64,000 bases of DNA. Source: Xylanimonas ulmi. GTDB taxonomy: Bacteria > Actinomycetota > Actinomycetes > Actinomycetales > Cellulomonadaceae. The DNA is taken from positions 1,240,001-1,304,000 of the forward strand of contig NZ_SGWX01000001.1 of the NCBI RefSeq assembly GCF_004216535.1. The letters run 5' to 3'. A program made the translations under genes and the position numbers. Position 1 is the stretch's first letter. The number at the start of each line of letters is the position of its first letter. A model generated the notes under the pieces. That model was not told where the DNA came from and did no database searches. It saw nothing but the letters and a program-made list of their open reading frames with translations. Below are positions 1 to 64,000 of this stretch, one piece after another.

Positions 1-115
1 TGTGCCCGTTGGGGCAGTCGTAGTAGGCCTGGAAGCGGGGGGCGAAGTCGACGCCCTCGTCCGACTCCATGCTCTTGGCGCCGATGCTCATACCTCGCAG
101 GGAGCGGTCGGGCAT
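1..115 (-). CDS. rbpA: RNA polymerase-binding protein RbpA (N-terminal part, runs off the window)
   Basis: The reverse strand reads MPDRSLRGMSIGAKSMESDE and continues to a DCPNGH zinc-ribbon half. This is the start of RbpA, the actinobacterial protein that binds RNA polymerase and group I/II sigma factors and stabilises the open complex. The family is about 110-125 aa, so only the first 38 residues lie here and the stop codon is outside the window. The ATG at 115 follows a strong AGGAGG ribosome site. The upstream DNA carries a promoter of the thiol-stress sigma type (separate entry). The N-terminal DRSLRG and the Cys-Pro-Asn-Gly-His turn make the call firm despite truncation. Confidence 0.9.
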   Translation of the reverse strand, partial: MPDRSLRGMSIGAKSMESDEGVDFAPRFQAYYDCPNGH

Positions 116-182
116 GTCGTCCTCCTGGGATTTCGGGGTGCCGGTGGTGCGGCCCGCTGGTAACGGGCGCGAAGGGGGCCTA

Positions 183-215
183 GAGGTCCAACGTCGTGAC
201 GCGGCGCCGTGTTCC
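183..215 (-). promoter_or_regulatory. Putative SigR/SigH-type (thiol-oxidative stress) promoter of rbpA
   Basis: On the reverse strand GGAAC (215-211) is followed after 18 nt by GTT (192-190), or read as GGAACA...CGTT. This matches the -35/-10 consensus of Streptomyces SigR and mycobacterial SigH (GGAAT/C, about 18 nt, GTT). Streptomyces rbpA is a known SigR target, which supports the reading. A start near 183 would give a 5' UTR of about 70 nt. The rest of the 116-460 interval holds no gene. Confidence 0.5.
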
Positions 216-417
216 AACGTTTCATGAGATGCGCGCCACACGGCACAGTTCGTGGTCGGTGTCGAGGGTCCCTGGTCCTGACCCTGAGCGCAAACCGAGC
301 GGGCTTGGCGACACTCAACGCACGCCACGGCGTCCGGAAGTGTGCTCTGCGCGACGCCGACACGCACACTGGACCGCGGGAATGAACGCGGCAGGGCACC
401 GGTTGACCCGGCCAGTA

Positions 418-431
418 CATGCAAATGCATG
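418..431. promoter_or_regulatory. Palindrome CATGCA-AA-TGCATG before the luciferase-like gene
   Basis: A perfect 6+2+6 palindrome lies 30 bp before the GTG start at 461. A TTGACC hexamer, a possible -35, sits at 403-408 just upstream. The position suits an operator or part of the promoter. No regulator can be assigned from sequence, although the ATGCA half-site resembles those in the argG operator. Confidence 0.3.
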
Positions 432-460
432 AACCCCCATCGAACAGGGAGCTGAGCACC

Positions 461-1660
461 GTGCAGTTCGGAATCTTCTCGGTCAGTGACGTGACCACGG
501 ACCCCGTCACGGGACACACGCCCGACGACACCGAGCGCGTCCGGAGCATGCTGACCATCGCCAAGCACGCCGACGAGGCGGGCCTTGACGTCTTCGCGAC
601 CGGCGAGCACCACAATCCGCCGTTCGTCGCCTCCAGCCCGACGACGATGCTCGGCTACCTGGCCGGAGTGACCAAGAACATCACGCTGTCGACCGCGACC
701 ACCCTGATCACGACCAACGACCCGGTGCGCCTGGCCGAGGAGTACGCGATGCTCCAGGTCATCAGCGAGGGCCGGATGGACCTCATGATGGGCCGCGGCA
801 ACACCGGCCCGGTGTACCCGTGGTTCGGCAAGGACATCCGCCAGGGCATTCCGCTGGCGATCGAGAACTACGCGCTGCTGCGCCGTCTGTGGACCGAGGA
901 CGTCGTCGACTGGCAGGGCAAGTTCCGTACCCCGTTGCAGGGCTTCACCTCGACGCCGCGCCCGCTCGACGGCGTGCCCCCGTTCGTGTGGCACGGCTCG
1001 ATCCGCAGCCCCGAGATCGCCGAGCAGGCCGCCTACTACGGCGACGGGTTCCTGCACAACAACATCTTCTGGCCCATGAGCCACACCAAGCAGATGATCG
1101 CGTTCTACCGCCAGCGCTTCGAGCACTACGGCCACGGCCGCGCCGACCAGGCGATCGTGGGCCTGGGCGGTCAGGTGTTCGTCCGCAAGAACTCCCAGGA
1201 CGCGATCGACGAGTTCCGTCCCTACTTCGACGTGGCGCCCGTCTACGGGCACGGCCCCTCGATGGAGGACTTCACGCGCGAGACGCCGCTGACGGTCGGC
1301 TCGCCGCAGCAGGTCATCGACCGCTACGGCGCGTTCGTCGACGAGGTCGGCTACTACCAGCGCCAACTCTTCCTCGTCGACCACGCCGGCCTTCCGCTCA
1401 AGACCGTGCTGGAGCAGATCGACCTCCTGGCGCAGGACATCGTGCCCGAGCTGCGCCGCATCGCCGAGGCCAAGCGCCCCGCCGACGACGTCCCCCTCAA
1501 CCCGCCGACGCACGCCGAGCGCGTGGCCGCAGCGCTGGCCGCGGGAGAGCTCGGCGCCGGGCACGTCGGCGGCACCGAGGACCGCTGGACCGGCCTGCGG
1601 GCCGAGGAGGGCGACCCCCAGCACCTCGAGCCGACCGCCGGCCGCGCCTTCGGTCTGTGA
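461..1660 (+). CDS. LLM-class flavin-dependent monooxygenase, CE1758 family
   Basis: A 399-residue bacterial luciferase-like (TIM-barrel) protein. It should use reduced FMN and O2 to oxidise an unknown substrate. The family motif GEHHNPP is near residue 48, followed by SSPTTMLGYLAGVTKNI and a central GRGNTGPVYPW segment, typical of the long actinobacterial subgroup. The GTG at 461 (VQFGIFSVSD) is preferred because it follows an AGGGA ribosome site; an ATG at 419 would add an uncharacteristic leader. An FMN reductase starts 12 bp downstream, and this pairing (CE1758 with CE1759) is a known two-gene unit in which the reductase supplies FMNH2. The substrate is not predictable. Confidence 0.85.
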   Translation: MQFGIFSVSDVTTDPVTGHTPDDTERVRSMLTIAKHADEAGLDVFATGEHHNPPFVASSPTTMLGYLAGVTKNITLSTATTLITTNDPVRLAEEYAMLQVISEGRMDLMMGRGNTGPVYPWFGKDIRQGIPLAIENYALLRRLWTEDVVDWQGKFRTPLQGFTSTPRPLDGVPPFVWHGSIRSPEIAEQAAYYGDGFLHNNIFWPMSHTKQMIAFYRQRFEHYGHGRADQAIVGLGGQVFVRKNSQDAIDEFRPYFDVAPVYGHGPSMEDFTRETPLTVGSPQQVIDRYGAFVDEVGYYQRQLFLVDHAGLPLKTVLEQIDLLAQDIVPELRRIAEAKRPADDVPLNPPTHAERVAAALAAGELGAGHVGGTEDRWTGLRAEEGDPQHLEPTAGRAFGL

Positions 1661-1671
1661 GGCCTGACTCC

Positions 1672-2304
1672 ATGGGCACGAGTCGCACGCTCGTCACCAT
1701 CTCGGCGGGGCTGTCGGTCCCGTCCTCGACACGGCTGCTCGCCGACCGCCTCACCGAGGCGGCGACGCGCGCGCTCGAGCAGGCCGGCCACCCCGTCAGG
1801 GTCGAGTCGATCGAGTTGCGCGACCACGCGCACGCCGTCGTCGACGCCATGCTGACGGGCTTCCCCGCGGGGGACCTCGCGGCGGCGCTCGAGACCCTCG
1901 CGGCGGCCGACGGCGTCATCGCCGTCACGCCGCTGTTCACCACGACCTACTCGGGCCTGTTCAAGTCGTTCGTCGACATCCTCGACAAGGACGCCCTGCG
2001 CGGCCTGCCGGTGCTGCTCGGCGCGACCGGGGGGACGCCGCGGCACTCGCTCGCGCTCGACTACTCGGTGCGACCGCTGTTCACGTACCTGCGCGCCGAC
2101 GCCCTGCCGACGGCCGTGTTCGCCGCGACCGACGACTGGGCGGGCGAGGGCGACCAGGTCAACCCGCTCCCGGACCGCATCCTCCGGGCCGGGCGCGAGC
2201 TGGCGGAACGCATGGCGGCGCGTGAGCCGCGGGGACGCTCGAACCCCTTCGAGTCGACCCCGAGCTTCGCCGACCTGCTCGCGGACGGCGGCGTCGCGCC
2301 CTGA
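1672..2304 (+). CDS. NAD(P)H-dependent FMN reductase, CE1759 family
   Basis: A 210-residue flavodoxin-fold reductase. The N-terminal beta strand TLVTISAGLSVPSSTR carries the SxxSSTR phosphate-binding loop for FMN. TPLFTTTYSGLFKSFVDIL near residue 95 is the NADPH-dependent FMN reductase signature, and LGATGG follows. It probably recycles FMN to FMNH2 for the monooxygenase 12 bp upstream, with which it should be co-transcribed. The start is the ATG at 1672, right after the upstream stop. An opaque frame across both genes exists on this strand but is only high-GC noise. A convergent terminator follows at 2345-2370. Confidence 0.85.
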   Translation: MGTSRTLVTISAGLSVPSSTRLLADRLTEAATRALEQAGHPVRVESIELRDHAHAVVDAMLTGFPAGDLAAALETLAAADGVIAVTPLFTTTYSGLFKSFVDILDKDALRGLPVLLGATGGTPRHSLALDYSVRPLFTYLRADALPTAVFAATDDWAGEGDQVNPLPDRILRAGRELAERMAAREPRGRSNPFESTPSFADLLADGGVAP

Positions 2305-2344
2305 CCGGCGCGCCCTGATCGAGGCGCCCTGACCGACGCCTCAG

Positions 2345-2370
2345 GGGCCGCCGTCACGCGACGGCGGCCC
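2345..2370. terminator. Hairpin terminator between convergent FMN reductase and ald
   Basis: GGGCCGCCGTC (2345-2355), a 4-nt loop ACGC and GACGGCGGCCC (2360-2370) form a perfect 11-bp GC-rich stem, followed by TTGG. It lies in the 74-bp gap between two convergent genes and probably ends both transcripts. A T-tract is missing, as is common in actinobacteria. Confidence 0.65.
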
Positions 2371-2378
2371 TTGGCGCG

Positions 2379-3485
2379 CTACAGACCGATGTCCGCGAGC
2401 GCCAGCCCGTGCGCCTGTGCGACGCCCGGGTGCGTGACCGCCCCGGCGTGCGTGTTGAGCCCCTTGGCGAGGGTCGCGTCGGCGCGCAGCGCCTCCTGCC
2501 AGCCGAGGTTCGCGAGCTCGACGGCGTACGGCAGCGTCACGTTCGTCAGCGCACGGGTCGAGGTGTGGGGCACCGCGCCGGGCATGTTGGCGACCGCGTA
2601 GAACGTCGAGTCGTGCACCCGATAGGTGGGCTCGGCGTGCGTCGTCGGGCGCGAGTCCTCGAAGCAGCCGCCCTGGTCGATCGAGATGTCGACGAGCGCC
2701 GATCCGGGCCGCATCCGCGAGACCAGGTCGTTGGACACCAAGACGGGCGCCTTGGCGCCGGCGACCAGCACGGCGCCGATCACCAGGTCGGCGTCGAGCA
2801 CGGCCCGCTCGACCTCCCACGCGCTGGACGCGAGCGTCTGGACGCGCCCGAGGAAGACGTCGTCGGCGGCCGCGAGCGCCCGCATGCTGCGGTCGAGCAG
2901 TGTGACGCGCGCGCCCATGCCGGTCGCGACGCGTGCGGCGTTCATCCCGGAGACGCCGGCGCCGATGATGACGACGTGGGCGGGGGAGACGCCGGGCACT
3001 CCGCCGAGCAGGGTGCCGCGCCCGCCTGCGGCCTTGAGCAGTGCGGCCGAGCCGACCTGCGGGGCGAGCCGTCCGGCGACCTCGGACATGGGGGCCAGCA
3101 GCGGCAGGCCGCCGTCGGGCGTCTGCACGGTCTCGTAGGCGACGGCGGTGACGTCGCGTTCGAGCAGCGCGAGCGTGAGTGTGCGGTCGGCGGCCAGGTG
3201 CAGGTAGGTGAACAGCACCTGCCCGGCGCGCAGGTGGCCGTACTCGGTGGGCACCGGCTCCTTGACCTTGAGGATCAGGTCGCCCGCGGCCCAGGTGGCC
3301 GTGGCGTCGGGCTCGATGACAGCGCCGGCGGCCGCGTACTCCTCGTCGGGGATGGCGGAGCCCACGCCGGCGCCGGCCTCGACGTGGACGGTGTGGCCGT
3401 GGCTGACCAGCTCGTGCGCACCGGCGGGCGTCACCGCGACGCGGTACTCGTGGTTCTTGACTTCCTTCGGTACGGCGACGTGCAT
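2379..3485 (-). CDS. ald: Alanine dehydrogenase
   Basis: A 368-residue NAD-dependent alanine dehydrogenase (L-alanine + NAD+ to pyruvate + ammonia). It opens with [20 protein letters not shown], the AlaDH/PNT N-terminal signature. [12 protein letters not shown] and SHGHTVH follow, then the Rossmann domain with [22 protein letters not shown] near residue 170. The ATG at 3485 has an AGGAGG site 7 nt upstream. Length matches the family (about 371). It is a lone gene divergent from the AlkD gene and convergent with the flavin pair. Such genes often respond to nitrogen, alanine or oxygen limitation, but no operator was recognised here. Confidence 0.95.
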
Positions 3486-3650
3486 CGTGCCTCCTGTGCG
3501 ACGGCGCTGTGGCCGCCGCGGTCCGGGGCGTCGATCCGCGGGCCGTCTCGCCGATGCGAGGGGCTGCGGCCGACGCCGTTGCCGCGGGTCCCCGTGCTGA
3601 GAGACCATGCTCGCAGCACGGTGGCGCGGGCGCAGAGGGAGTGGGCTGAG

Positions 3651-4445
3651 GTGGCCGACGGAGCATCGAGCGGCGCGCGGGGCCGCGTTGACGCGACGGC
3701 CGTCCTGCTCACGGCGGACGCGCTGGCCGCCGCGATCGACGCGGCGGGCTCGCCCGAGGCCGCGGCCGGCGCGGGCCGGTTCTTCCGGACCGGCCCCGGG
3801 CAGTACGGGGAGGGGGACGTCTTCGTGGGCGTCCGCGTGCCCGTCACGCGGGCTCTGGTGCGACGGGCGGTCGGGATGCCGGGCACCGAGGCGAGTGCGC
3901 TGTTGGCCAGCCCGGTGCATGAGCACCGTCTGGCGGGCCTGCTCGTGCTCGTCGAGCGCTATCGCCGCGCGACCGCGCCGCGCACACGCGACGACGCCGA
4001 GCGTGACGCGCTGCACGCCCGCTACCTCGCGCAGGTCCGTGGCGGGCGGGTCAACAACTGGGACCTGGTCGACGCGTCGGCGGAGTGGCTCGTGGGGGAC
4101 TGGCTGCTCGGCCCGCCTGCGCACGGCGTCGCCGCGGTGCTCGACCCGCTGGCGGCGTCGCCGTCCCTGTGGGAGCGGCGCGTGGCGATGCTCGCGACGT
4201 TCGCGTTCATCAAGGCGGGTGACGCTGGTCCGACGTTGCGCTATGCGCGGCGGCTGCTCGACGATCGCGAGGACTTGATCCACAAGGCGGTGGGCTGGAT
4301 GCTGCGCGAGGTCGGCAAGCGCGTCGACGCCGCGACTCTGCTCGCGTTCCTCGACGAGAACGCACCGGCCATGGCGCGCACAGCGCTCTCCTACGCGTCC
4401 GAGCACCTTGACCCGGCCGAGCGGGTGCGGCTGCGCGCACTGTGA
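3651..4445 (+). CDS. DNA alkylation repair protein, AlkD family
   Basis: A 264-residue all-helical HEAT-like repeat protein of the AlkD family of DNA glycosylases, which excise positively charged N3- or N7-alkylpurines. The diagnostic VNNWDLVD segment lies near residue 135, with RRVAMLATFAFIK, HKAVGWMLREVGKR and the C-terminal RTALSYASEHL motif in order. The GTG at 3651 follows AGAGGGA with about 10 nt spacing; an upstream in-frame GTG at 3621 is possible. It stands alone between ald and an orphan ORF. No adaptive-response operator was seen. Confidence 0.85.
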   Translation: MADGASSGARGRVDATAVLLTADALAAAIDAAGSPEAAAGAGRFFRTGPGQYGEGDVFVGVRVPVTRALVRRAVGMPGTEASALLASPVHEHRLAGLLVLVERYRRATAPRTRDDAERDALHARYLAQVRGGRVNNWDLVDASAEWLVGDWLLGPPAHGVAAVLDPLAASPSLWERRVAMLATFAFIKAGDAGPTLRYARRLLDDREDLIHKAVGWMLREVGKRVDAATLLAFLDENAPAMARTALSYASEHLDPAERVRLRAL

Positions 4446-4499
4446 CCGCAGTAGGGTGAAAAATGGCGACCCACCGCTTCAGACCTCAAGGGAGACGTC

Positions 4500-4868
4500 A
4501 TGGAGATGATCGTCATCGAGACGTCGTCGCTTGTCCGCGCCGGAGCGGACAGATACGTCGTCGCGCATGCGGTGTTCGCGGACTCGGCGTGGGCATGGGG
4601 CGCCTGGCGCGCGTCGGCGCGAGGCACGTACCGACCCGTACTCGGTCCCTTGCCCAGCTACACATCAGAGCAGGATGGTTTCGCGACACTGGGAATCTGT
4701 GATCTGACTACCATCGATCACGAGTTCCCCACCCCGCCCGACTTGCCGCTCGCACACTTCACCCGAGAGCGCCTTGGTGAGTACTCGCCGCCTGCCGGCG
4801 CCAAGCGTGGCGTCATGAGGCCGAAGAGATCCTGGCGCTGGGCCGGCGCTCGCGAGACGACGAGCTGA
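4500..4868 (+). CDS. Orphan hypothetical protein
   Basis: A 122-residue ORF with a good ribosome site (AAGGGAG, 6 nt before ATG) and a likely -10 hexamer TAGGGT at 4452-4457. I recognise no family. The N-terminal half (MEMIVIETSSLVR, then WAWGAWRAS and YRPVLGPLPSYTSEQ) reads like a real protein. The last 30 residues turn Arg/Trp-rich, suggesting an old frameshift or a fragment. Local GC (4620-4730) drops well below that of its neighbours, which hints at foreign origin or relaxed selection. It sits alone between the AlkD gene and argG. Expression looks plausible; function is unknown. Confidence 0.45.
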   Translation: MEMIVIETSSLVRAGADRYVVAHAVFADSAWAWGAWRASARGTYRPVLGPLPSYTSEQDGFATLGICDLTTIDHEFPTPPDLPLAHFTRERLGEYSPPAGAKRGVMRPKRSWRWAGARETTS

Positions 4869-4920
4869 CACAGGACCGTGGCGTGGGGGCTGGGTCGAGC
4901 AGCGACAGCCTGACCGCGGT

Positions 4921-6404
<1,484 letters not shown>

Positions 6405-6418
6405 CCACCCGCCGGCGT

Positions 6419-6478
6419 TGGTTGAGCCTGTCGAAACCACTCACCGCGACCCGGCGGTGGTTTCGACACGCTCAACCA
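6419..6478. repeat. Inverted pair of the dispersed GGTTGAGCCTGTCGAAACC repeat; likely terminator
   Basis: Two 22-nt copies in opposite orientation (6419-6440 and 6457-6478) differ at one base (CAGGC versus CACGC in the right arm) and can fold into a long stem with a 16-nt loop. They fill the 79-bp gap between the convergent argG and hydrolase genes and probably end transcription both ways. The same unit recurs at 7324-7393, 30048-30170 and, degraded, 53879-53898. Confidence 0.75.
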
Positions 6479-6483
6479 CCAGG

Positions 6484-7278
6484 TCAGGGCGCGTGCACCC
6501 CGGGGTCGTCGCGCAACGTGTCCAACAGCAGCGACACGACGGCGTCGGGGCGCTCGAGCGCCGGCAGGTGTGCTGCCCACGCCAGCTCGGTGTGCTCGGC
6601 GCCGGGCGCCGACGCCGCGACGCGCGCGGCGACCTGGCGGTAGTGGTCCAGATCGTGTGCGCCAGAGACGACCAGCGTCGGCACGACGATCCGCATGAGG
6701 TCAACGTCGACCAGCACCTGCCGCGGCCCGTGCTCGGACAGGGCGCCCTCGGCCTCGGCCTGCACCTCGAGCGCGTGGCGCAGCATGGCGGCGAGCGCCT
6801 CACGCGTCGACAGCGCCGCGTCGGGGCCGAGCCAGGTCGCGATGTTGAGCCGCACCGCGCCCTCGATGTCGCCCGCCTCCAGCAGCGCGCTCTCGGCGGC
6901 ATCAAAGGCCTGGGCGTCCTGCGTCGGCTCGACGCCGCGCAACCCGGGGTTGAGGAGCACCAGTTGGCGCACACGCGCGGGATGGCGTGCGGCCAGCTCC
7001 AGCGCGACGCGCCCGCCGAACGAGGACCCGACGACGGCGGCCTCGGCGATGCCGAGGTGGTCGAGCAGCGCGGCGACGTCGTCGGCGTCGGCGTACTCCT
7101 GCGGGGGTAGGGGGGTGTCGCCGAACCCGCGCAGATCGGGCCGCACCACGCGGAAGGTGTGCGCGAGGTGCCCAGCGATGTGCTCCCACATGCGCCGGTC
7201 GGCGACGCCTGCGTGCAGCAGGACGACGGCGGGGGCGGCTTCGCCGGCGGGGCGGGCGTCGTCGTGCGCGAGCAGCAT
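6484..7278 (-). CDS. Alpha/beta-fold hydrolase
   Basis: A 264-residue alpha/beta hydrolase of unknown substrate. It shows the oxyanion strand VVLLHAGVADRRMW, the DLRGFGDT loop near residue 50 and the nucleophile elbow GSSFGG (GxSxG) near residue 85. The acid and base are expected in VVSGAHD and the AHLPALERPD segment near the C-terminus. The start is set at ATG 7278 because TAGCGT lies 7 nt upstream, a leaderless arrangement; an ATG at 7314 would add 12 residues. It is convergent with argG, and repeats lie between it and the AraC regulator. Confidence 0.8.
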   Translation of the reverse strand: MLLAHDDARPAGEAAPAVVLLHAGVADRRMWEHIAGHLAHTFRVVRPDLRGFGDTPLPPQEYADADDVAALLDHLGIAEAAVVGSSFGGRVALELAARHPARVRQLVLLNPGLRGVEPTQDAQAFDAAESALLEAGDIEGAVRLNIATWLGPDAALSTREALAAMLRHALEVQAEAEGALSEHGPRQVLVDVDLMRIVVPTLVVSGAHDLDHYRQVAARVAASAPGAEHTELAWAAHLPALERPDAVVSLLLDTLRDDPGVHAP

Positions 7279-7323
7279 GGTGCCCACGCTAGGTCCGGAT
7301 GTGACCGGCGTCATGCGGAGCCG

Positions 7324-7393
7324 GTGGTTTCGACAGGCTCAACCACCGGGGCGACTCAACCACAGGGAGCCCGTGGTTTCGACAGGCTCAACC
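7324..7393. repeat. Two direct copies of the dispersed GTGGTTTCGACAGGCTCAACC repeat
   Basis: Copies at 7324-7346 and 7373-7393 have the same orientation and are separated by a partial ACTCAACCAC motif. They occupy the gap between the divergent hydrolase and AraC genes, just upstream of the AraC start. They are the same unit as at 6419-6478 and inside ribBA. Confidence 0.8.
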
Positions 7394-7434
7394 GCCGGGG
7401 GGACTGGTGGGGGTGGGCGTGTCAGGATCAGAGC

Positions 7435-7878
7435 GTGGCCGATCGGAGCGAGGACCGTCTGCGCGAGCTCGCGCTGCTGCGGCGTGTGCGTGACCGCATG
7501 GACCGGGAGTACGCCCAACCGCTCGACGTCGCGGCGCTGGCCCGCGGCGTGCATCTGTCGGCGGGGCATCTGAGCCGCCAGTTCAAGGCCGCCTACGGGG
7601 AGTCGCCGTACAGCTACCTGATGACCCGCAGGGTCGAGCGGGCGATGGCGATGCTGCGCGGCAGCGACCTGTCGGTGACGGAGGTGTGCTTCGCGGTCGG
7701 ATTCTCCTCGTTGGGCACCTTCAGCACGCGATTCGCCGAGCTCGTGGGCATGGCGCCGAGCGTCTACCGGCGCGAGGCACGCGGGCACGCCGCAGGGTTG
7801 CCCTCGTGCGTGGTCAAGCGCGCGACGCGACCGGTCAGGAATCGAGAAGCGAGGCCCACCGCTGCCGTCCTACGTTGA
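7435..7878 (+). CDS. AraC-family transcriptional regulator (DNA-binding domain only)
   Basis: A 147-residue protein made almost entirely of the AraC/XylS double helix-turn-helix. The first helix unit contains LDVAALARGVHLSAGHLSRQFK. The second contains SVTEVCFAVGFSSLGTFSTRFAELVGMAPSVYR, the canonical GFSS..FSRxFkxxxGxSPxxYR region. There is no ligand-binding domain, so control is probably through expression or a partner. GTG 7435 follows CAGGAT by 6 nt, possibly leaderless. A VOC protein gene starts 5 bp downstream and is its likely partner or target. The last 25 residues are basic and less conserved. Confidence 0.85.
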   Translation: MADRSEDRLRELALLRRVRDRMDREYAQPLDVAALARGVHLSAGHLSRQFKAAYGESPYSYLMTRRVERAMAMLRGSDLSVTEVCFAVGFSSLGTFSTRFAELVGMAPSVYRREARGHAAGLPSCVVKRATRPVRNREARPTAAVLR

Positions 7879-7882
7879 CGGG

Positions 7883-8306
<424 letters not shown>

Positions 8307-8415
8307 GCCAGCCCCTCGCTCCTCGCACGCAGGGCGCCGCGCGGCGGTGGGCGCCAGCGGCGCCCCGCGGTTAGGTTGAACCGCCACCACGCCACACGAA
8401 GCCACGAGGAGTGCG

Positions 8416-10779
8416 ATGAGTGCCATCTCGGCTGACGGTCACGACGTCATCCGCGTCCAGGGAGCGCGCGAGAACAACCTCCAGGACGTGAGCGTCGACC
8501 TGCCGAAACGGCGGCTGACGGTCTTCACCGGGGTGTCCGGGTCGGGCAAGAGCTCGCTGGTGTTCGACACGGTCGCGGCCGAGTCGCGCCGCCTGATCAA
8601 CGAGACCTACAGCGCGTTCCTCCAGGGGTTCATGCCGACGCTCGCGCGCCCCGACGTCGACGTACTGGAGGGGCTGACGACGGCGATCGTCGTCGACCAG
8701 GAGCGGCTGGGCGCCAACCCGCGCTCGACCGTCGGGACCGTCACCGACGCGCACGCCATCCTTCGTGTGCTCTACTCCAAGCTCGGCGAGCCGTACGTCG
8801 GCCCACCCACCGCGTTCTCGTTCAACGTCCCCACCTCGACGGTCTCGGGCATGTCCGCGGTCGAGAAGGGCGGGCGCGTCGAGAAGACGGCGGTGCGCGC
8901 CAGGGTCTACCTCGGCGGGATGTGCCCGCGATGCGAGGGGCGCGGGCAGGTCTCTGACCTCGACCTGTCAGCCATCGTCGACGAGGAGCGCTCCCTGTAC
9001 GGCGGCGCCATCCAGGCGCCCGGCTACACACCCGAAGGCTGGATGGTCAAGGGCTTCGCGGAGTCGGGGTTCTTCGACCCGGACAAGCCCGTGCGCGAGT
9101 TCACCGCCCGCGAGCGCGACGACCTGCTGTACAAGGCGGCCACCAAGGTCAAGATCGCCGGGATCAACATGACCTACGAGGGTCTGATCCCCAAGCTGCG
9201 CAAGTCGATGTTCTCCAAGGACCCCGACCAGCTCCAACCCCACATCCGGGCGTTCGTGGAGCGGGCGGCGACGTTCGGCACGTGCCCCGAGTGCGAGGGC
9301 ACACGCCTGTCGGCCGGACCGCGCGAGTGCCGCATCGACGGCAAGTCGATCGCGGACGTCGCCCGGATGCAGGTCTCGGACCTGGCCGCATGGGTCGACG
9401 GGCTCGACGCGCCGAACGCCGGCCCGCTCCTGGAGGCGCTGCGCGGCACACTGTCCGCCTTCGTCGAGCTGGGCCTCGGGTACCTCTCGCTCGACCGCCC
9501 CTCCGGGTCACTGAGCGGAGGAGAGGCGCAGCGCATCAAGTTGCTGCGCCACCTCGGCTCGGCGCTGACCGACGTCACCTACGTGTTCGACGAGCCCACC
9601 ATCGGCCTGCACCCGCACGACATCCAGCGCATGAACGGGCTGCTGACGCGGCTGCGCGACAAGGGCAACACGGTGCTGGTCGTCGAGCACAAGCCCGAGA
9701 CGATCGCGATCGCCGACCACGTGGTCGACATGGGCCCCGGCGCCGGGACGGGCGGCGGGCAGGTGTGCTTCGAGGGCACCGTCGAGGGGCTGCGCGCCTC
9801 AGACACCCTGACGGGCCGTCATCTGGACGATCGCGCCCGCCTCAAGGACGCGGTGCGCGCCCCGCGCGGCGCCATCGAGGTCCGCGGCGCGTCGGCCAAC
9901 AACCTGCGCGGCGTGGACGTCGACGTGCCGCTCGGCGTGCTGACCGTCGTCACGGGCGTGGCGGGCTCGGGCAAGAGCTCGCTCATCCACGGGTCGGTCG
10001 CGGGCCGTGACGGCGTCGTCGTCATCGACCAGGGCGCCATCGGCGGGTCGCGGCGCTCCAACCCGGCGACCTACACCGGCCTGCTCGAGCCGATCCGCAA
10101 GGCGTTCGCCAAGGCCAACGGCGTCAAGCCGGCGCTGTTCAGCGCGAACTCCGAGGGCGCGTGCCCCACGTGCAAGGGCAACGGCGTCATCTACACCGAG
10201 CTGGGCTTCATGGAGACGGTCTCCACGCCGTGCGAGGACTGCGGCGGGCGCCGGTTCATGGCCTCGGTGCTGGAGTACAGGCTGGGCGGCAAGGACATCG
10301 CCGAGGTGCTTGAGCTGCCCGTCGCGCAGGCGGAGGCGTTCTTCGCCAAGGACGGCCCGGCGCCGCTGCCGGCCGCGCACGCCATCCTCGACCGGCTCGC
10401 GGGCGTGGGGCTCGGGTATGTGACCCTCGGCCAGCCGCTGACGACGCTGTCCGGCGGGGAGCGCCAGCGCATCAAGCTCGCCGCGCAGATGGCTGAGAGG
10501 GGTGGCGTGTACGTCCTGGACGAGCCGACGACGGGCCTGCACCTGGCCGACGTCGAGAACCTGCTGCGCCTGCTCGACCGGCTCGTGGACTCGGGGCGGT
10601 CGGTCATCGTCATCGAGCACCACCAGGCCGTCATGGCGCACGCCGACTGGATCATCGACCTGGGGCCCGGCGCCGGGCACGACGGCGGACGCGTGGTGTT
10701 CGAGGGCACGCCCGCCGACCTGGTCGCGGCGCGCTCGACGCTCACGGGGGAGCACCTGGCGCAGTACGTCGGGGCGTGA
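8416..10779 (+). CDS. UvrA-like ABC protein lacking the UvrB-binding region
   Basis: A 787-residue twin-ATPase UvrA paralog. Both halves are intact: Walker [10 protein letters not shown] near 39 and GVAGSGKSS near 514; signatures LSGGEAQRI near 366 and LSGGERQRI near 678; Walker [13 protein letters not shown] near 390 and LDEPTTGLH near 700. Zn-binding CPRC/CPEC and CPTC/CEDC pairs are near 170, 290, 583 and 606. True UvrA is about 950 aa; the missing part is in the first half, where the UvrB-interaction domain normally lies. Class II paralogs of this type are linked to drug tolerance rather than core excision repair. ATG 8416 follows GAGGAG. A TAGGTT -10 lies at 8371-8376. Confidence 0.88.
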
Positions 10780-10794
10780 TCAGGGCCGAGCGCT

Positions 10795-10872
10795 GATGTC
10801 ACTGATCGTTGACATCGGAAGGAATGTCACTTAGCGTTGACATTCGTCCCGATGTCAGCGACCGCAGACATC
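10795..10872. promoter_or_regulatory. Three tandem 22-bp hipB-type operators, phased 28 bp
   Basis: Three dyads lie end to end before hipB. 10795-10816 is GATGTCA-N8-TGACATC (perfect) and 10823-10844 is AATGTCA-N8-TGACATT (perfect). 10851-10872 is GATGTC-N10-GACATC, the same 22-bp frame with the innermost pair changed. Their centres are exactly 28 bp apart. The architecture, short half-sites with an 8-bp spacer repeated several times, parallels the E. coli hipBA operators (TATCC-N8-GGATA). HipB is the obvious ligand. Confidence 0.8.
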
Positions 10873-10894
10873 ATCCGGAGCCCGGGGGAGAGCG

Positions 10895-11149
10895 GTGATC
10901 GTCACCAACGCCGAACAGCTCGGCGCCCTGCTGCGCCGGGCGCGCAAGGAGCGCGGCCTGACCCAGGCGCAGGTCGCCGCGACCGCGCGCGTCTCGCGTC
11001 AGTGGGTCGTCGCCGCCGAGGCCGGCGCGCCGACGGCACGGCTCGACCTCACGCTCGACGTGCTGCGCGCCGTCGGGCTCGTCGTCGACGTCGTGCCCGA
11101 CGAGCCTGACGACGCGATCGAGACCGTCCTGGGCCGTGCCCGTGGGTGA
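10895..11149 (+). CDS. hipB: HipB-like helix-turn-helix antitoxin/repressor
   Basis: An 84-residue Xre-type DNA-binding protein. The HTH spans about residues 9-62 (LLRRARKERGLTQAQVAATA, then VSRQWVVAAEAG), followed by a hydrophobic strand (VLRAVGLVVDVVP) typical of HipB dimers. GTG 10895 follows a GGGGGAG ribosome site. It overlaps hipA by 14 bp, as in canonical hipBA operons. It should neutralise HipA and, with it, repress the operon at the three operators upstream. Confidence 0.87.
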   Translation: MIVTNAEQLGALLRRARKERGLTQAQVAATARVSRQWVVAAEAGAPTARLDLTLDVLRAVGLVVDVVPDEPDDAIETVLGRARG

Positions 11150-12545
11150 CCGCCTCGACGTATGGCTCGACGGCAGGCACGCCGGCTCCCTGGAGCGCGC
11201 GCGTGGCGGCGCGGTGTCGTTCGCCTACGCCGCGGCCTTCCAGGAGCTGCGCGTCGCGCCGTCGCTGTCGGTCAGCATGCCGCGCCACGCGACCCACCAC
11301 GGCCCGCAGGTCGTCGAGCCGTGGATCGACAACCTGCTGCCCGACAGCGACACCGTCCGCGCGCGGTGGGCCGCCCGCTTCGGCGAGCGGCGGCCCACCG
11401 CGTTCGCCCTGCTGCGCCACATGGGCGCCGACTGCGCCGGCGCCGTGCAGATCCTGCCCGAAGGCTCCGCGCCCGCCGACGACGCCGGAGCGCAGCCGCT
11501 GACTGACGCCCAGATCGCGGCCCACCTGCGCGAGCTGCGCCGCGACGACAGCGCGTGGGCGTTCGAGAGCCACGGGGGACGCTTCTCGCTCGGCGGCCAG
11601 CAGGGCAAGTTCGCCCTCGCCCGCGACGTCGACGGCGCGTGGACCCAGCCCACCGGCCGCACCCCCAGCACCCACATCCTCAAGATCGGCGTCGGCGGGC
11701 TCGACCACTCCGACGCCGCCGAGCTCGTCACCATGCGCGCCGCCCGCGCGCTCGGCCTCGCCGTCGCCCGCGTCGAGGCCGCCTGGTTCGAGGACCAACC
11801 CGCCGTCGTCGTCGAGCGGTTCGACCGGCTGGCCGGGGCGGACGGGCGGGTGCGGCGCCTGCACCAGGAGGACCTGTGCCAGGCGCTGGGCCTGTGGCGC
11901 GCAGCCAAGTACGAGGCCGACGGCGGACCCGGCGTGCGCGTCATCGCCGATGCCGTCGCACGCGCCGCCGACCCGCGCGACCTGGCCGCCTCGCGCGACG
12001 ACCTCGCCCGCGCCGTCATCCTCAACTGGGTCGTGGCCGGCACCGACGCGCACGCCAAGAACCTCGCGCTGCTGCACGTCGGCGCCCGCACCGTGCTCGC
12101 ACCGCAGTACGACCTGGTCAGCGCCGCGCTCCTGTGGCCGCCCGAGGAGGTCTGGCACCGCGGCAGGCTCGCCATGCGGCTGGGCGGGGAGTACCGTCTG
12201 CGCGGCGTCGGCACCAGGCACGTCGCGCGCGCCGCCCAGGACCTCGGCGTCGAGCCCGAGTGGCTGGCGGACGTCGCCGCGCAGTACGCGAGCGCGTTCC
12301 CCGACGCCGTGCGCGACGTCGTCGCGCAGCACCGGCGCCTCATCGACGCCGCGACCGCGCGGCAGTTCGTCGACGGCGCCGCCGCGCGCTGCGCGGACGT
12401 GCTGCGGGCGCTCGGGCAGCGTCAGGCCGCGAGCGCCGCCGACCGACCGGGTGACGCCGTCTGGATTCCCGCGCACGAGCGCGACGGTCGTCGCGTCGAG
12501 GGACACTGGCGGTCGCGTCCCGGCCGGCGGGCGCGCAGCGTGTAG
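11136..12545 (+). CDS. hipA: HipA-family serine/threonine kinase toxin
   Basis: A 469-residue HipA kinase. It has the N-terminal HipA domain (VWLDGRHAGSLERARGG), then SFSLGGQQGKFAL-type Gly-rich loop near 153. The catalytic segment GTDAHAKNLALLH, with Asp and Asn, is near 302, and YDLVSA (the DFG-like metal site) is near 325, so all active-site elements are present. E. coli HipA phosphorylates glutamyl-tRNA synthetase and promotes persistence; the target here is unknown. GTG 11136 overlaps hipB by 14 bp; an in-frame GTG at 11142 is equally possible. The last 40 residues are a disordered-looking extension. Confidence 0.88.
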   Translation: MPVGDRLDVWLDGRHAGSLERARGGAVSFAYAAAFQELRVAPSLSVSMPRHATHHGPQVVEPWIDNLLPDSDTVRARWAARFGERRPTAFALLRHMGADCAGAVQILPEGSAPADDAGAQPLTDAQIAAHLRELRRDDSAWAFESHGGRFSLGGQQGKFALARDVDGAWTQPTGRTPSTHILKIGVGGLDHSDAAELVTMRAARALGLAVARVEAAWFEDQPAVVVERFDRLAGADGRVRRLHQEDLCQALGLWRAAKYEADGGPGVRVIADAVARAADPRDLAASRDDLARAVILNWVVAGTDAHAKNLALLHVGARTVLAPQYDLVSAALLWPPEEVWHRGRLAMRLGGEYRLRGVGTRHVARAAQDLGVEPEWLADVAAQYASAFPDAVRDVVAQHRRLIDAATARQFVDGAAARCADVLRALGQRQAASAADRPGDAVWIPAHERDGRRVEGHWRSRPGRRARSV

Positions 12546-12589
12546 TCCGGTCGGTCACCAGGGCTCAGGAGACGGGACGGGGGAGTGCG

Positions 12590-13468
12590 ATGCGCGACGC
12601 GCAGCGCGTCGCGGCCTACGGGGTCGCGGTGCGCCAGGGCTCGGTGCTGCTCACACGGGCGAGCGGCCGTTCGAGCACGCCTGGCCTGTGGTGCCTGCCC
12701 GGCGGCGGCGTCGAGCACGGCGAGGATCCTCGCGACACCGTGCGACGTGAGGTCGCCGAGGAGACGGGCCTGCGCGTCGCCGTGGGCATGGACCCCTGGG
12801 TCCTGAGCGACGTCGTCGACCTGCCCGGGGAGGGGACCCGCCTGCACACGGTGCGCGTCGTCTATCCGGTCACCGTGATCGGTGGAGACGTGCGGGACGA
12901 GGAGGCAGGCAGCACCGACCACGCGGAGTGGACGCCGCTCGACCAGGCGCTCACGCGTGACCCGATGGCGCCGTTCACCACGCGGATGGTCAAGCGCGCG
13001 CTGGCCGCCCAGAACAACGCCGGGGCCGCGCGCCCGATCCGCAACGTGGCCGTCGGGCTCGTCGTCCGCGACGGACACGTGCTCGCCGAGGAGTACCCGC
13101 GGATCGACGGCCATCACCGCTTCCTGCGCGCGATCGGCGGCGGGATCGCGTTCGGGGAGCGAGCGGCAGACGCGGTCGTTCGCGAGTTCCACGAGGAGCT
13201 GGGCGTCGCGGTCACGCACGTGCGGCTGCTCGACGTCACGGAGAACCTGTTCGAGATCGTGGGGGAGCCGGGTCACGAGGTCGTGCACATCTTCGCAGTG
13301 GCGTCGCCGCAGCTCGACGCCCTTCCGCTCGACGGTGCCCTGCCCGTCCGGGACGCGGACTCCTTTGTCGGCTGGCACCCGATTGAGAGGGTCCTGGCGG
13401 ACGACCCACCGCTCTACCCGGTGGGAGCCGCCCGCCTCGCCGCGGCGCTCCACGACGACACGCGCTAG
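12590..13468 (+). CDS. Tandem two-domain Nudix hydrolase
   Basis: A 292-residue fusion of two complete Nudix domains. The first Nudix box, GGVEHGEDPRDTVRREVAEE plus TGL, begins near residue 39; the second, GGIAFGERAADAVVREFHEE plus LGV, begins near 184. Both keep the REXXEEXG/REFHEELG core that binds the catalytic metals, so both sites look active. Substrates cannot be predicted; Nudix enzymes cleave nucleoside diphosphates linked to another group. ATG 12590 follows GGGGGAG. It starts 44 bp after hipA and may be co-transcribed. Its stop codon overlaps the convergent tacT stop within CTAG at 13465-13468. Confidence 0.85.
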   Translation: MRDAQRVAAYGVAVRQGSVLLTRASGRSSTPGLWCLPGGGVEHGEDPRDTVRREVAEETGLRVAVGMDPWVLSDVVDLPGEGTRLHTVRVVYPVTVIGGDVRDEEAGSTDHAEWTPLDQALTRDPMAPFTTRMVKRALAAQNNAGAARPIRNVAVGLVVRDGHVLAEEYPRIDGHHRFLRAIGGGIAFGERAADAVVREFHEELGVAVTHVRLLDVTENLFEIVGEPGHEVVHIFAVASPQLDALPLDGALPVRDADSFVGWHPIERVLADDPPLYPVGAARLAAALHDDTR

Positions 13469-13947
13469 ACCAGGCGGGCGTAGCAGAGGTCGGATCGGAT
13501 GGTGGAGCGCGTGAGGCCTTGCTTCGCGTACCACTGCGCCGCGCGGGTGTCGATGGCTTCGGCGACGAGCGCGCGTGCGCCGATGACCTGCGCGGCGATA
13601 GTGGCGTTCGACAGGGCGTCGGCGAGCAGGTCTCGTCCGACGCCGAGCCTGCGGGCGTCGAGCGAGGTGGCCAGGCGCCCCAGGAGGACCACTGAGATCG
13701 GATCGGGTGCGTTGCGCTTGAGCCATCCGCCGCCAGCCTCGGCGTGCGAGACGGCCCACGCGGCCAGCGAGTAGTACCCGGCGATCTGGCCGGTGTCCTC
13801 GTCGATGGTGACGAAGGTGCGTGAGTCGCCGGACCTCTCGTTGCGCAGTGCGCGGGTGGCGAGCCAGGCGTTCATGGTCTCGTTGCCGCAGTCGAACTCT
13901 TCGACCCGGTCGCGGTCATGAAGCGCTCGAGGCCTGCCTGGGGTCAT
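13465..13947 (-). CDS. tacT: TacT-like GNAT acetyltransferase toxin
   Basis: A 160-residue GNAT protein of the TacT/AtaT toxin type, which acetylates the amino group of charged tRNAs and stops translation. It begins RALHDRDRVEEFDCGNETMNAWL, the toxin-family opening. It has the RNAPDPISVVLLGRLATSLDARRLGVGRDLL segment, with the acetyl-CoA loop RxxGxG/R and LLGRLA. The C-terminal AQWYAKQGL core provides the catalytic tyrosine. ATG 13947 overlaps the antitoxin stop (ATGA), giving translational coupling in the usual antitoxin-first order. It converges on the Nudix gene. Confidence 0.87.
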   Translation of the reverse strand: MTPGRPRALHDRDRVEEFDCGNETMNAWLATRALRNERSGDSRTFVTIDEDTGQIAGYYSLAAWAVSHAEAGGGWLKRNAPDPISVVLLGRLATSLDARRLGVGRDLLADALSNATIAAQVIGARALVAEAIDTRAAQWYAKQGLTRSTIRSDLCYARLV

Positions 13948-14231
13948 GCGCGCCGCTGACCCCATGCGGCGGCGTGTGTGCGCAGCGCGGCCAGGCGCTC
14001 GTCGTCGGGCTTGTCGAGGATCGCGACGAACTCGTCCCACGCCTGACGGCCCAGGCGGATCGTGCGCGCTTCGAGCAGGTCGTGCCGCGCGGCGGGAACG
14101 ACCTTGGACAACACGTAGTCGGTGAGACTGACGCCGTTGATCGCGGCGGCCTCGTCGAGCAGCGCCCTGGCCTCACGGCTCATGCGCAGGTCGAAGCGAG
14201 CCTCGCGGGGGGCCTCTGCTGTCGTGGACAT
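13944..14231 (-). CDS. tacA: TacA-like DUF1778 antitoxin
   Basis: A 95-residue ribbon-helix-helix antitoxin of the DUF1778 family. It opens with a beta strand (EARFDLRMS) and helices (REARALLDEAAAINGVSLTDYVL), then a toxin-wrapping C-terminal tail (EFVAILDKPDDERLAALR). The ATG at 14231 is chosen because a perfect palindrome, its probable operator, ends 8 bp upstream; the frame stays open further upstream only because of high GC. It should neutralise TacT by masking its active site and autorepress the pair. Confidence 0.87.
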   Translation of the reverse strand: MSTTAEAPREARFDLRMSREARALLDEAAAINGVSLTDYVLSKVVPAARHDLLEARTIRLGRQAWDEFVAILDKPDDERLAALRTHAAAWGQRRA

Positions 14232-14238
14232 GACGCCA

Positions 14239-14261
14239 GTGTACGGACGCTTTCCGTACAC
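14239..14261. promoter_or_regulatory. Putative TacA operator: perfect 9-bp inverted repeat
   Basis: GTGTACGGA (14239-14247), a 5-bp spacer CGCTT and TCCGTACAC (14253-14261) form a perfect dyad directly before the tacA start. The position and symmetry suit autoregulation by the ribbon-helix-helix antitoxin. Confidence 0.7.
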
Positions 14262-14289
14262 GTCGAGCGCTCGGGGCATGCGCCTCAAG

Positions 14290-14585
14290 TCGGATGGCAA
14301 GCGGCCAGGGCCTCGGGGTTCGGCGTTGCTGCGGCAGCTCACCGCCTGTTGCGACGCACGCGCCGCTGTGTCGGGGTGGCCGGAGTGGTTGGGGTCTTGG
14401 GCGCATCTCCGTGACTCCGAACGGTAAGGCGCAACGTGGAGGTGCGCGCCGCCCTCGTGGCCGCAGGCGCAGATCCCTGTCGTGCGCATCGCCGCCATCC
14501 GGCAGGAGACACAGAGGCGCCCGTCGGGCCAGGTCACGGACAGCTGGTAGTGGCCGACGACGCACCTCTGAGACGAGTCCTCTCA
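14290..14585 (-). pseudogene. Possible remnant of a zinc-ribbon-bearing gene
   Basis: On the reverse strand, after a stop near 14587, the frame reads CVVGHYQLSVTWPDGRLCVS, then CRMAAMRTTGICACGHEGG. Its Cys/His spacing (CxxC...CxC..H) and the WPDGRLC phrase resemble the N-terminal zinc-ribbon of some actinobacterial phage-type integrases. There is no good start or ribosome site, and beyond about residue 45 it loses protein character before running into tacA in the same frame. I read it as a decayed fragment, with low certainty. It could also be chance. Confidence 0.3.
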
Positions 14586-15242
14586 TCTGTTTCGACTCGT
14601 CCTAGTCGCACACCGATAATGCGCATTATGTCATCTAGAAGACGAGAGGCACCGCGACGGCCGCTCCCCATCGCCCTGAGGCGGTCGTGACGCCTCCATG
14701 AGCCTGACGCCATCGATGCCTTCCCTTGCCGCCGTCCCCGCCCGACAGGCGGCCCCGCGGGTCGGCGCTGGCGCGGTGACCTCCTGGTCGCCACGGCAGG
14801 CCACGGCCAGGTCGCGTCGCGGGCCACGTGCCGGCCGACGCTCATGGCTTGCCTCGACGGACGTCGCGCGCCCGGCGCGTTCGACCCGACTGAGCCCTGG
14901 CGAGTCGCCCCCATCGCCTCGCCGTCGAAGCCCCCAAGGCCTGGTGAACTGCGGCGCGGGCGCTGTGCGCGGTGGGCGATCGCCGTCGTCTCCGACCGAC
15001 CGCTGGCGGGCCCGGAGCCATCCGCGGCCGGCGTCGCACGGAATGCGGCGAGCGGGCCTCTTGTCGCGAATCGGACAAACAACGCAAACTAGTGTGTATA
15101 GCACAACACAACGCTCTGACATAACGTCACGGGCGGACCCTCTGTCGGACCCAACGCCTACCGTTGCGCCCATCGTCGCAGGTCGGCGGGCCGCGCGCCT
15201 CCGCCCCGCCATCTCGCCGCTGGCTCGCAGGAGGTCCGTCCC
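14586..15242. other. Non-coding gap upstream of the integrase
   Basis: About 650 bp with no convincing gene on either strand. The only long forward frame is Ser/Arg-rich noise. Around 15070-15135 GC falls sharply (run of ACAAACAACGCAAACTAGTG and GTATAGCACAACAC), which may include the integrase promoter or an attachment or decay boundary. No att duplication could be identified by eye. Confidence 0.4.
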
Positions 15243-16322
15243 TTGGTCGCCCCGCCCCGCCTGACCCTGCTCACCGTCGCTCAGGCCGCCGACCGCTACC
15301 TCGCCGCCGTCCAGAAGGACGCGGTGCGCGGCGTCCTGTCCCCCACCACCGCGCGCGGCTACGCCCGGGACGTGCGCGAGCTCGCCGCGCTGCTCGGTCC
15401 CGGCCGTGTGCTCGACGACGTCACCGGCGACGACGTCGACGACGCGCTCGTGACCTACCAGTCGCGCCCCGACGGCCGGTACTCCGAGCCCTCCCGCAAG
15501 TCCGGCCCCGGGCGATCGACCGCGACGGTCAACCGGTTCCGGCAGTCGGCGAGCCGCTTCTTCGCGCACGCGGCCCGCGAGTACTGGGTCCAGGCCGATC
15601 CCATGCTCTGGGCCGCCCCACCTGCGCGTGTGCGCGGCGGCCTGCGCGTGGCGCGCACGGCGCTGTCGGCCGCCGCGGCACAGGCGCTGCTGGCCACGAC
15701 CGGCGACGGGTCATCCCGCCCCTCCCCGCGCGCGGACCAGGACCTCGCGCTGCGTGATCGGCTGGCCGTCGCCCTCCTCCTGGTGCTGGGGCCACGCGTC
15801 TCCGAGCTCTCCGGAGCCGACGTCGCGGACTTCGCCCGCGAGCCCGACCAGACGCGGTGGCGCATCGTGGGCAAGGGCGGCGCGGTCCGCACCGTCGCGC
15901 TGAGCCCGCCGCTCGCGTCGACGCTCGAGGAGTACCTCGCGCACCTGCGCCCACGCCTGGCCGCACGGCGTGCGCACGACGACGACGCCCAGCGCGCGCT
16001 GCTGCTCACCTGGCGCGGGCGCCGGGCCGACCCGCAGACCGTGCGCGGCCTGCTCGCGCGTGCGGTCGAGCGAATGCCCGCCGCCTACCGCCGGCCCGCC
16101 ACGCCGCATGCGCTGCGCCACACCACTGCGACGCTGCTGGTGGCCCAGGGGTGGGACGTCAAGGTGGTGGCCGAGCTGCTCGGGCACGCGTCCATCGCCA
16201 CCACCGGCGTGTACCTCGACCGCATCGAGGGCGAGCTCGCCGCGGCGATCCGGGCTCACCCCCTCTCGGCCGCTCTCGGCCGCGAGGCGCCTGGCGTCGA
16301 CGCGCTGGACGAGCACGACTGA
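15243..16322 (+). CDS. Tyrosine recombinase/integrase
   Basis: A 359-residue site-specific recombinase of the lambda integrase/XerCD class. It has an N-terminal SAM-like DNA-binding domain (TVAQAADRYLAAV...LSPTTARGYARDV). The catalytic core is complete: Arg in GPRVSELSG near 184, Lys in GKGG near 209, HALRHTTATLL near 288, LGHAS near 312 and the nucleophile in GVYLD near 322. The TTG start at 15243 is supported by a strong AGGAGGT. It resembles stand-alone chromosomal XerC-like enzymes and degraded-island integrases. With TacAT and HipBA close by, a mobile origin for the region is reasonable, though no element ends are visible. Confidence 0.88.
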   Translation: MVAPPRLTLLTVAQAADRYLAAVQKDAVRGVLSPTTARGYARDVRELAALLGPGRVLDDVTGDDVDDALVTYQSRPDGRYSEPSRKSGPGRSTATVNRFRQSASRFFAHAAREYWVQADPMLWAAPPARVRGGLRVARTALSAAAAQALLATTGDGSSRPSPRADQDLALRDRLAVALLLVLGPRVSELSGADVADFAREPDQTRWRIVGKGGAVRTVALSPPLASTLEEYLAHLRPRLAARRAHDDDAQRALLLTWRGRRADPQTVRGLLARAVERMPAAYRRPATPHALRHTTATLLVAQGWDVKVVAELLGHASIATTGVYLDRIEGELAAAIRAHPLSAALGREAPGVDALDEHD

Positions 16323-16396
16323 CCAAGGGCCGCTCGACCTGCGACGACGTGTTCGTCTGCCCTGCGTCCAACAGGCCCGCGGGCTAGCCTGAGCGG

Positions 16397-17692
16397 GTGC
16401 CCCGTCTCTCCGACCTGACCGCGCGGCTCCCCCGCCTGTCGGTCACGCCGCCAGGCGTCGGCTGGGCTGGCGTTCGTCGCGCGGCCGCACGCGCCGGACT
16501 GGTCGCCGCCTCGATCCCGGTGGCGACGGGCTTGGCCCTGATGGTCGCCGAGCGGCTGCGCCGCCACGCGCACCCGCTCGACGCGCCCTTCCCCACCGCG
16601 CCCCCGGTCGACAACCCCGTTGGCGCGACGACGACGACGGTCTACACCTTCGGCGACGACCTGTACGCGGCGATGCTCGACGCCATCGCCGCCGCCCAGC
16701 GCCACGTCATGTTCGAGACGTACATCTGGAAGGGCGACGACGTCGGGCGCCGGTTCCGCGACGCGCTCGAGACCGCCGCGGCACGGGGCGTGGAGGTCTA
16801 CGTCGTCTACGACGCGTTCGCGAACCTCGTGGTGCCGCGCTCGTTCTTCCACCTCGACCCACGCATCCACGTGCTGCGCTTCCCCTGGGTACGCGCCGGG
16901 CTGCTCGTCTCGCCCCTGCGCGCCTCGGGCCGCGACCACCGCAAGCTCCTGGTCGTCGACGACGAGATCGGGTTCGTGGGCGGGTACAACATCGGCTCGC
17001 TGTACGCGCGCCACTGGCGTGACACCCACGTGCGCCTCTCGGGCCCCGCCGTCTGGGAGCTGCGCAACGCGTTCGTCGACTTCTGGAACCGCTGGCGCAC
17101 GCCCAGCCTGCCCGTGCTGCGCGACGTCGGGAGCACCGACTGGCTGCCGCAGCTGCGCGCGGCGCGCAACTCCCCCAGCGACCTCGTGTTCCCGATCCGC
17201 AACGTCTACCTCGACGCCATCGGCCGGGCGACGAGCCATGTCCAGATCACCCAGGCGTACTTCATCCCCGACCGTGAGATCCTCGGCGCCCTGCTCGACG
17301 CGGCCGCACGCGGCGTCGACGTGCGGGTGCTGGTCCCCGAGCGGTCCAACCACGTCGTCGCCGACTGGCTCGCCCGCGGCCACTACAGCACGCTCCTGCG
17401 CGGCGGGGTGCGGATCTTCCTCTACACCGACGCGATGATCCACGCCAAGACCGCCACGGTCGACGGGCGCTGGTCCACGGTGGGCACCGCGAACATCGAC
17501 CGGCTCTCCCTGACGGGCAACTACGAGATCAACCTCGAGATCGTCGACGCCGAGGTCGCCGCCACGCTCGAACGGGTCTTCGCCATGGATCTGACCAACG
17601 CGCGTGAGCTGACGCGAGACGAGTGGGAGGCGCGCCCCCGGCTCAACAAGGTCGGTGAACGCCTGGTCTCGCCCCTCGCTCCCCTGCTGTAG
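16397..17692 (+). CDS. Phospholipase D-like/cardiolipin synthase-type membrane protein
   Basis: A 431-residue protein with one N-terminal membrane segment (AGLVAASIPVATGLALMV) and two PLD domains. Both HKD motifs are intact: HRKLLVVD near 181 with downstream GGYNIG, and HAKTATVD near 349 with GTANID. Such proteins transfer phosphatidyl groups, as in cardiolipin synthesis from phosphatidylglycerol, or hydrolyse phosphodiesters. Only one obvious TM segment, fewer than in many Cls proteins, leaves the exact reaction open. GTG 16397 sits 6 nt after TAGCCT (16385-16390), so the mRNA is probably leaderless. Confidence 0.83.
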   Translation: MPRLSDLTARLPRLSVTPPGVGWAGVRRAAARAGLVAASIPVATGLALMVAERLRRHAHPLDAPFPTAPPVDNPVGATTTTVYTFGDDLYAAMLDAIAAAQRHVMFETYIWKGDDVGRRFRDALETAAARGVEVYVVYDAFANLVVPRSFFHLDPRIHVLRFPWVRAGLLVSPLRASGRDHRKLLVVDDEIGFVGGYNIGSLYARHWRDTHVRLSGPAVWELRNAFVDFWNRWRTPSLPVLRDVGSTDWLPQLRAARNSPSDLVFPIRNVYLDAIGRATSHVQITQAYFIPDREILGALLDAAARGVDVRVLVPERSNHVVADWLARGHYSTLLRGGVRIFLYTDAMIHAKTATVDGRWSTVGTANIDRLSLTGNYEINLEIVDAEVAATLERVFAMDLTNARELTRDEWEARPRLNKVGERLVSPLAPLL

Positions 17693-17797
17693 CGGTGGCC
17701 GAGGCGACGGCGTCGACGCTGTGGCCGACGCCCCCGCGAGTCAGCTCCGGAGTCTGTGTACTCTCGGGGCCGACAGGGTTCACGAAGGGGTGGGTGC

Positions 17798-18295
17798 ATG
17801 CGAGCAGCGCGGGCGGCGACAGCCTCGGCTCTACTGGTGATGGCGCTGGCGGCGGCCGGGTGCGACGGCGGCGCTCAGCCCGAACCCCCTGGGGCGCAGA
17901 CCCCGGCGGACGCCTCCGAAGACGCGGCGACGGACGACGACCCCACGCACGACGCGGCGCAGGACACCGCGGCGTGCGCGGCTGTCTCGGACGCCCAATC
18001 GATCGTGGAGAACGCCGACATCGCCCTGCGCGAGGGCCGCATATCCGACCAGGAGCAGCAGGGCTGGTATGCCGTCGCCACGCGAGTGCTCCACCGCATC
18101 CCCTCCGGCGGCGACAGCGCGGTCAGCCAGGGGGTCGCCGCGCTGCAGGGGACCGTCTCGGAGGTCAAGGCCGGAGCGTGGGCCGAGCCGTTCGCCATCC
18201 GGTCAAACGCCTGGGGCGACGCCCTTCGCGCGCTCGACGAGCCGTGCCAGGCGGCGGGCTCCGAACTGTCCGTCTCCATGTTCGTCGGCGGCTGA
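17798..18295 (+). CDS. Hypothetical lipoprotein
   Basis: A 165-residue secreted protein with a lipoprotein signal peptide (RAARAATASALLVMALAAAG then Cys at about 22). An acidic Ala/Asp-rich linker to residue 60 precedes a helical domain containing two cysteines (TAACAAV and DEPCQAA), which may form a disulfide. ATG 17798 follows AAGGGG. I recognise no family. It lies after the PLD-like gene and is convergent with the MBL gene. Confidence 0.65.
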   Translation: MRAARAATASALLVMALAAAGCDGGAQPEPPGAQTPADASEDAATDDDPTHDAAQDTAACAAVSDAQSIVENADIALREGRISDQEQQGWYAVATRVLHRIPSGGDSAVSQGVAALQGTVSEVKAGAWAEPFAIRSNAWGDALRALDEPCQAAGSELSVSMFVGG

Positions 18296-18322
18296 ACAGG
18301 GCACACGGCGGCCGCATCAGAC

Positions 18323-18339
18323 CGGCGCCGATGGCGCCG
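18323..18339. terminator. Small hairpin between convergent lipoprotein and MBL genes
   Basis: CGGCGCC (18323-18329), a 3-nt loop GAT and GGCGCCG (18333-18339) form a perfect 7-bp stem in the 72-bp convergent gap. It is a plausible bidirectional terminator, without a T-tract. Confidence 0.4.
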
Positions 18340-18367
18340 AACCCACGGCGGCGGCCGAGCGAGGTCG

Positions 18368-19027
18368 CTAGACCGACAGCGACTGTCCGAGCGCGAGCCG
18401 ACGGTACTCGTGCTTACCCGCCAGGTCGCGGTCGCCCACGTGTCGCTGCGCCATGCGGTTCCCGACCTCGCTCAGCAGCACGTCGTGGATCGGCACCACG
18501 TACGGCGCACGTGCGGAGGCCGCATAGTCGATCGCCTCGGCGAGTTTCATCCACGGACCCGACACCGGCGTCAGGAGCACATCGACGTCGCGGCCGGGAG
18601 GGTCGAACGAGTCCCCGGGGTGATAGACGACGCGCCCGTCCAACTCCACCAAGAAGGTCACGTTGACCGCTTGTGGGATCTTCGAATGGATGAGCGCGTG
18701 CGCTCCCCCGCCGACGACGATGCGCGCCCCGCCCAGCGTCAACTCCTGCCCTGGCTCCACGGCGTGCACGGCGCCGACGGGCGCGCCGCCCGCGCGCAGT
18801 GACTGCGCGGCCGGGCCGCTCGCGTACACCTCCAGCGAGGGGTTGGCGGTCAGCGCCGCCGTGAGGGCGTCGACGTCCATGTGGTCGGCGTGGTCATGCG
18901 TGATCAGGATGGCGCTGGCCCCGTCGAGGGCGCTCGCGGCCTGTGAGAAGGAGCCCGGGTCGATCGCCAGCGCCGTGTCGGCGTGGTCGAGGCGCACGCA
19001 GGCGTGGCCGTGGAATGTCAGTCGCAT
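18368..19027 (-). CDS. MBL-fold metal-dependent hydrolase (UlaG/YtnP-like)
   Basis: A 219-residue metallo-beta-lactamase-fold protein. It opens with RLTFHGHACVRL and has the metal-binding THDHADHMD motif near residue 45. GGGAHALIHSKIPQAVNV, VYHPGDSFDP and PIHDVLLSE supply the remaining metal ligands. This is the small UlaG-like L-ascorbate-6-phosphate lactonase or RNase Z-like group; the substrate is not predictable. It follows the ResR-like gene by 7 bp and is probably read from the same message. Confidence 0.8.
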   Translation of the reverse strand: MRLTFHGHACVRLDHADTALAIDPGSFSQAASALDGASAILITHDHADHMDVDALTAALTANPSLEVYASGPAAQSLRAGGAPVGAVHAVEPGQELTLGGARIVVGGGAHALIHSKIPQAVNVTFLVELDGRVVYHPGDSFDPPGRDVDVLLTPVSGPWMKLAEAIDYAASARAPYVVPIHDVLLSEVGNRMAQRHVGDRDLAGKHEYRRLALGQSLSV

Positions 19028-19034
19028 CGCGCGG

Positions 19035-19634
19035 TCAGACGGCCTGACGCTTGGCGCGGCGGGCCGCGAGCTCGTCGCCCTCCTGCGGCATCTGCAACTC
19101 CTCGTCGCCGAGGGTCTCGGTGGGCATCTGGGAGAGCGTCCCCTCGATCTCGCGCCAGACTCGCCCGACCGCGATGCCGAACACGCCTTGCCCGCCTTGG
19201 ACGAGGTCGACGACCTCGTCGGCCGACGTGCACTCGTAGACCGAGGCCCCGTCGCTCATGAGGGTGATCTGGGCGAGGTCCTCGACGCCGCGCTCGCGCA
19301 GGTGCGTGACGGCCGTGCGGATCTGCTGCAACGAGACCCCGGTGTCGAGCAGGCGCTTGACGACCTTGAGCACCAGGATGTCCCGGAAGCTGTAGAGCCG
19401 GTGCGTGCCCGACCCTGTCGCGGGGCGGATCGAGGGTTCGACGAGCCCGGTGCGCGCCCAGTAGTCGAGTTGCCGGTACGTGATCCCGGCGACGCGACAG
19501 GCCGTGGGCCCGCGGTAGCCGGTGGCGGCGTCCTGCTCCGTCAGGTCGTCACCGAAGAGGAGCCCTTGAGCGCCGTGCGCAACGGCGCCGACCGGCGTGC
19601 CTGCCGCGACGCTTGCCTCACCGCTGCTGTTCAC
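19035..19634 (-). CDS. MerR-family regulator, ResR/McdR (Rv1830) orthologue
   Basis: A 199-residue MerR-type protein with the HTH in CRVAGITYRQLDYWARTGLV (about 55-75) and the wing SGTHRLYSFRDILVLKVVKRLL. A long helix for dimerisation follows and no metal-sensing cysteines are present. Position in the garA-ftsR-bfn-merR cluster identifies it as the counterpart of M. tuberculosis Rv1830 (ResR/McdR), which affects growth and division and is mutated in antibiotic-resilient strains. GTG 19634 has AGGAGG 8 nt upstream. A TAGCGT hexamer near 19670 suggests its own promoter. Confidence 0.85.
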   Translation of the reverse strand: MNSSGEASVAAGTPVGAVAHGAQGLLFGDDLTEQDAATGYRGPTACRVAGITYRQLDYWARTGLVEPSIRPATGSGTHRLYSFRDILVLKVVKRLLDTGVSLQQIRTAVTHLRERGVEDLAQITLMSDGASVYECTSADEVVDLVQGGQGVFGIAVGRVWREIEGTLSQMPTETLGDEELQMPQEGDELAARRAKRQAV

Positions 19635-19806
19635 TCGTGCCTCCTGTGGGATGTCTGCCTCCACGCTAGGCCGGGGAGCAGGTCAGCACAACGACGACGC
19701 GCCCACAGGCCTCGGCGTGTCGTGGCCTTCATCCTCGACTTGAGGGTTGAGGCGCCCGGTTGACGTGATTCGTCCCGAAAGTCTCACCCTCACGTTGAGG
19801 GTGAGG

Positions 19807-20358
19807 TCACGGTTCGGGGCGGCCCGAGCCCGGGCCGGAGAAGTCCTCGGGCTCGACGTGCTCGAGGAAGTCGCGGAACCGCTCGACCTCGCGCTGCTGC
19901 TCGAGGTCGACCACTTCGATGCCCGCCGCGGCGACGACCTCGGCCGAGCACAGCACGGGTGAGCCGGTGCGCACGGCCAGGGCGATGGCGTCCGAGGCGC
20001 GGGAGTCGACACGCTTGCCGTTCGACAGCACCAACTCGGCGAAGAAGATGCCGCCGTCAAGGGCGACGATCTCGGCCCGCTCCAACTCGACCCCGACCGC
20101 TTGGAGCAGGTCGCGCATGAGGTCGTGGGTCATGGGCCGCGGGGTGACGAGCCCGGCCTGCGCCATCGCGATGGCGGACGCCTCGCGGGGTCCGATGACG
20201 ATGGGCACGGCGAGGTCGGCCGCGGCGTCGAGGAGCAGGACCACGATCTCGTTCTCGACGTCGGGGCCGCGCTGCTGCTGGCGCACACCAAGAACCTCGA
20301 CCGGCACCATGGGGAACTCACCGGGAGTCACCGGCTCGTCGAAGGGTCCGTCGCCCAT
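19807..20358 (-). CDS. Bifunctional nuclease family protein (DUF151)
   Basis: A 183-residue BFN/DUF151 protein. The core reads VPVEVLGVRQQQ, VLLLDAAADLAVPIVIGPREASAIAMAQ, RPMTHDLMRDLLQAVGVELERAEIVAL and SRASDAIALAVRTGSPVLC, the whole family signature. A UVR-like acidic tail follows. Plant members have DNase/RNase activity, and the actinobacterial role is unclear. The start is set at ATG 20358 because TAGCGT lies 7 nt upstream (leaderless); a GTG at 20367 also exists. The Rv1829 counterpart sits at the same place in mycobacteria. Confidence 0.88.
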   Translation of the reverse strand: MGDGPFDEPVTPGEFPMVPVEVLGVRQQQRGPDVENEIVVLLLDAAADLAVPIVIGPREASAIAMAQAGLVTPRPMTHDLMRDLLQAVGVELERAEIVALDGGIFFAELVLSNGKRVDSRASDAIALAVRTGSPVLCSAEVVAAAGIEVVDLEQQREVERFRDFLEHVEPEDFSGPGSGRPEP

Positions 20359-20394
20359 GGGACTCACGCTACGCCGGGTCTCGGTCGCGCGTGC

Positions 20395-21150
20395 TTAGGC
20401 GAGGTCGTCGACGCCACGACGCAGCCAGGTTGAGTGCAGGCGCGCGAGGAGTTCGCCGACCTCGCTCGCGAGCGACGCCGCCTGAGCCTGCGCGGACGGC
20501 GTCTGCTGGCGGCGGCGCGGGGCGACGAGCTGATCGACCAACGCGACCTGACGCTCGGCGGAGGCGCGCAGGGGACGCAGGTGCCGCGGCTCGATCCCGT
20601 GCTCGGCGAGCTGGGCTGCGAGCTTGACGACGTCGGGCGCGCCGGCGTCGAGCCGACCGCCGGGGGCGGGGTGCAGCAGCCCCGCCTGGACGAGGTCGTC
20701 GACGAACGCCGGATCGGCGCCGGTGGCCTCAGCGACTGACGCGGTGGTCCACACGCGGCGCGACCCATCACCGGCGACGGCGGTGCCGCCAGCCAGGCGC
20801 GGCGACGGCCCGGGGGCGGGCTCGCCGGCGTCCATCGCGGCCAAACGCTCTTTGATGACTTTCAGCGGTAGGTAGGAGTCACGCTGCTCGGTCAGAACGA
20901 ACCGCAGACGTTCGACGTCGGCGGGGCTGTACTGACGGTATCCGGCGGGCGTGCGGACAGGGTGGATGAGGCCCTGCTCCTCGAGGAACCGCAACTTGGA
21001 GTGGCTGATCCCGCCGAACTCAGGCTCAAGCGCCGCGAGCACGTCGGAGATGCGCATGGTCGCGTGGCGGGAGATGCCGCGCGGCCACGGCTCGTGCGTC
21101 TCGTGGGACGCCAGCCCTGCGAGCTCGGCGCGCGCGGGCAGCGGCGTCAC
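20395..21150 (-). CDS. ftsR: MerR-family cell-division regulator FtsR (Rv1828-like)
   Basis: A 251-residue MerR protein. The winged helix begins at MRISDVLAALEPEFGGISHS and continues KLRFLEEQGLIHPVRTPAGYRQYSPADVERLRFVL. Instead of the standard short MerR tail it has a second winged-helix-like domain (TASVAEATGADPAFVDDLVQ...) seen in Rv1828 and Corynebacterium FtsR, which activates ftsZ. GTG 21150 overlaps the garA stop (GTGA). The garA-ftsR coupling is conserved. Confidence 0.87.
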   Translation of the reverse strand: MTPLPARAELAGLASHETHEPWPRGISRHATMRISDVLAALEPEFGGISHSKLRFLEEQGLIHPVRTPAGYRQYSPADVERLRFVLTEQRDSYLPLKVIKERLAAMDAGEPAPGPSPRLAGGTAVAGDGSRRVWTTASVAEATGADPAFVDDLVQAGLLHPAPGGRLDAGAPDVVKLAAQLAEHGIEPRHLRPLRASAERQVALVDQLVAPRRRQQTPSAQAQAASLASEVGELLARLHSTWLRRGVDDLA

Positions 21151-21644
21151 GAGCCGGGCGCCGCGTCCCCCGGCGCCTGCGTGGGCTGGGGTGCGTGGAC
21201 GGCCTGCGGGCTCGCCTGGAACGACATGCGGAACTTGCCGATCTGGACCTCGTCGCCCGTGGTCAGCACGGCGACGTCGATGCGCTGCCGGTTGACGTAG
21301 GTGCCGTTGAGCGAGCCGATGTCACGCACCACGAACCGATCGCCCTCGCGCACGAACTCGGCGTGCTTGCGCGAGACGGTGACGTCGTCGAGGAAGATGT
21401 CGGCCTGCTCCGACCTGCCCGCGACGGCGCGGTCGGTGTCGAGCAGGAACCGCTCCCCCACCCCGGCGCCCCTTTGAACCACCAGCAGCGCGGAGTGGCG
21501 CGGGAGCGCGACGACGGCCGCCGCGTCCTCGGACGTCAGCGCCAGTCGGGAGACGAGCTCCTCGGTGACCGGGGGGACGATCCGTCCGAGTGTGGCTGTG
21601 ACGTCAGTGGCGGGGGGCTGCGGCAGAGAGCCGGGGTCCGTCAT
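21147..21644 (-). CDS. garA: FHA-domain protein GarA/OdhI
   Basis: A 165-residue protein with a C-terminal FHA domain (GERFLLDTDRAVAGRSEQAD, then IFLDDVTVSRKHAEF and RDIGSLNGTYVN). All phosphothreonine-binding residues (GRS, SRKH, N.GT) are present. Family members inhibit 2-oxoglutarate dehydrogenase and control glutamate metabolism until phosphorylated by Pkn kinases. The N-terminal ETT-type phosphosite is replaced here by a VTATLG stretch, so phosphorylation may differ. ATG 21644 follows GGAGG. The C-terminal Pro/Ala tail is unusual. Confidence 0.87.
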   Translation of the reverse strand: MTDPGSLPQPPATDVTATLGRIVPPVTEELVSRLALTSEDAAAVVALPRHSALLVVQRGAGVGERFLLDTDRAVAGRSEQADIFLDDVTVSRKHAEFVREGDRFVVRDIGSLNGTYVNRQRIDVAVLTTGDEVQIGKFRMSFQASPQAVHAPQPTQAPGDAAPGS

Positions 21645-21795
21645 CAGTCCTCCAAAGAGATCGCCGTGCGGGCTGCGCCATCGTCCATTCAACCTACCCC
21701 GACACGGGGCGGAGCGAGAACCCATAGTCCGCCCTGACCGAGTGAATCGCCAGGTCGTGTCGCCTCTCGGGCGCATCGGACGGCGCCGGGCGGTG

Positions 21796-22884
21796 TCAGC
21801 CGTCCTCGGGCTCCATCGGACGGGCGAACTGCGGGTCGCGCAGCGGCACGGTCGCGTCGATGGTCACCGTGTCCATCTGCGTGGTGGTGGCCAACGCGCC
21901 CTCCTGCCGGATCGTGGGCAGGGCGCCGCCCGGGATCTCCAGCGCGCGGTCGAGCGTGGCGGGGTCGCCGATGACGGTCCACCGGTAGGGCGGGGCGAGC
22001 GGCGTGCGGTCGACCTGGATCGCGCCGCCCATGTCGATGAACGACGACGTCGTCACGAGCCGCACGTCGTTGACCTGCACCACCTCGGCCCCGGCGTTGC
22101 GCAACTCCTCAAGCAGGTTGAACATGTGCGACGCGCGCAGCGCGCGCTGCGGGTCGCGGATCTCGACCAGCACCCCGGGACCCTCGGCCGGCAGCCGACC
22201 CGAGAGGATGCCCTCGGACGTCGCCCGCTGCCGGGCCAGCTCAAGCGCGGCTTGCGCCTTGTCGGTGCCGGAGGCGAGCTCGTCCCGGCTCGCCTGGAGT
22301 CGCGAGACCTCAGCGTCGAGCTGGTCGGCGCGACCGGTCACCTCGTCCAGCAGGCGGACCAGGTCGTCCTGGCGCAGCGAGGCGAGCTCATCCTGGCCCG
22401 ACAGGCGCACCTGCACGACCAGCGCGAACCCGAGCAGCGCGCACAGCAGCCCCGCGAGGAGCTGTGAGCGGGAGAACGTCGGGCGCATCGCCCGCGCCAG
22501 ACGGCGGTACGGCGCCGTCTGGGGGCGCTCGCGGCCCGCGTCTGGTCGCGCGGCGTCCTCACCGGCCGCCGCAGCCTCGGGCTCAGCCGCAGCCTCGGGC
22601 TCGGGCTCGCTGGGGACGTCCGGCTCCGACGCTGGCTCCGCGTCCGGGGCGACCTCGGCGCCGACGTCGTCAGGGGTGGCGTCCCCGGCTTGCCGATCAG
22701 GCGCCGACGTGTGGCCGTCACCCTCCCTGTCGCCCTCGTTGTCAGCCACGGTGTCGTTGTCGTCGTCGCACTGTTCCGGATCGGGCGCGGGCGGATCCTC
22801 GGGCGGCGTGGCGCCCACCGCCGACGACTCGTCCCGCTCCGGCTCGGAGCCGTCCCGCCGCTCGACGTCGCCCGCCACGCTCAC
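21796..22884 (-). CDS. DUF881 membrane protein (Rv1825-like) with long acidic N-terminus
   Basis: A 362-residue single-pass membrane protein. The first ~125 residues are cytoplasmic and very acidic (E/D/P/A-rich). A TM helix (LLAGLLCALLGFALVVQV) near 145 precedes a coiled coil and the extracellular DUF881 domain (GPGVLVEIRDPQ, ELRNAGAEVVQVNDVRLVT, PPYRWTVIGDPATLDRALEIPGG). Function is unknown; location beside pgsA and GarA suggests an envelope or septum role. Its GTG overlaps the sbp stop by 4 bp. Confidence 0.85.
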   Translation of the reverse strand: MSVAGDVERRDGSEPERDESSAVGATPPEDPPAPDPEQCDDDNDTVADNEGDREGDGHTSAPDRQAGDATPDDVGAEVAPDAEPASEPDVPSEPEPEAAAEPEAAAAGEDAARPDAGRERPQTAPYRRLARAMRPTFSRSQLLAGLLCALLGFALVVQVRLSGQDELASLRQDDLVRLLDEVTGRADQLDAEVSRLQASRDELASGTDKAQAALELARQRATSEGILSGRLPAEGPGVLVEIRDPQRALRASHMFNLLEELRNAGAEVVQVNDVRLVTTSSFIDMGGAIQVDRTPLAPPYRWTVIGDPATLDRALEIPGGALPTIRQEGALATTTQMDTVTIDATVPLRDPQFARPMEPEDG

Positions 22885-23213
22885 GCCTTGAACAGGTGGC
22901 GGCGGATCGCGGCCGCGTTCGAGAAGATGCGGATGCCGAGCACCACGACCACCGCGGTCGACAGCTGCGAGCCGACGCCGAGCTGATCGCCGAGGAAGAC
23001 GATGAACGCCGCCACCACCACGTTCGACAGGAACGAGACCAAGAACACCCGGTCGTCGAACAGGCCGTCGAGCATGGCCCGGAAGCCTCCGAACAGGGCG
23101 TCGAGCGCCGCGACCACGGCGATCGGCAGGTACGGCTGAAGTGCGACAGGGACGGTCGGCTGCAAGAACAGCCCCGCGACCACGCCCACGATGAGCCCGA
23201 CGACGGCGATCAT
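22881..23213 (-). CDS. sbp: Small basic membrane protein (DUF1290, Sbp)
   Basis: A 110-residue protein with three hydrophobic segments (IAVVGLIVGVVAGLFL, LPIAVVAALDALFGG and STAVVVVLGIRIF) and a basic tail, RRHLFKA. It is the DUF1290 'small basic protein' that sits between two DUF881 genes in most actinobacteria (Rv1824). ATG 23213 overlaps the upstream stop by 4 bp, and its own stop overlaps the next start. Confidence 0.87.
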   Translation of the reverse strand: MIAVVGLIVGVVAGLFLQPTVPVALQPYLPIAVVAALDALFGGFRAMLDGLFDDRVFLVSFLSNVVVAAFIVFLGDQLGVGSQLSTAVVVVLGIRIFSNAAAIRRHLFKA

Positions 23214-24079
23214 GGCTCGGAGCCTACCGGCTGCGCATGCTGCAACGGCTGCACACCCGCGCCCGGGAGATCGAGGGTCGACTGGGCCACCGTCGAGGAC
23301 CGGATCCCGTACGTCGAGCCCAAAACCTGCAGGTAGTCGCCCAGGCCCGAACGCGCCAACTGCACCTGCATGGCCTCCGCGTCACCCACCGCCCGCACCA
23401 CGTACGTCGGGCCCGGCAACGGCACGAGGTTCACCAGCACGGCGAGACCCGCGTTACGGATCGACGAACGCGACGTGAGCCGCTGGTCGTCGACGCTGAT
23501 CGCCTCCGCGCCCGCGTCCCACAGCGCGTTGACCACCGTCTGCAAGTCCACGTCCTTGACGCGCGCGCTCGGATCGGGCTCCCCGACCAGTCCGCCGCCA
23601 CCGTCGGTCAACGACACGACCAGGCCGGGGCCGCGCACCGCATCCGTCCCGTTGTGCAGGGCATCACGCCTGATGACGTCAAGCAGACCCGGGTCCTGCG
23701 TCTCAAGAGCCGAGCGCTGGAGGTCGGCGATCTCGCGCGAGAGCTCCTCGGCGCTCGCGGACAGCCGGGCGACCTGGTCGTTGCGCTCGGTGATCTGCCG
23801 TTCGAGCACCGTGCGCGTCTCGGTCACGGCGGGCTGGGGCACCCGCAGCTGCTGCGACGCCGTCGCGCTCGCGCCACCGAGGACGACGGCCAGCGCGACG
23901 ATCCCGACCCACGTGCCCGGTGAGCGGCGCCGGACGGAGCCCGCCTCCTGTGCCGCCCGCCGTTGGGCCGCGGCCTGCGCGTAGCCGGGGTCGAGCGGCT
24001 TCTCCATGACCTCGATCAGCAGCGTCATGGACTCGTCGAGGCGGCGCGGCGGGCGTGTGCCCGGAGCGGGGGGCGTCAC
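23210..24079 (-). CDS. DUF881 membrane protein (Rv1823-like)
   Basis: A 289-residue paralog of the DUF881 protein two genes downstream. It has a short Arg/Pro-rich cytoplasmic N-terminus, a TM helix (TWVGIVALAVVLGGASAT) near 60 and a coiled coil (ITERNDQVARLSASAEELSR). An extracellular DUF881 domain follows (GPGLVVSLTDGGGGLVGEP, NALWDAGAEAISVDDQRLT, GPTYVVRAVGDAEAMQ). GTG 24079 overlaps the pgsA stop as GTGA. Two DUF881 proteins flanking Sbp suggest a membrane complex. Confidence 0.85.
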   Translation of the reverse strand: MTPPAPGTRPPRRLDESMTLLIEVMEKPLDPGYAQAAAQRRAAQEAGSVRRRSPGTWVGIVALAVVLGGASATASQQLRVPQPAVTETRTVLERQITERNDQVARLSASAEELSREIADLQRSALETQDPGLLDVIRRDALHNGTDAVRGPGLVVSLTDGGGGLVGEPDPSARVKDVDLQTVVNALWDAGAEAISVDDQRLTSRSSIRNAGLAVLVNLVPLPGPTYVVRAVGDAEAMQVQLARSGLGDYLQVLGSTYGIRSSTVAQSTLDLPGAGVQPLQHAQPVGSEP

Positions 24080-24690
24080 GCGCGCCCCGCCGTCTGACCG
24101 GGTTGGGGGGCGGCGTCCTCGGCCAAGAGCGCCCGGGCTTGTCCGACGTACTGGACACCGGCCAGCCAGTACAGCGCGACGCCCCACCAGGTGAACGCCC
24201 ACCCGACGATGTGCGCCGCCGTGCCGAGGGCGCCCGACGCCTCGGCGAGCAGCAGCAGCGGGAACGCGTACAGCAGCGCGAACGTGCCCGCCTTCCCGAC
24301 GAGGCTCACCTCAAGGGGGCCGTAGCCGTGGCGCGCGAGCACCGGGATGAGCCCGGTGAGCATGAGGTCGCGCCCGACGATCACGACGACGAGCCACACG
24401 GGCACGACGTCGCGCCAGGCCAGGCCCAGGAGGGTGACGAAGATGAAGAGTCGGTCGGCCGCCGGGTCGAGCATCTGGCCCAGCCGACTGACCTGGTGCA
24501 GACGGCGGGCGAGTTTGCCGTCGAGCCAGTCGGTGAACCCGGAGAACGCGAGCACGGCAAGCGCCCACACGTCGTGGTGGGAGACGATCAGCACCGCGAA
24601 CACGGGCACCATCGCCAGGCGCAGCAGGCTGATGAGGTTGGGCACGGTCCAGACCGAGGAGCCGATCTCCTGATCCTCCTGCACGGCCAC
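24076..24690 (-). CDS. CDP-alcohol phosphatidyltransferase (PgsA2-like)
   Basis: A 204-residue multi-pass membrane enzyme. The catalytic signature DWLDGKLARR, followed by LGQMLDPAADR (DGxxAR-x8-GxxxDxxxD), lies near residues 53-77. The family joins CDP-diacylglycerol to an alcohol such as glycerol-3-phosphate. It is the first gene of a minus-strand operon of pgsA, DUF881, sbp, DUF881 and garA as in Rv1822 onward, with gcvH absent. GTG 24690 is used. Whether it makes phosphatidylglycerophosphate or another lipid is open. Confidence 0.85.
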   Translation of the reverse strand: MAVQEDQEIGSSVWTVPNLISLLRLAMVPVFAVLIVSHHDVWALAVLAFSGFTDWLDGKLARRLHQVSRLGQMLDPAADRLFIFVTLLGLAWRDVVPVWLVVVIVGRDLMLTGLIPVLARHGYGPLEVSLVGKAGTFALLYAFPLLLLAEASGALGTAAHIVGWAFTWWGVALYWLAGVQYVGQARALLAEDAAPQPGQTAGRA

Positions 24691-25008
24691 CGTCCTGTTC
24701 TCTGCTTCGGCGCGCCCTTGCGGCGTCGCTCAGGGCACCAGCGTAGACACCCGACGCGGTCGCCCTCAGCGACGCACCTATCGCGGTGACCGACCTCACC
24801 GCCGATCGAACCGCGCCGTGGCGCTGCGTGCGCGTAGAATGGACTGACCTCTTCGGAGTTCGTCGCCCTTCCCGCATTGTCGTGCGCCCCTTCCCCCCGC
24901 CAGTTCGGCATGGAAGCGGGCATGTGTGTGTCTGTGTTCCGGGAGCCGCGACCGCCCGTCCACTGTGACGGACAGGACTCCCGCTCCCCGAACTGAAACG
25001 GTGCACCT
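24691..25008 (+). promoter_or_regulatory. Divergent promoter region and ~160-nt 5' UTR of the DEAD-box helicase gene
   Basis: The 318-bp interval has no gene. A clean -10 hexamer TAGAAT lies at 24835-24840, implying a transcript start near 24847 and a UTR of about 160 nt. The UTR contains nested inverted segments CGGGAG...CTCCCG and CCGTC...GACGG near 24930-24995, able to fold just before the start. Long structured leaders are a known feature of cold-shock and autoregulated RNA helicase genes. Confidence 0.5.
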
Positions 25009-27009
25009 ATGCCCACCAGCCCTGACGTCGTCATGCCCGCCGAGCCCGAGACCCCGGCTCTGCCCGGGTTCGACACCCTCGGCCTGCCCGCGGCCCTTGA
25101 GGCCGCCGTCGCCGACCTCGGCTTCACGACCCCCTCGGCCATCCAGGCCCAGGCCATCCCGGCGCTGCTCGCCGGCCGCGACATCACCGGTGTCGCCCAG
25201 ACCGGCACCGGCAAGACCGCGGCGTTCGGCCTCCCGCTGCTCGCCTCCATCGACGACGACGGCGGCCGCCCACGCCTGCAGGGACTCGTCCTGACCCCGA
25301 CGCGCGAGCTGGCCATCCAGGTGTCCGAGGCCATCGAGTCCTTCGCCACGCACCTGCCCGGCCTGCGCGTCCTGTCCGTCTACGGCGGCGCGCCCTACGT
25401 GCCCCAGCAGCGCGCGCTGCGCGACGGCGTCCACGTCGTGGTCGGCACCCCCGGGCGCATCATGGACCACATGGAGCGCGGTGCGCTCGTGCTCGACGAG
25501 GTGCGCTTCCTGGTGCTCGACGAGGCCGACGAGATGCTGCGCATGGGCTTCGCCGAGGACGTCGACCAGATCTTCTCCAAGGCGCCCGCCAAGCGACAGG
25601 TCGCGCTCTTCTCCGCCACCATGCCGCCCGCGATCCGCGCCGTCGCCGACGCCCACCTCACCGACCCCGTCGAGGTCGCCGTCGCACGCCAGTCCTCGAC
25701 CGTGTCCTCGGTCCACCAGACCTACGCGATCGTGCCCTTCCGCCACAAGGTCGGCGCCCTGACCCGCATCCTGGCCACGTCTGACGTCGACGCCGCCATC
25801 GTCTTCACCCGCACCCGCTCCGCGGCCGAGGAGGTCGGCGCCGCGCTCATCGAGAAGGGCATCTCGGCCGCCACCATCTCCGGCGACGTCGCCCAGAAGG
25901 AGCGCGAGAAGATCGTCGAGCGCCTGCGCTCGGGCGCCCTCGACGTGCTCGTCGCCACCGACGTCGCCGCCCGCGGCCTGGACGTCGACCGCATCGGCTT
26001 GGTCGTCAACTTCGACATCCCGCGCGAGCCCGAGGCCTACGTGCACCGCATCGGGCGCACCGGCCGCGCCGGGCGCACCGGCCGTGCCGTCTCGTTCGTC
26101 ACCCCGCACGAGCGCGGCAAGCTCAAGCACATCGAGGCCACCATCAAGGCCAAGATCGAGGAGACCGAGATCCCCTCGCCGCGCGACGTCTCCGCCCACA
26201 AGGCCCGCCGCCTGCTCGACAGCGTTCCCGACCGCCGCCAGGCCGGCCGCCTCGACCTGTACGCCCAGCTCGTGCGCGACCTCGTCACGGTCGGTGACGG
26301 CGAGCAGCCCGGCGCCGTGGACGGCGCCCAGGCCGTCGACCTGGCCGCGACGCTCCTCGCGCTCGCCGTCGGCGACGACGGTCCGCGCATGCGCGCCGAG
26401 CAGGAGGAATACGAGCGGGAGCAGGCCGAGGGGCGCGCCGCGCGCCAGGCCCGTGAGACCCGCAAGCGCGAGGTCGGTGACGGGCGCGGCGCTCGCGGAG
26501 ACCGGTTCGAGCGCCCCGACCGCCGCCCCGCGCGCGACGGCGACGAGCGTCCCTTCACGCGCGGCGCCAGCATCCGCCGTCCTGCGGCGGGCACGCGGTA
26601 CCGCGTGTCGGTCGGCCACAAGGACGGCGTCAACCCGGGCGGGATCGTGGGCGCGCTGACCGGCGAGGGCGGCCTGACGGGCTCCGACGTCGGCAAGATC
26701 GACATCTTCGCCTCGTTCTCGCTCGTTGACATCACGGCGCCGCTGACGGACACGCAGCTCGACCGCCTCGGGCGCGCGCGTGTGGCCGGCCGCGCGCTGC
26801 GCATCACCGTCGACCGCGGCGCCCCCGCGGACGGCGGTCTGCGCGGTCCGCGCACCGAGCGCCACACGCGCTTCGAGCGCCCGAGCCGCGACGAGCGTCC
26901 CGCCCGGTCCGACCGCGACGAGCGACCGCGTTACGACCACGCCGACCGCCCGGAGCGGGGCCCGCGCACCGAGCGCGCGTCGTTCGGCGCGCGCAAGCCG
27001 CGCTGGTGA
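25009..27009 (+). CDS. DEAD-box RNA helicase with DbpA-type RNA-binding domain
   Basis: A 666-residue RNA helicase resembling DeaD/CsdA. Motifs in order: Q-motif TTPSAIQAQAIP; motif I AQTGTGKT near 64; PTRELA; TPGRI; DEAD near 170; SAT near 203; and HRIGRTGRAGR near 346. A C-terminal DbpA-like RNA-binding domain (TRYRVSVGHKDGVNPGGIVG..) is near 530-600, followed by an Arg/Glu-rich low-complexity tail (repeats of ERP, DERP and RFERP). It should unwind structured mRNA or assist ribosome assembly, especially in the cold. ATG 25009 follows a long UTR. A perfect 20-bp hairpin ends the gene. Confidence 0.92.
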   Translation: MPTSPDVVMPAEPETPALPGFDTLGLPAALEAAVADLGFTTPSAIQAQAIPALLAGRDITGVAQTGTGKTAAFGLPLLASIDDDGGRPRLQGLVLTPTRELAIQVSEAIESFATHLPGLRVLSVYGGAPYVPQQRALRDGVHVVVGTPGRIMDHMERGALVLDEVRFLVLDEADEMLRMGFAEDVDQIFSKAPAKRQVALFSATMPPAIRAVADAHLTDPVEVAVARQSSTVSSVHQTYAIVPFRHKVGALTRILATSDVDAAIVFTRTRSAAEEVGAALIEKGISAATISGDVAQKEREKIVERLRSGALDVLVATDVAARGLDVDRIGLVVNFDIPREPEAYVHRIGRTGRAGRTGRAVSFVTPHERGKLKHIEATIKAKIEETEIPSPRDVSAHKARRLLDSVPDRRQAGRLDLYAQLVRDLVTVGDGEQPGAVDGAQAVDLAATLLALAVGDDGPRMRAEQEEYEREQAEGRAARQARETRKREVGDGRGARGDRFERPDRRPARDGDERPFTRGASIRRPAAGTRYRVSVGHKDGVNPGGIVGALTGEGGLTGSDVGKIDIFASFSLVDITAPLTDTQLDRLGRARVAGRALRITVDRGAPADGGLRGPRTERHTRFERPSRDERPARSDRDERPRYDHADRPERGPRTERASFGARKPRW

Positions 27010-27045
27010 GCCCGCGCGCCCACCGGGCGCCCACCCTCACCTGAC

Positions 27046-27089
27046 ACGGCGGTGGCCCTGGCTCCTGCGGGAGCCAGGGCCACCGCCGT
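27046..27089 (+). terminator. Perfect 20-bp hairpin terminator
   Basis: 27046-27065 and 27070-27089 are exact inverted complements around a 4-nt loop TGCG, with a very GC-rich stem. It lies 36 bp after the helicase stop and 25 bp from the convergent PH-protein stop, so it can serve both. No T-run follows. Confidence 0.8.
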
Positions 27090-27113
27090 CATCCGCGGTT
27101 CCGCGGGATCGCG

Positions 27114-27602
27114 CTACTGCGGGGCATCCGGCTCCGACGAGCCAGGCTCTGGCGTCTCGCCCCACCGGCGAACGAGCGTCGACAGGCGTCGCGCCTCGGC
27201 CATGCCGCGCTCACCGTCTGCTCGCTGAACGGCCATGACCGGGAGCGTGGTGCCGTCGGCGAGGTCGAGCACCACCCACGGATCGCCGAGCGTCATCCGC
27301 ACGGCCACGATCTCGGCCCACGCGAGGCGACGGGTGCGCAGGATGTTGCGCACCACGAGCCCGTCCGCCGAGGGCGTCGCGCGCACGCCCCCGAGCCGCC
27401 ACAGCAGCACGGCGACCACCGCGGCGAACGCGACGAAGCTCCACGTGTTGGCGGCGGCCGAGGCGAGCGGCGCTCGCGCCGACAGGCCGACGAACAGCGA
27501 TCCGCCGACGGCGAGCGCGCCCACCAGCCATGCCGCGACCGTCGCCCACAGGGGGCGGAACGCGCGCAGCTCGCTGGGGGACGTGGCGCTCGCCTCCGTC
27601 AG
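27114..27602 (-). CDS. PH-domain membrane protein
   Basis: A protein of about 162 residues with two membrane helices ([20 protein letters not shown] and [20 protein letters not shown]). A bacterial PH-like domain follows ([49 protein letters not shown] split over several strands). Similar PH proteins sit downstream of hisG in many actinobacteria; function is unknown. No ATG, GTG or TTG suits the start. The best candidate is CTG at 27602, which overlaps the hisG stop as CTGA just like the 4-bp overlaps elsewhere. Confidence 0.7.
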
Positions 27603-28447
27603 AGTCGGCTGGCGAGGATCGAGGTGATCAGGACACCGCGCGCGCCGACGTCGTACAGCGCGTCCATGGTGCGGTTCATGGTCGAGCGCTCGACCATGAC
27701 GCGCACACCCGACCACCCGGACTCGTGCAGCGGCGAGACCGTGGGCGACTCGAACCCCGGCGTGATGCTGACGGCCTCCTCAAGCAGGTCGTTGGGCACC
27801 ACATAGTCCATGAGAACCCACTGGCGGGCGGTCAGGACGCCCTTCAGACGCCGGGTCAGCACCGAGATCCCGTTGGTGGCGTCGGCGTCGGCTCGGCGGA
27901 TCAGCACGGCCTCCGAACGCAGGATCGGCTCGCCGAACACCTCAAGCCCTGCCGCGCGCAGCGTCGTGCCGGTCTCGACGACATCGGCGATCACATCAGC
28001 CACGCCGAGCTGGACCGAGCTCTCGACCGCGCCGTCGAGGTGCACGATCGCCGCGGGCTCGACGCCCTGGTCGGCCAGGTGGCGCCCCACGAGCGTGGTG
28101 TACGACGACGCGACGCGCCTGCCCGCGATCTGCGCGACGTCGCTCAGCGCGCCGGCCGGAGCCGCGAAGCGGAAGGTCGAGCGCGCGAAGCCGAGCGGCA
28201 GGTGCTCGACGGCGTCGGCGCCCGAGTCGAGCAGCAGGTCGCGGCCGGTGATTCCGGCGTCGACGGTGCCCTCCCCCACGTACACCGCGACGTCGCGCGG
28301 GCGCAGGAAGAAGAACTCGGCGTCGTTGTCAGGGTCGGCGAGCACGAGCTCGCGCGAGTCACGGCGTTGCTTGTAGCCCGCCTCCCGCAGCATCTCGACG
28401 GCGGGTTCGGACAGGGAGCCCTTGTTGGGCACGGCGATGCGCAGCAT
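27599..28447 (-). CDS. hisG: ATP phosphoribosyltransferase
   Basis: First enzyme of histidine synthesis (ATP + PRPP to phosphoribosyl-ATP). It is a 282-residue long-form HisG with the C-terminal ACT-like histidine-sensing domain, so it needs no HisZ. It starts [20 protein letters not shown] and contains [15 protein letters not shown] and [15 protein letters not shown]. The PRPP-binding site [14 protein letters not shown] is near 160. ATG 28447 is the natural start. It follows hisE by 56 bp and is normally feedback-inhibited by histidine. Confidence 0.95.
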
Positions 28448-28503
28448 CTGGGACCTCGTTCGGGTGGTCAGGGTGGACGACGGCGGACGTGCGGCGGCGC
28501 CGC

Positions 28504-28767
28504 TCACAGATGCGCGTACACGTCCTTGAGCGTCAGGCCCTTGGCGACCATGAGCACCTGCAGGTGGTAGAGCAGCTGCGAGATCTCCTCCGCGGCCCGG
28601 TCGTCACCCTCGTGCTCGGCCGCCATCCAGACCTCGGCGGCCTCCTCCACGATCTTCTTGCCGATCGCATGGACGCCGGCGTCGAGCTCCTTGACGGTGC
28701 CCGAGCCCTCCGGGCGGGTCACGGACTTCTCGGTCAGCTCGGCGAACAGCGAGTCGAAGGTCTTCAC
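28504..28767 (-). CDS. hisE: Phosphoribosyl-ATP pyrophosphatase
   Basis: An 87-residue MazG-like helical protein, second step of histidine synthesis. [34 protein letters not shown] (metal-binding EExxE) and [14 protein letters not shown] are diagnostic. GTG 28767 gives the usual length and has TACGCT 6 nt upstream, suggesting a leaderless message. However, an in-frame GTG at 28857 with an AGGAGG site could add 30 Pro/Arg-rich residues. It lies between ribH and hisG. Confidence 0.92.
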
Positions 28768-28896
28768 GGGCCAAGCGTAGGCGACCCGACCCCCTCCTCT
28801 GGGCCTGGGTTCGTTGGGCGGCGCGCGGGGTGCGGGTGCTGGAGGCGCTTGGCACACTATTTTCCTCCTGGAAGAAGACGACTCACTGACCGCCGG

Positions 28897-29427
28897 TCAC
28901 AACCCGCGCAGTTGGCGGTGCAGTTCGTACCGGCCGCGGCCGGCCACATCGCCGTCGGGCAACGCCGCGCGCAGCGCCACGACCGTCGCGACCGCCGCCT
29001 GCGCGGCCTCGTAGCCCTTGTCCTCCCCTGAGCCGGGCAGCCCCGCACGGTCGAGCGCCTGCGCCTCGTCGTCGCAGGTGAGCACACCGAAGCCCACCGG
29101 GACACCCGTGCGCACCGACAGCTCGGTCAGGCCCGTCGTCGCGGCCGAGCACACGTAGTCGAAGTGCGGCGTCCCCCCGCGGATCACGACGCCCAGCGAG
29201 ACGACGGCGTCCGCGCCTGCGGCCACGGCCCGCGAGGCGGCGACGGGCAGCTCGAACGAGCCGGGCACCCGCACCTCGGTCACCTTCTCGACCCCCGCGT
29301 CGCCCAGCGCGCGCCGCGCGCCGTCGAGCAGACCGTCCATGACCTGCGTATGCCAGCTCGCCGCGACGACCACGACGCGCAACCCGCGTCCGTCCACGGT
29401 CAGGGTGGGTGCTCCGGCGCCGCTCAT
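28897..29427 (-). CDS. ribH: 6,7-dimethyl-8-ribityllumazine synthase
   Basis: A 176-residue lumazine synthase that condenses the ribityl-uracil with dihydroxybutanone phosphate, the step before riboflavin synthase. Landmarks: [35 protein letters not shown]; and [20 protein letters not shown] with the catalytic His. [18 protein letters not shown] follows. ATG 29427 overlaps the ribBA stop (ATGA), so it is the last of four coupled rib genes. Confidence 0.95.
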
Positions 29428-30836
29428 CGGCTCTCCTTCGTCGGTTCGGGGCCGCCCAGCGTCAGCAGGTGGCCCATGTGCAGCTTCTTGGTGGTCAGGT
29501 AGTGCTCGTTCTCGGGCCCCAGGCCGACCTCGATCGGCTCACGCCCGACGACGTCGACGCCCGCGGCGCGCAGTCCCTCGGCCTTGCGCGGGTTGTTGCT
29601 CAACAGGCGCACGCGCTCCAGGCCGAGGGCGCGCAGGATCGCCGCCGCCGCGCCGTACTCGCGCGCGTCGATCGGCAGGCCCAGGTCCACATTGGCCTCG
29701 ACGGTGTCGCGGCCCTGGTCCTGGAGCGCGTAGGCGGCGACCTTGGCTGCCAGCCCGATGCCACGGCCCTCGTGCCCGCCCACGTAGACGACGGCGCCGC
29801 CGTGTTGCGCGACGGCGCGCAGCGAGGCCCGCAACTGCGGTCCGCAGTCGCAGCGCAGCGAGCCGAACGCGTCCCCCGTCAGGCACTCCGAGTGGACCCG
29901 CACCCACGGCACGGCGTCCGGCTGCGCGCCGGCCGCGACGAGCGCGACGTGCTCGTCGCCCGTGTGCGCGTCGCGGAAGGCGTGCAGCCGGAACACGCCG
30001 TGCTCGGTGGGCAGCCGCGCCTGCGCCACATGCTCGACCCGCGCGCCGGTTGAGCCTGTCGAAACCCGCTGGGGGCCGGCGCTGGTTGAGCCTGTCGAAA
30101 CCCGCTGGGGGCCCGCGCCGGTTGAGCCTGTCGAAACCCAGCGGGGGGTGGTTTCGACAGGCTCGACCACCCGGGGGCTCGTGTCCTCGTGCGCACGCCG
30201 CCACGCGACGAGGTCGGCGATGGTCAGCAGCTCCAGGCCCTCGGCCGCCGCGAACGCGCGCGCCTCAGCCAGCCGCACCATCGCGCCGTCGTCGCGCACG
30301 AGCTCGCCGATCAGCCCGACCTCGCCCGCGCCGGCCGCCCGGACCAGGTCGACCGCGGCCTCGGTGTGCCCCGGCCGCTCCAGGACGCCGCCCGGCACGG
30401 CGCGCAACGGCAGCACGTGGCCCGGCCGGATCAGGTCGGTGGGCGCGGTCGTCGGGTCCGCCAGCACGCGCAGCGTCCGGGCGCGGTCGGCCGCGCTGAT
30501 GCCCGTGGTCACGCCCGACGCCGCGTCGACCGAGACCGTGTAGGCGGTGCGCCGCGGATCGCGGCTGTCGGTCACCATGAGCGGCAGGCCGAGCGCGTCG
30601 GCCCGCGCGGCGGGCATGGGCGCGCACAGGTATCCCGAGGTGTGGCGCACAGTCCAGGCGACCCAGCGCTCCTCGGCGTGGCGTGCGGCCATGACGACGT
30701 CGACCTCAGCCTCGCGATCCTCGGCGTCGGCCACGAGCACCGGGAGACCGGCCGCGAGCGCCGCCAGCGCCCGCGCGACGGCGTCGCCGCGCCCCGCGGG
30801 TTGTGGTGGGCCGGCGGGGGCCGTCGGGGCGGTCAC
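29424..30836 (-). CDS. ribBA: Bifunctional DHBP synthase / GTP cyclohydrolase II with repeat-built linker
   Basis: A 470-residue fusion. Residues 1 to about 215 are RibB (3,4-dihydroxy-2-butanone 4-phosphate from ribulose 5-phosphate), with the EDREAEVD metal loop, [10 protein letters not shown] and [13 protein letters not shown]. Residues 264 to the end are RibA (GTP to the ribosylamino-pyrimidine), with zinc cysteines in [26 protein letters not shown] and NNPRK. Between them (about 222-263) lies a linker encoded by four copies of the genome's dispersed repeat, giving VSTGST units. Normal RibBA proteins have a linker of only a few residues. GTG 30836 overlaps the ribE stop (GTGA). Confidence 0.93.
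30048..30170. repeat. Dispersed-repeat array inside ribBA (three 36-bp direct units plus one inverted copy)
   Basis: GGTTGAGCCTGTCGAAACCC recurs at 30048, 30084 and 30120, an exact 36-bp period (12 codons). An inverted copy follows at 30148-30170. In the ribBA frame the direct units read [12 protein letters not shown], and the inverted copy reads VVEPVETT. The reading frame is kept throughout. The third direct copy and the inverted copy can form a hairpin. Confidence 0.9.
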
Positions 30837-31435
30837 CGCTCCCCCAGTGCGAGCATGCGTTCGACGTACTTGGCCAGCACGTCGACCTCGACGTTGACGC
30901 CGTCGCCGGGTTGGAGGGCGCCGAGGGTGGTGGCGGCGAGGGTGGTGGGGATGAGGGCGACGCCGAACCCGGTGGTGGTGACGTGGGTGACGGTGAGGGA
31001 GACGCCGGCGAGTGCGATGGAGCCCTGGGGGGCGACGTAGCGGCGCAGAGGCTCGGGCAGGTCGAAGGTGAGCTCGTCCCAGCGTGGCCCGGGGGTGCGC
31101 GACGTGAGTGTGGCGACGCCGTCGACGTGGCCTTGGACCACGTGCCCGTCGAGCCGTCCGGCTGCGGGCACGGCGCGCTCCAGGTTGACCTGTGCGCCCG
31201 GCCGCAGTGCGCCGAGCGTGGTCAGGCGCAGGGTCTGGGGCATGACGTCGGCGGTGAACGCGCCGCCGGGCAGGTCGACGACGGTGAGGCAGACGCCGTC
31301 GACGGCGATGGAGGCGCCGTGCCGGGCGTCGGCGGTGACGTGGTCGGCCTCGATGGTGAGCACGGCGTCGCGGCCGTCTCCGCGGTGTTCGAGGGCGCGG
31401 ACGCGGCCGCGCTCCTCGACGATTCCGGTGAACAT
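30833..31435 (-). CDS. ribE: Riboflavin synthase, alpha chain
   Basis: A 200-residue protein of two homologous lumazine-binding barrels. It begins MFTGIVEERGRV; barrel 1 has DGVCLTVV and FTADVMPQTLRLTTLG, and barrel 2 has HVVQGHVDGVA and ALAGVSLTVTHV. It dismutates two lumazines to riboflavin. ATG 31435 shares one base with the ribD stop (TGATG) and its stop overlaps ribBA (GTGA). Length is standard (about 200-215). Confidence 0.95.
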   Translation of the reverse strand: MFTGIVEERGRVRALEHRGDGRDAVLTIEADHVTADARHGASIAVDGVCLTVVDLPGGAFTADVMPQTLRLTTLGALRPGAQVNLERAVPAAGRLDGHVVQGHVDGVATLTSRTPGPRWDELTFDLPEPLRRYVAPQGSIALAGVSLTVTHVTTTGFGVALIPTTLAATTLGALQPGDGVNVEVDVLAKYVERMLALGER

Positions 31436-32577
31436 CAGTGCTCCTTGCCGGTGGTGTGGGCGGGGTCTGTGGGATGGGCCGGCTCGCTGACGTGGGCTGG
31501 CTCGGTGGGGTCGACGGGCTCGGTCGGCTCGGCGCGTGCGACGAGCAGGGCGTCGTCGCCGAGGCGCTGGACGCTGACGGTTCGCCAGCGGGGTGCGCCG
31601 GACAACGTGGTGACGCCGAACGGGGCGACGGCGGAGGGTCCGGCGCCGAGCAGGACGGGGGCGAGGTAGGCGTGCACCTCGTCGACGACGCCGGCGGCGA
31701 GCAGCGCGGTGGCGAGCGCGGGTCCGCCCTCGACGAGCAGGTGGCGCACCTCGCGCTCGTGCAGCGCGGCGAGCACGGTCGCCGCGTCGTGGGTGCGCAG
31801 CCGCACGACCTGCCCCCCGGGACCGTGCAGCCGGGCGCCGGGCGGCAGGTCGCGGTGGCCGACGACGACGCGCAGGGGCTGGTGGCCGGCGAGGGCGCCG
31901 TCGGGCGTGCGCGCGGTGAGGGCGGGGTCGTCGGCGAGCGCGGTACCCGTGGTGACGGCGATGGCGTCGACCGTGGCGCGCACGGCGTGGGCGTGGGCGC
32001 GCGCGGCGGGGCCGGTGATCCAGCGGCTCGTGCCGTCGGGGGCGGCGACGCGTCCGTCGAGCGTGGTGGCGAGCTTGAGGGTGACGTAGGGGCGTGCGGC
32101 GCGCAGGGCGTGGCGCCAGGCGCGCACGAGGTCGAGGGACGCCGCGGCGCGCAGCCCGCCGCTGACGAGGACTCCGTGCGCGCGCAGGGTCTGGGCTCCC
32201 CCGCCCGACGCCTGGCCGGGGTCGTCGAGCGCGTAGACCACCTCGGCGACGGCCGCGTCGAGCAGGGCGCGCGCGCACGGGCCCGTGCGGCCGGTGTGGT
32301 CGCAGGGTTCGAGCGTGACGACGGCGGTGGCAGCGCGGGGGTCGTTCCCGCGCTCGCGGGCGTCGGCGAGCGCGGCGACCTCGGCGTGGTCGGTCCCCGC
32401 TCCGCGGTGCCAGCCCTCGCCGATGACGCGCCGCGCGACGTCCCCGGGCCGCTGGGGGGCGAGCAGCACGCAGCCGACGCGCGGGTTGGGGCCGTGCGCG
32501 GGTCCACGGGCGGCGAGCGTGAGCGCACGGTCCATCGCGGCGGCGAGGTCCGCCACGTGCGTTGGCGTCGTGCCCAT
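31435..32577 (-). CDS. ribD: Bifunctional riboflavin deaminase-reductase
   Basis: A 380-residue protein. The N-terminal deaminase has GPNPRVGCVLL, the zinc/catalytic HAEV and LEPCDHTGRTGPC. The C-terminal reductase has VTLKLATTLDGRVAAPDGTSRWITG and HLLVEGGPALATALL. It carries out the second and third steps of the GTP branch. The last 30 residues are a low-complexity Glu-Pro-Thr-His tail not seen in the core family. ATG 32577 follows GGAGG, which lies in a hairpin downstream of the FMN riboswitch. First gene of ribD-ribE-ribBA-ribH. Confidence 0.94.
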   Translation of the reverse strand: MGTTPTHVADLAAAMDRALTLAARGPAHGPNPRVGCVLLAPQRPGDVARRVIGEGWHRGAGTDHAEVAALADARERGNDPRAATAVVTLEPCDHTGRTGPCARALLDAAVAEVVYALDDPGQASGGGAQTLRAHGVLVSGGLRAAASLDLVRAWRHALRAARPYVTLKLATTLDGRVAAPDGTSRWITGPAARAHAHAVRATVDAIAVTTGTALADDPALTARTPDGALAGHQPLRVVVGHRDLPPGARLHGPGGQVVRLRTHDAATVLAALHEREVRHLLVEGGPALATALLAAGVVDEVHAYLAPVLLGAGPSAVAPFGVTTLSGAPRWRTVSVQRLGDDALLVARAEPTEPVDPTEPAHVSEPAHPTDPAHTTGKEH

Positions 32578-32675
32578 CGGTCCTCCGGAGCCTCGGCGCT
32601 CCGGGGTCCACGACCGGCGGCATGCCCGCAAGGGCACGCCGCGGCGTGTCACGGCGCGCGATGGCGCACGCCGCC

Positions 32676-32803
32676 CATGCTTCCTCCCATCCGGACTCTC
32701 ACCGTCGGCCCTGGAGTTCCACCAGGTCGGCCACACCAGATCGCTCTCGTGTGGTTCGCGGGCTGTCACCGCCGGCTCGGAATTTCACCGACCCCGGAGC
32801 ATG
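32676..32803 (-). promoter_or_regulatory. FMN riboswitch (RFN element) controlling ribD-ribE-ribBA-ribH
   Basis: The reverse strand carries the RFN core in order: CCGGGGTCGGTGAAATTCCG, CCGGCGGTGACAGCCCGCGA, GGTGGAACTCCAGGGCCGAC and GAGAGTCCGGATGGGAGGAA. P1 is CATGCT (32803-32798) pairing with AGCATG (32681-32676). About 75 nt further on, CCGGAGC (32604-32598) and GCTCCGG (32591-32585) form a hairpin whose 3' arm runs into the ribD ribosome site. This suggests FMN-dependent translation control. Confidence 0.93.
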
Positions 32804-32896
32804 TTTGGACCCGATGCTGCCAGGCGAGGGCCTGTGCGCGCAACGTGCGGTCGCGCGCCGTCCGGAGCACGAGACGGCGCGGGCGGGCAGGGGCGG

Positions 32897-33406
32897 CTAC
32901 GGGCGGTGGCCTGCGGGCCACGCGTCAGGCAGTCCGCCGTCCGCGGCGGGCGGCACGACGCCGTCGAAGGGCGTGACGGTGCGCAGCCCGCCCGGCTCGC
33001 CCACCGACGCGTCGGCCGGGGACCGCTGCAGGATCACCACGACCGTCTGGTCGGTGTCGAGCGGGTCGCCGCCGGGGTAGCGCTCTCCCGAGCCGTCGCA
33101 CGTCACGGGGGTCGACGTGACGGTGATCCGCTCCCCCGGCTCCGCTCCGTCACCGGCCAGGACGGCCTGGACGTCCAGCTCCCAGCGCTGGGCCCGCACA
33201 CCGAAGGCCGTGGTCGAGCCCGCCGGCCCGACGACGTCGCCGCGCACCACGAGGTGGCCCTGCGCGGCCGCCGCGGGGGTGTCGAAGGTCACCCAGTCCA
33301 CGCACGCCTCGCCGGGGCCGGTGGCGGCACAACCGCCGGCGACCGCGAGCGCCGCAGCGAGCGCCCCGACGAGGGTTGTGAGCGTCGTGATCGTCCTTCG
33401 GACCAT
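32897..33406 (-). CDS. Hypothetical lipoprotein
   Basis: A 169-residue secreted protein with a lipoprotein signal (RTITTLTTLVGALAAALAVA, then GGC lipobox near residue 25). A beta-rich domain follows (VDWVTFDTPAAAAQGHLVV, RWELDVQAVLAG, GERITVTSTPVTC, TVVVILQR), resembling small surface proteins that carry one disulfide. I recognise no family. It lies between rpe and the FMN riboswitch on the same strand, so it may be read with rpe. Confidence 0.7.
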   Translation of the reverse strand: MVRRTITTLTTLVGALAAALAVAGGCAATGPGEACVDWVTFDTPAAAAQGHLVVRGDVVGPAGSTTAFGVRAQRWELDVQAVLAGDGAEPGERITVTSTPVTCDGSGERYPGGDPLDTDQTVVVILQRSPADASVGEPGGLRTVTPFDGVVPPAADGGLPDAWPAGHRP

Positions 33407-33451
33407 GGCTGCCTCCCGTGTCGGCCTTGTCAGGCGGGCTGTGCGGACTCG

Positions 33452-34114
33452 TCAGTGCGGGTGCGCGTCGGCGAGCGCGCGCAGCGCGGCGATCTCGGCG
33501 GGTAGGTCGTCGGCGCCGTAGACGGCGGAGCCTGCGACGAACACGTTGGCGCCGGCGTCGGCGGCACGCTCGATGGTCGCGCGTGAGACGCCCCCGTCGA
33601 CCTGCACCCACACGTCGAGGCCCGCGGCGCTGATGGCCTGGCGGGCGCGGCGGATCTTGGGCAGCGTGCCCTCGATGAACGACTGACCGCCGAAGCCCGG
33701 CTCGACGGTCATGACGAGGATCATGTCGACCTCGGCGAGCAGGTCGAGGAACGGCTCGACGGTGGTGGCGGGGCGCAGGGCGACGCCGGCGCGGGCGCCC
33801 AGGCGGCGCAGCTCGCGGGCGAGGCGTACGGGCGCCTGCGCGGCCTCGGCGTGGAACGTGACGGACGCGGCGCCGGCCTCGGCGTAGGCGGGCGCCCAAC
33901 GGTCGGGGTCGTCGATCATGAGGTGCGCGTCGAGCGGCAGCGGCGAGATCGCGGCGAGGCGGTCGAACACCGGCAGGCCCAGAGTCAGGTTCGGCACGAA
34001 GTGGTTGTCCATGACGTCCACATGCGCGTAGTCGGCCGACGCGATGGCGTGCAGGTCACGCTCGAGGTTCGCGAAGTCTGCGGACAGGATGCTCGGGCTG
34101 ATCAAGGCTGCCAT
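33452..34114 (-). CDS. rpe: Ribulose-phosphate 3-epimerase
   Basis: A 220-residue TIM-barrel enzyme interconverting ribulose 5-phosphate and xylulose 5-phosphate. Motifs: [40 protein letters not shown]; and [43 protein letters not shown] closes the barrel. The metal ligands His, Asp, His and Asp are all present. ATG 34114 has TACGCT 7 nt upstream (leaderless). Placement before the rib operon makes sense, because ribulose 5-phosphate is the RibB substrate. Confidence 0.95.
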
Positions 34115-34172
34115 GGCCAACAGCGTAGGGGGAGCTGCGTGGGGTCGACGGGTGGCGGCGGATCGCGAGCCG

Positions 34173-35684
34173 TCAGCGCACTCTGCGCACCAAGGTCAGG
34201 TGCATCGCGTCGGTGCCGTGCACATGCGGCCACAGCTGGGCGTCCGCCCGGTCCCCCAGCGGCAGGTCGACGCCGGGCGCCACGACCGCGCGCAGCGCGG
34301 CCGGCGCGTCGATGCGCTCGGCATCGGGCACGCCGTCGACGCGGCGGCGGCGCAGCACGTCGTCGACGACCAGGCGGGTCTCGGCCAGGTGCGGCGAGCA
34401 CGTCACGTACGCGACCACCCCGCCCACGCGCACGGCGTCGATCGCGCAGGACAGCAGCTCGCGCTGCAGCCCGGTCAGGGCCGACAGGTCCGCGGGAGTG
34501 CGCCGCCAGCGTGACTCGGGCCGGCGGCGCAGCGCGCCCAGCCCCGTGCAGGGCGCGTCGACCAGCACTCGGTCGTACGCGCCGGGCTCCTGCTCGCCGA
34601 CCTCGCGCCCGTCACCGGTGCGCACGCGTTCCACGACGCCGTCGGGCACGGCGCGCAGCGCTTTGGCGACCAGGCGTGCGCGATGCGGCGCGACCTCGTT
34701 GGCCACCAGCGTCGCCCCGCGCTGGGCGGCCAGCGCCGCGAGCAGCGCCGCCTTGCCGCCCGGACCGGCGCACAGGTCGAGCCAGCGCGCGTCACGCCCC
34801 TCGAGCGGCGCCGCGGCCAGCGCGAGGGCCACGACCTGGGACCCCTCGTCCTGGACGCCCGCGCGACCGTCGGCGACCGCGGGCAGGAGCAGCGGATCCT
34901 GCCCGCCCAGCACCAGCGCCGTCGGCGCCCACCGGCCGGAGTCCAGGCGCATCCCGTCGGGCGCCTGCCCGCGCAGCTCGGTGACGCTCACCAGGCCGGG
35001 GCGGGCGACCAGCGTGACGCGCGGCGCGGTGTTGTCGGCTTCCAGGAGCGCGTCGAGCTCGGCCGGATCGCGTCCGTCGCCCGCGAGCGCCTCACGCAGC
35101 GCCCGGGCGATCCACACGGGGTGCGAGCCGACGACGGCGGAGGCGGTCACGGCGTCCGGGGCGGCAGCGCGCAACAGGTCGAGCCACTCCGGCAGCGGTG
35201 TGCGCGCGACCTTGCGCAGCACGGCGTTGACCATCTGCGCCGGGCCCGTCCCCACGCGCTCGCGCGCCAAGCCCACCGTCTCGGAGACGGCCGCGTGCTG
35301 GGGCACACGCATGCCGAGGACCTGATGGGCGCCCAGGCGCAGCACGTCGAGCAGCGGTGGGTCGAGCCGGTCGAGCGGCCGGTCCACGCAACGGGCCAGG
35401 ATCGCGTCATAGCGCCCGCGCAGGCGCAGCGTGCCGTAGGCGAGCTCGGTGGCGAACGCGGCGTCGCGTCCCGTCACACCGCGTTCGCGCAACAGGGGCG
35501 GCAGCACCAGGTTGGCGTAGGCGTCCGAGGCGTCGACCTCACGCAGCACGTCGAACGCCGCCGTGCGCGCCGGGTCGGAGCCGCGCCGACGCTGCGAAGG
35601 GGCCTGCGCGGTGCGGGTGCGCTCACCGCGCGCCCGGGCCGCGCCGCGCTGACGCCCGCGGCTGTCACGGCGTTCGTCGCTCAT
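34173..35684 (-). CDS. rsmB: 16S rRNA m5C967 methyltransferase RsmB
   Basis: A 503-residue protein. The N-terminal ~45 residues are Arg-rich and disordered. A NusB-like RNA-binding domain follows ([20 protein letters not shown] ... [15 protein letters not shown]). Then comes the SAM methyltransferase domain: [17 protein letters not shown] near 298, DAPCTGLG near 376, and the catalytic Cys in [11 protein letters not shown] near 426. It methylates C967 of 16S rRNA. ATG 35684 overlaps the fmt stop (ATGA); fmt-rsmB is a widely conserved pair. Confidence 0.93.
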
Positions 35685-36658
35685 CGTGCGCTCTCCGTCA
35701 CGGCCGCGGCCTCCGGCGCGACGCCGAGGGTCGTGTCCGGTGTCAGGCGCGCCCCACGCGCCCAGTCAGGCGCTGCCATCGGCCGCTTGCCCACGGGCTG
35801 GACCAGACCCAACTCGACCGCGTGTGTCGCTGTGCCCACGAGCACCTCGCGCTTGGCGGGCCGCACCCGCCCAGGCGGCAGGTCGGTGACGTCGGGCCGG
35901 GGCGTCACGGGCCCCAGGCCCAGGCGCACGGCGGCGCCGTCCGGCCCGGGCACGGTGGTCCAGGCGCCCGGCGCGGGCGTGCAGCCGCGCACGAGCCGGT
36001 CGACCGCGAGCGCCGGGGTGTGGAAGTCGACGCGGGCGTCGGCGGTGGTGAGCTTGGGCGCGGCGCTGACCCCGTCGCCCGGCTGCGGCTGCGGGATCAG
36101 GTCGTCGGCCTCAAGCGCGTCGAGCGTGGCCACGAGCAGGCCCGCGCCGGCGTGCGCGAGGCGGTCGAGCAGGTCCCCCGAGGTGTCGCGGGGCCGGACG
36201 GTCTCGGTCAGCGTGCCGAGCACCGGGCCGGTGTCCATGCCCTCGTCGAGAAGGAATGTGGTGGCGCCGGTGATCTCGTCCCCGGCGATGAGGGCGCGCT
36301 GCACAGGCGCGGCGCCGCGCCAGGCGGGCAGGATCGAGAAGTGCAGGTTGACCCAGCCGCGGCGGGGCACGGCGAGCACGTCGGGGCGCAGCAGGTGGCC
36401 GTAGGCGACCACGGGCGCCGCGTCGACGTCGAGGTCGCGCAGGAGGGTGACGAACTCCTCACCGCGTGGGACGTCGGTGATGACGGGCACGCCCGCGGCC
36501 TCGGCCGCGACGCGCACGGGCGACGGCGCCTGCTTTCGCCCGCGCCCGGCGGGCGCGTCGGCGCGCGTCAGGACGGCGACGACCTCGTGGCGGGAGGCGA
36601 GCAGGGCCTCAAGCGACGGGACGGCGGCCTCAGGGGTTCCGGCGAAGAGCAGACGCAC
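35681..36658 (-). CDS. fmt: Methionyl-tRNA formyltransferase
   Basis: A 325-residue enzyme that formylates initiator Met-tRNA with 10-formyl-THF. It starts [20 protein letters not shown] and has the catalytic core [20 protein letters not shown] (Asn, His) and [11 protein letters not shown] with the catalytic Asp. A C-terminal tRNA-binding barrel follows. GTG 36658 has TAGGAT 6 nt upstream, so the fmt-rsmB message is probably leaderless. It is divergent from the VanY-type peptidase. Confidence 0.95.
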
Positions 36659-36723
36659 CCCGCGATCCTACGTTCGTCCGCCGCCGTGGAGGCCGCGGGC
36701 GCGGGCGAGTAGCGTCTGACGAC

Positions 36724-37590
36724 GTGTCTGCGGCTCGTGTGCGTCCCTACCGCGTCCTGGCGGCGCGTGCGGGGCGTGTGCTGACGGTGGGAGCCCTCGC
36801 GTTCGGCCCGATGGCGTTCGGCTCGACCGCGACGTCCGGCCTCTCGCCCCTGACCGCCGCGCCCGCCGTCGCCGCGCCGGCGCTGGCCGAGCGCGCGGTG
36901 GCCGAGCGCGCGTCGGCCGCCGTGCGGCCCCGGCCCTTCCCGGACTCCGTCGCGCCGCTCCCGACGCCCCACGGCCCCGCGCGGGAGAGCGTCCAGGACT
37001 GGCGGGCGCGCGCCGACGACGCGGCGAGCCTGCTGGTCGTCGTCAACAAGCGCCGCCCCCTGGCGCCGCTCACCTACGAGCCCACCGACCTGCGCGCCGT
37101 CGACGGCGTGGTGTTGCGCGCACCGGCGGCCGACGCGTTCGCGGGCCTCGCGGCAGCGGCGGCGACGGCCGGCGTCCCGGTGCGCGCCCGCAGCGGCTAT
37201 CGCTCCTACGCCGACCAGGAGGCCACGCACGCGGCGTGGGAGCGCGCGCTCGGCGCGGCGGCGGCGGACGCGCAGTCCGCGCGCGCCGGGCACTCCGAGC
37301 ACCAGACGGGCCTGGCGGTCGACGTGATGCCCGTCGGCGGCGCCTGCCAGGACTTCGACTGCTTCGCCGAGACGCCCCAGGCCGCGTGGCTTGCCGACAA
37401 CGCCGCCAGGTTCGGGTTCGTGGTCCGGTACGCGAACGGCCAGGAGGCCGTGACCGGCTACACACCCGAGCCATGGCACCTGAGATATGTGGGCGTTGAG
37501 CCGGCGTCCGCGCTCGCGGCCTCGGGCGCGGCGAGCGTCGAGGAGTACCTCGGGCTGCCCGCCGCCCCCACCTACGCCGACGCGGGCTGA
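36724..37590 (+). CDS. D-alanyl-D-alanine carboxypeptidase, VanY-type (M15B)
   Basis: A 288-residue exported peptidase. An N-terminal signal/anchor (VLTVGALAFGPMAFGSTATS) precedes an Ala-rich linker and the VanY domain. There, SGYRSYADQ near 160, HSEHQTGLAVDVMP near 197 and PEPWHLRYVG near 250 supply the Zn ligands His, Asp and His and the catalytic Glu. It should trim the terminal D-Ala of peptidoglycan stems. GTG 36724 lies 8 nt after TAGCGT, close to leaderless spacing. Nothing links it to vancomycin resistance. Confidence 0.87.
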   Translation: MSAARVRPYRVLAARAGRVLTVGALAFGPMAFGSTATSGLSPLTAAPAVAAPALAERAVAERASAAVRPRPFPDSVAPLPTPHGPARESVQDWRARADDAASLLVVVNKRRPLAPLTYEPTDLRAVDGVVLRAPAADAFAGLAAAAATAGVPVRARSGYRSYADQEATHAAWERALGAAAADAQSARAGHSEHQTGLAVDVMPVGGACQDFDCFAETPQAAWLADNAARFGFVVRYANGQEAVTGYTPEPWHLRYVGVEPASALAASGAASVEEYLGLPAAPTYADAG

Positions 37591-37644
37591 TCACCGGCGG
37601 ACCTTCGCCCACAGGTGGCGACGCACAGCCGACGATGCTCAGAC

Positions 37645-38286
37645 TCAGTCGGACGGTGGGCGCACCCCCACGCCCAAGCGCACCAGCGCACGCCGCAACG
37701 CCGCGGTGGTGGTGAAGCGCACCGCGTGGAAGCCGAGGGCCGCGGCCGCGGCGACGTTCACGGGCGAGTCGTCGACGAACACCGCGCGCGTGGGTGTCAC
37801 GCCGTAGAGCGCGGCGAGGTGGCGGAAGATCGCGGGGTCGGGCTTGGCCATCCCCACACGCCCCGACACGACGACGCCGTCCATGAGGCCGATCGCAGGG
37901 GCGGCGGGCTCGGCGTGGTGGAACGTCTCGGCCCACCAGTTGGTCAGGCCGTACAGCCGCAGGCCCAGGCCGCGCAGCTCGCCCACGAGCTCAGCGGAGC
38001 CCTCGACCGGGCCGGCGAGGGTGTCGGCGTACCTCTCCAGGTAGGTGTCGAGGAACGGCGCCCAGCGGGGCGTGGCCGCCGCGGCCCGCGCGCGGGCGGC
38101 GGCGAAGGGCTCAGCTCCGGCGTCCATGCGCTGGTTGAACGCCGCGAAGTCAAACGACGCGAAGAACGCCTCGACCTTTGCCGGGTCCACGCCCCGGTAC
38201 GCGCCGCGCGGGTCCCAACGCACCAGGACGTTGCCGAAGTCGTACACGACCGTGTCGATCACGTCGGGCTGCGTGCGGGGCGTCAC
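37645..38286 (-). CDS. HAD-family hydrolase (IA subfamily)
   Basis: A 213-residue HAD phosphatase. Motif I is VVYDFGNVLVRWD, in which DxD-type DFG.N is modified as in epoxide-hydrolase-like and YihX-like members. Motif II is GLTNWW, motif III is KPDPAIF and motif IV is VFVDDSPVNV. The substrate is unknown, perhaps a sugar phosphate or nucleotide. GTG 38286 overlaps the priA stop as GTGA, so it is read with priA. Confidence 0.82.
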   Translation of the reverse strand: MTPRTQPDVIDTVVYDFGNVLVRWDPRGAYRGVDPAKVEAFFASFDFAAFNQRMDAGAEPFAAARARAAAATPRWAPFLDTYLERYADTLAGPVEGSAELVGELRGLGLRLYGLTNWWAETFHHAEPAAPAIGLMDGVVVSGRVGMAKPDPAIFRHLAALYGVTPTRAVFVDDSPVNVAAAAALGFHAVRFTTTAALRRALVRLGVGVRPPSD

Positions 38287-40433
38287 ACCATCTCCTCGGG
38301 GTCGAGTCGCACCCGCACGGTACCCGGCTCGCGCCGCGCCGATCGCACGGCCAGCGAGGCCCGCAGCTGTTGGGCCAGCTCCAGCCCGTCCCGCGGGGGC
38401 ACGCGCACGACGACGCGCACGGGCACGGCGTCGAACAGGCTGCCGTCGCCGACGCCGTCGGGCTCGGTCTCCACGGGTCCGAGCGTCGTGGCGGGCGTGG
38501 CCAGGTCGACCCGGCCAACAACAGCGCCCACGGCCGCGCGGTCGCCCGTCACTGACGCGACGCGCACCGCGGGCGGCAGCGCGAGCTCGACGCGCTCGGC
38601 GAGCTCGCGCGCCGCGAACCCGCCCGGGTCGAAGCGCACGAATGCGCCGGTCGGGCCCGGCGCGGCGTCGCCCACGAGCAGCACCTGGCCGCCCGCGCTC
38701 GCCGGGCGCACCAGGTGGGCCGCCGCCAGCCAGCGGTGCAGGGCGCGGGTTCCGGTCGCCAGGCCGAGTGTCGCGGTCGCGACCGCGGCGTCTAGCAGCA
38801 GGGCCGCGGTGTACCCGCCGTCGGCGACGGGCTCGGCGCCGGGGGTCGCAACGACGACTGCGGGGCGCGCGGGCACCCGGTCGAGCACGCCGCCGGGCGC
38901 CGTGGAGGCCGACACGCGCACGGGCACGCCCGGGAATGCCCGGCCCAGCTCCTCTGCGGTGCGCTCGGTGCCGACGCGCACGGCCCGCAGCCCCGTCGCC
39001 CCGCACTCCCCGCACCGCCACGCGCCCGCGAGCCGACCGCACCACCGGCACTGCGGCGCCGCGCCCGCATCGCCGAGCCCGAGCGGACCGTGGCACGCCT
39101 CGCAGGCCGCGGGCGTGCGGCAGGCCGCACACGCGACGACCGGCAGGTAGCCCGTGCGCGGCACCTGGACGAGCACGGGGCCGTGCGCGAGCGCGTCGTG
39201 CGCCGCGCGCCACGCCGCCGTCGGGATGCGCGCGCCCGCGCCGGGCCCCTCGGAGGCCAGCTCGACCGACGTCAGCGCGCGCACGCGCGCCGCCCGGGCG
39301 CGCACCACGTCGCGGGGCGCGACGACCTCGTGCGCCCACCCGTCCAGCAGCGCCTGCGCCTGCGCGGTGCGCCCGGGCGAGCCGAGCAGGAACGCCGCCC
39401 CCTCCAGGTCGCTGCGCAGCGCCAGCACGTCGCGCGCGTGCGGGTACGGCGCGTGCGGCTCGGCGAGCGTGTCCTCACCGTCGCCCCACACCGCGATGAG
39501 CCCCAGATCGGCCACGGGCGCGAACATCGCCGCCCGCGTGCCGACCACGACCCGCGCGTGGCCGCGCGCCGCGGCCAGGAACGCCCGATACCGGGGCGCG
39601 GCGCCGTCCTCGGCGAGCAGGCGCACGACGCCGGGCGCCCCCGCCGTCTCCAGCGCGGCGCCGACCCGCGCGGCGTCGCGCGCGTCGGGCACGACGACCA
39701 ACGACCCACGGCCCGCGGCCGCCGCCGCGCGCACCGCCATGGCGACGGCTGCCGCCCAGTGCGGCAGCGTGGGTGTGGCGCCCGGCGCGACGGGCGCCGC
39801 CAGGCCCGGAAGCGGCGTCCAGACCGCCTTCGGCGCCCCACCGCCCGACACGTGCGCCAAGAACGCCTCCCCGCCCCGGTAGTCGGACCACAGACCCGCC
39901 CACGCGGCGGGGGCCGCGCCGAGCACGTCGTCCGGAGTGGGCGCCTCCTGGCTCTCGGTGCGCGCGTGCCGTGGCGGCACGGCCAGCCGCAGCACGTCGG
40001 CGGTCGTCCCGGCCCACCGCTCGGCGACGGCGCGCGCGAGTCGCAGCGTCGCGGGAGTCAGGACCGGCTCGGGCGAGACGAGCCGCCGCAGCGGCGCCAG
40101 ACGACCGTCATGGTCGGACTCGGCCAGGCGCGCCACGACGAAACCGTCGACCTCCTGGGCGCCGAAGCGGACGCGAACCCGCGCGCCGGGACGGACGCCG
40201 TCGGCCATGGCCGCGGGCACAAGGTAGTCGTACTCGCGGTCCAGGTGCGCCGGCTGCAGGTCGAGCACCACGCGCGCCACGGGGAGGTCGGCGGCCATCT
40301 CCTGCGCGCCGAGGGGCGTCGCACGCCGACGCCTCGCGGGTCGCGGCGCGACCTCGGCCAGCGCGAGCAGCGCGTCTTGAGCCTGCCCGTCAGCGGCGTC
40401 AGCGCCGGGCGCGACGACGTCGGAGGAGCTCAT
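38283..40433 (-). CDS. priA: Primosomal protein N'-like, probable inactive helicase
   Basis: A 716-residue PriA homologue of the actinobacterial type. The 3'-DNA-binding domain (PVARVVLDLQPAHLDREYDYLVP) and the zinc-binding CAACRTPAACEACHG ... CRWCG ... CGECG cluster near 440-480 are present. Walker A is absent (GGGAPKAVWTP where GxTGSGKT is expected) and the DEEH box is replaced by WGDGEDT, so ATP-driven unwinding is unlikely. Actinobacterial PriA proteins are often annotated 'probable primosomal protein N'' for this reason. It follows metK and precedes the HAD gene. Confidence 0.85.
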   Translation of the reverse strand: MSSSDVVAPGADAADGQAQDALLALAEVAPRPARRRRATPLGAQEMAADLPVARVVLDLQPAHLDREYDYLVPAAMADGVRPGARVRVRFGAQEVDGFVVARLAESDHDGRLAPLRRLVSPEPVLTPATLRLARAVAERWAGTTADVLRLAVPPRHARTESQEAPTPDDVLGAAPAAWAGLWSDYRGGEAFLAHVSGGGAPKAVWTPLPGLAAPVAPGATPTLPHWAAAVAMAVRAAAAAGRGSLVVVPDARDAARVGAALETAGAPGVVRLLAEDGAAPRYRAFLAAARGHARVVVGTRAAMFAPVADLGLIAVWGDGEDTLAEPHAPYPHARDVLALRSDLEGAAFLLGSPGRTAQAQALLDGWAHEVVAPRDVVRARAARVRALTSVELASEGPGAGARIPTAAWRAAHDALAHGPVLVQVPRTGYLPVVACAACRTPAACEACHGPLGLGDAGAAPQCRWCGRLAGAWRCGECGATGLRAVRVGTERTAEELGRAFPGVPVRVSASTAPGGVLDRVPARPAVVVATPGAEPVADGGYTAALLLDAAVATATLGLATGTRALHRWLAAAHLVRPASAGGQVLLVGDAAPGPTGAFVRFDPGGFAARELAERVELALPPAVRVASVTGDRAAVGAVVGRVDLATPATTLGPVETEPDGVGDGSLFDAVPVRVVVRVPPRDGLELAQQLRASLAVRSARREPGTVRVRLDPEEMV

Positions 40434-40485
40434 GACCCGACCTCACCACACGCCGCCGACACCGGGCGCTGGCGACGCACCCGAC

Positions 40486-41688
40486 TCAGGCGGCGCCCAC
40501 CGCGGCCTGGAGCGCCGCGACGCGGTCCGTGCGCTCCCACGTGAACTCGGGCAGCTCGCGCCCGAAGTGCCCGTAGGTGGCCGTCTTGGCGTAGATGGGC
40601 CGCAGGAGCTGCAGGTCCGCGATGATGGCCGCCGGGCGCAGGTCGAACACTGCCTCGATGGCGGCGCGGATGCGCTCGACCGGGACCGACTCGGTGCCGA
40701 AGGTCTCGACGTACAGGCCCACGGGGTGCGCGCGGCCGATCGCGTAGGCGACCTGCACCTCGCAGCGGCGCGCCAGCCCCGCCGCGACGACGTTCTTGGC
40801 GACCCAGCGCATCGCGTACGCCGCGGAGCGGTCGACCTTCGACGGGTCCTTGCCCGAGAACGCGCCGCCGCCGTGGCGCGCCATGCCGCCGTAGGTGTCG
40901 ACGATGATCTTGCGCCCCGTCAGCCCCGCGTCACCCTGCGGTCCGCCGATCACGAACTTGCCGGTCGGGTTGACGTAGAGCCGGTGCTCGGACACGTCGA
41001 GGTCGACCGCCTCCAGCACGGGCGCCACGACCTTGTCGGCGACCTCCTTGAAGAGGGTCTCCTGGAGCACGTCGGCGTCGTGCTGCGTCGAGACGACCAC
41101 GCTGTCCAGGCGCACGGGACGGTCGCCGTCGTAGGCGACGGTCACCTGGGTCTTGCCGTCGGGGCGCAGTCCGCGGACCTCACCGGTGCGGCGCACCGCG
41201 GCCAGACGCTCGGCGAGCCGGTGCGAGAGCCAGATGGGCAGCGGCATGAGCTGCGGCGTCTCATCGCACGCGTACCCGAACATCAGGCCCTGGTCGCCGG
41301 CGCCCTGGGCGTCGAGCGGATCGTGGTCGGCGGCGTCATCGCGCTGCTCGGCCGACTTGTCGACACCCTGCGCGATGTCGGGCGACTGCTGGCCGATCGA
41401 GACCGACACGCCGCACGACGCGCCGTCGAACCCGATCGCCGACGACGTGTAGCCGATGCGCTTGACCACGTCCCGCACGATCTGCGGAATCTCGACATAC
41501 GCGCTGGTGGTGACCTCACCGGCGACATGCACAAGGCCCGTGGTGACCATCGTCTCGACGGCGACGCGCGAGGTCGGGTCCTGCTCGAGCAGCGCGTCGA
41601 GGACGGCGTCGGAGATCTGGTCGCAGACCTTGTCCGGATGACCCTCGGTCACAGACTCGGACGTGAACAGGCGCAGGGCTTCGGTCAT
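40486..41688 (-). CDS. metK: S-adenosylmethionine synthetase
   Basis: A 400-residue MetK that makes SAM from methionine and [23 protein letters not shown] is at the N-terminus. [13 protein letters not shown] near 120 and the P-loop-like [19 protein letters not shown] near 260 are signatures. [21 protein letters not shown] carries the acidic ligands. ATG 41688 is fixed by TAGGCT 7 nt upstream (leaderless), ruling out longer frames. No SAM riboswitch is possible on such a transcript. priA follows 53 bp downstream. Confidence 0.95.
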
Positions 41689-41790
41689 GCCGAACAGCCT
41701 ACGGCCGAACTCCGCTCCCAACCGCACCAAGAGCCCCGTGATGTCTCGCACCTCGGACAACGGATCGGCGTGTCGCACTGCGACACGCGG

Positions 41791-43002
41791 TCAGCCGCGC
41801 AGCTTGGCCACCGCGTCCCACAGAGCGTCGGCGACCTGCCGCTTGCTCCCGGTCGCGTACGCGACCTGCTCGCCCGCCGCGTCGAGCACCCACACCTCGT
41901 TGTCGGGTGTGCCGAACCCGCGGCCCGCGCCCACGGCGTTGACCGCGAGCAGGTCGGCCCCCTTGCGCAGCGCCTTGGCGCGGCCGTGGTCGAGCACGCT
42001 GCCGCTCGCGTCGCCGGTCTCGGCGGCGAAGCCCACCACCACCTGACCCTCGCGCAGCCGCTCGCGCACCAGCCCGGCCAGGATGTCGGGGTTCTCGACG
42101 AGCTCGATGGGCGCCGGGCCCCGGCCGGGCGCCTTCTTGATCTTCGCCTCGCTGGGCGCCGCCGGGCGGAAGTCCGCGACCGCCGCGGCCATGACGACGA
42201 CGTCGGCGCTCGCGCCGGCCGCCCGCACCGCGTCGCGCAACTGCGCCGTCGACTCGACGCTCACCACGTCGTCCGCGGCCGCCTGCGCGCCTGCGATCTC
42301 CAAGTTCGCCGCCACGAGGGTGACCCGCGCCCCGCGGGCGCGCGCCGCCTCGGCGAGCGCCAAGCCCTGGCGCCCCGTCGAGCGGTTGCCGATCCACCGG
42401 ACCGGGTCGATGGGCTCGCGCGTGCCACCCGCCGAGACCACCACGTGACAGCCGGCGAGGTCCTGCGGGGCGCGCGCGGCGTTCGCCACGGCGAGCGCCT
42501 CACGCGCGATGTCCTGCGGCTCGGGCAGTCGTCCCGCTCCGGTGTCCGCCCCCGTCAGCCGCCCACTCGCAGGCTCGATGACGTGCACACCGCGCTCGCG
42601 CAGCAGCCTGACGTTGGCGCGGGTGGCCGCGTGCTCCCACATCTCCGTGTGCATGGCCGGGGCCATGACCACGGGGCAGCGGGCCGTCAGCAGCGTCGAG
42701 GTCAGCAGGTCGTCGGCACGGCCCGCGGCCGCGCGCGCGAGCAGGTCGGCTGTCGCCGGCGCCACGACCACCAGGTCCGCGCCCTGACCGAGCGCGACAT
42801 GCGGCACGTGCGCGACGTCGTCGAACACCTCGGCGCTGACGGGCTCACCCGACAACGCCTCCCAGGTGGGCGAGCCCACGAACCGCAGCGCTGCCTGCGT
42901 GGGGATCACCCGCACGGCGTGGCCCGCCTCCCGCAGGAGGCGCAGCAGCAGCACCGCCTTGTACGCCGCGATGCCGCCGCTGACACCCAGGACGATCCTC
43001 AT
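41791..43002 (-). CDS. coaBC: Phosphopantothenoylcysteine decarboxylase / synthetase
   Basis: A 403-residue CoaBC/Dfp bifunctional flavoprotein of coenzyme A synthesis. CoaC (N-terminal, FMN) has VLGVSGGIAAYKAV, with the catalytic APAMHTEMW at about 150-160. CoaB (C-terminal) has VVSAGGTREPIDPVRWIGNR, which binds CTP, and EKIKKAPG-like KIKKAPGRGP. It lies 7 bp downstream of rpoZ, the classic gmk-rpoZ-coaBC order. Confidence 0.95.
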   Translation of the reverse strand: MRIVLGVSGGIAAYKAVLLLRLLREAGHAVRVIPTQAALRFVGSPTWEALSGEPVSAEVFDDVAHVPHVALGQGADLVVVAPATADLLARAAAGRADDLLTSTLLTARCPVVMAPAMHTEMWEHAATRANVRLLRERGVHVIEPASGRLTGADTGAGRLPEPQDIAREALAVANAARAPQDLAGCHVVVSAGGTREPIDPVRWIGNRSTGRQGLALAEAARARGARVTLVAANLEIAGAQAAADDVVSVESTAQLRDAVRAAGASADVVVMAAAVADFRPAAPSEAKIKKAPGRGPAPIELVENPDILAGLVRERLREGQVVVGFAAETGDASGSVLDHGRAKALRKGADLLAVNAVGAGRGFGTPDNEVWVLDAAGEQVAYATGSKRQVADALWDAVAKLRG

Positions 43003-43009
43003 CGCAGGG

Positions 43010-43306
43010 TCAGAAGCCCTCGGGGAGTTCCTCGGCGACCTCGGTCTCCTCGATCGGCGTCGAGGTCAGCAGACCCTCGTTGATCTCGCGCATCGCGATC
43101 GACAGCGGCTTCTCCTGCGCGCGCACGTCGACCAGCGGGCCGACGTTCTCCAGCAGGCCCTCGTTGAGCTGCGAGTAGTAGGCGTTGATCTGGCGGGCGC
43201 GCTTGGCCGCGTAGAGCACCAGGCCGTACTTGGAGTCGGTCTTCTCGAGCAGCTCGTCGATCGGGGGGTCGGTGATGCCGATGGGCTGGGCCACGGTACC
43301 GGCCAT
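43010..43306 (-). CDS. rpoZ: RNA polymerase omega subunit
   Basis: A 98-residue omega subunit that supports beta' folding. [20 protein letters not shown], then [12 protein letters not shown] and [16 protein letters not shown] are the actinobacterial omega signatures. ATG 43306 follows GGAG. It sits between gmk (45 bp upstream) and coaBC. Confidence 0.95.
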
Positions 43307-43351
43307 AGTTCACGCTCCAAAAGGGAGGAAGGACAGGTTCTGGCGGACAGT

Positions 43352-44014
43352 CTACCCGCCGACCTGCGCGTTCCCTCCCACGGCGCTCGGCGTCACGCGG
43401 CCCGCGCCGCCGTCCGGGTCCAGGCCCAGGTGACGCACGAGCTCGTCCGTCGCCCGGCGCACGTCGTCGTTGACGATCGTCACATCGAACTCCGCCTCGG
43501 CCGCCAACTCGACCCTGGCCGTGGCCAGGCGCCGCTCGCGCTCCTCGGCGTCCTCGGTGCCGCGACCGACCAGGCGCCGCTCCAACTCCTCGAAGCTCGG
43601 CGGAGCGAGGAAGACGAACAGCGCGTCCAACCCTGACGCGCGCGCCGACTCGCGCACCTGGCGCGCGCCCTGCAGGTCGATCTCCAGCAACGTCGGCACA
43701 CCGGCCGCCAGGTGCTCCTCGACGGGTCCACGCGGCGTGCCGTACCGGTTGCGGCCGTGCACGACCGCCCACTCCAACATCTCCCCCGCGGCGACCATGC
43801 GGTCGAACTGGTCGGGCGAGACGAACAGGTAGTGGACGCCGTCCACCTCGCCGGGGCGCGGCGCGCGCGTCGTCGCCGAGACCGACAGCCACACCTGCGG
43901 GTAGCGGGCGCGCACGTCAGCCGAGACAGTGCCCTTCCCCACCGCGGTGGGCCCGGCGAGGACGGTCAGTCGTGCCGCGCCGGTGGCGGCGGGGAGTGCG
44001 GAAATGTCAGCCAA
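43352..44014 (-). CDS. gmk: Guanylate kinase
   Basis: A 220-residue GMP kinase. The P-loop is unusual: [12 protein letters not shown] (GPTAVGKG instead of GPSGVGKS). [19 protein letters not shown] and [14 protein letters not shown] bind GMP, and [12 protein letters not shown] and RLVGRGTED follow. The TTG at 44014 overlaps the mihF stop by 8 bp, so translation is coupled. The mihF-gmk-rpoZ-coaBC order is strongly conserved in actinobacteria. Confidence 0.93.
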
Positions 44015-44318
44015 ACCTCTCGATGAGCGCCGCGGCCTGGTGGGGGCCCAGGCCCCGGACGCGACGGGTCTCGGCGATCCCGACTTCTTCCATGATCGCC
44101 CGGGCCTTCACTTTACCGACCCCCGGGAGGGACTCGAGCAGGGCGACGACCTTGAGCTTGCCCACGACGTCGTCGGTCTGCCCCTGCTCGATCACATCCT
44201 TGAGCGATCCCTGGGAGTACTTCAGGCGGTTCTTGATCTCCGCACGCACGCGGCGTGCCTCGGCAGCCTTCTCAAGGGCTGCGGCGCGCTGCTCCGGGGT
44301 AAGAGGAGGAAGGGCCAC
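44007..44318 (-). CDS. mihF: Actinobacterial integration host factor (mIHF)
   Basis: A 103-residue nucleoid protein specific to actinobacteria. [20 protein letters not shown], then [20 protein letters not shown] and the helix-two-turn-helix region [20 protein letters not shown] identify it. It binds and bends DNA and is essential in mycobacteria. GTG 44318 (VALPPLTP) is preferred over one three codons upstream. An inverted repeat lies 36-55 bp before the start (44354-44373). Confidence 0.93.
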
Positions 44319-44353
44319 GCAAGTCACCTACTCTGTCGAGCCGATGGGGCGGT

Positions 44354-44373
44354 GTTACTCCGACGAAAGTAAC
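44354..44373. promoter_or_regulatory. Inverted repeat upstream of mihF
   Basis: GTTACT (44354-44359), 8 nt and AGTAAC (44368-44373) form a perfect 6-bp dyad with one-turn spacing. It would overlap the -35 region of a promoter starting at or near the mihF GTG. It is probably an operator; the regulator is unknown. Confidence 0.45.
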
Positions 44374-44468
44374 GGTGACCTGCGTGAGCGGCAATCCGGG
44401 CGCGCCGGTAGGCGCCGAGTGCCCGTCAAACGAGCGCGCGATCGTCATACGTGCGCGCTTTTGTGTGC

Positions 44469-45263
44469 CTACCGCTCGTGCGCGTGTGCGTGCTCGACCC
44501 CGTGGGCCGTGGCGGCGTGGTGCGTGTCCACCGCCCCCGCCGCCAGACGCGCCCACTGCGGCGTCGGGCGCCCCTCGACCCGCCAGAAGCCTCCGGGGCC
44601 GTGCGGCTGCGGCCAGTGTGCGGGCGAGTCCTCCCACCGCTCCCCGCGCCCGTAGACGCCGCGGTCGATCAGCTGCGTCGAGGGCACGATGGCCTCGGTC
44701 CCCCGCCCCGTGACACGGTAGGTGAGGTACACGCTCTGGCCGCGGCGCAGCAGCCACAGCCACTCGCCGAAGTCCGCGCCGAACGTCGGCTCGTCCACCT
44801 CGGCCACCGAGTACCACGGGACGGTGTAGCCCATGAAGTCGCGCAGCTCACGCGCCAGCTCCCACGGGCCCTCGAACAGCACCGCGAGCGACAGTCCGCG
44901 CGCGTGCAGGTACGACGGCTCGTGGACCCCGGAGACGCTCAGCGTGCATCCCTCGCACTGGTGGGACAGCGGCTCGCCCACGTGGGCCATGTGCTTGTAG
45001 ACCACCAGTTGGTCACGCCCGTCGAACAGGTCGAGCAGGCTCACCGGTCCCTGCGGCCCGACGACGTCGACGACCGGGACCTCGGTCATCGGCATGCGCC
45101 GGCGAGCCGCGGCGAGCGCGTCCCCGGCGTGGGTGTGGGCCTTCTCACGCACCAGCAGGCGCTCGTAGGCGGCGTCCCAAGCGGCGCGGTCGACGACGGT
45201 CGGGACCGGAGCCTCGGGCTCCTCGGGGCGGTGTGCGGTCGGCGTGGACAGGGGCGTGGACAT
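44469..45263 (-). CDS. DUF899 family thioredoxin-like protein
   Basis: A 264-residue protein of the DUF899 (thioredoxin-fold) family. VVDRAAWDAAYERLLVREKA and the LLDLFDGRDQLVVYKHM segment are typical. The CEGCT motif near residue 120 is a CxxC pair in the expected thioredoxin position. WLWLLRRGQSVYLTYRVTGRG and a His-rich C-terminal tail (THHAATAHGVEHAHAH) follow. The tail could bind metal. Start at ATG 45263. It is a lone gene between mihF and pyrF; function is unknown. Confidence 0.75.
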   Translation of the reverse strand: MSTPLSTPTAHRPEEPEAPVPTVVDRAAWDAAYERLLVREKAHTHAGDALAAARRRMPMTEVPVVDVVGPQGPVSLLDLFDGRDQLVVYKHMAHVGEPLSHQCEGCTLSVSGVHEPSYLHARGLSLAVLFEGPWELARELRDFMGYTVPWYSVAEVDEPTFGADFGEWLWLLRRGQSVYLTYRVTGRGTEAIVPSTQLIDRGVYGRGERWEDSPAHWPQPHGPGGFWRVEGRPTPQWARLAAGAVDTHHAATAHGVEHAHAHER

Positions 45264-45386
45264 GGTGGGCCTCCGGGTCGGCGGGACGGTGTGCCGTCCT
45301 TCCGACGAGGTGGACCGCCGAAACTGATCGCCCACATCCCGCGCCCGTCGCCTCACCCGCGGCGGGGCGAGCGACCCGACCGCCCC

Positions 45387-46233
45387 TCAGCCGCGCAGCG
45401 CCGCCCGCGCCTCGTCGACCGCCGCCACGGCCGCCGCCCGCAGCGCCGCGACGTCGGGGCCGGCGCGCAGCACGCCGCGCGACGAGGACGCCAGCACCTG
45501 CGCGCGCGCCCGCCCGAACACCGCGGACAGCTCGGCCGCGCCCGCGCCCTGCGCGCCCACCCCCGGCGCCAGCAGCGGGCCGTTGACCGCCTCCAGGTCG
45601 GTCGCCGTCGCGCGTGCCGCGTCGCCGATGGTGGCGCCGACGACGAGGCCGACCGAGCCCAGCGGGTCGGCCCCGGCATTGAGCGCGGCGGCCTGCGCGG
45701 CCATGGTCGCGGCGACCGACACCCCGGACGACGTGACGGCGTGCTGCACCTGCGCCCCCTCGGGGTTCGACGTCAGGCACAGCACGAACAGCCCGCGGCC
45801 CGTGGCCCGCGCCAGCTCGACGGCCGGGGCGAGCGAGCCGAACCCGAGGTACGGCGAGACGGTCAGCGCGTCGCCCGCCAGGGGCGAGCCGTCGCGCAAG
45901 AACGCCTCGGCATAGGCGGCCATGGTCGAGCCGATGTCGCCGCGCTTGGCGTCGACGACGACGAGCGTGCCCGCGGCGCGCGCCGCCGCGATCGTCTCCT
46001 CAAGCACCGCGACGCCCGCCGAGCCATGGCGCTCGTAGAACGCCGCCTGCGGCTTGACCGCCGCCACCCGCCCGCCGACCGCCTCGACCACGCGCAGCGA
46101 GAACTCGCGCAGGCCGGCGGCGTCGTCGCTCAGGCCCCACGCGTCCAGCAAGGACGCGTGGGGGTCGACGCCGACGCACAGCGGCCCCAGGTCGTCCATC
46201 GCCGCCGCCAGGCGCGCCCCGAAGGCCGCCCGC

Positions 46234-46241
<8 letters not shown>
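45387..46241 (-). CDS. pyrF: Orotidine 5'-phosphate decarboxylase (type 2)
   Basis: A 284-residue TIM-barrel enzyme for the last step of UMP synthesis. Motifs: [29 protein letters not shown] and the catalytic [20 protein letters not shown] (Lys-Asp-Asp set), then LAPGVGAQG. The length (284) fits the longer actinobacterial subtype. ATG 46241 overlaps the carB stop by 8 bp. It is the last gene of the pyr operon. Confidence 0.95.
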
Positions 46242-49586
<3,345 letters not shown>

Positions 49587-49587
<1 letters not shown>

Positions 49588-50873
49588 CAGTTCTCCATCT
49601 CGGAGGTGGTGGCGAGCTCGGCGACGACGGCGGCCGGGACGGCCACGGGCTCGCCCGTGCGCATGAGCTCGACGAAGCGGTCGAAGAGGTAGGCCGAGTC
49701 GTGGGGTCCGGCGGCGGCCTCGGGGTGGTACTGGACCGAGAAGGCGGGCAGGTCGAGGGCGGTGAGCCCCTCGACGACCTGGTCGTTGAGCCCGATGTGC
49801 GAGACGACGACGCGGCCGTAGGCGGACTTGTGCGGCGCCGCGCTCACGGCGTCCAGCGGCGCCTCGACGGCGAAGCCGTGGTTGTGCGCGGTGACCTCGA
49901 CCTTGCCGGTCGTGCGGTCGAGCACGGGCTGGTTGATGCCGCGGTGCCCGTAGCCGAGCTTGTAGGTCCCGAACCCGAGCGCGCGCCCGAACAGCTGGTT
50001 GCCGAAGCAGATGCCGAAGAACGGGATGCGCGCGTCGAGCACCTGGCGCAGCAGCTCGACCTCGTGCGTGGCGGCGCCCGGGTCCCCGGGGCCGTTGGAG
50101 AAGAAGACGCCGCGCGCGCCGTCGTCGGGCAGCAGGGCCGCGACGTCGTCGAACGTCGACGACTGCGGGACCACGTGCACACGCACGCCGCGCTCGGCGA
50201 GCCGCTGCGGGGTCATGGCCTTGATGCCCAGGTCGACGGCGACGACGGTCGCCACCGGCTCGCGTCCGGCGAACTCGCCCGTGGGCTCGACGACGTACGC
50301 CTCACGCGTGGAGACCTCGCGGGCCAGGTCGGCGCCCGCCATGGGCGCGGCCGCCTTGACGGCGGCGACCAGCTCGCCGATCGGGCGCTCGTGGCCGGCG
50401 GCGTCGAGGAGGGCGTCACCCGAGAACACCCCGGCGCGCATGACGCCCAGCTCGCGCAGATGACGGGTCAGGAAGCGGGTGTCGACGTCGCTGATGCCGA
50501 CCACGCCCTGCGCGGCGAGCTCCTCGTCCAGCGAGCGGCGCGCGCGCCAGTTGGACACGCGGCGGGCGGGGTCGCGCACGACCCAGCCGGCGACCCAGAT
50601 GCGGCCCGACTCGGGGTCCTCGTCGTTGACGCCCGTGTTGCCGATGTGGGGCGCGGTCATCACGACGATCTGGCGGTGGTAGGACGGGTCGGTCAGCGTC
50701 TCCTGGTAGCCGGTCATGCCGGTCGAGAAGACGATCTCGCCCAGCGTCGCGCCGCGGGCGCCATGCGCGCGCCCGCGGGCCACGGTGCCGTCCTCGAGCA
50801 CCAGGACGGCCGAGCCGCCGGTTGGTCCGGCGATCGGGGCGACGGTCGTGCTGAGCGTCGTGGCGTCGGTCAC
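49587..50873 (-). CDS. carA: Carbamoyl-phosphate synthase, small (glutaminase) subunit
   Basis: A 428-residue subunit that channels glutamine-derived ammonia to CarB. N-terminal domain: [17 protein letters not shown] and [17 protein letters not shown]. The class I glutaminase has [11 protein letters not shown], the catalytic Cys in FFGICFGNQ near 280 and a C-terminal [13 protein letters not shown] with His-Glu. GTG 50873 overlaps the preceding gene's stop (GTGA). Second-last step of a coupled operon. Confidence 0.96.
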
Positions 50874-51433
50874 GGGGTCTCCTTCGGGAGTGTCTCGGTC
50901 GTCTCGTCGGGCGCGGCGGTCAGGCTCCGCACGGCCTCGAGGAGACGGGTCTTGTCAGCGGGGTGGCGCGTGCGCAGCCCCGTGTCGAGCTCGACGGCGC
51001 GCACCCGCCCGTCGGACGGGGCCAGCCAGGTCAGCACGAGGAGGCCGTCCGCCCCGACGTACTTGCCCGCCATGCCGGGCGCCAGCCCTACGCCGCGCAG
51101 CGCGTCAGCGGGTACGAACACGTCGGCGGCGCCCGCGCGCGCCACGAGCACCCCGGCGTCGTGCACGCTGACCCGCGCGGCCGCGCGGTCACCCAGGCCG
51201 TGGGCGCCGACGCGCGCGAGCCAGTCGCCCGCGAGCGTCGTGGAGACGTATGTCGCCTCGATCGGGCCCAGTCGCGCAGGGCCGAGGTCGTCGGCGGGCG
51301 GCGCCGCGGGCGGCGTGGGCACGAGCCGGCCGGTGCGCCGCGCGAGGCGGCGGCGCCCGCCGAGCACCACGAGCAGCAGCAGCACGCCGATCACGATCCA
51401 CATGCCGACCGCGACCGGCATCGGCAGGCTCAT
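50870..51433 (-). CDS. Membrane PH-like protein between pyrC and carA (Rv1382-type)
   Basis: A 187-residue protein with one N-terminal TM helix ([20 protein letters not shown]). A cytoplasmic beta-rich domain follows ([53 protein letters not shown]). The same kind of gene lies between pyrC and carA in mycobacteria (Rv1382) and other actinobacteria. Its role in pyrimidine metabolism is unproven. ATG 51433 overlaps the pyrC stop (ATGA), and its stop overlaps carA. Confidence 0.82.
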
Positions 51434-52755
51434 GCGTCCGCCTCGACCGGAGCGCCGTCGAACACGGTGGCGCGCCCACGCAGGAACGTGGCGACCACCC
51501 GGCCCGGGATCTCGCGGCCCTGCAGCGGGGTGTTGGCCGACGCCGTCTCCTGCGTCGCGCCGTCGACCACGCGCCGCGCGGCCGGGTCGACCAGCACCAG
51601 GTTGGCGGGCTCTCCCACCGCGATGGGACGTCCGTGGCGGTCTGCGACGCGGCCGATGCGGGCCGGGGCGCCCGACAGCACGCGCGCGACGTCCGCCCAG
51701 GTCAGCCGGCCCGTGTCGACCATGGTCTCCTGCACCACCGACAGGGCGGTCTCCAGGCCCGTCATGCCGAACGCGGCGGCGGCCCACTCGCAGTCCTTGT
51801 CCTCACGCGGGTGTGGCGCGTGGTCGGTCGCGACGATGTCGATGGTGCCGTCGGCCAGGCCCTCGCGGACCGCCTCGACGTCGTCGGCCGTGCGCAGCGG
51901 CGGGTTGACCTTGAACCGGGGGTCGTAGCCGCGAGCCAGGTCGTCGGTCAGCAGCAGGTGGTGCGGCGTGGCCTCCGCGGTCACGGCGATGCCGCGCGCC
52001 TTGGCCCAGCGCACGATCTCGACACTGCCGCGCGTGGACAGGTGGCACACGTGCAGGCGCGAGCCGACATGCTCGGCCAGCAGCACGTCACGCGCGATGA
52101 TGGCCTCCTCGGCGACCGCGGGCCAGCCCGCCAGCCCGATCTCCGCCGAGACGACGCCCTCGTGCATCTGCGAGCCCTCGGTCAGCCGCGGCTCCTGCGC
52201 GTGCTGGGCGATCACGCCGTCGAACGCCTTGACGTACTCCAGCGCGCGGCGCATCAGCACCGGGTCGTGCACGCACTTGCCGTCGTCGGAGAACACGCGC
52301 ACGCGCGCCTTCGAGTCGGCCATCGCGCCCAGCTCGGCGAGCCGCTCGCCGTCGAGCCCGACCGTCACCGCGCCGACCGGGAAGACGTCGACCCAGCCGG
52401 CCTCCTCGCCCAGCCGCCACACCTGCTCGACCACACCGGCGGTGTCGGCCACGGGCGAGGTGTTCGCCATGGCGTGCACGGCGGTGAACCCGCCCGCGGC
52501 CGCGGCGCGCGTGCCCGAGCGGACCGTCTCGGCGTCCTCACGACCCGGCTCGCGCAGGTGCGTGTGCAGGTCCACCAGGCCGGGCAGCGCCACCAGGCCC
52601 GCGCCGTCGACCTCGACGACGTCGCCGTCCGGCGCCACCGCGGCTCCGGGGGGCGTGATCTGCGCGATCGTCCCCTCCGCGCCCGGTCCGCCGAGAACGA
52701 CGTCGACCGGGTCGCCGCCGAGCGGGCGCACGCTCCTCAACAGGTAGGCGGGCAT
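51430..52755 (-). CDS. pyrC: Dihydroorotase
   Basis: A 441-residue class I dihydroorotase of the amidohydrolase superfamily. The metal-binding DLHTHLREPGREDAETV is near 60. VMRRALEYVKAFDGVIAQHAQEP and LHVCHLSTRGS supply further ligands, with DHAPHPREDKD near 305. ATG 52755 shares one base with the pyrB stop (TGATG). It converts carbamoyl aspartate to dihydroorotate. Confidence 0.96.
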   Translation of the reverse strand: MPAYLLRSVRPLGGDPVDVVLGGPGAEGTIAQITPPGAAVAPDGDVVEVDGAGLVALPGLVDLHTHLREPGREDAETVRSGTRAAAAGGFTAVHAMANTSPVADTAGVVEQVWRLGEEAGWVDVFPVGAVTVGLDGERLAELGAMADSKARVRVFSDDGKCVHDPVLMRRALEYVKAFDGVIAQHAQEPRLTEGSQMHEGVVSAEIGLAGWPAVAEEAIIARDVLLAEHVGSRLHVCHLSTRGSVEIVRWAKARGIAVTAEATPHHLLLTDDLARGYDPRFKVNPPLRTADDVEAVREGLADGTIDIVATDHAPHPREDKDCEWAAAAFGMTGLETALSVVQETMVDTGRLTWADVARVLSGAPARIGRVADRHGRPIAVGEPANLVLVDPAARRVVDGATQETASANTPLQGREIPGRVVATFLRGRATVFDGAPVEADA

Positions 52756-53762
52756 CAGATCGAGCTCCCCTCAGCCGAGGAGTCCCCGGCCAGCAGCAGG
52801 TACAGGGCGGCCATGCGCACCGCGACGCCGTTGGCGACCTGCTCGACGATCACCGAGCGGGGCGAGTCGGCGGCCTCCGCGGAGATCTCCAGGCCGCGGT
52901 TCATGGGACCGGGGTGCATGACGACGGTGTGGGCGGGCAGCATCGCCAGGCGCCGGTGGTCCAGGCCATAGCGGCGCGAGTACTCCAACGGGCTCGGGAA
53001 GAACGCGCCCGCTCCCCCAGACATCCGCTCGCGCTGCACACGCAGCATCATGACGGCGTCGGGCTGCCCGTGGGCGAGCGTCTCATCCAGGTCGTAGGAC
53101 GTCGTGCACGGCCAGGTCTCGACGCCGACCGGCAGCAGCGTGGGCGGGGCGACCAGCGTCACCTGCGCGCCGAGCGTGCGCAGCAGGCGCACGTTCGAGC
53201 GCGCCACGCGCGAGTGCAGCACGTCGCCCACGACGGCGACCTTGAGTCCCGCCAGGTCCCGCCCGACGCCGTCGCCACCCGCGCCGCCGACCCGGCCCAC
53301 CAGGTGGCGGCGGATCGTGAACGCGTCGAGCAGCGCCTGCGTGGGGTGCTGGTGGGTGCCGTCGCCGGCGTTGAGCACCGCGACCGGGTTGTCCGCGCTG
53401 CCCAGCCAGCCCGAGTGGGCGAGCTGGTGCGGCGCGCCGCTGGCCCAGTGCCGCACCACGACGGCGTCGGCGCCCATGGCGTGCAGCGTCAGCGCGGTGT
53501 CCTTGAGCGACTCGCCCTTGGACACGCTCGACCCCTTGGCCGAGAAGTTGATGACGTCGGCCGACAGGCGCTTGGCCGCCGTCTCGAACGAGATGCGCGT
53601 GCGCGTGGAGTCCTCGAAGAAGAGGTTGACCACGGTGCGCCCGCGCAGCGTCGGCAGCTTCTTGATCTCGCGCGACTGCGTCGCGGCCATCTGCGCTGCG
53701 GTGTCGAGCACGAGGATGGCCTCCTCGAGGCTCAGCTCGTCAGTGGACAGCAGGTGCCTCAT
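52755..53762 (-). CDS. pyrB: Aspartate carbamoyltransferase, catalytic chain
   Basis: A 335-residue ATCase catalytic chain with no adjacent pyrI, as usual in Gram-positive bacteria. The carbamoyl-phosphate motif [13 protein letters not shown] is near 48-60. [44 protein letters not shown] and HPGPMNRG follow in order. ATG 53762 overlaps the pyrR stop (ATGA). It condenses carbamoyl phosphate with aspartate. Confidence 0.96.
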
Positions 53763-54454
53763 CGCGACTCCCCCTCCCCGCCGTCGTCGGTGGACGGGCC
53801 GGCGTCGGCCGAACCGCCCCCGCCGGTCGCACCGCCACCGCCGGCCGAACCGCCTCCGCCTGTCGAGCCGCCACCGCCGGTCGAGCTTGTCGAGACCCGT
53901 CCGGTGATCACGACGGCGTCGCTTCCGCCGTCGACATCGGCCAGGCGCACCAGCACGCGCTCGCTCGCGGAGGTCGGCAGGTTCTTGCCCACGAAGTCGG
54001 GGCGGATCGGCAGCTCGCGGTGGCCGCGGTCGACCAGCGCCGCCAGGCGCACCGCGCGCGGACGGCCCAGGTCGCTCAGGGCGTCGAGCGCGGCGCGGAT
54101 CGTGCGCCCGGAGTACAGGACGTCGTCGACGAGCACCACGACCTTGTCGTCGACGCCCGCCTGCGGCAGCCGCGTCACCCCGACAGCCCGCGTGGGGTTG
54201 CGGCGCAGGTCGTCGCGGTACATCGTCACGTCGAGCTCGCCCAGGGCGGCGACGGGGTCGAACGCGGGATCGATGCTCGCCAGGCGCTGGGCGAGGCGGT
54301 GGGCGAGCGGGACGCCGCGCGTGGGGATGCCCAGCAGGACGACGTCGGCGGCTCCGCGGGAGCGTTCGACCACCTCGTGGGCGATGCGGGTCAACGCCCG
54401 CTGAATGTCCTCGGCTCCGAGGACTGTGGTGACCGATGGCAGGCCGAGGCTCAC
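53759..54454 (-). CDS. pyrR: PyrR regulatory protein/uracil phosphoribosyltransferase with Gly-rich tail
   Basis: A 231-residue PyrR; the family is usually about 180-190. The core includes [20 protein letters not shown], the PRPP loop [19 protein letters not shown] at 105-122 and [20 protein letters not shown]. From about residue 186 an extra tail follows. It begins with VSTSST, encoded by a decayed copy of the dispersed repeat, then GGGGS-like runs and an acidic end. PyrR senses UMP and represses the pyr operon at the mRNA level. GTG 54454 lies in a hairpin that resembles a PyrR site. Confidence 0.94.
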
Positions 54455-54485
54455 CGGACCTCCTTCTCCGCCTCACGGGACGGTG
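54452..54485 (-). promoter_or_regulatory. Putative PyrR-binding hairpin over the pyrR ribosome site and start codon
   Basis: In the mRNA, CACCG (54485-54481) can pair with CGGUG (54456-54452), which contains the pyrR GUG. The loop holds UCCCGUGAGGCGG and the AAGGAGG ribosome site. UCC-n-G-n-GAGGC matches the PyrR recognition loop known from Bacillus. A -10 hexamer TAGTGT at 54514-54509 places the transcript start near 54502, so the leader is about 48 nt. Mycobacterial PyrR acts by translational repression at such a site. Confidence 0.6.
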
Positions 54486-54569
54486 TTAAAGGGTGTCTTG
54501 CGCCCCCCACACTAACCCGCCCCGACCCCCACCCCCCTCCCCACCCAAGGCGACCTCCCTCACACCCAC

Positions 54570-54657
54570 ATACCGAAACCCCGCCGAGATACCGGAATCC
54601 GGTCACGGATCGCGCGGATCGTGACCGAGGACCGGTACCTCGGCGGGGTTGCGGTAT
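54570..54657. repeat. 88-bp near-perfect palindrome between nusB and pyrR
   Basis: The left arm from 54570 (ATACCG, AAACCCCGCCGAG, ATACCGG, then GGTCACG) is mirrored to 54657 with only a few mismatches, around a loop near 54611-54614. Arms are about 42 nt, far longer than an ordinary terminator. It begins 8 bp after the nusB stop. It may terminate efp-nusB transcription, or be a palindromic mobile or REP-like unit. Confidence 0.8.
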
Positions 54658-54664
54658 CTCGGGG

Positions 54665-55081
54665 TTAGGAGAGGAGGGTGGGTTTGATGTCGACGAGGCG
54701 GGCCAGGAGGCCGTTGACGAACGACGGCGAGTCGTCGGTCGACAGTTGCGCGGCCAGGTCGACCGCCTCGTCGATCGCGACGGCGTCGGGCACGTCGTCG
54801 TTGAAGAGGATCTCCCACGCGCCGATGCGCAGCAGGGCGCGGTCGACGGCGGGCATGCGCTCGATCGTCCACCCGTTGGAGTACGTCTCAAGCAGCTCGT
54901 CGATGCGGTCGCGGTGAGCGCTGACGCCCTCAACGACGTCGGCCGCGTACTGCGGCACGGGCGACTCGGTCAACGGCCGGGCCACGCGCTCGCGCAGCAG
55001 CCCGACGGCGTCGACGCCGCGCTGCTCCGCCTCGAAGAGGATGTCGGCGGCGCGCTTACGCGCCTTGGTGCGTGCACCCAT
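54665..55081 (-). CDS. nusB: Transcription antitermination factor NusB
   Basis: A 138-residue all-helical RNA-binding protein of rRNA antitermination. KARKRAADILFEAEQRGVDA, then VEGVSAHRDRIDELLETYSN, GWTIERMPAVDRALLRIGAWEI and FVNGLLARL are the NusB core. ATG 55081. It follows efp (37 bp), a conserved efp-nusB pair, and precedes the long palindrome. Confidence 0.95.
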   Translation of the reverse strand: MGARTKARKRAADILFEAEQRGVDAVGLLRERVARPLTESPVPQYAADVVEGVSAHRDRIDELLETYSNGWTIERMPAVDRALLRIGAWEILFNDDVPDAVAIDEAVDLAAQLSTDDSPSFVNGLLARLVDIKPTLLS

Positions 55082-55118
55082 GGTCGTGTCAGTTCCCGTC
55101 TGGGGAGAGCCCGCGGGC

Positions 55119-55682
55119 TCAGTCGTTCACGCGGCCGAGGTACGACCCGTCACGCGTGTCGACCTTGACCTTGGTGCCCTGCTCGAGGAACAGCGGGACC
55201 TGGATCTCCTTGCCCGTCTCGAGCGTGGCGGGCTTGGTGCCGCCCGTCGAGCGGTCGCCCTGCAGCCCCGGCTCGGTGTAGGTGATCTCAAGCACGACCG
55301 ACGCGGGCAGCTCGACGTACAGCGGCGTGCCCTCGTTGGAGGCGACCAGGACGCTCATGCCCTCGAGCATGTAGTCCTTGGCGTCGCCGACGGTCTCGCC
55401 CGACACGTGGATCTGGTCGTAGGTGTCGTTGTCCATGAAGACGAAGTCCGAGCCGTCCATGTACAGGTACTGGAAGTCGCGGCGGTCGACGTTGGCGGTC
55501 TCGACCTTGATGCCCGCGTTGAAGGTCTTGTCGACGACCTTGCCCGAGAGCACGTTCTTCATCTTGGTGCGGACGAACGCGCCACCCTTGCCCGGCTTGA
55601 CGTGCTGGAACTCGATGATCGTCCAGAGCTGACCGTCGATGCGGAGCACGGTGCCGTTCTTGATGTCGTTGGAGGTAGCCAC
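55119..55682 (-). CDS. efp: Translation elongation factor P
   Basis: A 187-residue EF-P of three beta-barrels that relieves ribosome stalling at polyproline. [20 protein letters not shown] opens domain I. The loop [15 protein letters not shown] bears the Lys (near 33) that is modified in other bacteria. The C-terminus GYLGRVND-like SYLGRVND is typical. GTG 55682 ([10 protein letters not shown]) is the conserved start; the longer frame is rejected. Confidence 0.96.
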
Positions 55683-55770
55683 GTTCGGATCTTCCCTACT
55701 GGTTATCGGGGCAGGTCGGGGGTGCGCGTCAAGCTGCGAGGGCGCGAAGAGCCCGGGCAAGTGTAGCCGC

Positions 55771-56163
55771 TCACCCCAGGCCGGTGACGATCAGGGCGAT
55801 CGCCGCGCGCCCGAGCAGCCCACACGCGCCCGCCCAGACGACCGAGGCGAGGGTCCCGACGACGAACCGCTCCCGCGCCGCGGGCCGCTCGCGCAGCTCG
55901 TACACCCGCCCCAGGCCCTTGATCGCGACGACGACAGCGGCGCCCTCGGGGAAGCCGGCGAGGATGCTCAAGGTGACGCCCGCCCGCTCCAGCAGGCCGA
56001 TCCAGGCGCCTCCGGCCAGCGCCCGCGCGGCGGCGGCCTCGGCGTCGACGGGAGCCTCGGTGCGCCGCAGCACCCAGGGCACCAGCAGCGCGCCCAGTCC
56101 GACCGACGCCGCCAGCGACCCCGCGCCGACGGCGACGCACGCCAGCGCCTGCCCCACATCCAT
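55771..56163 (-). CDS. Small multi-pass membrane protein
   Basis: A 130-residue hydrophobic protein with about four membrane segments ([69 protein letters not shown] and [26 protein letters not shown], each shortened here in concept). It has a conserved-looking LERAG..LAG..EG motif as in hypothetical actinobacterial membrane proteins next to efp. ATG 56163 has TAGCGT 7 nt upstream (leaderless). Function is unknown. Confidence 0.7.
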
Positions 56164-56329
56164 AGGCGCGACGCTAGCGGGCCCCGGCGCGAGCATCCCC
56201 GCGCCGCGCCGCCGGGCAGCCGCCGGGACCGGCTTGCTGACCGCCGCGTCGAGTCCTGCGCCCGGGCCGTGCCACGATGGGCCGACGCCCGCGGCCAGCC
56301 CACGGACCGCGCCGAGAGGAGCAGCGAAG

Positions 56330-57151
56330 ATGCAGCGCCACGCCCGGAGCCGACCCGCCGTCCAGTCCGTCGCCCGCAAGAGGGCACTCGCCCTGGCGGC
56401 GGCCGCACTCACCGCCGGGGCCCTGGTGGGGTGCGGGCAGGACGACGCGTCGGCGGACGGCGCCGGTGACGCGACGGCCCCGGCGTCCCAGTCGACGCCC
56501 CAGCAGCAGCCCGAGCCCCTCCGGGCGGAGAACTTCCTCGACCGTGTGCAGGCGGCTCAGCGCGAGGCGCGGACCGCGCGAATCGAGTTGCAGGGGGCGT
56601 TGAGCGCCACCGGGTTGGTGGACATGGGCACGCCGGATGGTCGTGACGTCCGCTTGACGATGACGCTCTCGGCGTCAGGCATGGAGCAGACCGTGACCCT
56701 CGTCGACGGGGTGATGTACATGCCGCAGCCCGGCGCGGGCGACACGTGGATCGCGATCGATCTCAAGAACCCCGGGAGCGAGCGGGCCGCCGCGCTGGCC
56801 GACGAGCTCGAGATCGACCCGTTCGCCCAGATCGACGACGTCAAGGGCGCGGTGACCGCCGTCGAGCTCGTGGGCCCCGAGACGCTCGCCGACGGGACGC
56901 GGGGGACGCGGTACAAGGTCACCGTCGACCCCAGCCTCGCCACCGGATCGACGGGCGAGGCACTGGCCGGCCTCGGGCTCGACGACCTGGTCTACGACTA
57001 CGTCCTGGACGAGGAGGACCGTCCGTTGGCGGTCAGCACCGAGTTCCTCGGGCAGTCGATCGCGATCCTCGCGAGTGGGTGGGGCGAGCCCGTGGACATC
57101 CAGGCGCCCGACCCGTCGCAGGTCATCTCCGCCGCCGAGGCCGGCTTCTGA
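56330..57151 (+). CDS. LppX/LprG-like lipoprotein
   Basis: A 273-residue secreted lipoprotein (RALALAAAALTAGALVGC, lipobox LVGC). A low-complexity linker is followed by a LolA/LprG-like half-barrel domain: FLDRVQAAQREARTARIELQ, LVDGVMYMPQPGAGDTWIAI, GPETLADGTRGTRYKVTV and YDYVLDEEDRPLAVST. Family members in mycobacteria carry triacylated glycolipids. Here a role in envelope lipid transport is only inferred. ATG 56330 follows GAGAGGAG. Confidence 0.75.
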   Translation: MQRHARSRPAVQSVARKRALALAAAALTAGALVGCGQDDASADGAGDATAPASQSTPQQQPEPLRAENFLDRVQAAQREARTARIELQGALSATGLVDMGTPDGRDVRLTMTLSASGMEQTVTLVDGVMYMPQPGAGDTWIAIDLKNPGSERAAALADELEIDPFAQIDDVKGAVTAVELVGPETLADGTRGTRYKVTVDPSLATGSTGEALAGLGLDDLVYDYVLDEEDRPLAVSTEFLGQSIAILASGWGEPVDIQAPDPSQVISAAEAGF

Positions 57152-57157
57152 GTGCCC

Positions 57158-57775
57158 TCAGCGCTCGGCCAGCGCCGCCAGCAGTCGGGCGACGACAGGC
57201 CGCGTGGCGGCCTCCTCTGCCCACGACGCGGCGAGCAGCCGCTGACTGACGGCCTGCGCCGTGACACCGAGCGTCGTGGCCGCTCGTCGCTGAGACCCCG
57301 TGCGATTGAGCGCGTCGACCGCCTCCCACCCAGCGTCGGTGCGCCGCGCGGCGACGGCGGCGACCAGGCGTAGCAGCGCCTGCACCTCGGCGGCTCGCGC
57401 GGCGTCATCGGCCTCGACCGCGATCCCGCCGGCGCCTGGTTGCCGCTTGGCCCGCTCGACGGCCCGACGGGCGTGCGCGTAGGCGGGCCCCGCCGCCTCC
57501 CGCGACGAGGCGGGCAGTGGCCGGGCGACATCGCCCACCCCAAGGCCCACCGACCAGCCGCGCTCGCGGTCCAGGGCCAACACCAGGTCGACGGCGAGCG
57601 CGGCGCCGTCCGGGGCGGCCGTCAAGAGCCCCTGCACCTCGTCGCCCACCGTCCGGTCGAACGCGAGCGCGAGTCCGTGGCGGCCTTCGCACAGGCCGGT
57701 CAGCACCTCCAGGGCGCGCGGGACGCGGTCGACGTCGTTTGTAGAACCACGCTGGTCGGCGGTCAAGACGATCAC
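57158..57775 (-). CDS. SatD-family protein with C-terminal helix-turn-helix
   Basis: A 205-residue protein. The N-terminal part (MIVLTADQRGSTN, FDRTVGDEVQGLL, WSVGLGVGDVARPLP, GPAYAHARRAVERAK) matches SatD-like proteins, an uncharacterised family resembling nucleotide-cyclase folds. The C-terminus carries a clear HTH (NRTGSQRRAATTLGVTAQAV, then SQRLL) near 160-185. GTG 57775 is 6 nt after TAGCCT, with TTGATG 17 nt further upstream, a textbook leaderless promoter. A 7+8+7 palindrome overlaps the promoter and may be its own operator. Confidence 0.72.
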   Translation of the reverse strand: MIVLTADQRGSTNDVDRVPRALEVLTGLCEGRHGLALAFDRTVGDEVQGLLTAAPDGAALAVDLVLALDRERGWSVGLGVGDVARPLPASSREAAGPAYAHARRAVERAKRQPGAGGIAVEADDAARAAEVQALLRLVAAVAARRTDAGWEAVDALNRTGSQRRAATTLGVTAQAVSQRLLAASWAEEAATRPVVARLLAALAER

Positions 57776-57790
57776 GAGACCAGGCTATTG

Positions 57791-57812
57791 CCTTGATCTC
57801 TAAACATCAAGG
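57791..57812. promoter_or_regulatory. Putative operator of the SatD-like gene
   Basis: CCTTGAT (57791-57797), 8 nt and ATCAAGG (57806-57812) form a perfect dyad. On the reverse strand it covers the -35 (TTGATG, 57810-57805) and much of the 17-bp spacer before the -10 TAGCCT (57787-57782). Binding here would block the promoter. The HTH of the SatD-like protein makes autoregulation plausible. Confidence 0.6.
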
Positions 57813-57820
57813 CTGAACCC

Positions 57821-57845
57821 TTGAGCCTCACGACTCCAGGCTCAA
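57821..57845 (-). terminator. Possible terminator hairpin at the aroQ stop
   Basis: TTGAGCCT and AGGCTCAA (57821-57828 and 57838-57845) pair over a 9-nt loop. The upstream arm lies in the last codons of aroQ and the stop is in the loop. The 8-bp stem is modest and no T-run follows, so read-through to the SatD-like gene is possible. Confidence 0.35.
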
Positions 57846-58280
57846 TCCTTGGGCGATGGCCTCGATCGCGAGCCGGTACGACCGGAACCCGAACCCCGCG
57901 ATCGTCCCGGTCGCGACGCCCGAGACCACCGAGTAGTGGCGGAAGGACTCCCGGGTGTGGGGGTTCGACAGGTGCACCTCGACGAGCAGCAGGCCCGACG
58001 ACGTGACCTGGGCGGCGGCGTCGCGCAGCGCGTAGCTGTAGTGCGTGAACGCGGCCGGGTTGAGCACCACGTGCGCGCGGGTGTCGACCGCCTCGTGCAG
58101 CCAGCCGACGATCTCGGACTCGTCGTCGGTCTGGCGCGCGTCCACCGTGAGGCCGAGCTCGGCCCCCCACCCCGCCGCGGCGGCCACCAGGTCGGCGTGG
58201 GTGTCGGCGCCGTAGATCTCCGGCTCGCGCACGCCGAGCCTGCCGAGGTTGGGTCCGTTGAGCACGAGAACGCGAGTCAC
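57828..58280 (-). CDS. aroQ: 3-dehydroquinate dehydratase, type II
   Basis: A 150-residue dodecamer-forming dehydroquinase of the shikimate pathway. VLVLNGPNLGRLGVREPEIY, carrying the catalytic Tyr and Arg, is followed by RQTDDESEIVGWLHEA, VLNPAAFTHYSYALRDA, VEVHLSNPHTRESFRH and GVATGTIAGFGFRSYRLAIE. GTG 58280 lies 6 nt after TACGCT (leaderless). It is separated from aroB by about 5 kb of unrelated genes, although the two are usually adjacent. Confidence 0.95.
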   Translation of the reverse strand: MTRVLVLNGPNLGRLGVREPEIYGADTHADLVAAAAGWGAELGLTVDARQTDDESEIVGWLHEAVDTRAHVVLNPAAFTHYSYALRDAAAQVTSSGLLLVEVHLSNPHTRESFRHYSVVSGVATGTIAGFGFRSYRLAIEAIAQGLSLES

Positions 58281-58342
58281 CGCGCCAGCGTAGCCGCCGC
58301 GCCGGGCCGCGGGCGCGCACACCGTGCCCTACGGTGAGCCCC

Positions 58343-58528
58343 GTGACCACCGCGCCCGCGGCCACGCGCCGCATCGACATCCTGCTGGTGCCCATGGACA
58401 TGACGGCCGCGCTCATCGGCCACCTCCTCGGCCCCGAGGCCGCCGACGCGGCGACGACGTTCACCGAACTCGAGGTGTGCGCCGATCCCGACTGGGACCC
58501 GTTCGCCGCGCGCCACGGGCTCGTGTGA
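58343..58528 (+). CDS. Small conserved-looking hypothetical protein
   Basis: A 61-residue protein: VTTAPAATRRIDILLVPMDM, then TAALIGHLLGPEAADAATTF and TELEVCADPDWDPFAARHGLV (tail). GTG 58343 has TACGGT 7 nt upstream (leaderless); an alternative GTG lies at 58334. The amphipathic composition and good start support a real gene. It is divergent from aroQ and convergent with the UMF1 transporter. I recognise no family. Confidence 0.5.
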   Translation: MTTAPAATRRIDILLVPMDMTAALIGHLLGPEAADAATTFTELEVCADPDWDPFAARHGLV

Positions 58529-58540
58529 CCGCGCGCGACC

Positions 58541-60217
58541 TCAAAGGACCCGCACGAGCGTGACCGTCACCGCGGCCGCGAGCGCCGCGTAGCCGACCAC
58601 GACCGACGCGCGCGCGATGCCCGCACCCTCCTCGCCGCTGGTGCGCACCGCGGCCAGCGCTCGCTGGCCCGGCACGACGGCGAGCGCCGCGAGCAGCAGC
58701 AGGGCGGCGGTGGCGTAGGCGCCTCCGGGCACGTCGTGCGCTCCGGTGAGCAGCAGCACCAGGCCGCCGACGCCCATGAACAGCGCGATGGTCAGGGCGG
58801 CCACAGCGCTGCGGTTCCAGCCGGTCAGAGGCTCGAGCGCGTGACTGGCGACCTGGCGGGAGTCGATCTTGACCATCAGCAGCAGGCCGAGGCCGAGCGC
58901 GAGCACGATGCCGATGCCGAGCACGCCGTAGCGCGTCGCGCCGAACCAGGCGATGAAGGCGGCCCACAGCGCCGGGGACAGCGGGCTGGCGACGCGGCCC
59001 GTGGTGGCGTACAGCCCGAAGACCTCGCCTTGCATGGCCTCGGGTGTCACCTTGGACAGCAGCGCACGGCTGGAGGCCTGCGCCGGTCCGACGCACGCCG
59101 ACAGCACCAGGCCGCCGATCCAGAACACGATGTCGCCCAGCGGAGCGGCGACGAACACGAACACGGCCATGACCACGAGCAGGGCCAGGGCGAAGATGAT
59201 GACCTTGCGCGCACCGACCCGGTCGTCGAGCCGCCCGACGAAGATGGTCGAGACGCCCGCCACCACGTTGGCCGCGATCCCGAAGATCAGCACTTCGTTG
59301 GTCGAGAACCCGAACCCGGCGGCGGCGAGCACCCCGCCGAAGGCGAAGACGCCGGCCAGTCCGTCGCGGTAGACGGCGCTGGCGAACAGGAACCAGAACG
59401 TGGGGCGGGACTGGCGGTAGAGCGCGATCATGTCGGCGACCAGGTCGACGTACCCGGCCAGGAAGCCGCGGCGCCCGGGCGCGGGTCTGCGGTATTCGGG
59501 CACGTTGACCACAAGCGGGATCGAGAACACGATCGTCCACACCGCGGCGCCCACGGCGATGAGGCGGAAGGGCAGGCCGTTGGAGGTGTCCATGCCGAAC
59601 CAGTCGGCGAACGTCAGCACGACGACGATGACGAGCGCCACGATGCCGCCGAGGTACCCCATGCCCCAGCCCAGGCCCGAGACGCGTCCGACGGTGGCCG
59701 GCGTGGAGACCTGGTGCAGCATGGCGTTGTAGTTGACGCCGGCGATCTCGGAGACGACGGACCCGAGCGCGAGCACGATCGCCCCGTAGGTGAAGTACCG
59801 CGGGTCCTCCTGGACGAACGCCAGGAGGAACTGGATGAGGGCGAGGCCGCCGGTCGCGGCGATGAGCCAGCGCTTGCGTCCGCCCGACGTCTCGGCGCGG
59901 GCGCCCAGGGCGGGCGCCAGGTAGAAGATCAGCAGGCCCGCGATCGCCGTCCACGCCCCGTAGCGGCTGGACAGCTCCGCCAGCCCGCGCACCCGCTCGG
60001 GGGCGTCGGCGGGCAGGTCGGCGATGTGCGGGGCCAGGAAGCTGGTCGAGACCAGGTACAGCGGCGCGAAGACGAAGGTGAGGATGACGGAGTTGAAGGG
60101 CTGCGTCGCCCAGTCCCACAGCGCCCAGGAGCGCACGCGCTTGGCGGGGATGGGGTCCGGCGCGGCGGGCTGCCCCTCGGCCACGGCGGTCGCGGTCGGG
60201 GGCACGAAGTCGCTCAT
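58541..60217 (-). CDS. MFS transporter, UMF1 family
   Basis: A 558-residue membrane protein with at least 12 hydrophobic helices. RSWALWDWATQPFNSVILTF near 25-50 is the UMF1/Atg22-like signature, followed by GAWTAIAGLLIFYLAPALGA and GVNYNAMLHQVSTPATVGRV, with the SGLGWGMGYLGGI loop. GLYATTGRVASPLSPALWA is the C-terminal half signature. The substrate is unknown; yeast Atg22 exports amino acids from the vacuole. ATG 60217 is preferred over one at 60226. It lies alone between aroQ and the FMN oxidase. Confidence 0.82.
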   Translation of the reverse strand: MSDFVPPTATAVAEGQPAAPDPIPAKRVRSWALWDWATQPFNSVILTFVFAPLYLVSTSFLAPHIADLPADAPERVRGLAELSSRYGAWTAIAGLLIFYLAPALGARAETSGGRKRWLIAATGGLALIQFLLAFVQEDPRYFTYGAIVLALGSVVSEIAGVNYNAMLHQVSTPATVGRVSGLGWGMGYLGGIVALVIVVVLTFADWFGMDTSNGLPFRLIAVGAAVWTIVFSIPLVVNVPEYRRPAPGRRGFLAGYVDLVADMIALYRQSRPTFWFLFASAVYRDGLAGVFAFGGVLAAAGFGFSTNEVLIFGIAANVVAGVSTIFVGRLDDRVGARKVIIFALALLVVMAVFVFVAAPLGDIVFWIGGLVLSACVGPAQASSRALLSKVTPEAMQGEVFGLYATTGRVASPLSPALWAAFIAWFGATRYGVLGIGIVLALGLGLLLMVKIDSRQVASHALEPLTGWNRSAVAALTIALFMGVGGLVLLLTGAHDVPGGAYATAALLLLAALAVVPGQRALAAVRTSGEEGAGIARASVVVGYAALAAAVTVTLVRVL

Positions 60218-60307
60218 GTCGAGCATGATGCCCGACTTGGCGGAGCAGTGAAAGCGTTCTCCACGCCGACTCGGACCGCCGCCGGACCGCGAGCGGGTGG
60301 TGACCGG

Positions 60308-61588
60308 TCAGCGGCCGCCCGCGCCGTCGCCCCCGCCCTCCTCGTCCGCGAGGGCGCCCGGGCCGATCTCGGCCACGTCGCGCACTCCCGCCAGCGCCAT
60401 GGTGAGGTCGAGCTCGGCCAGCACGTGCCGCACGACGGCGCGCACCCCCGCCTGCCCGGCCAGCGCCAGTCCGTAGACCCACGGGCGCCCGAGCAGCACC
60501 GCGTCGGCGCCGAGCGCGAGCGCGACGAACACGTCGGCGCCCGTGCGCACGCCCGAGTCGAACAGCACCGGCGCTTCGGGGCGCGTCGCGCGCACTGCGG
60601 CGGCGACCGCGGGCAGCGCGTCGAGCGAGGCGATCGCGTTGTCGATCTGGCGCCCGCCGTGGTTGGACACCACGACGCCGTCGGCGCCGGCGTCGAGCGC
60701 TCGCCGCGCGTCGTCGGGGTGCTGCACCCCCTTGACGAGGATCGGCAGGCGTGTGCGCTCGCGCAGCCAACCCAGGTCGGACCAGGTGAGGTTCGAGCGT
60801 GAGAACACGTCGAGGAACGTCTCGACGTCGGCGCGCCGGGCGCCGTGCCGGCACATGGTCGCCACGGCGCGCAGCGCGGCGAGCGTGGGCCGCCCCGACG
60901 ACGGCGCTGGTGTGCGGGCGTCGGCGAGCCGGCGGAACGCGGGGTCGGAGGTGTACTGCGCGATGCCCTCGCCGCGCGCGAACGGCAGGTAGCCGAGGTC
61001 GAGGTCCCGCGGGCGCCATCCGAGCACGTGGGTGTCGAGGGTCACGACGATCGCCTCGGCGCCCGCAGCCTCGGCGCGCGCGACGAGCGAGGCGGCGACG
61101 TCGTCGTCGCGCGACCAGTAGAGCTGGAACCAGCGCGGGGACGGGCCCAGCGCGGCCGCGGTGGCCTCCAGGGGCGTGGAGGCCTGTGACGAGATGACCA
61201 GCGGGACCCCCAGCTCGCGCGCGGCGCGCGCCACAGGCGGCTCGGCGTGCGCGGGCCCGCCGCGCACTGCGAGCTCGAGCGCGCCGATGGGCGCGAGCAG
61301 CAGCGGCGCGGGCAGCCGCCGCCCCAGCAGCGTCGTGGCGAGCGAGCGCTGGGCGACGTCGACCATCTGCCGCGGCACGATGCGCCGCCGGACGAAGGCC
61401 GCGGCGTTGGCCGCGACCGTGCGCTCAGCCCCCGCGCCGCCGGCGATGTACGCCCAGCCGCGCGCGCTCATGCGGCGGCGGGCCGCGGCCTCGAGCGCCG
61501 CGGGGGCGACCGGGACCACGGGGCGGCGCCCGAACACGCCCGCGCGGTAGATCGCGCTCTGGACCGACCGCCCCACGTCGTGCGTCAC
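60308..61588 (-). CDS. FMN-dependent alpha-hydroxy-acid oxidase/dehydrogenase
   Basis: A 426-residue TIM-barrel flavoprotein of the lactate monooxygenase/lactate oxidase/IDI-2-like family. LLLAPIGALELAV, then VPLVISSQASTPLEATAAAL bind FMN. RDLDLGYLPF precedes PILVKGVQHPDDARRALDAG and the catalytic VVSNHGGRQIDNAIA (His and Arg), with FDSGVRTGADVFVALALGAD. The substrate may be lactate or another 2-hydroxyacid; sequence alone cannot separate oxidase from monooxygenase. The C-terminus is Gly/Asp-rich. Confidence 0.85.
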   Translation of the reverse strand: MTHDVGRSVQSAIYRAGVFGRRPVVPVAPAALEAAARRRMSARGWAYIAGGAGAERTVAANAAAFVRRRIVPRQMVDVAQRSLATTLLGRRLPAPLLLAPIGALELAVRGGPAHAEPPVARAARELGVPLVISSQASTPLEATAAALGPSPRWFQLYWSRDDDVAASLVARAEAAGAEAIVVTLDTHVLGWRPRDLDLGYLPFARGEGIAQYTSDPAFRRLADARTPAPSSGRPTLAALRAVATMCRHGARRADVETFLDVFSRSNLTWSDLGWLRERTRLPILVKGVQHPDDARRALDAGADGVVVSNHGGRQIDNAIASLDALPAVAAAVRATRPEAPVLFDSGVRTGADVFVALALGADAVLLGRPWVYGLALAGQAGVRAVVRHVLAELDLTMALAGVRDVAEIGPGALADEEGGGDGAGGR

Positions 61589-61636
61589 GACGCCGATCGT
61601 GCCACATCGCCGCTGATCAGGGCATAGGCTTCCCGC

Positions 61637-62644
61637 GTGGCTGCGACAACGCTCCCGTCCGCCGGCCTTGACTGGCGCGACGACGATCTGCTGGGCGCGC
61701 CGTTCGAACAGGCGCCGCTCGGCCCTGCGACGCTCGTGCGCCTACGGCCCACGCCCGACGACGTCGCCGCGGCGCGCGGCGTGGTGCTGCACGTGCACGG
61801 CTACAACGACTACTTCTTCCATGCGCACCTGGCGCGCGCGTTCGCGGACGCCGGGTACCTTTTCCACGCGGTCGACCTGCGCGCTGCGGGGCGCTCGCTG
61901 CGGCCCGGGCAGACGCCGCACTACGTCACCGACCTGCGCGAGCAGGGCAGCGACGTCGCGGCCGCCTCCGCGGCGCTGCGCGCCGCCTACCCACTGCCCC
62001 TGGTGGCGCACGCGCACTCGACGGGCGGGCTGACCACGTCGCTGTGGGCGCACGCCCACCGGCACGCGACCGGGACCGCCGCTGGGCCCGACGCCCTCGT
62101 GCTCGACTCGCCGTTCCTCGAACTGCCCGGGTCCGAGTTCGGGCGCGCCGTCGGAACGCGGGTCCTCGACCGCCTCGGGTCGCTGCGGCCCCTGACGGCG
62201 CTGTCGCACGGCCCGTCCTGGTATGCGACGGCGCTGCTGCGCGAGAACGGCGGGCGGTGGGAGTTCGACACGACACTCAAGCGGCCGGACGGCGTCCCCG
62301 CGCGCGCTGGCTGGCTGCGGGCCGTGCGGCGCGCGCAGGCGCGCGTGGCGCGCGGTCTGGCGATCGCCTGCCCGGTGCTGCTGGCGGCCTCGGCCGCCTC
62401 CAGCCGCGACGCGCCCGACAATCCGCTCGTCGACTCGACCGACACGGTGCTCGACGTCGAGCAGATCGTGGCCCGTGCGCCGCGGCTGGGACGCGACGTG
62501 ACCGTGCTGCGGATCGAGGGCGGCGTGCACGACCTCGCCCTCTCGGCCGACGGGCCGCGCCAGGCCTACCTCGACGCCGTGCTGGGGTGGCTGGCGACGG
62601 CGCTGCGGCCCGCGGTGGACCTCACGACGGAGCGGACAGCATGA
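61637..62644 (+). CDS. Alpha/beta hydrolase (serine aminopeptidase S33 type, lysophospholipase-like)
   Basis: A 335-residue hydrolase. The oxyanion strand VVLHVHGYNDYFFHAHLARA is near 48. HAVDLRAAGRSLRPGQ and the nucleophile AHAHSTGG (GxSxG-like HSTGG) are near 120. The catalytic Asp and His are expected in LLAASAASSRD and RIEGGVHDLALS. GTG 61637 lies 6 nt after TAGGCT (leaderless). The phosphodiesterase gene overlaps its stop, which together suggests turnover of phospholipids or their head groups. Confidence 0.78.
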   Translation: MAATTLPSAGLDWRDDDLLGAPFEQAPLGPATLVRLRPTPDDVAAARGVVLHVHGYNDYFFHAHLARAFADAGYLFHAVDLRAAGRSLRPGQTPHYVTDLREQGSDVAAASAALRAAYPLPLVAHAHSTGGLTTSLWAHAHRHATGTAAGPDALVLDSPFLELPGSEFGRAVGTRVLDRLGSLRPLTALSHGPSWYATALLRENGGRWEFDTTLKRPDGVPARAGWLRAVRRAQARVARGLAIACPVLLAASAASSRDAPDNPLVDSTDTVLDVEQIVARAPRLGRDVTVLRIEGGVHDLALSADGPRQAYLDAVLGWLATALRPAVDLTTERTA

Positions 62645-63450
62645 CCCACCCGTACTTCGACACCACGCTGCCCGACGGCCGCCCGGGCGTCGCCGCGCTC
62701 GCCCACCGCGGCTTCGCCCGAGCCGGGGGCGTCGACTCGGGCCTGGAGAACTCGCTCGCCGCGTTCGCCGCCGCCGTCGAGCTGGGGTTCCACTACGTCG
62801 AGACCGACGCGCACGGCACGTCGGACGGGGTCGCGGTCGCGTTGCACGACGCCTCGCTCGACCGCACGACGGACGCGCACGGCTTGGTCGCCGACCTGCC
62901 GTGGTCGCAGGTGCGCGCCGCGCGCATCGGCGGCGTCGAGCCGGTGCCCACGCTTGAGGACGTGCTCGGCACGTGGCCGACGCTGCGCGTCAACGTCGAC
63001 GTCAAGGCCGACTCGGGGATCGAGCCGGTGGCCCGGGCGATCGAGCGCACGGCGTCACACGAGCGGGTGTGCGTCACCTCGTTCTCGGCTGCGCGCCGCC
63101 GCGCCACGCTCGCGCGGCTGTCACACCCCGTGGCCACGAGCGCCGGCACCAGCGAGGTCGCGGGATTCCTAGCGGGCGCACGGCTGCGCGTGCCCGCGAT
63201 CGCGAGGGCCGCGCTGCGCCGGGTCGACGCGCTCCAGGTGCCGGTCCGCGAGGCGGCCGGCCCGGCCCGCCTCACCGTGGTCGACGCGACGACGCTCGCC
63301 GCGGCGCACGCCGCGGGCCGTCAGGTCCACGTGTGGACCGTCAACGACGCCCGGGAGATGGAGCGGCTGCTCGACCTCGGGGTCGACGGCCTCGTCACCG
63401 ACCGCGCCGACCTGCTCCGGCAGGTGCTGGTCAGCCGCAGCCTGTGGTGA
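62641..63450 (+). CDS. Glycerophosphodiester phosphodiesterase
   Basis: A 269-residue GDPD TIM-barrel enzyme that releases glycerol 3-phosphate from deacylated phospholipids. LAHRGFARAGGVDSGLENSL, ELGFHYVETDAHGTSDGV and LHDASLDRTT supply the HR, E-x-D and HD metal and catalytic sets. VNVDVKADSGI and VHVWTVNDAREMERLLDLGV, with a GLVTDRADLL end, complete the family. ATG 62641 overlaps the hydrolase stop (ATGA). No signal peptide, so it acts in the cytoplasm. Confidence 0.9.
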   Translation: MTHPYFDTTLPDGRPGVAALAHRGFARAGGVDSGLENSLAAFAAAVELGFHYVETDAHGTSDGVAVALHDASLDRTTDAHGLVADLPWSQVRAARIGGVEPVPTLEDVLGTWPTLRVNVDVKADSGIEPVARAIERTASHERVCVTSFSAARRRATLARLSHPVATSAGTSEVAGFLAGARLRVPAIARAALRRVDALQVPVREAAGPARLTVVDATTLAAAHAAGRQVHVWTVNDAREMERLLDLGVDGLVTDRADLLRQVLVSRSLW

Positions 63451-63468
63451 GCCAGCCCGCTCCGGCCG

Positions 63469-64000
<532 letters not shown>

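Follow-up and report, generated by a model that had tools for sequence, protein, structure and literature searches.

The ribBA locus of Xylanimonas ulmi raises the question of how a short palindrome that is dispersed mainly outside genes comes to be translated between the two catalytic domains of a biosynthetic enzyme, and of whether this gene is an isolated case. The stretch of DNA analysed (the window) comprises 64,000 nucleotides, in which an FMN riboswitch (32674..32805, minus strand; RF00050, 92.2 bits) lies upstream of four genes on the same strand, each recognised by its Pfam domains: a ribD-type gene (31438..32556, coding part from a purpose-made gene caller; PF01872, PF00383), a riboflavin synthase (lumazine-binding) gene (30836..31435; PF00677, two stretches), ribBA, and ribH, the lumazine synthase gene (28897..29427; PF00885).

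The ribBA reading frame, complement(29424..30836), starts with GTG and is open throughout its 470 codons with no inner stop, the product being a 3,4-dihydroxy-2-butanone-4-phosphate synthase / GTP cyclohydrolase II of 470 amino acids. Pfam and the alignment to PDB 4i14 place both domains that characterise RibBA in this one chain: the DHBP synthase (RibB) domain at residues 22-212 (30201..30773, minus strand; PF00926, E = 3.6e-72) and the GTP cyclohydrolase II (RibA) domain at residues 269-433 (29538..30032, minus strand; PF00925, E = 3.5e-61). Both align with 4i14 (E = 1.3e-118), which we take to be the RibBA of M. tuberculosis, over 203 and 193 query residues, but at the junction query residue 218 corresponds to residue 207 of the structure and query residue 266 to residue 208. 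Since the two domains thus abut in the solved structure, with no residue between them, the X. ulmi protein possesses 47 extra residues (219-265; 30042..30182, minus strand), flanked on both sides by residues that are invariant among 23 aligned sequences.

This segment holds four copies of the repeat. A sense copy (GGTCGAGCCTGTCGAAACC, one mismatch; 30150..30168, minus strand), read as VEPVET, is inverted with respect to three exact plus-strand copies of GGTTGAGCCTGTCGAAACC (30120..30138, 30084..30102 and 30048..30066), each of which is read on the gene strand as VSTGST. The antisense copies form part of three 36-bp tandem units (30043-30078, 30079-30114 and 30115-30150, together 30043..30150 on the plus strand; TRF period 36, 2.9 copies), identity to the first unit being 94% for the second and 86% for the third. 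Coordinates, open frame and Pfam boundaries therefore agree with the original prediction of three direct 36-bp units plus an inverted copy placed in frame between the RibBA domains, and the anticipated VSTGST-type reading was confirmed for all three antisense copies.

The repeat itself is a palindrome with the stem GGTGGTT/AACCACC and the loop GAGCCTGTCGA, its consensus being extendable to GGTGGTTGAGCCTGTCGAAACCACC and preceded by a C-rich flank. Nine sites with at most 3 mismatches were recorded in the window, as against none in 100 dinucleotide shuffles, and the X. ulmi genome (G000), assembled as one contig of 3,965,098 bp, contained 283 sites (134 + 149) that differed from the core at no more than 3 positions, as against none for the reversed control; the window and 56 stretches selected for their exact copies supplied the 174 sites that were examined. 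When exact-copy loci were grouped by hand, 32 of 61 fell between 3.0 and 3.97 Mb of the contig (C1), approximately a quarter of the genome. Predicted folding energies are −8.9 kcal/mol for a single unit, which forms a 7-bp stem, −51.4 kcal/mol (z = −9.6) for a head-on pair between genes and −70.1 kcal/mol (z = −2.8; 3 of 200 shuffles as stable) for the ribBA array. Stem pair 4-16 covaries among 407 copies outside genes (T-A 308, C-G 57, T-G 19, C-A 18), a pattern that could alternatively stem from subfamily inheritance.

Further copies in the window occur between convergent genes (plus at 6420, minus at 6459; 6420..6477), as two copies at 7326 and 7375 (7326..7393, minus strand) upstream of a minus-strand gene (6487-7287), and, as a diverged copy with 3 mismatches read VSTSST (53879..53897, plus strand), in the C-terminal tail of a phosphoribosyltransferase-family protein. 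The tail of that protein (53762-54454, minus strand) near 53800-53900, which adjoins this copy, reads like a natural version of the engineered (GGGGS)n linker.

A 25-bp stem-loop in so many copies, with head-on (+-) as the commonest cluster pattern outside genes in X. ulmi (10 of 51), has the attributes of a REP, namely a short (20-40 bp) palindrome in many copies and in head-on pairs. The typical REP location behind gene 3' ends was likewise observed: among copies outside genes, 175 followed a gene end by no more than 60 nt, as seen in the sense of the copy, and 37 lay instead beside a gene start. Neither a terminal GTAG tag nor a CGTC tag was present at the ends of the consensus CCCCGGTGGTTGAGCCTGTCGAAACCACC around the copies.

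Genes were called with a purpose-made codon-usage gene caller and named from domain content. On this basis 24 of 75 X. ulmi clusters are intragenic, no two sharing an ORF, and every one of the 24 host ORFs was recognised by Pfam; besides ribBA there are thus 23 others, 22 of which hold the repeat wholly in the same codon phase. In the family as a whole, 282 clusters were examined in 12 genomes, and 82 of them were in genes, the other 200 being outside genes or overlapping a gene edge; in one genome (G009) none of 24 clusters was in a gene. Among the X. ulmi hosts are PutA, in which the repeat separates proline dehydrogenase from aldehyde dehydrogenase, LigD, in which it separates primase from phosphoesterase, and HrpA, in which it separates HA2 from OB. 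NuoG, an MrfA-like helicase and a fused double ABC ATPase carry it too, as do thymidylate kinase and NuoJ in their tails. In short, RibBA is one instance of a general pattern in which the repeat is translated as a linker or loop in many enzymes, and these in-frame copies within conserved genes are of the kind that marks coding palindromic (RPE-like) repeats.

With domain spans entered by hand, 21 of the 24 in-gene clusters of X. ulmi fell outside Pfam domains, compared with 8.9 expected; the remaining three lay within Fpg (L068), an AMP-binding domain (L098) and a glycosyltransferase (L055). In other genomes, for which a part of the host proteins was checked, further copies were found within domain spans, so that the rule is better phrased as loops and linkers, linkers only being too strict. 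One such case is an Ffh/SRP54-type GTPase of an incomplete genome (G005; L271:630-2363), which carries VVEPVETT inside its GTPase domain. In another genus (g7; G108, G083, G056; L210-L229, L246-L249), compact head-on in-gene pairs were seen, their starts often 21 nt apart, and 9 of 18 examined clusters of G108 lie in genes.

A single codon phase, in which the sense strand reads VEPVET and the antisense strand VSTGST, accounted for 147 of the 153 in-gene copies and 78 of the 82 in-gene clusters in all 12 genomes taken together. The stretches examined had mostly been selected for holding copies, and this total includes repeated counts of orthologous genes. For X. ulmi alone the figures were 46 of 47 copies and 23 of 24 clusters, all in different genes (p = 1.5e-6 against one half). 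Set as a prediction from this genome, the rule held in three others (G002, 42/45; G033, 2/2; G112, 5/5), G002 presumably being Xylanimonas cellulosilytica. Of 71 spacings between in-gene copies, 69 were divisible by three, as against 63/77/69 by remainder outside genes once pairs touching a gene edge had been left out (Fisher p = 9e-26). Four clusters were exceptional: a RecO tail (L063), a TetR-family tail (L280), an aminotransferase (L114) and a PAS domain (L235). In L114 (G002, 9805-11166) the aminotransferase class-V Pfam match ends at residue 274 of 371, before a mainly off-phase array, and the gene has possibly been cut short by the repeats; the match inside the PAS domain looks like chance.

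Four causes of this phase preference were weighed. Avoidance of stop codons was rejected, as alternative phase 1 proved to be open in every one of the 24 in-gene arrays of X. ulmi read on both strands (33 of 33 sense-first and 15 of 15 antisense-first readings); arrays outside genes were open in phases 1 and 2 in 53 and 51 of 71 sense-first readings and in 25 and 21 of 31 antisense-first readings. A natural codon phase of the constituent words, or a bias of the gene caller, was similarly rejected as the main cause. When the repeat's 16 six-base words were counted in 675,462 repeat-masked coding bases from the X. ulmi and G002 stretches, 13 favoured a phase other than that used (TTCGAC, 443/450, CTCAAC, 244/252, and GCTCAA, 296/305, all in the GFDRLN phase; CCTGTC, 212/243), and only GTTGAG (18/28), CGAAAC (6/10) and GACAGG (21/52) leaned to the phase used.

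A third possibility is that an insertion bias could fix the phase, set by homology or by a target site such as GTCGAG/CCC runs, with peptide selection playing no part. The C-rich flank before the copies is consistent with such targeting, as are the coding preferences for the used phase shown by two one-base variants of words of the repeat, GTCGAG (for GTTGAG; 1091 of 1147 instances) and GAGCCC (264 of 350), and the presence of an exact GAGCCTGTCGA in the same phase in the RibBA linker of G001. Distances from the nearest upstream stop to copies outside genes, sorted by remainder 0/1/2 with the last corresponding to the phase used, numbered 47/61/67 in the 12 genomes, a slight lean at most and strongest in G007 (8 of 11). 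However, the corresponding values for X. ulmi were 20/21/26, the 13 exact words whose natural phase is another one belong above all to the antisense strand, and 17 antisense-only clusters nonetheless occupy the used phase. We accordingly regard the setting of phase at insertion as rather improbable.

The fourth possibility is selection on the encoded peptide. We infer that off-phase insertions were removed because LSLSKP, FRQAQP and GFDRLN make worse linkers than VEPVET and VSTGST. Synonymous changes were not enriched among in-gene copies (90:40 inside compared with 222:126 outside, p = 0.28), and the substitution pattern itself therefore shows no protein-level selection.

The fold predicted for the ribBA array also bears on a different account, in which the array acts at the level of RNA or translation, its hairpin and rare codons slowing the ribosome between RibB and RibA and thereby aiding folding or setting the enzyme ratio. 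In addition to that stable fold, the positions of the copies, which favour stretches outside domains, would be in keeping with such a device, as would the rarity of GTT, CCT, GAA, ACA and TCA, each of which makes up 1.3-3.9% of the codons for its amino acid. Nevertheless, the LSLSKP and FRQAQP readings equal or exceed the used one in rare codons, only GFDRLN having fewer, so that rarity does not explain the phase, and relatives manage without the repeat; the account is in our estimation very unlikely. The expectation that the array can form a hairpin in a riboswitch-controlled mRNA agrees with the predicted fold and with the position of the operon behind the FMN riboswitch, a regulatory role of the hairpin being hypothetical.

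The reading that best accommodates these results, at a probability of roughly 0.75, is that a REP-like repeat, located mostly behind genes, survives inside genes as an in-frame flexible linker and grows by local duplication. The repeat would have multiplied in some species of the family but hardly at all in their sister species, with most copies coming to rest outside genes, often right behind them and often as head-on pairs. Copies or pairs arriving within genes would seldom persist unless the array stayed in frame and was read as VEPVET or VSTGST, peptides whose richness in V, E, P, S, T and G should suit flexible loops and linkers. At ribBA, a sense/antisense pair would have settled at the permissive RibB-RibA junction, and its antisense half would later have been duplicated in tandem as the 36-bp unit, lengthening the linker relative to that of the nearest species and leaving the catalytic domains untouched. 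Peptide-level selection is then the probable cause of the phase rule, the added residues are probably neutral in function, and the events presumably followed one another in the order given.

A more elaborate version of this mechanism supposes a dual-purpose cassette, moulded in its sequence to give a tolerable linker whichever way round it is read, in the one phase whose third positions coincide on both strands. We consider this proposal doubtful. Were it correct, the cassette would allow a selfish hairpin to live inside essential genes, and would repeatedly build linkers or loops in the same enzymes across species (LigD, HrpA, fused ABC ATPases) and across genera (PutA, prolyl oligopeptidase).

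Growth by local duplication is indicated by the spacers between copies: those of the same length showed 92% mean identity within arrays, where 12 of 21 pairs were of equal length, compared with 52% between arrays (42 of 507 pairs). The local expansion that had been proposed for the ribBA array is thereby supported.

How the repeat has spread among genomes was assessed in a sample of 150 from the family, 25 of which carry at least one copy at no more than 1 mismatch. Within the genus, several of whose genomes are incomplete, the counts at this threshold ranged from 555 (G002), 190 (X. ulmi), 178 (G009), 58 (G005) and 47 (G003) down to 18 (G007), 4 (G001), 3 (G004), 2 (G008) and none (G006, G010). 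A RibBA tree pairs X. ulmi with G001 (98/97) and G002 with G004 (89/86, below the tool's star), so that copy number differs approximately 48- and 185-fold between probable sisters, a relationship for which this one-gene tree is a thin basis. The nearest of 24 RibBA loci in named genomes were those of Xylanimicrobium pachnodae, Cellulomonas and Promicromonospora.

The 11-nt loop pattern GAGCYTGTCGA, searched against its reversed control in 98 genomes of the class, lent no support to a class-wide repeat: it was strongly above control in X. ulmi (245 compared with 22) and modestly so in several others, among them G151 (60 and 28), G207 (35 and 10), G212 (32 and 13) and G223 (43 and 25), but the control exceeded the pattern in many.

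A search for the Y1 tyrosine transposase of the RAYT family (PF01797), whose controls were positive in 5 of 14, gave no match in X. ulmi and a match in only one of the 150 family genomes (G081), itself devoid of copies of the repeat. A RAYT-driven REP was consequently rejected, and the mobility ascribed to the repeat in the original prediction failed to find support. The failure to find a mobilising enzyme by this search counts against the preferred reading.

A further alternative, compatible with the preferred reading, is that the linker repeat is an old protein feature, ancestral in the family and now being lost. The same linkers are indeed occupied in different species: that of LigD in X. 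ulmi, G002 and, in diverged form (19/25), G007, the repeat being absent from G001 and G004; that of HrpA in X. ulmi, G002 and again diverged (20/25) in G007; and that of a helicase (L086) in X. ulmi and G002, with a weak 17/25 match in G007. PutA carries the repeat in two genera (the Xylanimonas genus, and G108 and G056 of another), and prolyl oligopeptidase carries it in G002 and G083. In RibBA, the linker of G002 holds GGTGGTTCCGACACGCCCGACCACC, which matches the antisense unit at 21 of 25 positions in the same phase (VVPTRPTT), and that of G001 a weak 17/25 match, which could be fortuitous or a relic. Against this, the RibBA genes of G003, G004, G007, G008 and 12 named loci contained no match within 8 mismatches of 25, those of Cellulomonas, Promicromonospora and X. 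pachnodae (probably G003) among them, and the many exact copies point to recent spread. The near-empty genomes of the probable sisters G001 and G004 favour repeated entry at permissive sites over an old gain followed by loss; the latter sequence of events is possible, and an ancestral linker repeat is in our view unlikely.

Measured by one pattern, the RibBA linker segment has 77 residues in X. ulmi and 46, 44, 45 and 46 in G001-G004, with different sequence at the same junction in other species of the genus; these relatives' linkers are too divergent to define the boundaries of an insert in the manner required for a MITE. In G008 the segment is 80 residues long and lacks the repeat, an observation that counts against the preferred reading. 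The proposal that a non-coding repeat has become a protein linker thus holds in so far as a mostly non-coding dispersed repeat here codes in frame, but the linker itself is not new.

Tandem repeats are prone to misassembly and the gene caller was purpose-made, so that an artefact of assembly or gene calling has also to be considered. The single-contig genome, the Pfam match in every host ORF and the same phase for in-gene copies in 10 other genomes make this explanation scarcely credible.

Coding palindromes of related type have been described. The RPEs, with the Wolbachia WPE and Methanocaldococcus elements, are in-frame palindromes in conserved genes that also occur between genes; according to the available text of the sources, orthologues have inserts at the same sites, the segments are non-structured, and each RPE is said to encode a conserved peptide (PMC2229807, PMC3767692, PMC10969869, PMC2996958). 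The present repeat resembles them in occurring both in frame within conserved genes and between genes, but RPEs as first described are of approximately 100-150 bp, whereas the present unit is of 19-25 bp; the repeat differs further in its tandem arrays, in the reading of both strands in one codon phase and in its actinobacterial family. As RPE-4 and RPE-6 have been assigned to CGTC REPs (PMC3733652), the difference in size fails for some RPEs.

The REPs of the GTAG and CGTC super-families (Di Nocera et al. 2013, PMC3733652) are, from the text available, 20-40 bp palindromes and head-on dimers close behind gene 3' ends, some of them in genes, where they encode 20-30 amino acids, and their host genes are often repair enzymes and helicases. 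The CGTC type, like the present repeat, occurs without a dedicated transposase, but the consensus here has neither tag. The available main text of that paper does not contain the word Actinobacteria, and states no codon-phase rule for REPs; it does cite untagged REP-like families in D. radiodurans and in M. tuberculosis, an actinobacterium, to the latter of which the present repeat may or may not be akin. The PARCELs are likewise tandem palindromic coding repeats, but, as far as the available text indicates, they form 25-residue amphipathic domains tied to membrane proteins rather than linkers of housekeeping enzymes (PMC2996958). Searches of open-licence literature returned no relevant report of the repeat or its peptides as exact strings and, among the matches listed, no case of actinobacterial intragenic REPs. 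Within the limits of that search, the kind of element, a coding palindrome, is known, and the repeat family and its strict phase appear to be new.

In the available text of the sources, coding palindromes have so far come from Rickettsia, Wolbachia and scattered REP-rich genomes (PMC2229807, PMC3767692, PMC10969869, PMC3733652). The many actinobacterial cases reported here, with their one strict codon phase, make the idea that small repeats seed protein linkers directly testable, the more so for the contrasting copy numbers of the probable sister species, and imply that differences in linker length between related enzymes can stem from the spread of a repeat and not from adaptation of the enzyme. 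Elsewhere in the window, at 54558-54669, there is a 50-nt inverted repeat, 80% complementary and with a 12-nt loop, which is unlike the repeat of the ribBA linker.
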